Shown: one piece after another, positions 1 through 33,440 of the stretch
Numbering within the stretch: the stretch's first letter is position 1
How the letters are laid out: each line of letters begins with the position of its first letter
NCBI GenBank assembly: GCA_004367365.1
Contig: SESX01000008.1
Span: 1-33,440 of the forward strand
Direction of reading: 5' to 3'
From: Candidatus Acetocimmeria pyornia
GTDB taxonomy: Bacteria > Bacillota > Sulfobacillia > UBA3575
DNA length: 33,440 nt
Notes under the pieces: model-generated
What the model saw: only the letters and a program-made list of their open reading frames with translations
Databases searched by the model: none
What the model was told of the DNA's origin: nothing
Made by a program: the position numbers and the translations under genes

Positions 1-63
1 GCTGGTTAGGCGACAGAGCTTCTTTCAGCTCATCGGCTCAGCAGACATGCTGGGCGAACAAAG

Positions 64-97
64 AAAGGCGGGTCCTTACGCCAGGGACCCGCCTTTT
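64..97. terminator. Rho-independent terminator-like hairpin
   Basis: A perfect 12-bp stem (64-75 with 85-96, loop of 9) is flanked by AAA on the left and TTTT on the right, so it could stop transcription from either side. It probably ends a gene lying left of the window. The T tract is short. Confidence 0.7.
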
Positions 98-383
98 GAT
101 CTACTTGAACGATATCATTTAAGATAATCAAAAAATTTTTCTTTACTGAAAAAACCCTAAAGTGTCGAACCCTGGGAAAAGGTAGGGTCCAAAGCTTCTT
201 TTTTTCCTGGCATCCTTACCCTTTTCGGTTCCAACCCAACCCCAAAAAATTCGGTACTTTTGTCAAAATCCCGGTTTAGATGTTGCAAATTGGTCCCGCG
301 TTAAAGGGAGGATATGGTATCTTAGCCGTCGAAATCATCAAGCATATCGTATTCGGTAAATTCAGAAACCGGGGGGTAAAACC
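98..383 (+). promoter_or_regulatory. spo0A upstream regulatory region with two Spo0A boxes
   Basis: This AT-rich leader holds TGTCGAA at 163-169 and TTTGTCAAAA at 259-268. Both fit the Spo0A-box consensus (core TGNCRAA). A weaker site with one core mismatch (CGTCGAA, 327-333) lies closer to the gene. AGGATAT (309-315) followed 12 bases later by GTCGAAAT (328-335) resembles a sigma-H promoter, with one mismatch in the -10 GAAT. In Bacillus, spo0A is autoregulated from a sigma-H promoter through such boxes. That this holds here is inference. Confidence 0.5.
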
Positions 384-1157
384 GTGCAGTCAGGAGGGAT
401 CCAGATTCTCATTGCCGATGATAACCGTGAATTCTGTGAACTTCTTCAGGACCACCTCAGCTCAGAACCAGATTTCCAAACGGTAGGTTTAGCCTTCAAT
501 GGTCTTGAGGTACTGGACTTTATCGCCAAGAACGGTGCACCTGACGTGATCATTTTGGACATCATCATGCCTCACCTGGATGGTATCGGGGTCCTGGAAA
601 AACTGAATCATTACAATTTCGACCGACGTCCCAGGGTGATCATGCTTACGGCTTTCGGACAAGAAAACTTCACCCAGAGGGTTCTCGAATTAGGGGCTGA
701 TTACTATATCCTGAAACCCTTCAACCTGGATATCCTTACGCAGAGGATCAGGCAAATCGTCGACGGCAAGATGCATGCCCGAGCTCCGGTCACAAGGGAA
801 CCAAAGAATATTGACGTGGCCGTCACCAACCTCATCCACGAGATTGGTATTCCCGCCCATATCAAGGGTTATATCTACCTCAGGGACGCCATCATCAAGG
901 TTATCAACCAAGTTGACCTCTTGGGAGGAATAACCAAGGAACTCTACCCCAGTATTGCCGAAAAGTACAACACTACACCCAGCCGGGTGGAAAGGGCCAT
1001 CAGGCATGCCATCGAAGTCGCCTGGAACCGCGGCAACATTGATGTGATCAATGACCTCTTCGGACACACCGTGAACCGTGAACGGGGGAAACCCACCAAT
1101 TCAGAGTTTATCGCGATGGTGGCAGATAAGTTCAGGCTCGAAAGCAGGGTATCCTGA
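384..1157 (+). CDS. spo0A: Spo0A, sporulation response regulator
   Basis: Master regulator of sporulation entry, activated by the phosphorelay or directly by kinases. The 257-aa protein has a receiver domain (about residues 5-125) with the acidic pair D12/D13, phosphoacceptor D59 in LDIIMP, and the conserved Lys in LKPF. A linker leads to the C-terminal Spo0A DNA-binding domain, with the recognition helix [15 protein letters not shown] and the tail [14 protein letters not shown], nearly identical to Bacillus. Length is normal (267 aa in B. subtilis). The GTG start is supported by GGGGGG at 371-376, seven bases upstream. It is one of only two convincing + strand genes here and faces recN; usually spoIVB lies between recN and spo0A on the same strand. 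Spo0A boxes upstream suggest autoregulation. Confidence 0.97.
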
Positions 1158-1203
1158 TCCCCTAAGTGGCAGGATTCTCTCCTCAGTTTCCATTACTGGC
1201 TTC

Positions 1204-1240
1204 AAAAGGCCGGGTCTAGTTCTGTCACCCGGTTTTTTTC
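1204..1240. terminator. Bidirectional terminator between spo0A and recN
   Basis: Stem CCGGGT (1210-1215) pairs with ACCCGG (1227-1232), followed by seven T on the + strand and preceded by AAAA, which reads TTTT on the - strand. It can serve both convergent genes. It overlaps the last codons and the stop codon of recN. Confidence 0.75.
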
Positions 1241-2964
1241 TTTTTACCCCGCACCGCGCGGGCACCCTCGAGCATCTGTCGTGCGTGTTCCCGGGTAATC
1301 TGACTCCTTGTACCACTTAGCATCCGGGCGATCTCGTCCACCCTTTTTTCCTGGTCCAAGTGGGTAACCACTGTTTCCGTGCGACCCCGGGAAACCTTTT
1401 TCTCAATATGATAGTGCTGATCAGCCAAACATGCAATCTGGGCGAGATGAGTCACACATAGAATCTGCCGCCGGGTCCCGATTCTAGCCAGCTTTACCCC
1501 TACCGCCCTTGCCGCCCGACCCCCGATACCGGTATCAACCTCATCGAAGATCAGGGTCGGGATCCGGTCGACCTCCGCCAGGATTCCCTTCAGGGCAAGC
1601 ATGATTCGGGACATCTCCCCGCCCGAAGCGATTTTGGCTAGTGGTTTCAGCGGCTCCCCCTGGTTCGGTGCCAGCAAAAACTCCACCCGGTCGACTCCTT
1701 TCCGGTCCGCCAGGACATGCTCACCTTCCACTTCAGGACCGTCCGGGTCGGGTACCCTCGTGATGGCCACCTTAAACCTGGTTTCTTTCATACCCAGGTC
1801 AGCCAGTCCGGCCGCAACCCCTTTTTCAAGTTGCCGGGCCGCTTCCCGCCTTGCCCGGCTTAGCTGCTCACAGGCCAGGCCCTGCTCCAGGCGTAGTCTT
1901 GCCCTCTCCTCCTTGAGTTCCTCGAGCTTTTCAGCTCCCTGCTCGTAAGACTCAATCTCAGCTGCTGCTTCCTCCCGGTACCTGAGGATTTCCTTTATCG
2001 AGTCCCCGTACTTGCGCTTGAGGTCCTGCAGGAGGTCCATTCTTTCCTGGACCCGGGCAAGTTCCTGCGGGTCAAAGGAAATGGCATCCCGGTATACCCG
2101 CAGGTCTCTGGCCAATTCTTCAATTTCGTACTGAATGTTTTGAAGGGTGTCCACAAAGCCCGCCAGGCTGGGGTCGATCCCGGCCGCCTCCCCAAGATGA
2201 TCAAGTACACTCCCCAACAGGTCGGTAACAGCCTGACCGTTTTCCCCACCGTAGAGGAGGGAGAATGAAGTATCGGCCGCTTGTGCCAGCCTTTCGGCGT
2301 GGGAAAGAATCTCCCTCCGGCGCTTCATTTCCTCTTCTTCACCAACGGTGAAGGCAGCCTGGTCTATTTCCTCCACCTGGTAACGGAGAAGGTCCAGGCG
2401 CCGGTTCCGTTCCCGCTCATCACCACCGAGGGCAACCATCCTGGCGTCAACTTGCTCGACCTCGGCGGCCAGGCGGGAAACCTGCTCCCTCAAGGCAAGA
2501 AGCTTCCGTCCCCCGAAGTGGTCCAGTAACTCGATGTGTTCCTCGGGACGAAGGAGGGACTGGTGTTCATGCTGTCCGTGGATATCCACCAGGAGGTTCC
2601 CGAGTTCCCGCAGGACGGAAGCAGTGACAAGGCGCCCGTTAACACGGGCCACGTTCCGACCGTTTACTTGAATCTCCCGGGTCAGAACCAGCTGGTCGTG
2701 GTCTTGATCCAAACCAAGCTCAGCCAGCTTCTCTGCCATCCATGGCAGCCCGGAGATCTCAAAAACGGCCTCAATGACGGCGGCCTTCCTTCCAGTCCGC
2801 ACATAGTCAACTGAGGCCCGACCACCCAGGAGTACCTGGACGGCATCGATGATGATGGATTTCCCCGCACCGGTCTCTCCCGTGAGAACATTCAGTCCTG
2901 GGCCCGGCTGCAGGCGGAGATGACTTATGAGGGCAAAATCCTTGATTGAAAGCTCAATCATCAT
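1225..2964 (-). CDS. recN: DNA repair protein RecN
   Basis: SMC-like ATPase that acts early in double-strand break repair. The 579-aa protein shows an N-terminal Walker A (GETGAGKS, 29-36), a long central coiled coil rich in Glu/Arg/Leu (about 150-380), the ABC signature SGGEMSR (447 onward) and Walker B LIFDEVD ending near 477. The terminal basic run KKKK is read through the spo0A terminator hairpin. The start has ATGATG preceded by GGGAGGG about 10 bases upstream. It follows argR by 32 bp and is probably in the nadK-argR-recN transcription unit, a conserved neighbourhood in Firmicutes. spoIVB, usually next, is absent. Confidence 0.96.
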   Translation of the reverse strand: MMIELSIKDFALISHLRLQPGPGLNVLTGETGAGKSIIIDAVQVLLGGRASVDYVRTGRKAAVIEAVFEISGLPWMAEKLAELGLDQDHDQLVLTREIQVNGRNVARVNGRLVTASVLRELGNLLVDIHGQHEHQSLLRPEEHIELLDHFGGRKLLALREQVSRLAAEVEQVDARMVALGGDERERNRRLDLLRYQVEEIDQAAFTVGEEEEMKRRREILSHAERLAQAADTSFSLLYGGENGQAVTDLLGSVLDHLGEAAGIDPSLAGFVDTLQNIQYEIEELARDLRVYRDAISFDPQELARVQERMDLLQDLKRKYGDSIKEILRYREEAAAEIESYEQGAEKLEELKEERARLRLEQGLACEQLSRARREAARQLEKGVAAGLADLGMKETRFKVAITRVPDPDGPEVEGEHVLADRKGVDRVEFLLAPNQGEPLKPLAKIASGGEMSRIMLALKGILAEVDRIPTLIFDEVDTGIGGRAARAVGVKLARIGTRRQILCVTHLAQIACLADQHYHIEKKVSRGRTETVVTHLDQEKRVDEIARMLSGTRSQITREHARQMLEGARAVRGKKKKTG

Positions 2965-2996
2965 GCCGGTTCCCTCCCACCAACATGGTCTGATTT

Positions 2997-3461
2997 CTAC
3001 CGGGCGAATTTCTCCAGCCTGGCCGCAACACTCGGGGTTGCTTCCGTAGGTTTCACAACCACCAGGACCGTGTTGTCACCGGCCACCGTCCCGATGATCT
3101 CCTCCCAACCGAGGCTGTCGATGGCTTCTGCTACCCCCGGTGCGGTGGCCGAAAGGGCCTTGACCACGATCAGGTTCTCGCTGTAATCCAGCGAAACCAG
3201 GCACTCACGGAAAACCCGACGCAGCCGGACCACATGATTTAGCTCCTGCCGGTTCTGGGGGAGGGCGTAACGGTAGCGCCCGTCACCAACGGGAACTTTC
3301 ACCAGGTTCAGGTCCTTGATGTCCCTGGATACGGTAGCCTGAGTGACCTTGATCCCAGCCTCCCGGAGCCGCTCGGCCAGTTCCTCCTGGGTAGCCACAA
3401 TGTGATTCTTAATGAGCTCGAGGATCTTCATTTGTCGCTTGGCCTTCAAAACCCATCCCAC
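2997..3461 (-). CDS. argR: Arginine repressor ArgR
   Basis: Arginine-responsive transcription regulator of arginine biosynthesis and catabolism, working as a hexamer. The 154-aa protein has an N-terminal winged helix-turn-helix (about 10-75) with the conserved QATVSRDIK recognition segment, and a C-terminal arginine-binding/oligomerisation domain with GTVAGDNT (124-131). In the family this is usually GT(I/V)AGDDT, so Asn replaces the second Asp, a substitution that could affect arginine contacts. The GTG at 3461 has AAGGTG 8 bases upstream; a TTG at 3449 would give the more usual N-terminus LKAKRQ. ArgR beside recN is the standard Firmicute arrangement. No arg biosynthetic gene is in the window. 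Confidence 0.95.
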   Translation of the reverse strand: MGWVLKAKRQMKILELIKNHIVATQEELAERLREAGIKVTQATVSRDIKDLNLVKVPVGDGRYRYALPQNRQELNHVVRLRRVFRECLVSLDYSENLIVVKALSATAPGVAEAIDSLGWEEIIGTVAGDNTVLVVVKPTEATPSVAARLEKFAR

Positions 3462-3633
3462 CCCGAACGCACCTTACCGCCCTGGTACCAGGTTTAAGAC
3501 ACCGGGAGTCCCTAAAGCTGTACACCGGTCCAACCCAGGCTTCCCACCAGCGTGGATTCTTGCCAGGCTGCAGGGGTATCACCCGGGGTTTTTCGTTACC
3601 CTTCTCGGTAACCCTGAATCCAGGTTTTCAGCT

Positions 3634-4497
3634 TCAGCGTTCAAAAGACTCCCCTTCCCGCAATTTGTGCCGCAGGACACGGTAAAAACTCCAATCCTTC
3701 TTCCGGATCAAGTGGGCTACCCTTGTGGCCTGTCTGACGACAATCTCATCACTGCTTTCCAGCCTGTAACCACGCTGCCCATCCAGGGTAAGCATCACTG
3801 CACCAGTGTACTCCCCCAGTCTTACCGACACGGTTTCCTTTCCGGAGACTACCACCGACCGCGAGTAGAGGGTGTGGGGGCAGATGGGGGTGACGATGAG
3901 CACCTTGACGTTGGGGTTGACAATCGGGCCTCCGGCCGAGAGGGAGTAAGCTGTTGAACCCGTCGGCGTAGAAATGATCAGACCGTCAGCAAGGTATGTA
4001 TCAAGATAAACACCATCGACATAAACCTTGAAGCGCACCAGGCGTGCCAAGGGTCCCTTGGTTACCACCACGTCATTCAAAGCCAGGTAGCGGCCGATCT
4101 CCCTGCCTTCTCGCTTCAGGGCAGCCTCCAACATGAGCCTTTCTTCCACCAGGTGGTTGCCCTCAAGGATCTCCGGTAGTACAGAAAAGAGGTCAGACAC
4201 CTCTACCTCAGTCAGAAAACCAAGGCCACCTGTATTGACGCCAAGGATAGGAACACCAGGAGGGACCACTGTAGTAGCGGCATTGAGAAGGGTCCCATCC
4301 CCACCGAAGACCATCACGAACCTGAGGTCGTCCGGCCACTTCCGTGGGGCCAGGGCCAGGTCGTCCCGGCCGAGCTCTCTTCCGACCTCTGGGCTCACAA
4401 CAGCCTTTACCTGCCGGGTTTCAAGCCAGTCCAGGACTTTCCGGCAGACCTTTCGGGCCTCCTCTTTTTCCATGTTGACCACGAGGGCTACGTTCAA
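3634..4497 (-). CDS. nadK: NAD kinase
   Basis: Phosphorylates NAD+ to NADP+ using ATP or polyphosphate; cytoplasmic. The 287-aa protein has the catalytic GGDGTLL motif (65-71), the NTGGLGFL motif starting at 88, and the nucleotide-binding segment STPTGSTAYSLSAGGP (176-191) typical of NAD kinases. The start is TTG at 4497 with a long G-rich SD just upstream, only 3 bases after the stop of the preceding unknown gene, so the two are probably translationally coupled. A 172-bp gap to argR contains a small hairpin (GTTACC 3595-3600 with GGTAAC 3607-3612) but no clear terminator. Confidence 0.95.
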   Translation of the reverse strand: MNVALVVNMEKEEARKVCRKVLDWLETRQVKAVVSPEVGRELGRDDLALAPRKWPDDLRFVMVFGGDGTLLNAATTVVPPGVPILGVNTGGLGFLTEVEVSDLFSVLPEILEGNHLVEERLMLEAALKREGREIGRYLALNDVVVTKGPLARLVRFKVYVDGVYLDTYLADGLIISTPTGSTAYSLSAGGPIVNPNVKVLIVTPICPHTLYSRSVVVSGKETVSVRLGEYTGAVMLTLDGQRGYRLESSDEIVVRQATRVAHLIRKKDWSFYRVLRHKLREGESFER

Positions 4498-4500
4498 TTC

Positions 4501-5025
4501 CTATCCCCCCCTCTTCAGCAACCACCACACCAGCCCGCCACCCAGAGCGGCAGCCGCAAAGAAATCCCTTCCCTTCAAGGCCAGCGCTGGCCAGGGACTT
4601 GGTATCTGGAAATTCACCCTGCGCAGGCGATCGCTTTCAACGTCCAGGAGCAGGATCCCGTCGGGGCGAAAAGCAAGGAAGTATTCCAAGAGCTGCCGCC
4701 GCAGGACCGGAGCCGTCAATCTCCCCTCGAGCTTACCCCTCCTAAACTGAACCAGAAAAACCTTGCCGTCTTTGGCTGCCACGAGGTCACCAACCAGTTT
4801 TATTCTCGAGGTCTTTCCGTCTATCGTGACTAAGACCGGGATTTCCCGGTTGACATCCAGGATCGTGTAACCTTTCTCAGCAAGAAGGTCCATGGCCTTG
4901 GCTTCCCTCCTGCCCGCCCGCGCAATCCTGGCCCGGCTCCGAGACCTGGTCAGTCTCTGCCGGCCGAAATAGAAGGCCAAAAGAATACCGAGTCCAACCA
5001 GAATAAAGACGTCGGTCAGGTACAT
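4501..5025 (-). CDS. Unknown membrane-anchored protein, possible PD-(D/E)xK-like domain
   Basis: Not recognised as a named family. The 174-aa product starts with a hydrophobic segment (VFILVGLGILLAFYF, about residues 5-20), followed by a very basic Arg-rich stretch. A soluble alpha/beta domain contains EAKAMDLLAEKGY, VGDLVAAKDGKVFLVQFRRG and a C-terminal hydrophobic stretch AAAALGGGLVWWLL. The helix followed by Asp-strand-strand with a charged tail recalls restriction-endonuclease-like folds, but the usual (D/E)xK reads QFR here, so any catalytic role is doubtful. The ATG at 5025 has GGTGG upstream and is preferred over an in-frame TTG at 5040. It lies 3 bp upstream of nadK in the same unit. 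Confidence 0.75.
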   Translation of the reverse strand: MYLTDVFILVGLGILLAFYFGRQRLTRSRSRARIARAGRREAKAMDLLAEKGYTILDVNREIPVLVTIDGKTSRIKLVGDLVAAKDGKVFLVQFRRGKLEGRLTAPVLRRQLLEYFLAFRPDGILLLDVESDRLRRVNFQIPSPWPALALKGRDFFAAAALGGGLVWWLLKRGG

Positions 5026-5122
5026 TCTTTTCCACCCCAACCATAACTATTCTCCCTAACCATTTCGGTTCCTTTTCCAGGGCGGTCCTTTTCCCGACTC
5101 CCTGCTCCTGTCTTACGACCGG

Positions 5123-5254
5123 ACTAGTGCTCCATGCCGCCTTACGGTGTGGCAGCACCACTGAGGACGAAAATTGGAGGTGGTATTTCGCAAAGGTTGC
5201 ACGGCGGGGTTACTCCGGAGCAAGACCGTTTATGCCGCAGGCCCGGAGGGGCGG
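5123..5254 (-). repeat. Dispersed palindromic repeat, copy A
   Basis: Read on the - strand, this segment aligns over about 125 bp with 22250-22376 on the + strand. Shared blocks include CTGCGGCATAA, TGCAACCTTTGCGAAAT, CCAATTTTC, a GTGGTGC hairpin arm, GGCGGCATGG and the end CACTAGT. Identity is about 75% by eye. It contains the family's hairpin core. Confidence 0.8.
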
Positions 5255-5295
5255 GTATTCCTGTAATGTTCTAGGTTGTAGTTGACAGTAAAAAG

Positions 5296-5342
5296 ACCTC
5301 CTGGTTAAAGGTATCTAGATAACCAAAACACAATCAGGAGGT
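5296..5342 (+). promoter_or_regulatory. Dyad that could sequester the SD of the following small ORF
   Basis: ACCTCCTG (5296-5303) is the exact reverse complement of CAGGAGGT (5335-5342), which contains the SD of the ORF at 5351. A second palindrome TATCTAGATA (5312-5321) sits inside. In RNA the outer arms would hide the ribosome-binding site. Function is inferred only. Confidence 0.4.
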
Positions 5343-5350
5343 TGGAAGCT

Positions 5351-5473
5351 GTGAAAAATTGCGACCGTAAACTCATGATGGTAGCTGGTGATGATGTATT
5401 GGGCTCGGAGAACCGGGCTGCGCGGGGTGACATCAGGCCTCCAGCATCCTTCACGCTAACCCAACTACGCTAA
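5351..5473 (+). CDS. Possible small protein, 40 aa, unknown
   Basis: A GTG-started ORF of 40 codons (begins MKNCDRKLMM, ends LTQLR) with a strong SD AGGAGG nine bases upstream and TTGACA about 65 bp upstream. No family is recognised, and no transmembrane segment or motif is visible. The last codons run into a tandem 14-bp duplication that supplies the stop. It may be a leader peptide, a decayed gene remnant, or chance. Only the SD and its hairpin support it. Confidence 0.3.
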   Translation: MKNCDRKLMMVAGDDVLGSENRAARGDIRPPASFTLTQLR

Positions 5474-5479
5474 CCCAAC
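5453..5479. repeat. Tandem 14-bp duplication
   Basis: ACGCTAACCCAAC occurs twice (5453-5465 and 5467-5479), separated by one T. It lies just downstream of the tlyA stop on the tlyA strand. Confidence 0.85.
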
Positions 5480-5499
5480 GGCCGGCACACTTCCCGCTC

Positions 5500-6327
5500 C
5501 TACTTCTCCTCCAGGTGCTGGTGTGCTGCCTCCACCACCGTTCTTGCCACCTCTTCAATTTGGCCCTCCCCCAGGGAGAGCAGTTCCGGGACCTCACCGC
5601 ACCGCAGGTACAACCAGAACTCAACATTTCCCTCCGGTCCTTTCACCGGGGAGAAATCCATGCCCACAACCTGAAACCCTTGTTTTCGGGCTGTCCGCGC
5701 CACCTTGCCGAGAACCTCCTGGTGAACGCCAGCCGAGCGAACAACCCCTTTCCTCCCCACCTGTTCCCGGCCGGCTTCGAATTGGGGTTTCACCAGGGCC
5801 AGAATAGAAGCCTTGTCAGCCAGAAGCCTCCTGGTGGAGGGAAGAACCTTTTCTAAAGAAATAAAAGCCACGTCTACCGTGGCCAAGGTCGGTTTCTCCG
5901 CCAGCAGCGCCGGATCCATGTACCGGATGTTAACCCTTTCCAGGCAGGTTACACGCGGGTCGCGCCGCAGGGACCAGGCCAGTTGGCCGTAGCCAACATC
6001 CACGGCATAGACACGGCGGGCACCATGCTGCAGAAGGCAGTCAGTAAAACCCCCGGTGGAAGCACCGACGTCGATGGCCACTACGCCTTGAACCGGTACC
6101 TTGAAGGTTTGAAGTGCCTTCTCCAGCTTCAAACCGCCCCGGCTGACATAACGACCGGGGGCACCACGCACTTCAATCCGGACGTCTTGGCCAAAACGCT
6201 TCCCCGCCTTGTCGACCTTTACCTGGTCCACGTATACATGCCCGGCCATAATGGCTCCCCGGGCCTTGGCCCGGGAATCGAAAAAACCGCGTTCTACCAG
6301 CAAGACATCTAGGCGCTTCCGGGACAC
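5500..6327 (-). CDS. tlyA: TlyA-family rRNA 2'-O-methyltransferase
   Basis: S4-domain protein with an FtsJ/RrmJ-like methyltransferase domain; family members methylate ribose 2'-OH groups in rRNA. The N-terminal S4 RNA-binding domain (about 1-62, RLDVLLVERGFFDSR, then VYVDQVKVDKAGKRF) is followed by SAM motif I DVGASTGGFTDCLL (about 87-100) and motif ALVKPQFEAGR. The GTG at 6327 has AGGTGG 8 bases upstream and gives the usual start SRKRLDVLL; an in-frame GTG at 6339 directly follows the dxs stop and has a poorer SD. About 275 aa, normal for the family. dxs-tlyA is a standard clostridial pairing. Confidence 0.93.
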   Translation of the reverse strand: MSRKRLDVLLVERGFFDSRAKARGAIMAGHVYVDQVKVDKAGKRFGQDVRIEVRGAPGRYVSRGGLKLEKALQTFKVPVQGVVAIDVGASTGGFTDCLLQHGARRVYAVDVGYGQLAWSLRRDPRVTCLERVNIRYMDPALLAEKPTLATVDVAFISLEKVLPSTRRLLADKASILALVKPQFEAGREQVGRKGVVRSAGVHQEVLGKVARTARKQGFQVVGMDFSPVKGPEGNVEFWLYLRCGEVPELLSLGEGQIEEVARTVVEAAHQHLEEK

Positions 6328-6339
6328 CAAATTACCCAC

Positions 6340-8247
6340 CTACGATCCGGCCACCAGGCGCGGCGATGGTCTGGAGGGAGTATTGAGCACCTTCCGGGCG
6401 GCATCGGCCACAGCCTCCGGGGTGAGCCCGTAACGGGCCCTGAGTTCACCCTGCGACCCGTGGGGGATAAACTCATCCGGCAGGGCTACGATCTTCACAG
6501 GCACGTGAAGCCCACGCTGGGCCAGGTATTCCAGGACTGCGCTCCCGAAACCACCCTGTAGTACATGTTCTTCCACCGTGATAAGCTTCCCGATCGATTC
6601 GGCCAGGCGCTCGAGAAGTTCTTCATCCAGTGGCTTGACAAACCTGGCGTTGACCACAGTAGCCTTGATTCCTTCCTTTTTGAGAAGCTTGCCCGCCGCA
6701 AGGGCAACCGGGACCGCTGACCCAATGGCTACAATGGCCACGTCTTCCCCTTGGGCCAACACCTCAGCCTTGCCCATCGGGATGGGTTCAGGTTCTGCAT
6801 CGATAGGGACACCCAACCCTTCCCCGCGAGGGTAGCGGATGGCTACCGGGGCGGAGTGGGCGACAGCGGTCACCACCATGCGGACCAGCTCGTTTTCGTC
6901 CTTGGGCGCCATAACAGTCATCCCTGGAATGTGGCGCAGGTAGGTATAATCAAAAAGCCCCTGGTGGGTCTCACCGTCACTCCCGACAATGCCTCCCCGG
7001 TCCAGGGCAAATACCACCGGGAGGTTCTGGATACACACGTCGTGGACTACCTGGTCATAGGCGCGCTGTAGAAATGTCGAATAGATAGCTACAACCGGTT
7101 TCATTCCCTGGGACGCCAGTCCGGCCGCAAAGGTCACGGCATGCTGCTCAGCGATCCCGACATCAAAAAACCTTTCTGGGAACCGGCGGGCAAATTCGGC
7201 GAGCCCGGTACCGTCCGTCATCGCCGCTGTGATCGCCACCAAGGTCCGGTCCTTTTCGGCCAGTTTGCATAGCGTCTCCCCAAAAACCGAGGTGTAAGTA
7301 GGGTTGGCCTTTGACTTGTAAATCTCCCCGGTCTTGACGTTAAAGGGACCGACACCGTGGTACCGGCGCGGGTTCTCCTCTGCTGGATGGTAACCCTTAC
7401 CCTTGACGGTATAAACGTGGACCAACACCGGCCCCTTAATCTGGCGCGCGTATCTTAAAATCCGGCACAGGGCACTGATGTTGTGGCCGTCAACCGGTCC
7501 CAAGTATGTAAAACCCAGTTCCTCGAAAACAACCCCCGGGACCACCAGGTACTTCAAACTATCCTTGATCCGTTCCGCGACCTTGGCCACCGAGGGCCCG
7601 ATCCTGGGCATCTTCCGGAGCGCGGCTTCAATATCGGCCTTGACCCGGTAGTAGGTGGGGTCGGTACGGATCCGGCTCAAATAGGAAGGTAGGGCACCAA
7701 CATTACTGGCAATGGACATGCTGTTATCGTTCAAAACCACCGTCAGCTTCTTTCCGGCGTTACCGGCATTATTCAGACCTTCAAGGGCCATTCCAGCGGT
7801 AAGGGAGCCGTCGCCAATGACTGCTACCACTTCTCCCTCTTCCCCGGCTAGGTCCCTGGCCACAGCCATCCCCAGGCCCGCAGAAATGGACGTGCTGCTG
7901 TGTCCAGTTTCGAAAACATCATGAGGGCTTTCACTGCGTTTAGGAAATCCACTCAACCCACCGAACTGGCGGAGGGTGCCAAAGCTCTTGTTCCTCCCGG
8001 TGAGAATCTTATGGGCATAGGCCTGGTGGCCGACATCCCAAATGATCTTGTCTCGAGGGCTGTCATAAACCAAGTGCAGGGCGATGGTAAGTTCGACTAC
8101 CCCCAGGTTGGGGGCCAGGTGGCCACCCGTTTCGGCCACTGACGTCAGGATCCGCCGGCGCAGTTGGGCCGCCAGCCGGTTGAGTTCTTTACCTGGCAGT
8201 TTTTTCAGGTCCGCAGGTTTTTTTATGGTATCCAGTAGGTCCTTCAA
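6340..8247 (-). CDS. dxs: 1-deoxy-D-xylulose-5-phosphate synthase
   Basis: First enzyme of the MEP isoprenoid pathway: joins pyruvate and glyceraldehyde 3-phosphate using thiamine diphosphate and Mg2+. The 635-aa protein has [10 protein letters not shown] (71-80), the TPP/Mg motif [18 protein letters not shown] beginning at 145 with LNDNSMSI following, the transketolase pyrimidine-binding domain with [15 protein letters not shown], and the C-terminal transketolase domain. It starts with TTG immediately after the TAA of the upstream membrane-protein gene, with SD GGGGGAG. This adjacency means coupled translation. It supplies precursors to IspA, encoded further upstream on the same strand. Confidence 0.97.
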
Positions 8248-8847
8248 TTATCTCCCCCGCCTTTTCCTCGCCTGACCATCTCCAACAATAGTTAAGCCCG
8301 TAAGTCTCTCAAGAGAGTACAGGAGCTGTGCCACGCGGAAGGTGATCTCATTGGCCCGGTAGATGGCCAGCCCTTTTCCGGCTGCCTTTCCCCCCACGGT
8401 AAGGGCCGCGATGCCACCTACGGTAAGCATACCTAACACCGATTCACTGATACTCGAGAAAGCCACCAACCGGAGAACAATTGCCGCCCCGGCAGCACCA
8501 CTGACAGTTCCAACGATGTCACCCACAATATCATTTAAAACACTGGCCACCCTGTCGGCGTTTCTCACCAGACGGATGGCCTGCCGGGCCCCTTTCTTTT
8601 TTTTGGCAGCCATCGCGTGAAATGGGGTTTCGTCGGCAACTGCCACGGCTACCCCAACAATGTCCGCGACAACACCCACAAGTATGATCCCCAGGAGAGC
8701 CGGAAAAGCTATTTCCAGGCCCATCCGCTTCATCAGTGTTTGGGAAGGCAAGGTTACCAGAACGCCCAGAATAAAGGTGAGCGAACCCAGGACGATGCCC
8801 TGCCTAAGCCATGCTTGTACCCTTATTCGGTTATTATCATTACCCAA
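8248..8847 (-). CDS. Unknown integral membrane protein, weak DUF21/CNNM resemblance
   Basis: A 199-aa hydrophobic protein with predicted membrane segments near residues 16-34, 45-70, 110-130 and 133-155. Between them is a soluble stretch ADETPFHAMAAKKKKGARQA, then IRLVRNADRVASVLNDIVGD. That pattern (small residues, basic cluster, Leu/Arg helix, then Asn/Asp before a Gly/Ala-rich membrane helix) recalls the DUF21 domain of CNNM-type transporters, but it lacks their CBS domains. The C-terminus is basic. The TTG start at 8847 has AGGTGA upstream. Its stop codon touches the dxs start, and a 9-bp palindrome lies 25-57 bases upstream. Its role is unknown. Confidence 0.75.
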   Translation of the reverse strand: MGNDNNRIRVQAWLRQGIVLGSLTFILGVLVTLPSQTLMKRMGLEIAFPALLGIILVGVVADIVGVAVAVADETPFHAMAAKKKKGARQAIRLVRNADRVASVLNDIVGDIVGTVSGAAGAAIVLRLVAFSSISESVLGMLTVGGIAALTVGGKAAGKGLAIYRANEITFRVAQLLYSLERLTGLTIVGDGQARKRRGR

Positions 8848-8871
8848 CCAGTGTCACCTCATAAGACCGAC

Positions 8872-8904
8872 GTCGAATGTGAATTCCAGTCACCTACATT
8901 CGAC
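8872..8904. promoter_or_regulatory. Palindrome upstream of the membrane-protein/dxs unit
   Basis: GTCGAATGT (8872-8880) and ACATTCGAC (8896-8904) are perfect 9-bp inverted repeats 15 bases apart, just upstream of the start at 8847. It could be an operator or a leader hairpin. The arms resemble a Spo0A box lacking its first T, so Spo0A binding is possible but not supported. Confidence 0.4.
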
Positions 8905-9893
8905 CTCTTGTCCTGAATAAAGGCAAGGAAACCTTGGTTTTAGTATGTTAAAAGCCGGAGACAAAAATAAATCGAGGCAAAATTGAGGCAGATGGCAGCC
9001 CACCGGGTAAACATTGTGCCTTAGGTCCAGCAGGCTTTCCCGGGTACCGGCCTGGCGTCGCCGCCATGGTGGTTTCCCTTTAACGGTACCCCTGCTCCGT
9101 CACCGCAAGCAGGACTGGATTACCACTTAGGACACACTATAATCCCCGCCGGGCTTCGGGTCTTGATGCGAACAGCCTAGGAGTTTTCCTCAACACCCTC
9201 AAATGTTTCCTAGCCTCTTTTGCAGAATGGGTTTTGGACTCAACCGTTGCTGCTGAACCGGGCCCGCACCGCAGCAACGTCTTCTCAGCCTGTCCCCCAT
9301 CCCGCTCAAGGCAGGCTACACTGCACACAGCATGCCTACACCGCATGCAGGTTCATCCCCCAAGGCGTAATCGTATCTCGACATTGACCACGCGCTTGGG
9401 CCTCCGCGGGGGCAGGGTCAACGCCCACATGCCCTTGTGGATCGCCCCCCCCCTTAACTCCCAGCACCAACCCCCGACTGGGCGTCAGAAGCCAGCACCA
9501 GGAACTTCATCGTTGTGCCCTTGGCGGATTTTTAGGCCCGCCTTCAGAAACACCGAGTGTGACTAGGATACTGCGCCACCTGCCTTCACAGCAAAGGTCT
9601 AGATTCTAGATGCCATCCTTTCATTTCATTAAAATATTACTAGATACTATTAAACCCGAGTACTAAGTTAACGCAAGACAGTATTAAATCTTGAACATGA
9701 TTAAATTAAACGCGTCACCGGTTGACTGGTCATGCAGTATCAAGCATTACCCTGCTCATCTTGAATCAGTTGAGGCAAAACCCATTTTATCACAAGGCAT
9801 AAGCCCTCTTCAACAAACAAATCAGCTGAAATGGCCCTTGATTCGAGCAGGTACGAACGTCACGGCCAGTAGAGATTCCCGGCTGTTATGTCA
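8905..9893. other. Gene-poor intergenic region, about 1 kb
   Basis: No convincing gene is seen. It holds an inverted repeat GGGTACCG/CGGTACCC (9042-9049, 9084-9091), a run of nine C (9445-9453), and a distinctly AT-rich stretch (about 9590-9800) unlike the neighbourhood. Open frames here are short and lack good SDs or recognisable motifs. It may be decayed foreign or mobile DNA, which is inference from composition. Confidence 0.5.
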
Positions 9894-10784
9894 CTAGCTG
9901 TCCCGTTCCAGGACAAAATGAAGCAAATCCAAGAAAAACTGGGCTCGAGCCCCAAATAGTTTTAACGCCGTCCCCGCCTCTGCGGCTGCCTCTGCAGCCA
10001 GACGCCGAGCTTCATTGAGCCCGACCAAGGAGGGATAAGTGGCTTTACCGTGTTTTTGGTCGCTGCCCGTCTTCTTCCCGAGCCTCCGCTCATCACCAAC
10101 CACGTCCAGGATGTCATCAGTAATTTGAAAGACAAGGCCGAAACCATCCGCCCAACGCGAAAGGGCCTCAACTTCTTCCAGCCCGGCCCCGGCAAGAATG
10201 GCACCAATGCGCACCGAGGCCTTGAAGATCGCACCGGTTTTCATTCGGTGGATCCTGCGCATCTCTGAAAGCCCAATCCGCCGGCCTTCCGCCGCAAGGT
10301 CCAAGACCTGGCCGCCGACCATACCCAGGCTGCCGGCAGCACGTGCTACCTCGGTTACCACCCTTAAGGTCGCCCCTGGAGATGACCGCCCGTTCTGAGC
10401 ATTGGCGGCAACGAGCTCAAAGCCCAAGGTCAAGAGGGCGTCTCCGGTTAGGACGGCCGTGGCCTCACCGAATGCCTTGTGACAGCTGGGTTGCCCCCGC
10501 CGGTAGTCATCATCATCCATGCACGGCAGGTCATCATGGATCAACGAGTAGGTATGAATTAGCTCAAGCCCGCAGGCCGCAGGCAGGACATCCTCGGCCC
10601 GCCCTCCCACCAGTTCGGCAGCTTCCAGCACTAGAATGGGTCGGAGCCGCTTTCCTCCGCCGAGAACGCAGTAACGCATTGCCCGGTGCACATCCTCAGG
10701 TGGGGTATCTGCCCCAGGTAAGAAGCCATCAAGGGCAGCCTCAACCTGTTTCGCCCTCTGCCTCAACTTTTCTGCAAGCTGCAT
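9894..10784 (-). CDS. ispA: Polyprenyl (farnesyl/geranyl) diphosphate synthase
   Basis: Condenses isopentenyl diphosphate with allylic diphosphates to make geranyl/farnesyl diphosphate. The 296-aa protein has the first Asp-rich motif DDLPCMD (D84, D85, D90), LGGGKRLRP in the IPP site, and the second motif DDILD (223-227), as in short-chain synthases of about 300 aa. The ATG at 10784 is one base after the xseB TGA and has AAGGGG upstream; a longer in-frame extension inside xseB is rejected. Gene order xseA-xseB-ispA is conserved across Firmicutes. The MEP enzyme Dxs is encoded nearby. Confidence 0.95.
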   Translation of the reverse strand: MQLAEKLRQRAKQVEAALDGFLPGADTPPEDVHRAMRYCVLGGGKRLRPILVLEAAELVGGRAEDVLPAACGLELIHTYSLIHDDLPCMDDDDYRRGQPSCHKAFGEATAVLTGDALLTLGFELVAANAQNGRSSPGATLRVVTEVARAAGSLGMVGGQVLDLAAEGRRIGLSEMRRIHRMKTGAIFKASVRIGAILAGAGLEEVEALSRWADGFGLVFQITDDILDVVGDERRLGKKTGSDQKHGKATYPSLVGLNEARRLAAEAAAEAGTALKLFGARAQFFLDLLHFVLERDS

Positions 10785-10785
10785 C

Positions 10786-11097
10786 TCAGGCCCCTTCCTC
10801 AACTTCGAATGGTACGCGCTTGGCCTCCTCGCTGCCTTTAATTTCAATCAGCTTTTCGATCCTGCCTTCGGCGTCGTTTAGGAGCCGGGTACAGATTCGC
10901 GACATCTTGACCCCCCGTTCAAAAAGCCGCAGTGATTCTTCAAGGGTCAACTCCCCTTTTTCCAGGGTTCGAACCACTTCCTCAAGTTCTGCAAGGGCAG
11001 TCTCAAAGTCAGGTACAGGCTGATTCTCGGCATTTTCAACCAGGGTTTGTCCACCGTCAACCTCCTGACCCCTGTTGGCGGGAGCTTCGTCCGGCAA
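10786..11097 (-). CDS. xseB: Exodeoxyribonuclease VII small subunit
   Basis: Small subunit of ExoVII, a single-strand-specific exonuclease. The conserved core FETALAELEEVVRTLEKGEL continues with TLEESLRLFERG and the rest of the short helical hairpin. At 103 aa it is longer than the usual 70-80, with an extra N-terminal 28 residues (PDEAPANRG onward). The TTG at 11097 is the start best supported, by GGAGGTGG about 10 bases upstream. It overlaps the end of xseA by 41 bases, so translation is probably coupled. Confidence 0.9.
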   Translation of the reverse strand: MPDEAPANRGQEVDGGQTLVENAENQPVPDFETALAELEEVVRTLEKGELTLEESLRLFERGVKMSRICTRLLNDAEGRIEKLIEIKGSEEAKRVPFEVEEGA

Positions 11098-12322
11098 AAA
11101 TATCCACCTCCCTCACCCCATTCACAGTGCAGCGGATCTCACCATCAACAACGGTAACCCTCAGGCGGGCCTCCGGCTCTACCTGGGCCACACTTCGGAC
11201 AAGGGTGCCGGATGGTACCAGGTGGCAAAGAGTGTAGCCGCGGGCCAGGATCGCCAATGGGCTCAGGGCCTCAAGCCGCCCCACGGCCTGCTGCAGCCGG
11301 GCCCTTCGCCCCTCCAGGTAGCTCCGAAGGGTAACTCTGAGACGGTGGTGGAGAAAATCAAGGTGCTGACGCTCCTGCAGGACCCGTTCCCGGGGCCGCC
11401 GCATCCCAGGGCCAACAACCAGGTTGTGAACCAGGCTCCGTCGTTGGTTCAACCAGGCTCTCAAGGCCGTATCCAGGCGGGCACGGCTCTCACTGATCCG
11501 GCGCAAGAGTTCGTCTTTCTCCGGGATCACCAGTTCGGCCGCCGCGGATGGTGTTGGTGCGCGGACATCGGCCACGAAATCGGCAATGGTAAAATCAGTT
11601 TCGTGTCCAACGGCCGAGACCACCGGAACCCGGGCTGCAAAGATACTCCTGGCCACCACCTCTTCGTTGAAAGCCCAGAGTTCTTCCAGGGAACCTCCAC
11701 CACGGCCGACAATGATCACGTCCACGGCATCTTTTCCCTCGAGCCTGTCCAGCCGGGCTATGGCCCTGGCGATTTCATCAGGTGCCCTCGGCCCCTGAAC
11801 CTGTACCGGTGCCAGGAGGATGGAAACATTGGGAAACCGGCGGCACAAAATGGTGATGATGTCCCTGACCGCCGCCCCGGTCGGAGAGGTCACTACCCCT
11901 ACCCGCCTGGGGAGCAGGGGAAGCCGCCTCTTCCGGGCCTGGTCAAAAAAGCCTTCCGCGGCCAGTTTACGCTTCAGCCGTTCAAATTCAGCGTGCAGGG
12001 CCCCGATACCGTCTGGGACCAGGTCTTCTACGTAGAGCTGGTACTGCCCGGCCCGCTCGAAAACCCCAATGTAACCGCGGGCAACCACCGCCAGTCCGCT
12101 GCGCGGACGAAAACTCAGGGTCCGGTTCCAATCCTGAAACATAACACAGCGAAGGCAGGCACGGTCGTCCTTCAGGGTAAAGTACATGTGACCGGAAGAA
12201 TGGTGCTTGAAATTAGAAATCTCCCCCCGAACCCTCAAGTCCCTGAGGAGGGCGTCAGACCGGAGCAAATCCTTCAGGTGACGGGTAACCTGGCCGACGG
12301 AAAGAACGGCGGCCCCGTTCAT
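11057..12322 (-). CDS. xseA: Exodeoxyribonuclease VII large subunit
   Basis: Catalytic large subunit of ExoVII. The 421-aa protein has an N-terminal OB-fold (about 5-105, [22 protein letters not shown]), the catalytic domain with [15 protein letters not shown] and [17 protein letters not shown], then [20 protein letters not shown], a long coiled region and a C-terminal segment with LARGYTL. The ATG at 12322 overlaps the folD TGA (ATGA), a classic coupled junction. Length is at the short end of the family (about 400-460). Confidence 0.96.
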
Positions 12323-13158
12323 TGGGCCGCCTGGAGGGTGTTTTTCAGGAGCATGGTAATGGTCATCGGGCCTACCCCTCCAGGTACCGGAGTGATGGCT
12401 GAGGCACGTTGCGAAGCGGCGTCAAAGTCAACATCACCTACCAGCTTGCCGTCTACCCGGTTAACTCCAACGTCGATCACCACTGCACCCTCCTTCACCA
12501 TGTCACCGGTAATCATCTTCGCCCGGCCTGTGGCAACCACCAAGATCTCGGCACGCCTCGTGTGGCTGGCAAGGTCACTGGTTCTGGAGTGGCAGATGGT
12601 TACCGTTGCGTGCCGGGCGAGGAGAAGCTGTGCCACTGGTTTGCCCACGATGTTACTGCGCCCGACCACCACCGCTTCCTTGCCCTTGATCGCGACACCG
12701 GAGCGCTCGAGCAATTCGATAACCCCGTTGGGGGTACAGGGTACGAAACCAGGATCTCCAATGTAGAGCTTCCCGACGTTTACCGGGTGGAACCCGTCCA
12801 CATCCTTATCTGGGTTGATGGCATTAATTACTGCTTTTTCGTCAATGTGGTCCGGGAGAGGCAGCTGAACCAGGATGCCGTGGATCTTGGGATTTTGGTT
12901 CAGTTCATCCACCACCGCCAGGACCTTTTCCTGTGTCGTTTCGGCCGGCAGCCGGTAGACCTCTGAATACATCCCTACCTTCTGGCAAGCCTTCTCCTTG
13001 TTGCGCACATAAGTCTGGGAAGCAGGGTCTTCCCCAACCAAAACCACCGCCAGGCCCGGGATGATCCCTTTTTCTTTCTTGACCGCATCAACCTCCCTCT
13101 TAATATCCTCCCTGATTTCACTGGCGATCGCTTTCCCGTCTATAATTTTCGCCGGCAC
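12319..13158 (-). CDS. folD: Bifunctional methylenetetrahydrofolate dehydrogenase/cyclohydrolase
   Basis: Interconverts 5,10-methylene-THF, methenyl-THF and 10-formyl-THF with NADP+ in one-carbon metabolism. Visible motifs are [13 protein letters not shown] with the catalytic Lys, GILVQLPLP, the Rossmann motif [11 protein letters not shown] and the C-terminal [12 protein letters not shown]. About 279 aa, normal. The GTG at 13158 gives the common start [11 protein letters not shown] and has GGAG eight bases upstream; an in-frame GTG at 13167 lacks a spaced SD. One-carbon units also come from GlyA, encoded elsewhere in the window. Confidence 0.96.
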
Positions 13159-13346
13159 GCCCTTCACTCCCTATCTTATGTGATTACCATCTTGCCATCA
13201 TTGCCCCTCAAGCTGACGTCTCCTGTGTCTTAGGTTCAGCCGGTCCACCGGCCACCGGGCCTTCCCCTCTGGTCACTCGTGACTGCCATGAAAATGCAAA
13301 ACACTGCTGGGCTCAGAAGCAGGGCTGTTGATGTAACACGCCTTAC

Positions 13347-14738
13347 TCATTTCCCTCGAAGGTACCGGTCCATGTCCGCAGCCGCCTTTTTCCCCGCACC
13401 CATGGCAAGGATCACTGTCGCCGAACCAGTAACACTATCACCACCGGCCCAAATCCCGGGTGCCGAGGTCCGGCCGGTTTCCTCGTCGGCAATGATCCCG
13501 CCCCACGAGCGGAGTTCAAGGCCTTGAATCTGCCTGGGCAGGACCGGGTTCGGACGGGTTCCGAGGGCCATCACCACCGTGTCCACTTCCAGGACAAACT
13601 CCGAACCCTCGATGGGAACCGGCCGCCGGCGGCCGGAAGCATCCGGTTCGCCGAGTTCCATCTGGAGGCATTCCATTCCAGAAACCCACCCCTTTTCATC
13701 CCCTAGAATCCGCTTGGGATTAGTGAGCAGGCGGAAGCGAACCCCTTCCTCCTTGGCGTGCTCAATCTCTTCCCGGCGGGCAGGCATTTCTTCATCAGAG
13801 CGCCGGTAGACGATATAGGCCTCCTCGGCACCCAGGCGCAGGGCGCATCGTACGGCGTCCATTGCTACATTACCGCCTCCGACAACCGCGACACGCCGAC
13901 CGCACTTGATGGGGGTGTCATATTCAGGAAACAGGTAGGACTTCATCAGGTTGGTCCTGGTCAAGAACTCGTTGGCCGAGTAAACACCATTGAGGTTTTC
14001 CCCGGGGATGCCCATGAACCTGGGTAACCCAGCCCCAGTCCCAAGAAAAATAGCGTCGTACCCCTGCTCTTTCAGGTCATCAATGGTCAGGGTGTACCCG
14101 ACAACGACATTGGTCAGCACCTCTGCCCCGAGCTTGCGGACGTAGTCTACTTCCCTCTCTACGATGGCTTTCGGTAGGCGAAACTCGGGGATCCCGTAAA
14201 CCAGGACTCCTCCGGCGGCATGAAGGGCTTCAAAGACCGTTACCCGGTAACCCTTTTTCGCCAGGTCACCTGCCACCGTCAACCCAGCCGGCCCCGACCC
14301 GATCACAGCTACTTTCCGGGCCTTATCGGGCCCCGTCTTCTCAATTTCGGCCAGGCCTTCAGCTGCCTCCCAGTCAGCCGCAAACCTCTCAAGCCGCCCG
14401 ATAGCTATCGGCTCACCCTTTTTGCGCAAAACACACCTGACCTCACACTGCTCTTCCTGGGGACAAACCCGGCCGCAAACGGCAGGAAGGTTGTTGGTTT
14501 CCTTGATGGTCCGGATCGCCCTCCGGAAATCACCCTCCTTGATGGCAGCGATGAACTGCGGAATCTGAACCGCGACCGGACAGCCTTCAATACACGGGGG
14601 GTTTTTGCACTGGAGGCAGCGCCCGGCTTCCTCCTGCGCCATCTCTGCGGTATAACCCAGGGGAACTTCATTAAAATTGCCTATCCTCTCCGCTGACCCC
14701 TGCTCGGGCATCGGAACCCTGGTTTTTCTAACCGCCAT
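13347..14738 (-). CDS. nfnB: NfnB/SudA-type NADPH oxidoreductase large subunit (GltA-like)
   Basis: Flavoprotein of the glutamate synthase small-chain/sulfide dehydrogenase family. With the partner downstream in sequence it forms NfnAB (electron-bifurcating NADH-ferredoxin:NADP+ oxidoreductase) or a ferredoxin:NADP+/sulfide dehydrogenase. The 463-aa protein has N-terminal Fe-S cysteine motifs CLQCKNPPCIEGCP and CGRVCPQEEQCEVRC, the FAD fold GSGPAGLTVAGDL and the NADPH fold VVGGGNVAMDAVR, and ends with APGIWAGGDSVTG. The ATG at 14738 has GGAGG upstream; the longer open frame reads into nfnA and is rejected. It overlaps nfnA by 11 bases. Confidence 0.92.
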   Translation of the reverse strand: MAVRKTRVPMPEQGSAERIGNFNEVPLGYTAEMAQEEAGRCLQCKNPPCIEGCPVAVQIPQFIAAIKEGDFRRAIRTIKETNNLPAVCGRVCPQEEQCEVRCVLRKKGEPIAIGRLERFAADWEAAEGLAEIEKTGPDKARKVAVIGSGPAGLTVAGDLAKKGYRVTVFEALHAAGGVLVYGIPEFRLPKAIVEREVDYVRKLGAEVLTNVVVGYTLTIDDLKEQGYDAIFLGTGAGLPRFMGIPGENLNGVYSANEFLTRTNLMKSYLFPEYDTPIKCGRRVAVVGGGNVAMDAVRCALRLGAEEAYIVYRRSDEEMPARREEIEHAKEEGVRFRLLTNPKRILGDEKGWVSGMECLQMELGEPDASGRRRPVPIEGSEFVLEVDTVVMALGTRPNPVLPRQIQGLELRSWGGIIADEETGRTSAPGIWAGGDSVTGSATVILAMGAGKKAAADMDRYLRGK

Positions 14739-15570
14739 ACCCCTCACCTCCACACCGGCACTGCTCCCGGGCCAGGGTTTCTTCCTCCTGGTACATCCGG
14801 GCCCGTCGAATGGCTTCCTCAAAGTCCACCTCATGCCCGTCAAACATCGGCCCATCCACACAGCAGAACCTGGTTTTACCTCCGACCGTAACCCGGCAAG
14901 CACCACACATCCCGGTTCCATCCACCATGATGGGATTCAAGCTGACCCACGTCTTAACCCCATGGGGCTTGGTAACCCGGGCCACCGCCTGCATCATAAC
15001 CAGTGGCCCAACGGCGATAACTTCGTCGTAAGAACCCTCCTCCCTGAGAAGCCTGTCCACGATGTCTGTAACAAATCCATGATGGCCTTTGCTTCCATCG
15101 TCTGTGGTCACATAAAGCTTCCGGCTGACTGCCCTCATCTCCTCCTCCAGGATCAGAAGTTCTGCCGTCCGGGCCCCAATGACTGAGATCACCTCCACCC
15201 CTCTTTCAAACATGGCCTTGGCCTTGGGGTACACAGGAGCAACCCCAACACCCCCACCCACACACATGACCCGCCCACCAGTGGGCAGTTCAGCCGGTAC
15301 CCCTAAAGGCCCAAGGAAATCAGGCAGGCTGTCCCCAGGCTCCATGGCCCCCAGGAGGGCAGTAGTCTTACCCACCTCCTGAACCACGATGGTCACTGTT
15401 CCTGCCCCGGGGTTATAGTCGGCAATGGTCAAAGGAATGCGTTCACCTTTCTCATGGATTCTGACCATGACAAACTGCCCCGGCTCAGCCCTGCGGGCAA
15501 CTAGAGGCGCCTTAACCACAAAGAGTTTGATGGTCGGGTTTAGAGTCCGCTTTTCGATGATTTCGTACAC
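14728..15570 (-). CDS. nfnA: NfnA/SudB-type FAD/NAD-binding subunit
   Basis: Small subunit of an NfnAB/SudAB enzyme, related to dihydroorotate dehydrogenase electron-transfer subunits. The 280-aa protein has a flavin domain with GERIPLTIADYN, an NAD domain with CVGGGVGVAPVYPKAKAM, and a [2Fe-2S]-type cysteine set GMCGACRVTV plus FCCVDGPMFDGHEVDF. The extra C-terminal CRCGG lies after the usual end. The GTG at 15570 with SD GGAGG 7 bases upstream gives the usual MYEIIEKRTLNP start; the longer frame has no SD. A Rex-like site lies 182 bases upstream of the start, consistent with NADH-responsive control. Confidence 0.92.
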   Translation of the reverse strand: MYEIIEKRTLNPTIKLFVVKAPLVARRAEPGQFVMVRIHEKGERIPLTIADYNPGAGTVTIVVQEVGKTTALLGAMEPGDSLPDFLGPLGVPAELPTGGRVMCVGGGVGVAPVYPKAKAMFERGVEVISVIGARTAELLILEEEMRAVSRKLYVTTDDGSKGHHGFVTDIVDRLLREEGSYDEVIAVGPLVMMQAVARVTKPHGVKTWVSLNPIMVDGTGMCGACRVTVGGKTRFCCVDGPMFDGHEVDFEEAIRRARMYQEEETLAREQCRCGGEGYGG

Positions 15571-15952
15571 CTTGATTCCTCCACTTATGGATATTGGCCC
15601 CACCCCGAACTGTACCGGTTACAACGAAGTTCAGATCGCTGCAAGCCTTAACTTCTTATTCACGTCTCCCTTTTAACTTCTCCCCCCGAACTTTCCAACA
15701 CTCACTCTTCCGCTCAAATATTCTACGGTCAGCACCGATATCCTCTGTTGATTGTGCATATTCACACAAGTACAAAAATCCCGGCTGCTCGCCCACTTGT
15801 GAGAGCTGCGGGTCCAGCAAGGCAGCACACAGGGTTGCCGAAACCTCGAACCGAAAAAACTAAAAGCCGGACCCAAAAGATCAAACCCGGTGTTACCCGG
15901 GCCATGCTTACCCGTTATCCAGGCCGTATGCACCACTTTGCCGACAGCCCGG
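15571..15952. other. Intergenic region upstream of nfnAB
   Basis: This 382-bp gap between nusB and nfnA holds the Rex-like operator (15752-15769). A small hairpin CCCGG/CCGGG lies just after the nusB stop (about 15886-15900) and could be a weak terminator, but only three T follow. No gene is seen. Confidence 0.5.
15752..15769. promoter_or_regulatory. Rex-like operator
   Basis: TTGTGCATATTCACACAA has the half-sites TTGTG and CACAA spaced by exactly eight bases, as in the Rex redox-repressor operator (TTGTGAANNNNTTCACAA). The inner AA/TT bases do not match. It precedes nfnAB, an NAD(P)H-linked gene pair of the kind Rex controls in anaerobes. Confidence 0.45.
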
Positions 15953-16408
15953 CTACCCAGTGACAGGGTCTGGTTCTTTCCCCTCCCGTTCGGAATCCGG
16001 CCGGGAACCTGTTTTCCTCCGGGCTAGATTCCCCAGGATCCCGTTGATGAATTTACCGGACTCGCTGGTACTGTACCTCTTGGCCAATTCCACCACTTCG
16101 TTAATGGAGACACCCACCGGGATATCATCCCGGTAATACATCTCATAAAGGGCCAACCGCAGCAAATTGATGTCAACCCGGGCCATGCGCTCCAGGCTCC
16201 AATCAACGGCACTTTCTTGGATTATCGCGTCAAGAGACCGTCGCTTTTCCCAAACCCCCTGAACCAGGTCGCGGGCAAATTCCACTTCCTCTACTGGAAG
16301 GGGGGCCTCGGCCAAAGACCTGTCGAAGGCCAGTTCAGGATCGGTACCTCCTACATCCATCTGAAACAGGATCCGGAAAGCTAGTTCCCTGGCCCGCCGC
16401 CTGCTCAA
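15953..16408 (-). CDS. nusB: Transcription antitermination factor NusB
   Basis: All-helical RNA-binding factor that joins the antitermination complex on rRNA operons. The 151-aa protein carries the typical start SRRRARELAFRILFQMD, ERMARVDINLLRLALYEM and the helix VSINEVVELAKRYSTSESGKF (cited in part), all diagnostic of the family. The C-terminal tail (RKTGSRPDSEREGK) is extended and hydrophilic. It starts with TTG at 16408, with GGAGGTG upstream. It is the last gene of the asp23-amaP-DUF2273-nusB set, a common clostridial order. Confidence 0.95.
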   Translation of the reverse strand: MSRRRARELAFRILFQMDVGGTDPELAFDRSLAEAPLPVEEVEFARDLVQGVWEKRRSLDAIIQESAVDWSLERMARVDINLLRLALYEMYYRDDIPVGVSINEVVELAKRYSTSESGKFINGILGNLARRKTGSRPDSEREGKEPDPVTG

Positions 16409-16519
16409 GCCTGTGCTGCACCTCCCTAAAATCCATCCGGCACCATCTCTGAACCGGACACTTGAACTGCCCTCGAATGTACCTGACCCTGCCCGGCCGG
16501 CCCCGGGGTCCAGGCTACC

Positions 16520-16765
16520 CTATTCATGGTTTCTGCGCCGGCCAGAAGGCAAATACCGGTCAACAACTCCCCAGAAATCCTCCCCCTCATCGACCCGCTT
16601 GCCAACGAAATACCCAACCAGAACACAAACCAAGATGAAGACCGCACCGAACAGGCCGTACTTGAGAATCAAAAGGCTTAACCCCAGTCCAACCAGGGCT
16701 CCAACGAGTTTTCCCCGGTGCTTGCCCCAGAGTTCTGACAGAAGCTTCTCCCACAAGGGGCCCAC
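16520..16765 (-). CDS. DUF2273 small membrane protein
   Basis: An 81-aa protein with a Gly-rich hydrophobic hairpin (GKLVGALVGLGLSLLILKYG, then LFGAVFILVCVLVGYFVG) and a charged tail with VDEGEDFW, matching the DUF2273 family found next to Asp23 and AmaP in Firmicutes. The GTG start has a purine-rich GGAGCGGAGG upstream. It lies 18 bp after amaP. Function is unknown; family context suggests the envelope-associated Asp23 complex. Confidence 0.88.
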   Translation of the reverse strand: MGPLWEKLLSELWGKHRGKLVGALVGLGLSLLILKYGLFGAVFILVCVLVGYFVGKRVDEGEDFWGVVDRYLPSGRRRNHE

Positions 16766-16783
16766 CCCTCCGCTCCACAGTGG

Positions 16784-17332
16784 CTACTCCACCCTGAGCC
16801 TGGCGTTCCGTTTCCTGGCTTCAGAAGTGATATCTTCCACAAAGAATTTAAAGCTATCGACACCAATACCCACGACATTTTTCATGCGTTCTTCTACCTT
16901 TTCCTGGACCTCTTCAGATACCTCGGGAATACTCACTTCAGGTGTGACAACAGCCATGAGGGCAACGGCAATACCTTTCTCCGAAGCCTTTACCCTGGCC
17001 CTGACCCGTGTGATACCGTCCATCTCAGCCACCGTTTTTTGGGCCAAGTTTTCCAGGGCCGATATGGCGATCCGAACCTGGCCGAGACCTGTTTCCCGGA
17101 CCACAGTCCGCACCCGGTGTTTGCGCCGCAGCAAAGAGCGCCAGACCACCCAGAGGCTGATCACGAAAACCACACCCCACACCAGCGCCTGGAGCCCCAG
17201 GTCACGGGCCAAAACACTCGTCATCCATTGATGGGGATCCGCCCACCCAGCGGTACGCAGCAAGAAGACGGCTGAATAAAACCCGACCATCACTCCGTAC
17301 AGGGTTAGGAGCACGCGCTCGAGCACATGCAC
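16784..17332 (-). CDS. amaP: Alkaline shock response membrane anchor protein AmaP
   Basis: Membrane anchor that holds Asp23-type proteins at the cytoplasmic membrane (known in Staphylococcus). About 182 aa: two N-terminal membrane segments (LLTLYGVMVGFYSAVFLL and LVWGVVFVISLWVVW) then a soluble Asp23/Gls24-like domain of alternating strands (ARVKASEKGIAVALMAVV, VSEEVQEKVEERMKNVVG). The GTG at 17332 with SD AGAGG is preferred over the longer frame from 17365. It lies between asp23 and DUF2273 in the same unit. Confidence 0.88.
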   Translation of the reverse strand: MHVLERVLLTLYGVMVGFYSAVFLLRTAGWADPHQWMTSVLARDLGLQALVWGVVFVISLWVVWRSLLRRKHRVRTVVRETGLGQVRIAISALENLAQKTVAEMDGITRVRARVKASEKGIAVALMAVVTPEVSIPEVSEEVQEKVEERMKNVVGIGVDSFKFFVEDITSEARKRNARLRVE

Positions 17333-17371
17333 ATCAAAGCACCTCTCTCGGCCCGGTGTGGGCACCCGGGG

Positions 17372-17788
17372 TCACTTGAGCTTCACGTCCTTTTCCTCGA
17401 CCGGTTCTCCGGCAAAGGTCACGCCCTGGACATGAATGTTAACTTCCACCACCTTTAAACCGGTCATACTCTCAACGGCCTTCTTAACCCTCTCCTGGAC
17501 CTCCTGTGCTACCTCCGGAATCCGAGCCCCGTAGTCAATAACAACGTAAAGGTCAACGGCCGTCTCTTTCTCCCCAACCTCAACCTTGACGCCCTTGGAA
17601 AGGTTCTTCCGGCCAAGCCTCTCGGCAATCCCGCCGACGATCCCACCACTCATGCCGGCTACACCCTCAACCTCTGTGGCGGCAATCCCGGCAATGATCC
17701 CCACAACCTCATCGGCAATCTTAATACTACCTACTTTGCTGGAATCGTATGCCCTTACCATCGCCCTTTTCTCTTGCTCTTCTACCAC
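17372..17788 (-). CDS. Asp23/Gls24 family envelope stress response protein
   Basis: A 138-aa soluble protein of the Asp23 family, with GSIKIADEVVGIIAGIAATEV at residues about 16-36, VEVGEKETAVDLYVVIDYGA in the middle and EVAQEVQERVKKAVESMTGL near the end, followed by VEVNIHVQGV. All are classic for the family. Asp23 forms a peripheral network at the membrane and is linked to cell-envelope stress. The GTG has GGAGG 9 bases upstream, and an extended -10 promoter lies about 50 bp further up. It is the first gene of the unit running to nusB. Confidence 0.93.
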   Translation of the reverse strand: MVEEQEKRAMVRAYDSSKVGSIKIADEVVGIIAGIAATEVEGVAGMSGGIVGGIAERLGRKNLSKGVKVEVGEKETAVDLYVVIDYGARIPEVAQEVQERVKKAVESMTGLKVVEVNIHVQGVTFAGEPVEEKDVKLK

Positions 17789-17834
17789 TTTCGATCACCT
17801 CCAGGCTCTGGTACAGGTTTCCTCTTGTGCATTT

Positions 17835-17863
17835 ATTTTAGCAGATACAGGTTCCAATTACAA
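17835..17863 (-). promoter_or_regulatory. Sigma-A-type promoter for asp23-amaP-DUF2273-nusB
   Basis: Read on the - strand: TTGTAA, 17-base spacer, TAAAAT preceded by TGC (extended -10). It lies about 47 bp upstream of the asp23 start and just after the spoIIIAH stop, separating the stress unit from the spoIIIA operon. Confidence 0.6.
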
Positions 17864-17892
17864 TGAATCCCCTGCGGTCTGGCCCTGATCCC

Positions 17893-18462
17893 CTAAGGGT
17901 GGGCAATAATGTTGATTGCTTCCAGGCTCAATCCAGTGATCCTGCTTATGATGTCCCCGATTTGGGCTGCCTCTGTCCGTGATATCTCCTTCGCCTTGAC
18001 CACCACCACCGCCGAGTTCTCCGCCAAGAAAACCACCACGTCCTCGAACCCCTTGGCCTGGATAAGGTTTTCGGCAGCCACCTCCTGCCCCATCTGCCGG
18101 GTCAGGAACAGAAGCTGCCTCCCTGCGTTGCTCCTGGTTTCCTCACTCGCGTTGGGATTCTCGGTCATCTCCCGCAGCAGGTTAATCTGGCGGTCCCGGG
18201 CACGGTCCCGGGCAATCCGGTACTCGGGGAAAAGATCACCGGTCCCGGAATCAGCAGCTGAGCCGAAGGCTTCGAATTCCTCCACCGCCACGGCGGGCAC
18301 ACTTTCCTCCCCCCTGGTTACTTCCTCGCTCTCGTCGCCGGTGGTTATTCTTTCGGTAAAGTCGTCCCGCTTACCAGTGACATACATAACCAGCACCGCC
18401 ACAACAGCCAGAAAAACCACGAACTTGAGGATCATTGTCCCGCGTAGGATCAACTCAGTCAC
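17893..18462 (-). CDS. spoIIIAH: Stage III sporulation protein AH
   Basis: Mother-cell membrane protein that binds forespore SpoIIQ to form the channel needed for forespore development. About 189 aa: N-terminal membrane anchor (MILKFVVFLAVVAVLVMYV), an acidic linker, a coiled region (RIARDRARDRQINLLREM) and the C-terminal ring-building domain with KGFEDVVVFLAENSAVVVV and the family end. The GTG at 18462 uses AGGA upstream and overlaps the spoIIIAG stop; ATG at 18435 is the alternative and would start exactly at the membrane anchor. It is the last gene of the operon. Confidence 0.93.
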   Translation of the reverse strand: MTELILRGTMILKFVVFLAVVAVLVMYVTGKRDDFTERITTGDESEEVTRGEESVPAVAVEEFEAFGSAADSGTGDLFPEYRIARDRARDRQINLLREMTENPNASEETRSNAGRQLLFLTRQMGQEVAAENLIQAKGFEDVVVFLAENSAVVVVKAKEISRTEAAQIGDIISRITGLSLEAINIIAHP

Positions 18463-19108
18463 CAACCCTTCCTGGAAGTACCGCGATCCGGTAGGCCGGC
18501 AGGTCTAACAGGGACTGCACGGCAGAGGTCAGTCTTGCCTTGACCCGGGAGTCGGCAGCTCCTTCAGCCACTACCAGTACCCCGCGTATTTCGGCGCCCC
18601 TGGTCTGCACGGTAGCAGGTTTTTCCCGGCCCCCGTCGAGCCTTTCGTAAACCACCTCCTGACTCTGCTCTTCCTCAACCACTTCCCGGGTCCCCCCTTC
18701 CGCGTCGGCCTCGGTGGTTTTCACCGTCCGTACCATCTCGTTGGTAGCATATACCGTCTCACCTGTTCCCGCCAGGAAAACCTTCACCCGCACCTGCCCG
18801 GCTCCTTCCACCCTGGAGAGGATCTCGCCCAGACGTTTCTCCATTGCCTCCTCTAAAGACGAGAGGGGAGAAGCAGAAACAGCTCCTTCCCAGCCCGCCT
18901 GGGGTTGTGCATCCTGGGATGGGAGGCGGACGGGCTTTTCCTGCCCCACGAGATTCCCCAAAACCACGAGAAGGATCCCCAAAAAACCCAGGATCAAAAG
19001 ATACCTGGTGTTCCTAAGCTGCGGCACCTTCAGGCTTAGGAAAGACCACCCGGCGCCAGGGTCCACGCTGCGGGCAGCAGCACGCCCCTTTTCGTCCGAA
19101 AGGTTCAT
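18455..19108 (-). CDS. spoIIIAG: Stage III sporulation protein AG
   Basis: Ring-forming membrane protein of the SpoIIIA-SpoIIQ complex. About 217 aa: short cytoplasmic N-terminus, one membrane segment (YLLILGFLGILLVVLG), a periplasmic-type ring domain with LEEAMEKRLGEILSRVEGAG then VRVKVFLAGTGETVYA, and the insertion and end EIRGVLVVAEGAADSRVK typical of SpoIIIAG. The ATG at 19108 fits an SD (AGGGGG) better than the GTG at 19117. Ends overlap spoIIIAH by 8 bases. Confidence 0.94.
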   Translation of the reverse strand: MNLSDEKGRAAARSVDPGAGWSFLSLKVPQLRNTRYLLILGFLGILLVVLGNLVGQEKPVRLPSQDAQPQAGWEGAVSASPLSSLEEAMEKRLGEILSRVEGAGQVRVKVFLAGTGETVYATNEMVRTVKTTEADAEGGTREVVEEEQSQEVVYERLDGGREKPATVQTRGAEIRGVLVVAEGAADSRVKARLTSAVQSLLDLPAYRIAVLPGRVGD

Positions 19109-19191
19109 CACTTTCACCCCCTACCCTTACGGTCATCAGTTCTCCTGAAACCCTGCTCCAAACCAGCGGCCAGGGCGACACCTGTCAAGTA

Positions 19192-19851
19192 CTACCCACC
19201 GCGAAGGTGCACCTCAACTTCATCCTCCCGGAGGTTGAACTGGTGAAAGAGGGTTTCCCGGACCTCGTCCATGACACCTTTCAAGTGCCTGTCGAACGCG
19301 GCTTCGGCCCCCGGTGTAACCCCTTTCCCACCCGTTTCTACCTCGACTCGAATCTGGGTGATACCGGTGGTACCACCCTCCTTCACCGCCGTCTTTGTCC
19401 CTTGTGCCACCCGGAGCCACACAACGATCTTTTCTACCTGCCCGTACCCCGGGTCTTCAGGGTCGGCGTTAAGGCTCACCCTGACTGTCTCCACCTGAAG
19501 GGGCTCACCGTCAAGCCGGGCCCGCACCAGGTCAGCGGCCCTCTCCTCAACGGCCCGCCGCCATGTTTCGAAGGTCAGCCGTTCTGATTCCCGGCGGAGT
19601 TTTTCTCCACGCGCGAAGGCCTCCCTTAGGGAGGGGCCGTCCAACCGGAGTTCCCAGTCCGCCCGGTCCCACCGCACCCCTCCCTTGACCAGGGTCAGGA
19701 GGGGATTGAGGATCGTGAGCAAGACCACCAGCCCGGTAACTACCCTGATAAATCTCTTCATCCCGCTGCGCGGTACCAGGATCTCCAGGAAAGCCATCAC
19801 CACCAACAAGACGGCAATATCCCGTACCCAGGCGCGGATGGCATCGATCAC
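19192..19851 (-). CDS. spoIIIAF: Stage III sporulation protein AF
   Basis: Membrane protein of the spoIIIA complex with a ring-building-like soluble domain. The 219-aa protein starts with IRAWVRDIAVLLVVMAFLEI, two membrane segments (to about residue 55, including VVTGLVVLLTILNPLL), then a soluble region with VSLNADPEDPGYGQVEKIVV. The GTG at 19851 has GGAGGTG at good spacing. It follows spoIIIAE by 45 bp, and 83 bp separate it from spoIIIAG. Confidence 0.92.
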   Translation of the reverse strand: MIDAIRAWVRDIAVLLVVMAFLEILVPRSGMKRFIRVVTGLVVLLTILNPLLTLVKGGVRWDRADWELRLDGPSLREAFARGEKLRRESERLTFETWRRAVEERAADLVRARLDGEPLQVETVRVSLNADPEDPGYGQVEKIVVWLRVAQGTKTAVKEGGTTGITQIRVEVETGGKGVTPGAEAAFDRHLKGVMDEVRETLFHQFNLREDEVEVHLRGG

Positions 19852-19896
19852 TTACGGCACCTCCATCAACGGCCGGTGCATGCTTCGGGCGGCGGC

Positions 19897-21096
19897 CTAA
19901 CGGAGCATCACCGCCGCGTTCCCTGCCCCAACGACCATTGTGACCGCCAGGAAAAACATCACCACCACCGCCAGGGTGGCCACCAGCAGCATCACCAAGG
20001 CATCGGCAAGACCGGAGAGGCAGTCCACCAGTTTTCCGGCGCCAAGGGGCTGGATCAGGGCCGCCCCCAAGCGGTAAATGAAGACCACCGACAGGATCTT
20101 CAGCAGGGGAAAGGCAGCAATAAGGAAAATCACCGCTACTCCGGCTACCCCAATCACATTTTTCAGGAGCAGGGAAGAGCCAATCACCACTTCCACCGCG
20201 TCAGAAAACATCTTGCCGACAACAGGCACAAAGGCAGCTGAAAGGAATTTCGCCGTCCGGACCGTGACCCCATCGGCCACTGAAGCAGCTGCACCCTGAA
20301 CTGCCATCACCCCGAGAAAGATGCTCAAGAAGAGACCTAGAACAGCCACCCCGCCCTGACGGACGAGGACCGCCAGCCGCGAAACAGAAAAGCTCTCTGA
20401 AAGCCGGCTGACAACTTCAAGAACCGCCGAGAAGAAAATCAACGGGAAAACCAGGTCCATGACGATGATTCCTGTCGCATGGGTAATAAAGATCATCAGC
20501 GGATGGAAAAGACCCGCCGATAACAGGGCCCCGTTGCCCACCAGAAGGGTGATGAGGAGTGGAATCAGGGCCAGCATGAAGGTAACAAGTCCTCCTACCA
20601 CTTCGCGCGCCGACCTCATGGCCAAGATGAAGCCGGACATGGCCAAGGCAATCAGGACCAGGTAGACCACCGTAGAGGCAAGTCGACCCAGGGTTTCATT
20701 CTCAAAGGCTGCCTGCAGGTTCTGCAGAAAAGCGGCCACAATGGCCAGGATCACCAGTTCCCCAAGGAGCTTTGAACTGGCTACCACCTCCCTGAAAAAA
20801 TAGCGCAGGAGCCCTTCCACCAGTTCCCGGGGCTTGAAGGCAGATTCCCCTCCCCGCAGCATGTCCAGGATCCCGCCCAGGGTGACCTGGGGAAGGTACC
20901 CTTCCATGCGCCGGTTGAGGTCTTCCAGGATGGCCTCAAGCTCACTGGTATCCACCACGTCGACTTGTTCTTCAAGAATCCTTTCAAGTCGCTCCCCGTC
21001 CCTGTCCAGCCTGGGTTCCGTGGCCTCAACCTGCCGGGATGCAGCCAGCACAAGAAAAACCAAAACCAACACCAGGATCCATTTTCGGTCCTTCAT
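19897..21096 (-). CDS. spoIIIAE: Stage III sporulation protein AE
   Basis: Polytopic membrane protein of the feeding-tube complex. The 399-aa protein has a signal-type N-terminus (KWILVLVLVFLVLAASRQVEA), a soluble segment with LPQVTLGGILDMLRGGE, then about seven to eight membrane helices with the conserved patches FHPLMIFITHATGIIVMD and GVTVRTAKFLSAAFVPVVGK. Normal length. The ATG at 21096 has only a weak SD (GGTGAAACC), unusual here. It follows spoIIIAD by 91 bp. Confidence 0.95.
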   Translation of the reverse strand: MKDRKWILVLVLVFLVLAASRQVEATEPRLDRDGERLERILEEQVDVVDTSELEAILEDLNRRMEGYLPQVTLGGILDMLRGGESAFKPRELVEGLLRYFFREVVASSKLLGELVILAIVAAFLQNLQAAFENETLGRLASTVVYLVLIALAMSGFILAMRSAREVVGGLVTFMLALIPLLITLLVGNGALLSAGLFHPLMIFITHATGIIVMDLVFPLIFFSAVLEVVSRLSESFSVSRLAVLVRQGGVAVLGLFLSIFLGVMAVQGAAASVADGVTVRTAKFLSAAFVPVVGKMFSDAVEVVIGSSLLLKNVIGVAGVAVIFLIAAFPLLKILSVVFIYRLGAALIQPLGAGKLVDCLSGLADALVMLLVATLAVVVMFFLAVTMVVGAGNAAVMLR

Positions 21097-21187
21097 ATTT
21101 AGGTTTCACCAACCCCTCCGGCCCACGGCAGCTCGAGTTCCGGCTCTTTGCGATCAAAGTAGACCGGTTGAATAAAGGCAGTTCGCT

Positions 21188-21574
21188 TCAGGGGAGCAGC
21201 TTAAAGATGATCTCCAGGATGGCCAACACGATGGGCACCGCCAAAACCATGATCAAAACTTTCCCGGCCAGTTCGATCTTGGCCGCCACCGTACCTTCAT
21301 TGGCGTCCCGGCACACTTGAGCCCCGAATTCAGCTATATAGGCAACCCCAATAATCTTCAAAATCGTCTCCAGGTAAAGTAAATTGAGGTTGGCCCTGAT
21401 GGCCAGATCCTGCAGAACTCGTAAAACCGAGAGGATCTGGTTGATTAAGGTAAGAAAAATGATCACGCCCAGGGCGATGCTCAGAAAGAGGGCATGTTCG
21501 GGTTTGATCTGGCGTACGAAAACCAAGAGAACGGCACCGGCAAGTCCCAGGCCGACAATCTGAATAATTTCCAC
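21188..21574 (-). CDS. spoIIIAD: Stage III sporulation protein AD
   Basis: A 128-aa membrane protein with about four hydrophobic segments and the family signature IKPEHALFLSIALGVIIF, then LLYLETILKIIGVAYIAEFG and CRDANEGTVAAKIELAGKVLI, characteristic of SpoIIIAD. It starts with GTG at 21574, 31 bp after spoIIIAC. Part of the mother-cell SpoIIIA complex. Confidence 0.95.
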   Translation of the reverse strand: MEIIQIVGLGLAGAVLLVFVRQIKPEHALFLSIALGVIIFLTLINQILSVLRVLQDLAIRANLNLLYLETILKIIGVAYIAEFGAQVCRDANEGTVAAKIELAGKVLIMVLAVPIVLAILEIIFKLLP

Positions 21575-21605
21575 TACCCATCACCCAGCCATCCACCGAA
21601 CATTT

Positions 21606-21800
21606 TTAGATATTGAACATGGTCTTGATGGAATCAAAAAACTCGCTCATAAGATCAAAAACCATGTAAGCAACCACAACCAAACCAACTAGGGCCACCA
21701 GGTAGCCCAGCTCTTCCTTTCCCGATTTGGCCACCACCGTATGCAGGATGCCTACGATGATGCCGATGGCAGCAATCTTGAAAATCATCTCCACACCCAT
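21606..21800 (-). CDS. spoIIIAC: Stage III sporulation protein AC
   Basis: A 64-aa two-helix membrane protein: GVEMIFKIAAIGIIVGILHT and KEELGYLVALVGLVVVAYMV, as in SpoIIIAC (about 65-68 aa). The ATG at 21800 gives the standard family start MGVEM; the open frame continues 38 codons upstream, but those codons translate the palindromic repeat copy B and are not part of the family. The SD is not strong. spoIIIAB normally lies directly upstream; here 571 bp of repeat DNA intervene. Confidence 0.93.
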   Translation of the reverse strand: MGVEMIFKIAAIGIIVGILHTVVAKSGKEELGYLVALVGLVVVAYMVFDLMSEFFDSIKTMFNI

Positions 21801-21865
21801 TTCGCCCAGAACCCCTTTCCCTTTCTTGCAGGCCCACCTTCTACAAAAATGCTGGTTCCACCCTT

Positions 21866-21922
21866 GCATTTTCATCCCTCGTGGTGCCGCCGGGGCGGCA
21901 TGGAGCACTACCACGAAAATGC
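21866..21922. repeat. Dispersed palindromic repeat, copy B
   Basis: Outer arms GCATTTTC (21866-21873) and GAAAATGC (21915-21922) are perfect. Inner arms GTGGTGCCGCC and GGCGGCATGGAGCACTACCAC pair with a small bulge around a two-base loop. It would fold into a long stable hairpin in RNA or single-stranded DNA. Confidence 0.8.
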
Positions 21923-22138
21923 CCCTGCGGCGCCGACCTTCCCTGGCGGCATCACGCTCACCGTATAGTTGTCATGAACCTTGGCGGCTCCGGGCCACAG
22001 CCACAAACTTGCGGTGGCTGCGGCTGGTCCTCCGCCGCCTGCGGTTCTTAAACTCGTTCGCTGACCGCCGCCCACGAAGCCCGCGCCTACCCCTTCGTTG
22101 GTACCCCTGATTCAAACTGCAACAACAGGCTTATTCCT

Positions 22139-22198
22139 AATTTTCATGCTTCCTGGTGCCGCCGCTTCAGAGGCGGCATGGAGCACTTCTACGAAAAA
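22139..22198. repeat. Dispersed palindromic repeat, copy C
   Basis: Same core as copy B: TTTTCATGCTTC, TGGTGCCGCC, a loop of about nine bases, GGCGGCATGGAGCACT, then CTACGAAAA. The arms diverge more than in copy B. Confidence 0.78.
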
Positions 22199-22249
22199 GC
22201 CACCATCTGTCTCGCCCGTGGTGCTCCTCCACTCGCCTTCCTTATTTCT

Positions 22250-22376
22250 CACCCCTTCGGAGCTGCGGCATAACCGGTCTCGTTCCGGAGCACCCCGGGC
22301 TGCAACCTTTGCGAAATTCTGCTTCCAATTTTCATCCTTCGTGGTGCCGCCCCAGGTAGCGGCATGGACCACTAGT
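22250..22376 (+). repeat. Dispersed palindromic repeat, copy D (long form)
   Basis: Long copy matching copy A in opposite orientation across about 125 bp, ending in GGCATGGACCACTAGT. Its final bases contain the TAG stop codon of spoIIIAB (22372-22374), so the repeat abuts the gene exactly. Confidence 0.8.
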
Positions 22377-22899
22377 AAAGGGTGAGGATAACCATCAGTC
22401 CGGTCAAAACCCCCAAGTAGCCGTATAATCTCTGTCTTTTCCCGGCCTCATCGGCTGCTTTCAGCTCGGCTGCCTTTAACCGCTCCATGGCCAGCCTGAG
22501 GTGTTTGCCCTGGTCGACCCGATCTGAAATCCCCAGTGCAGAACCAAGGGTTAACAAGATCTCGTATTCACTGCGGGTCAGGCTGCTCCAGGCAGAATTC
22601 TCCCGTAAGGCCTGGACCCACCCCTGTCCGGCCCCCATGCCGTCGGAATCCTTCAGAAGCTGCTGGGCCCGGGCCAGGCACCGGTTGACCGGGCCGCGAA
22701 CAAATCCACTGACCGTGGAAAGGGCTTCTGGAAGGGGAGTGAGAGCGTACTCGATCTCGGTCTCCAGCATCTTTAAGGCAGATTGCCACTCCCGCAGCTC
22801 CAGGGGCCGCCTGGCTTCATGTCGAGCCAGGAGGAGCCCAGTACCACCAAAACCAGCCAGGATCAGAATCGATCCAACGATCTTAACTAGGTAGTACAT
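22372..22899 (-). CDS. spoIIIAB: Stage III sporulation protein AB
   Basis: Membrane protein of the SpoIIIA complex with a T2SS GspF-like fold. About 175 aa: N-terminal membrane helix (ILILAGFGGTGLLLA), the family signature RPLELREWQSALKMLETEIE and YALTPLPEAL, a helical middle with LGSALGISDRVDQGKHL, and a C-terminal membrane helix (YLGVLTGLMVILTLY). The ATG at 22899 has GGGGAG upstream and is preferred over GTG at 22908. The stop codon is made by the edge of repeat copy D, so the extreme C-terminus could have been altered by the insertion. Confidence 0.93.
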   Translation of the reverse strand: MYYLVKIVGSILILAGFGGTGLLLARHEARRPLELREWQSALKMLETEIEYALTPLPEALSTVSGFVRGPVNRCLARAQQLLKDSDGMGAGQGWVQALRENSAWSSLTRSEYEILLTLGSALGISDRVDQGKHLRLAMERLKAAELKAADEAGKRQRLYGYLGVLTGLMVILTLY

Positions 22900-22938
22900 G
22901 GACGCCACTCTCCCCTTGAATACCGGTATCCCCCTACC

Positions 22939-23949
22939 TCAAACCCGCCGCCCGGTAACGGCCCCCCTCACACCCCGGGCGCCGATATCCAGGATTGCCT
23001 CTACTGTCCCCACTCCCCGGCTCCGCCCCAAAAAGATCAGCCGCTCAAACAACCCTTTGTCGAGCAAGGAGGCAACAGTCTCCCTTCTTTTCAGGTCGGC
23101 CAGTGACGCGGCGTGAGCCGTAGCCAGGACCGAAACCCCGGCATTGACAGCCTCCCTTAAGGCAGCCGCGTCCTGGGGACTACCGATTTCGTCGGTAGCA
23201 ACCACATGGGGTGACATGGAGCGGATAACCATCATGATGCCGGTAGCCTTGGGGCACCCATCAAGAACATCGGTGCGAATCCCCACGTCTTTCTGGGGAA
23301 CCCCTTGGTAACAACCGGCAACCTCAGATCTTTCATCCACCACTGCCACTTTAGCCCCCCTAAAGTTGAGATGGGGAACACCGTCACTGATCTGACGAAC
23401 CAGGTCCCGCAGAAGGGTCGTCTTCCCGGCCCCAGGAGGAGATACAATCAGGGTGTTCAAAACCACTCCCGGGTTGCCTCCCACCACCACCCGGTTGATT
23501 ACCGGGTCCGCGGCCCCGATGACCTCCCGGCACAGCCTGACATTCAGCCCGGATAAGTGTTTGAGGGTTTTCACCCTCCCCCCTTCGATTACTGCCTCCC
23601 CTACGAGACCCACCCTGTGACCGCCCCTCACAGTCAAGTACCCGCTGCGGATCTCTTCCTCAAAGGCATAGAGGGACGACCCAGACATCAACTGGAGGGT
23701 GCGGGTTACATCTTCCCCGCTTACAGTATAGGCGAGCCGCGGGTCCTGAACCGGAGTACCGTCTTTGGCCAGCATTACGTCACCATCACGAACGACCACC
23801 ATCAGGGGCCGACCCCGTCGCAACCTGATCTCTTCCAGGTTCTGCCGGACCAGGTTCGGGGCCGCCGTTAGAATCTGCCTTACCTGTTCAACAAGCAGGG
23901 GAAGGATGCCAAGAACCTCCTCTCCGGCCCATCTCCGCCTAGGCAGCAT
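22939..23949 (-). CDS. spoIIIAA: Stage III sporulation protein AA, secretion-type ATPase
   Basis: ATPase of the SpoIIIA-SpoIIQ complex, related to type II/IV secretion ATPases. The 336-aa protein has Walker A in SPPGAGKTTLLRDL (170-183), Walker B AVVDERSE (202-209), then MVIRSMSPHVVATDEIG and a sensor region with ATAHAASLADL. Length is slightly above Bacillus (307). The ATG at 23949 has the strong SD AAGGAGG. It is the first gene of the operon; a sigma-E-like promoter and a terminator of the preceding unit lie upstream. Confidence 0.95.
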   Translation of the reverse strand: MLPRRRWAGEEVLGILPLLVEQVRQILTAAPNLVRQNLEEIRLRRGRPLMVVVRDGDVMLAKDGTPVQDPRLAYTVSGEDVTRTLQLMSGSSLYAFEEEIRSGYLTVRGGHRVGLVGEAVIEGGRVKTLKHLSGLNVRLCREVIGAADPVINRVVVGGNPGVVLNTLIVSPPGAGKTTLLRDLVRQISDGVPHLNFRGAKVAVVDERSEVAGCYQGVPQKDVGIRTDVLDGCPKATGIMMVIRSMSPHVVATDEIGSPQDAAALREAVNAGVSVLATAHAASLADLKRRETVASLLDKGLFERLIFLGRSRGVGTVEAILDIGARGVRGAVTGRRV

Positions 23950-23974
23950 GTCCCCGCCTCCTTATAGAAATAGA

Positions 23975-24000
23975 TATTTATGCCACCCCGGGATTATGCC
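23975..24000 (-). promoter_or_regulatory. Possible sigma-E promoter of spoIIIA
   Basis: On the - strand, GGCATAAT (-35-like) and CATAAATA (-10-like) lie 26-51 bases upstream of spoIIIAA. Both resemble sigma-E elements, but the spacing is about three bases shorter than usual. The B. subtilis operon is sigma-E dependent. Confidence 0.35.
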
Positions 24001-24007
24001 AACCAAG

Positions 24008-24044
24008 AAAATTAACAAAGGCCCTTCCTGCTCCAGGAAGGGCC
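24008..24044 (-). terminator. Terminator between the CD1247-type gene and spoIIIAA
   Basis: Perfect 11-bp stem (24020-24030 with 24034-24044, three-base loop) followed on the - strand by TTTGTTAATTTTC. It ends the efp-side unit before spoIIIA. Confidence 0.8.
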
Positions 24045-24180
24045 CATGGAAAACACCGTTTTTCCTCATGGCTCTATTCATCCTAGGATTTTCCGCCTGT
24101 CGGATCCTCTGCTCCCATAGTAAGTGTTTCTGTTAGCCTTGAGAACTTTTTTGCCTTTTCATTTCAAACCACAGGCCTGC

Positions 24181-24624
24181 CTAGCTTTCCGGTTCCTTCC
24201 GCGCCGTTAAAGCACCCTCGTTTTCAGGCTCATATGGAGGTCGCCCCTCGTCACCCGTGGGAAAAACCCGTCCACCACAGGTAGGGCATGTAATTTCCAT
24301 CTCATCGCTGTCTACTAACCACTCTGACTCAACCGTCAGGGGCTCACCACAGGCCGGGCAGTCAATTTCAACCAGCCCCTCGTCGAGACCTTCAGTACCG
24401 TAGTACTGGTCTTCCAGAAAGGCGAGGTCCTGGTCAACAAGTTCCATGTACTCCTCGAGGTTTTTCCCTTCGGCCTCAACGGTGCCCAGCGCATCGGACA
24501 ACCCGGCCAGGGTATCGAGAATGCCATTGATGATCCTTCCCTGGCGGGAATCACCTGATACGTCCAGTCCCTCAGCCAAGCCCTGGAGGTAAGCCACCTT
24601 CTTCTTGAGGTCTTCCACCTTCAC
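24181..24624 (-). CDS. CD1247-type protein with zinc ribbon
   Basis: A 147-aa protein resembling the clostridial CD1247 N-terminal-domain family: a helical N-terminus (LKKKVAYLQGLAEGLDVSG) with an acidic helix EYMELVDQDLAFLEDQYYG, then a zinc ribbon with CPAC and CPTC pairs (around 88-91 and 112-115). The acidic Pro-rich tail is disordered. The GTG start lies in a purine-rich leader. It sits between efp and spoIIIAA, its usual place in Clostridia. Function unknown; a regulatory role is only a guess. Confidence 0.85.
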   Translation of the reverse strand: MKVEDLKKKVAYLQGLAEGLDVSGDSRQGRIINGILDTLAGLSDALGTVEAEGKNLEEYMELVDQDLAFLEDQYYGTEGLDEGLVEIDCPACGEPLTVESEWLVDSDEMEITCPTCGGRVFPTGDEGRPPYEPENEGALTARKEPES

Positions 24625-24742
24625 CCCTTCTCCCTCCTCGTCACTGACAACTTCACCTGTCGTGCCGGTGCCCCTCGACTTTTCGTCCTCCAGGGGCAGC
24701 GGCCACCGCCTTACTTGCTTAAACTTTCCCGGGAAGGGGTGA

Positions 24743-24750
24743 ATTATACC
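24743..24750 (-). promoter_or_regulatory. Extended -10 promoter candidate
   Basis: TATAAT preceded by TGG on the - strand, about 119 bases upstream of the start at 24624 and just past the efp stop. No good -35 is present, but the extended -10 is near perfect. Confidence 0.35.
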
Positions 24751-24762
24751 AGAAGAGCCCCT

Positions 24763-25320
24763 CTATACCCGTTCCATGTACGAGCCGGTTCGGGTATCAA
24801 TCTTGACTACATCTCCGCGCTGGATAAAAAGTGGGACCTGGACCACTGCCCCGGTCTCCAGGGTGGCTGGCTTTGTTCCCCCGCTGGCGGTATCACCACG
24901 GAGGCCCGGGTCGGTTTCTACCACTTCCAGTTCCACGAATTTGGGAAGTTCAACCCCAAAAGGAGTACCTTCGTGAAAGAGAACATCAAGGACCAGGTTG
25001 TCCTTCAAGTAATCGGTAGCCTGACCTAGAAGTTCCAGGTTCAGGGTGACCTGTTCATAGTTTTCGGTATCCATGAAGGTGAAAGCATCATCACTCCGGT
25101 AGAGGTACTGCATTGAACGGCGGTCGACATGAGCCCGGGGCACCTTTTCTCCGGCCTTGAAGGTTTTTTCAATGACCGCCCCGGTCTTGAGGTTCCGGAG
25201 TTTGGTCCTTACAAAAGCCGCCCCTTTACCAGGTTTGACGTGGAGAAACTCCAGGACACTGTAAACCTCGCCATCCAGTTCGATGGTCAAGCCTGTCTTG
25301 AAATCATTGGTGGATATCAT
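24763..25320 (-). CDS. efp: Translation elongation factor P
   Basis: Relieves ribosome stalling at polyproline. 185 aa, the usual length. Start [16 protein letters not shown]; the tip loop PGKGAAFVR with Lys32, the position modified in many bacteria; two further OB domains ending in [20 protein letters not shown] and GSYMERV. The ATG at 25320 has GAGGTG upstream; the longer frame from 25377 is rejected. It follows the Xaa-Pro peptidase by 94 bp; the aroQ-pepP-efp order is conserved. Confidence 0.97.
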
Positions 25321-25414
25321 ACACAACACCTCTCTTGTCTCATAAAAGTTTAGGGCTGAAAAACAATGGAAATACACACGAACAGCCCCGGGGGAGAAGG
25401 AACAGGGTCCTGCA

Positions 25415-26485
25415 TCAAAACTCGAGCAGCTCCTTGGTGGACCGCGTTAAGACCCGGACACCATCCTCTTCCATGACAACCAGATCTTCAATCCTCACCC
25501 CGCCCCAACTGGGGAGGTAGATTCCGGGTTCGACTGAGAAAACCATTCCTGGTTCCAAAACCGTATCGGACGATGGTGCCACCCTGGGTGCTTCGTGGAC
25601 GGCAAGCCCTACCCCGTGTCCCAGACCGTGCCCGAAGGCCTTCCCATACCCGGCCTCCTTGATTACCTCCCGAGAAACCCGGTCCAGGTCGTGGGCCGAC
25701 ATCCCAGGCCGTGCTGTCTCCAGGGCCTTCTCCTGGGCCGCAAGAACCAAACCGTACACCTCCCGCTGCCGAGATGAGGCTGGTCCAATGCAAACAGTTC
25801 TCGTTATATCCGAACAGTAGCCCTGGTAGACGGCCCCAAAGTCAATGACCACCAAGTCCCCTTTGCGCAGCCGCCGCGCCGACCTCGTGGCATGGGGTCT
25901 TGAGCTGCGCGGCCCAGACGCGACAATGGTCTCGAAGGAAGAACCTTCGGCCCCCATTTTTCGCAGCCGGTAATCGATTTCCAGGGCAAGCTCGGATTCT
26001 GCCACGCCCTCGTGGATCAGGTCCCTGACCTCGAGGAAGACGCGGTCTGCAATCTCTACCGCACGCTCGATAAGGTCAATCTCACGGGCATTTTTGGACC
26101 TGCGGATTTTTTCCACCCATCCTTCTGTACCCACTAGGCTGACCTTGAGCTTGGTCTCCATCTGTTGGTAGAACAGGAAGGAAACGTGTTCCTTCTCAAA
26201 TCCCAGGGTCTGGCATCCTTCCCGGGCAAGGAGGTCCCCCACCGCCTCCAGGAGGCCTCTTTCGTACCGGACGATTTCAAACCCGGGCGCCTGGTCCCGG
26301 GCCTGTTCCAGGTAACGGAAATCCGTGAGCAGCCAGGCTCTCTCCCTGGTAATGACCACCGCCCCGCTCGACCCTGTAAAACCACTCAGATAACGCCGGT
26401 TGTCCCCTGAAGTAACCAGGAATGCAGAAAGACCGGCCTCTCCCATCTCCCCGCGCAAATACTCAACCCTCTCGCTGACTTCCAC
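25415..26485 (-). CDS. pepP: Xaa-Pro aminopeptidase family protein
   Basis: Metallopeptidase of the M24 family that removes an N-terminal residue before proline. About 356 aa: N-terminal creatinase-like domain ([20 protein letters not shown]), then the pita-bread fold with metal ligands in [19 protein letters not shown] (two Asp), [14 protein letters not shown] (His), [11 protein letters not shown] (Glu) and VRIEDLVV (Glu). All five ligands are present. The GTG at 26485 next to GGGGGAG is chosen; 35 upstream codons in frame do not resemble the family. Gene order aroQ-pepP-efp. Confidence 0.92.
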
Positions 26486-26522
26486 CAAGCTCCCCCTTCC
26501 GCCATCCGGACTCGAACTGGCC

Positions 26523-26978
26523 CTACGAGGTCTTGCAACCTTTCCCAGCCAGAAAATGGAGAAGCCCCTGTAGAGCCAGGACGTAGCCATACGCCCCTAG
26601 ACCCACAACCTGGCCGGTGACCACGGGAGCCATGAGTGACCTTTTGCGAAACCCTTCCCGGGCATGGATATTGGTAAGGTGAACCTCCACGCTGGGGACG
26701 CCCAGGGCTGTTACGGCGTCCCGGATCGCCACACTATAGTGGGTATAAGCCGCAGCGTTTAGGATTAAACCGTCTACTCTACCCAGACCCTGATTGAGAA
26801 AATCAACGATTTCACCCTCATGATTGGACTGGAGGATTTCAACCTCCACTCCGGCCTCCCGGGCTGCGTCCCGAAGCTGCTCGTTGATGGTATCCAGGGT
26901 CGTCGTACCGTAAATCTCCGGTTCTCTCCGGCCCAGCAGGTTCAGGTTGGGCCCGTGAACCACCAGGATCCTAGTCAC
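26523..26978 (-). CDS. aroQ: Type II 3-dehydroquinate dehydratase
   Basis: Dehydrates 3-dehydroquinate to 3-dehydroshikimate in the shikimate pathway. 151 aa; HGPNLNLLGRREPEIYG with the catalytic Tyr, QSNHEGEIVDFL, LNAAAYTHYSVAIRDA and VEVHLTNIHAREGFRKRS are all diagnostic. The GTG at 26978 has AGGAGGTG at normal spacing. It is the first gene of the aroQ-pepP-efp set. The promoter should lie in the intergenic region that also holds the DnaA boxes. Confidence 0.96.
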   Translation of the reverse strand: MTRILVVHGPNLNLLGRREPEIYGTTTLDTINEQLRDAAREAGVEVEILQSNHEGEIVDFLNQGLGRVDGLILNAAAYTHYSVAIRDAVTALGVPSVEVHLTNIHAREGFRKRSLMAPVVTGQVVGLGAYGYVLALQGLLHFLAGKGCKTS

Positions 26979-27337
26979 ACCAGCACCTCCTAACTGCCCA
27001 CACTCTTCTTCCCCCGTCCCCTGGCCTGAACCTAAAGCCTAACAGGTTTCGTTCCGGTCCAGTCCAGGTCGAAACCCGAAGGCACCTCCGGCCCTTAACC
27101 AAAAGACAGGGCAGGCACCAGTTATACACAGTTTTCGCCAAATTGTGGATAATGCTGGGGATAACTTCCATTCCCTGACAGCCGTCCCAGCCCAATCTCC
27201 CGTTTCTTCCCCGGGGCCGGAATACCTTCACCCAGACCGACACATCCTAACACCACACCGGGTAATCATGTGCCAGGCCCGGACATTGGCGTCTTCATAC
27301 CCGGGCTGGGGCCCGCAAATTCGGGAGGGGATAACAA
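26979..27337. other. Divergent intergenic region with DnaA-box cluster
   Basis: 359 bp between the divergent aroQ and the small + strand gene. It contains three DnaA-box-like sequences (27122-27164) and otherwise C-rich sequence without a gene. No clean promoter pair was found on either strand, although a TATAAC hexamer on the - strand overlaps the first DnaA box. Confidence 0.6.
27122..27164. promoter_or_regulatory. Cluster of three DnaA boxes
   Basis: TTATACACA (27122-27130, + orientation) matches the consensus TTATNCACA. TGTGGATAA (27144-27152) is a perfect reverse-strand TTATCCACA. TGGGGATAA (27156-27164) is a reverse box with one mismatch. Three boxes in 43 bp is far above chance for this GC content. 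It may be a DnaA-titration or regulatory site; dnaA and dnaN are not in the window. Confidence 0.65.
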
Positions 27338-27544
27338 GTGGAAGTCGACCGCGCCAAAAAGATCGACGAAATCCTGTCCTTTGCAGAACAGTACCAGGAA
27401 TCTAATGTTACCCGTGCCATGTACGCCCGGATCCTGGGCGAAAAACAGCGTACAGCTCACCAGGACACCCTACAAGAATTTAAGGCCCGGCTGCCGCGGG
27501 CTGACAACGAGACCCTCGATGCCTGCTACTCCCTCATCAAGTAA
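27338..27544 (+). CDS. Small unknown protein, 68 aa
   Basis: Not recognised. A 68-aa, mostly helical, charged soluble protein (starts MEVDRAKKIDEILSF, contains SNVTRAMYARILGEKQR, ends LDACYSLIK) with no membrane segment or signal. The GTG has a strong SD GGGAGGGG seven bases upstream, and codon composition looks like a real gene. One of only two convincing + strand genes here, convergent with glyA. DnaA boxes lie about 170-215 bp upstream. A role cannot be given. Confidence 0.75.
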   Translation: MEVDRAKKIDEILSFAEQYQESNVTRAMYARILGEKQRTAHQDTLQEFKARLPRADNETLDACYSLIK

Positions 27545-27568
27545 GCAAGCCCGGACATCCACGCTACC

Positions 27569-27609
27569 GGTAACCCAAGGGTTGGATATGACCTCCCCGT
27601 GGGGTTACC
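27569..27609. terminator. Inverted repeat between convergent genes
   Basis: GGTAACCC (27569-27576) pairs with GGGTTACC (27602-27609). It overlaps the glyA stop and lies just past the small gene. No T tract follows, so it is at best a weak terminator. Confidence 0.35.
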
Positions 27610-28846
27610 CCGGGATGGGAAACGAGCTGCAGAGCCTGCGTACCTCTTCCCGGACTTCCTTCAAAACTTCGGGCCGGTTTCGCCCCTGCAGGGTGCGGTG
27701 AATAAGTTGGGCAATGGCCCTCATCTCCCCCGTTCCCATACCCCGCGTTGTTACTGCGGGGGTCCCCAGGCGGAGACCGCTGGCCACTGACGGGGGGCGC
27801 GGGTCAAAGGGGATCGTGTTCTTGTTGGTAGCAATTCCGACACGGTCCAGGACCTCTTCTGCTTCCTTCCCGGTGATCCCAGTTTCACTCAAATCGACAA
27901 GCATCAGGTGGGTATCCGTGCCCCCGGAGACAAGCCGGTAGCCTACCTCCTGCAGTTCAGAGGCCAGGGCACGTGCGTTCTCCACCACCCTTTTCTGGTA
28001 GCTGCGAAATTCCTTGGAGAGGGCTTCTTTGAACCCAACAGCCTTGGCCGCAATGAGGTGCATTAACGGCCCACCCTGGATACCAGGAAAAACGGCCTTG
28101 TCAATACTTTTGGCCCATTCTTTGCTGCACAGAATGAATCCCCCCCTCGGGCCCCGGAGGGTCTTGTGGGTGGTGGATGTAATGAAGTGGGCATGGGGAA
28201 CAGGACTCGGGTGCAACCCGGCTGCCACCAACCCTGCAATGTGAGCCATGTCTACCATTAGGTAGGCCCCTGCTTCGTCAGCAATCTTCCGTAAAGCCCC
28301 GAAATCTATCACCCTCGGGTAGGCACTTGCTCCGGCCACCATCAGCCTGGGCGCGTGCTCCATGGCCAACCGGTGCACCTGGTCGTAATCAATGGTTTCG
28401 TCCTCCGGCCTAACCCCGTAGGAGACAAAATTGAAATATGTTCCTGATAGATTGACCCTGCTCCCATGGGTCAGGTGACCGCCGTGGGTTAAGTCCATGC
28501 CCAGTACCGTATCACCCGGTTTGAGAACCGCGAAGTAAACCGCCGTGTTGGCCTGACTCCCGGAATGGGGCTGAACATTGGCGTGTTCCGCCCCAAAGAG
28601 GCGGCAGGCCCTTTCCCGGGCCAATTCCTCCACCACGTCTACATACTGGCACCCACCGTAATACCGCTTCCCCGGGTACCCTTCAGCGTACTTGTTGGTC
28701 AGGGGAGTACCGGCAGCAGCCTGTACCGCACCACTGGCAAAATTCTCGGAAGCAATCAACTCCAGGGTCTGCTGCTGCCGCCGCCCCTCGTTTTCGATGG
28801 CTTCGTACACCTCGGGGTCAACTTCTTTAAGCAACATTCCAGCCAT
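27605..28846 (-). CDS. glyA: Serine hydroxymethyltransferase
   Basis: PLP enzyme interconverting serine and glycine with transfer of a one-carbon unit to tetrahydrofolate. 413 aa; [40 protein letters not shown] and the PLP-lysine motif [14 protein letters not shown] are all present. The ATG at 28846 has GGAGGAGG directly upstream. It lies 88 bp after lpdA on the same strand. Together with lpdA and the lipoate genes it suggests glycine/one-carbon metabolism, though no gcv gene is in the window. Confidence 0.97.
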
Positions 28847-28934
28847 GACCTCCTCCGGCGCATTTCATGCCTATTATGTTTCAATGATCAAAACCCTATC
28901 AGAAACCAAGCCAACATTTTCTAACTCTTTCTTC

Positions 28935-30329
28935 CTACCCTTTCAGCATGTGGATCGGCTCTCCCAATACCCCGTGGGCTGCTTCCATCAAGGCCTCAGC
29001 CCTGGTTGGATGAGCATGGATGGTCCGCGCCAGGTCTCGCGCCTTGAGCCCCAGGTTAACTGCCAGTGCCCCTTCATGGATGAGTTCTGTACCATGGGCC
29101 CCCAGGATGTGTACCCCCAACACAGGGCCGTCGACACCAGCACTGATTATTTTCACCAGACCCTCGGTCTCACCACCGGCTACTGCACGGCCGTTGGCAC
29201 TAAAGGCAAATTTACTTACCACCGGGTTTAACCCCTTGGCCCGAGCCTCTTCTTCGGTATCTCCGACCCCGGCAAGCTCGGGCAGGGTATAAACGCAAGC
29301 CGGAACGGCACGGTAGTCCATTTCCTCATCTCCGCCGAGGGCATTTTCCACCGCAACCAAAGCCTCAGCCGAAGCCACGTGGGCCAGAAGGGGACCGCCC
29401 ACCACGTCTCCGGCAGCAAAAATGCCTGGTGCGCTGGTGCGCATGCCCCGGTCCACTCTGATACCGTGACGCGGGTCGTATTGCACCCCAGCCTCTTCCA
29501 GGTTCAGCCCCCCAAAGTCGGGCGCCCTCCCTGCGGCCACCAGAACCAGGTCGGCAGCAACCTCAAGGGTTTGTTGCCCCTTCTTGTACTGGACAACCTT
29601 GCCTCCATCACGCTCCTCAATGCAATCTACCACGGCCCCAGTCACCAGTTCTATCCCCAGGCGCCGCAGCGAAGGCCGCAAGCGGCGCACCATTTCTGCA
29701 TCCATCCCCTGGAGGACCTGCGACAGCATCTCGACCACCGTCACAGTACTTCCCAGGGCACCGAAAAGGGAGGCCATTTCCAGCCCGATCACACCGCCCC
29801 CAATGATGACGGCCCTCGAAGGGGGTTCGGTCAGGTCAAGGGCTTCTTCGCTGGTGATGACTCCAGCCTGTTCCACGCCGGGAATCGGAGGTTTCACGGG
29901 ACGGGACCCCGTGGCCAGGAGAATGTTCTTCGCCTCCAAGGTACACTGCCCCCCATCCCGGAGGCTGACCTCGACCTTCCCCCCTGCTACAGACGAGGCC
30001 CGCCCCAACACCAACTCGACCCGGCGGCCGCGCAAGAGGCGTTCTACCCCGTCGACCAGCCGCTGAACCACGCGGTCCTTACGCTCAACGGCCTTTCCGT
30101 AGTCAAAGGTCACGTCCTTGACCTCAATCCCAAAATCGGAAGCATTCTTGATCCTTAGCCAGAGCTCGGCGCCAGCGAGAAGGGCCTTAGTCGGTATGCA
30201 GCCGCTGTTCAGACAGGTGCCACCGACCCTTTTCTCCTCGACCAGGGCCACAGCTGCGCCCTTTTGGGCTGCATGCAGGGCGGCCACATACCCGGCAGGA
30301 CCACCGCCCACCACAACCAAATCAAACAC
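28935..30329 (-). CDS. lpdA: Dihydrolipoyl dehydrogenase
   Basis: FAD enzyme that reoxidises dihydrolipoamide on lipoylated proteins with NAD+. About 464 aa: FAD motif VVVGGGPAGYVAALHA, redox disulfide GGTCLNSGCIPTK (C39 and C44), NAD motif VIIGGGVIGLEMA, APGIFAAGDVVGG, and the C-terminal HAHPTRAEALMEAAHG with the catalytic His. The GTG at 30329 has GGGGGG seven bases upstream and is chosen over GTG at 30344. A 411-bp leader with a terminator-like hairpin separates it from the lipoate ligase gene. Confidence 0.95.
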   Translation of the reverse strand: MFDLVVVGGGPAGYVAALHAAQKGAAVALVEEKRVGGTCLNSGCIPTKALLAGAELWLRIKNASDFGIEVKDVTFDYGKAVERKDRVVQRLVDGVERLLRGRRVELVLGRASSVAGGKVEVSLRDGGQCTLEAKNILLATGSRPVKPPIPGVEQAGVITSEEALDLTEPPSRAVIIGGGVIGLEMASLFGALGSTVTVVEMLSQVLQGMDAEMVRRLRPSLRRLGIELVTGAVVDCIEERDGGKVVQYKKGQQTLEVAADLVLVAAGRAPDFGGLNLEEAGVQYDPRHGIRVDRGMRTSAPGIFAAGDVVGGPLLAHVASAEALVAVENALGGDEEMDYRAVPACVYTLPELAGVGDTEEEARAKGLNPVVSKFAFSANGRAVAGGETEGLVKIISAGVDGPVLGVHILGAHGTELIHEGALAVNLGLKARDLARTIHAHPTRAEALMEAAHGVLGEPIHMLKG

Positions 30330-30740
30330 CTCTCTACCCCCCACTCGACAACTTCTACCAATACTGGTACCTGGTTTTGCCGAAGCCTGTCTCCTTAAGG
30401 CATATTTTCCAAATGGTTCGCCCTTCCCTGGTTAATATCCTGCCCAAAGGGGCCCAGGGACAAAAATAACGGGTAAGAGTCCCCAAGAAACGTTCGGAAC
30501 CCTTACCCGTGACCCTGAAGTTAGTGCAGAAATAACTTGGAAAACAAGGCCAGTTTGCGACGCCCGTGTCATCCCTCCCTACTGGCCCTGAAAAAAGTGC
30601 TATTCGGGCATAAGCCAGTAAGGTAAAGAAACAACCCTGAAAAAAGACCGCCTTCCTACATCTTTCTGGCTGAGAAGTGTTTCCCGTCTGGTCAAACATT
30701 CAGTTGAAAAGCATTTTTTTTTCGAATTCATACCTCTTCA
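30330..30740. other. Long intergenic/leader region upstream of lpdA
   Basis: 411 bp between lplA and lpdA. It holds the terminator hairpin (30462-30510), an inverted repeat TACTGGC/GCCAGTA at about 30580-30630, and CTTTTTTCAGG twice on the - strand. Short ORFs in it are not convincing. A promoter for lpdA is expected but was not identified. Confidence 0.5.
30462..30510 (-). terminator. Terminator-like hairpin between lplA and lpdA
   Basis: ACGGGTAAG (30469-30477) and CTTACCCGT (30502-30510) form a perfect 9-bp stem; on the - strand TATTTTTG follows. It probably ends the lipoate-cluster transcript, or attenuates read-through into lpdA, since it lies 230 bp past the lplA stop. Confidence 0.65.
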
Positions 30741-31607
30741 TTACCTCTTGCGGTTCCAAGTATCACTACCGTACTTGCCCGCAGCCAGCCTGGCGGCAAG
30801 ATCCTCCTCTTCCCGGGTAAGGACACCCGGTACAGCACTGTACCCGAGGGCTTTTTCAAACCCAAGGACCATGGCCTCCACCACCTGGTCGAAGGAAGGT
30901 AGATTACCCACTCCCAGCACCTCCCGGAGGGACGTGGCCCGTTTCTCCAAAACCCTCGCCAGGCGCTCACGCGCCCTCCCTCCCGGCACAGCGAGAACCT
31001 CCAACAGGCAGCCCACGTCAAAATCAAGCAGGATTGAACCATGCTGCAGGATCACCCCGTCCCTCCTGGTCTGGGCACTGCCGACAATCTTCTTCCCCCC
31101 CACCACCACCTCGTACCAGGAAGGGGCGTCAAAACAGGCAGCCGACGACCGCTGCCCAATGAGAGGACCAAGATCCTGGTGGCCGGAGGCAACCATGTCT
31201 GCCGGAACCCCGAGCCGTCGAAAACCCTCAATCAATCCCTTACTTAACTCCCGGTAGGTTTCCAACACCGACCCCGGCAGGTCGGCCTCAGAGATGACAA
31301 TACTGTAGGTAACCTCATCCGCATGCAACACCGCCCGCCCCCCGGTTGGGCGCCGTACCCAGCCCACACCAAGTTTCCGGCACCGGTCCAGGTCAACCTC
31401 ACCCGCCAGGCTCTGAAAGTACCCGATGGACACCGCGGGTGGTTTCCACCCGTAAAAACGAAGGGTTGGGGGTGCCCCCTCCCGGTGCGCGGAGCTAACC
31501 AGTATCGCTTCGTCGATGGCCATATTGGTGGACGCATCACTGTAACCGGTCTTGAGAATCCTCATCATCCTGCTCATTGTTTCACTACCACCTAAAAGCC
31601 CGACCAC
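30741..31607 (-). CDS. lplA: Lipoate-protein ligase (LplA/sLpl type)
   Basis: Attaches lipoate or octanoate to lysines of lipoyl domains via acyl-AMP. 288 aa with TNMAIDEAIL, the signature RRPTGGRAVLHADEVTYSIV, KIVGSAQTRRDGVILQHGSILLD (catalytic Lys segment, cited in part) and a C-terminal accessory domain ending in KYGSDTWN, so catalytic and accessory parts are fused. The GTG at 31607 has GGAAGGA upstream; ATG at 31577 is the homology-favoured alternative. It lies 87 bp after the first radical-SAM gene; with two radical-SAM genes it fits the sLpl-LipS1-LipS2 lipoate assembly system, where the ligase supplies octanoylated carrier. Confidence 0.88.
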   Translation of the reverse strand: MVGLLGGSETMSRMMRILKTGYSDASTNMAIDEAILVSSAHREGAPPTLRFYGWKPPAVSIGYFQSLAGEVDLDRCRKLGVGWVRRPTGGRAVLHADEVTYSIVISEADLPGSVLETYRELSKGLIEGFRRLGVPADMVASGHQDLGPLIGQRSSAACFDAPSWYEVVVGGKKIVGSAQTRRDGVILQHGSILLDFDVGCLLEVLAVPGGRARERLARVLEKRATSLREVLGVGNLPSFDQVVEAMVLGFEKALGYSAVPGVLTREEEDLAARLAAGKYGSDTWNRKR

Positions 31608-31694
31608 AGCTATTCCTTCCCTAAGCCGGGACAGGCCCCGTTCGGTCGCCTGCAGGCCTGGCCCGGCACAGGCTTTTGCTCCTAGGAATCTGGA

Positions 31695-32654
31695 TTAGAA
31701 CCGGGTGCCAACAAGAAGCACCCTCAGGGCTTCTGCCACCTCTTCCCCTGTCAAGGGGCGCGGGTAGTTATAGATGGGTCCCCGCGGGCTTTCATTGTAG
31801 TACGGGCGGTTGCAGTCAGGGCAGCCCGTAGTTTGAAAGGCCTCCCCGGTACCCAGGAGGTGTGCCAGTTTATCTGGTTTCAACCCGAAGGAAACCAGTC
31901 TCCCGTTTTCGAACTGAAAACCCCCAAGACCCTGATGCCCGTGGGCCAGCAGGAAATGGCCGGCTTGAATGCGACGGTAAGAGTCAAGGGGAGGCTGCGG
32001 CCGGTCTTCCCAGGCGGTCCCACGGACCGGCGTAAAGGCGAAAAGGCCCACCCTCACCCCCATTTCCACCAGGGCACCAATCGTCCGGACCATCTCTTCC
32101 TCGCTTTCCCCCAGGCCAACGATGAGATGGGTGCTCACCCGGCCCGGATAGAGCCTGGCCGCCTCTTGCAGCAGGTGCCATTTCCTGTGCCAGGACCCAC
32201 CCTTGCACCGGCGGTACACCCGGGCAGAAGCCGCGTCAAGGGGCAGCCCGATCCTGTCCACCCCCCACTTGAAGACCTCGGCCAGCTCCTTGAGGTCCTC
32301 CACGTCAACCGACAAACAGCAAGGTATATCACTCAGGGACCGCAGTTTTTTTACCATTTCCCGGCTGGCTGCGCGGGACTCCCTCTCCTTCACCACCTGG
32401 ATACAGGCCCGCTTCAGGTCACCGGTCCGGTACCTGGAGGCGATCCTTTCCGCAGTTATACCGGGCTCGGACTCCGGCCAGGTCACCCTGGACAAGAGGT
32501 TGGCCTGAGCCTCACTGTTCCTCGCCTGGGGACAAAAACTACAATCCATCATACACCTTCGGCCCACCATCAGGTAAGCCGTGGTTGGTCTGACTTCGGT
32601 TCTGCTCTTCCGCAATCCCAACACCGAGAGGGTACCTGTGGATACTCTGACCAT
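31695..32654 (-). CDS. Radical-SAM protein, candidate LipS1/LipS2-type lipoyl synthase subunit
   Basis: A 319-aa radical-SAM enzyme of the biotin/lipoyl synthase-like type. The cluster motif GRRCMMDCSFC gives C34, C38 and C41. A TIM-barrel core follows (IGLPLDAASARVYRRC, STHLIVGLGESEEEMVRTI), then a C-terminal GCPDCNRPYYNE segment whose cysteines could bind an auxiliary cluster. It lacks classical LipA features such as the N-terminal CX4CX5C and C-terminal RSSY. The ATG has AGGAG overlapping the stop of the upstream radical-SAM gene, 10 bp away, so the pair is coupled. Two adjacent radical-SAM genes beside a lipoate ligase fit the LipS1/LipS2 system; which of the two this is cannot be decided here. 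Confidence 0.72.
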   Translation of the reverse strand: MVRVSTGTLSVLGLRKSRTEVRPTTAYLMVGRRCMMDCSFCPQARNSEAQANLLSRVTWPESEPGITAERIASRYRTGDLKRACIQVVKERESRAASREMVKKLRSLSDIPCCLSVDVEDLKELAEVFKWGVDRIGLPLDAASARVYRRCKGGSWHRKWHLLQEAARLYPGRVSTHLIVGLGESEEEMVRTIGALVEMGVRVGLFAFTPVRGTAWEDRPQPPLDSYRRIQAGHFLLAHGHQGLGGFQFENGRLVSFGLKPDKLAHLLGTGEAFQTTGCPDCNRPYYNESPRGPIYNYPRPLTGEEVAEALRVLLVGTRF

Positions 32655-32664
32655 AAAACCACTC

Positions 32665-33440
32665 CTAGAAAACGCAACACTCCTCGGCCGTCACCACAGA
32701 AAGACCGTACCGGACTGCAAGACGGCGTGCAGGCAAGGTCGGTTGGACGATCCCGTTCAGACCACACCTCACCGCCAGCTGGTCCACCGCCCTCCGGTAG
32801 CTTCCACCTGGCCGCATGCAGCCAAGCAGGATGGGCACCCGCGGGAGGGTTTTCCGTACCCACTGAAAGAAATCGCCAACCTGGTCCAGGGATGGGGGGC
32901 GGCAGTCCTGGTACTTTGTCCCCCGGGTGGGGGTGAAAATAATGAGCACCAGGGTTTCCAGGCCGATTTCCTTGAGGGTCTCGACCGCCTCGTACTCCCC
33001 GTGGATCCTGCCACGCCACAATCCCACGCAAAGATGTGGAACCACCTGGAGGTGCTCCCGCAGGCACCGGTAAGACCGGGTGTAATCCTCGCCGGTAACC
33101 GAAAGGCCGGTGACCTCTTGAATGGTGGTGGTATCGGTTACAAAGTCAAAGGAAACCCTCTCGGCATAAGGGGACAGGAACCTGGCCTCAGCCTCTCCCA
33201 CCAGGCCCACGTGGAGGTTAAGCCTGCCCTTTTCCGCCAGGGCCGCGATGGTGTCCTGGGCCTGGAGAAGGGGTATCCGTCCCTGCCGGTCACAACCACC
33301 ACTAACCAGAAAGCTCGTAACTCCTTCCCCTACAAGGCCCTTCATGGCTGCCTTCGGCGAGGACATTCCCCGCAGGTAATAACCACCGCAGTGGGCACAG
33401 TTCAAGGAGCTCCTCTGGCCCGTAACCGTCACTGGAATGG
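32665..33440 (-). CDS. Radical-SAM protein, second candidate LipS1/LipS2 subunit (5' end outside window)
   Basis: The reading frame is open to the window edge. An in-frame GTG at 33432 lies inside PVTVTG, just before the cluster motif, so the true start is outside. The motif reads SSLNCAHCGGYYL: two cysteines are in place, but the first of the CX3CX2C set is Ser. The barrel continues (LVSGGCDRQGRIPLL, NLHVGLVGEAEARFL, FDFVTDTTT), with GLETLVLIIFTPTRGTKYQD, GCMRPGG and the C-terminal EECCVF. Very similar in layout to its neighbour, it probably forms a heteromeric lipoyl synthase with it. Confidence 0.7.
   Translation of the reverse strand, partial: IPVTVTGQRSSLNCAHCGGYYLRGMSSPKAAMKGLVGEGVTSFLVSGGCDRQGRIPLLQAQDTIAALAEKGRLNLHVGLVGEAEARFLSPYAERVSFDFVTDTTTIQEVTGLSVTGEDYTRSYRCLREHLQVVPHLCVGLWRGRIHGEYEAVETLKEIGLETLVLIIFTPTRGTKYQDCRPPSLDQVGDFFQWVRKTLPRVPILLGCMRPGGSYRRAVDQLAVRCGLNGIVQPTLPARRLAVRYGLSVVTAEECCVF

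Follow-up and report, generated by a model that had tools for sequence, protein, structure and literature searches.

Our analysis suggests that two lipoate assembly lines, each with its own customer, are present in one bacterium of an uncultured Bacillota lineage. The window, a 33,440-nucleotide stretch of DNA, corresponds to the entire contig C306 of a genome (G000) of 2.75 Mb in 327 contigs, which is estimated to be 99.8% complete and 3.55% contaminated. Its lipS1-lipS2-lipM-lpd-glyA cluster is apparently the second half of a glycine-cleavage operon, the first half of which is located on contig C157. In the full explanation, LipM, LipS2 and LipS1 would act in that order on the GcvH of the divided operon, and a LipB-LipA set on contig C295 would serve an E2 and a GcvH-like protein; we give this explanation a probability of about 80%. 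The sequences themselves show the gene identities, the catalytic residues, the gene order of relatives and the pattern of presence and absence; the reactions, the physical join of C157 and C306 and the division of clients are inferred.

The five genes follow one another on the minus strand (Table 1) with spacings of 10, 87, 396 and 88 bp in the order lipS1 to glyA. The initial annotation had placed two radical-SAM genes 10 bp apart with lpd and glyA downstream on the same strand, and this arrangement was confirmed, with profile matches for lpd and glyA. It had also placed the pair directly upstream of a lipoate-protein ligase, of which the adjacency was upheld (87 bp) but not the ligase identity, as the gene is LipM-type. 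The 5' end of lipS1 is cut because the window comprises the entire contig. The 396-bp gap between lipM and lpd (window 30345-30740) may interrupt the operon transcript. An open reading frame of 114 residues was observed in this gap, which matched no NCBIfam family, and an Rfam scan of the gap found no RNA element. Near the cluster, the terminator scan remained below the shuffle expectation and the promoter scan returned weak candidates only.

Table 1. Predicted features of the cluster, in window coordinates
Feature	Position	Strand	Description
lipS1	32665..33438	-	radical-SAM lipoyl synthase subunit, C6 sulfur; 5' end cut (~20 codons absent)
lipS1 variant codon AGC (Ser10 of fragment)	33409..33411	-	position of the first Cys of radical-SAM CX3CX2C
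lipS2	31695..32654	-	radical-SAM lipoyl synthase subunit, C8 sulfur; NF053743
lipM-type octanoyl-ACP:GcvH octanoyltransferase	30741..31607	-	PF21948, PF03099/PF21948 fold; Cys158 codon 31134-31136
lpd, dihydrolipoyl dehydrogenase (L-protein/E3)	28935..30344	-	TIGR01350, 519.7 bits vs cut-off 408.8
glyA, serine hydroxymethyltransferase	27605..28846	-	NF000586, 637.4 bits vs cut-off 335

Both radical-SAM proteins scored above curated NCBIfam equivalog cut-offs, LipS1 with NF053742 (246.5 bits against 230, despite its 5' truncation) and LipS2 with NF053743 (376.5 bits against 270); both scores are well outside what chance would give. LipS2 reached 22 bits with the LipA model TIGR00510 (cut-off 310) and 49 bits with the BioB model, far under its cut-off, while LipS1 had no match to LipA. 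In a tree, the LipS2 clade was set apart from LipA with 100% support. By the profile assignments the pair is LipS1 and LipS2, as had been proposed at the outset along with the lack of classical LipA motifs in either protein. Searches of the PDB with both sequences returned no solved-structure relatives.

The cluster ligands of the Thermococcus kodakarensis proteins have been identified by mutation as C27/C31/C34, C230, C276, C277 and probably H159 in LipS1, and as C39/C43/C46, C85, C276, C279 and H178 in LipS2 (Neti et al.; PMC9585515). Our alignment of 82 LipS2 and 76 LipS1 sequences shows that the corresponding LipS2 residues C34, C38, C41, C84, C278, C281 and H176 are invariant (81/81). The auxiliary LipS1 ligands Cys207, Cys254, Cys255 and His135, equivalent to C230, C276, C277 and H159, were also found to be invariant. 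All published ligands are kept in the window pair except the first radical-SAM cysteine of LipS1.

As assembled, the LipS1 motif reads S-X3-C-X2-C, where Ser10 occupies a position that is cysteine in 72 of the 73 aligned LipS1 proteins; no serine was seen there in any additional relative whose motif could be read. The AGC codon is one base away from TGC and lies 29 nt from the contig end. Ser10 would be either an assembly error or an inactivating change and, if it is real, LipS1 should be inactive. We regard it as unlikely that the LipS1/S2 module is decaying, such that the LipA of C295 now makes both lipoyl-GcvH and lipoyl-E2 with LipM still supplying octanoyl-GcvH. Apart from Ser10 itself, such decay would agree with the presence of a LipA above its cut-off in this genome and with same-class relatives that pair LipM with LipA alone, but the change is a single base near the contig end, the frame of the LipS1 fragment is otherwise open, and the LipS1 auxiliary ligands and all LipS2 ligands are intact.

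The placement of the cluster in a glycine-cleavage operon is based on a survey of 80 named LipS2 loci. In Bacillota, the pattern seen in most relatives was gcvT-gcvH-gcvPA-gcvPB-lipS1-lipS2-lipM-lpd, sometimes with glyA after it. Directly upstream of lipS2, lipS1 was found in 67/80 loci, and lipM was directly downstream or fused in 51/80; gcv genes on the same strand were present in 56/80 and lpd in 44/80, while a lipA, lipB or E2 gene was observed at none of the 80. In loci of related genomes, gcvP lies within 1.5 kb of LipS1 in 21 of 30. The contiguity of gcv genes with lipS1 is thus present in relatives, whereas here gcvPB and lipS1 each run off contig ends. The gcvT-gcvH-gcvPA-gcvPB genes of G000 form the right end of C157, where the gcvPB fragment has 371 codons and is 73% identical to that of a relative over residues 1-354 of 483. 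Because gcvPB runs off C157 and no second copy was found in the G000 genome, C157 and C306 most likely join over a few hundred absent bases. Upstream of gcvT there is a glycine riboswitch (L010:8348-8470; 54 bits against 32), and the GcvH of this operon keeps the lipoyl lysine within ESVKTLSD. The earlier proposal of GcvH as the likely target is supported both by the synteny of the relatives' operons and by these genes of the same genome, which also supply the gcvH and gcvP to be looked for outside the window.

In the proposed mechanism, LipM would transfer octanoate from octanoyl-ACP through a thioester on Cys158 to the lipoyl lysine of GcvH, where LipS2 would insert sulfur at C8 and LipS1 would then insert sulfur at C6 to give lipoyl-GcvH. 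Lpd would reoxidise lipoyl-GcvH, and GlyA would draw on the same one-carbon pool. Two related genomes that encode LipA and no LipS1/S2 (G010 and G034) carry the operon gcvT-gcvH-gcvPA-gcvPB-lipM-lpd-glyA, where gcvPB adjoins lipM and the only difference is the missing lipS1-lipS2. As LipS1/S2 and LipA swap while LipM and the client stay constant, this comparison of gene content is strong indirect evidence that LipS1/S2 would perform the job of LipA on LipM-octanoylated GcvH.

LipA is absent from the window and present in the rest of the genome. Contig C295 encodes an LplA-like ligase, E1 alpha, E1 beta, an AcoX-like protein, E2, LipB, LipA, a GcvH-like protein and a GlcD-like oxidase. LipB scored 171 bits against a cut-off of 84 and LipA 363 bits against 310, and the E2 is a pyruvate/acetoin-type dehydrogenase component. 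The most likely clients of the ligase, LipB and LipA would be the adjacent E2 and the GcvH-like protein, which keeps the lipoyl lysine and scores under the GcvH cut-off. Apart from the E2 and the two GcvH-type proteins, the only lipoyl-type carriers detected in the genome were two more matches to a biotin/lipoyl domain, and we take one of these to be a biotin carrier. No LipL-like amidotransferase was found in the genome by PF21948 or PF03099. The initial statement that this organism makes lipoate by the LipS route is therefore supported in part, with GcvH as the likely target, and is incomplete, since lipA, lipB and the LplA-like ligase are also encoded. A lipA-lipB pair elsewhere in the genome, combined with unrelated partners for lipS1 and lipS2, had been named as evidence against that statement; the pair exists, but the partners are not unrelated because they are glycine-cleavage genes. 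The full LipB-LipA set could in principle lipoylate GcvH as well.

Two further features were noticed on C295. The E2 (L009:11962-13563) carries a fused C-terminal CMD/AhpD-type domain with CxxC, and the fusion is possibly a lipoyl-coupled peroxidase. Right after lipB-lipA (L009:15676-18105), the GcvH-like gene is followed by those of the GlcD-like FAD oxidase and an Fe-S protein, and this set is a possible further lipoate-linked oxidation system.

Within the class, 61 genomes were surveyed for the two pathways. LipS1/S2 was found in 35, LipA in 29, both in 8 and neither in 5, where one dual genome (G024) was counted through the LipS2 search as its lipS1 lies beyond the contig end. A tendency towards mutual exclusion of LipS and LipA was observed (Fisher p = 8e-6; median 8e-5 when each family was represented by a single genome, the only way in which kinship was handled), and LipA co-occurs with E2 (p = 5e-7, 61 genomes). 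An E2 was observed in 18/21 LipA-only, 7/8 dual and 6/27 LipS-only genomes. By hand count, 23 of the 25 genomes with both lipA and E2 have the two genes no more than 7.5 kb apart, and none of 13 has a lipS gene within 10 kb of E2. Wherever the lipA region of a dual genome was inspected, LipA adjoins E2 or E1 genes, while the LipS neighbours are gcv genes or lipM-lpd. The exceptions are G031 and G048, in which LipS is found beside a GcvH-like protein and two ligase-type genes.

That LipS1/S2 serve every lipoylated protein, with the LipA set of C295 as a backup or limited to certain conditions, seems quite unlikely to us. The six LipS-only relatives with an E2 would fit such a broad role, as would the action of LipS1/S2 on peptide substrates in vitro (PMC9585515), which leaves an intrinsic client specificity unproven; however, LipA follows E2 across genomes and adjoins its genes, and LipS genes never do. 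We lean slightly towards the stricter form of the two-line reading, in which LipM with LipS1/S2 would act only on GcvH and LipB (with the LplA-like ligase) and LipA only on E2, and lipS1-lipS2 would be a removable cassette of the gcv operon, exchanged with LipA within the class. In the LipS-only genome G027, a weak LplA-B_cat protein was observed to adjoin the E2 gene directly (L157, contig C24) and might relay from GcvH to E2 in the manner of LipL.

It is highly unlikely that the LipA pathway represents contamination of the bin and that the organism uses LipS1/S2 alone. The genome-wide estimate of 3.55% and the difference in GC content (0.528 in C295, 0.573 in the window) would allow for it, but both systems are found in seven further related genomes, and the normalised tetranucleotide profile of C295 matches that of the window with a correlation of 0.92, against 0.31-0.80 for other genomes. 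Contamination is unlikely because of this match.

The third gene was proposed initially to encode an sLpl-type ligase, and the sequence evidence points instead to a LipM-type octanoyltransferase. The protein has 288 residues, matches PF21948 with 137 bits across residues 24-250, reached 134 bits with NCBIfam lipoate-ligase models against a cut-off of 480, and gave no match to a Lip_prot_lig_C or LplB domain in the profile search. Its motif ACFDAPSWYE holds Cys158, which we take to be the nucleophile of LipM, equivalent to Cys150 of the B. subtilis enzyme. Cys158, Lys173 and His189 are conserved in 53/53 lipS2-linked homologues. In a tree of 81 PF03099-fold proteins, which included no characterised LipM, the window protein is placed in the LipM clade (95% SH-aLRT) that joins lipS-linked LipM proteins with those of LipA genomes. 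Outside this clade are the ligases of GcvH-like/sLpl loci (98%), an LplA-type branch (97%) and LipB (100%). LipM and LipB are octanoyltransferases that have an active-site cysteine and lack the small domain of the ligases (PMC6067878, PMC7253636). A PDB search with the third gene matched only ligases, for example T. acidophilum LplA, and gives little indication of function, since none of the matched entries was named LipM; a search of plasmid sequences for a named LipM reference gave only distant, generically named matches. An sLpl/LplA ligase was rejected, as the protein groups apart from ligases and carries the LipM cysteine motif. That an sLpl-type ligase attaches free octanoate to GcvH before LipS1/S2 insert sulfur is hardly credible, for although clusters of this kind have been demonstrated in sulfur oxidisers (PMC10332631) and the two enzyme types share one fold and similar length, the motif, the clade and the low ligase score all disagree, and the sLpl-like proteins of G031, G048 and G017 form their own 98% branch without the motif.

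The chemistry of LipS1/S2 and its order of sulfur addition are known, as are the location of bacterial LipS1/S2 near the glycine-cleavage H protein and the rarity of an E2 among archaea that have LipS1/S2 (PMC9585515). Similar to T. kodakarensis, both radical-SAM subunits are present here with the same ligands except Ser10; unlike it, the partner is LipM, with a single domain, in place of an LplA/LplB ligase, the genes are apparently part of a complete gcv operon and LipA is also in the genome (PMC9585515). The sLpl(AB)-LipS1/S2 systems of sulfur oxidisers share the sulfur-insertion pair and a PF03099-fold acyl-attaching enzyme, which there is a ligase with LbpA as client and here a LipM transferase with GcvH as the predicted client; no adjacent lipT-type gene was seen here, and lpd is present instead (PMC10332631). 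LipS2 proteins of the GcvH-like/sLpl loci are only ~28% identical. In B. subtilis, LipM octanoylates GcvH from octanoyl-ACP, as predicted here, but there LipA inserts the sulfur, a step for which LipS1/S2 would be used here, and no LipL-like amidotransferase was found here (PMC7253636, PMC6067878). LipM and LipS1/S2 co-occur in Schekmanbacteria, Synergistota and Thermotogota, the same combination as here, where it is found in Bacillota, apparently inside a gcv operon and together with a separate LipB-LipA set (PMC10332631). LipM is rarely found with LipB, and LipA and LipS1/S2 can coexist; Tanabe et al. proposed as the reason that either system modifies its own clients alone, and asked for this to be tested (PMC10332631). 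This genome and seven relatives provide a clean Bacillota case in which the two pathways are apparently linked on the DNA to different clients, and there are relatives that differ by just the presence or absence of lipS1-lipS2 in an otherwise conserved gcv operon. To previous work we add the corrected ligase call, a dual-line genome whose two lines are apparently linked on the DNA to different clients, the cassette comparison and gene fusions.

LipS2 and LipM were found as single proteins at five loci (L021, L028, L052, L063 and L077) from Symbiobacterium and relatives. In addition, a single open frame of 740 aa in G060 (L106) encodes LipS1 fused to LipS2 and contains the radical-SAM motifs of both. 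We found no mention of either fusion in the cited literature. These gene fusions suggest that the intermediate may be passed along within one complex. A lipS1-lipS2-lipM cluster was also observed in Clostridioides difficile CD160 (L084), where LipM is divergent.

Elsewhere in the window, an OLE RNA (Rfam RF01071, 496 bits) was found at 8976-9595 on the minus strand. It is followed on the same strand by a gene (8248-8847) whose 199-aa product, an OapA candidate, matches CNNM weakly, and then by dxs (6340-8247, minus strand).
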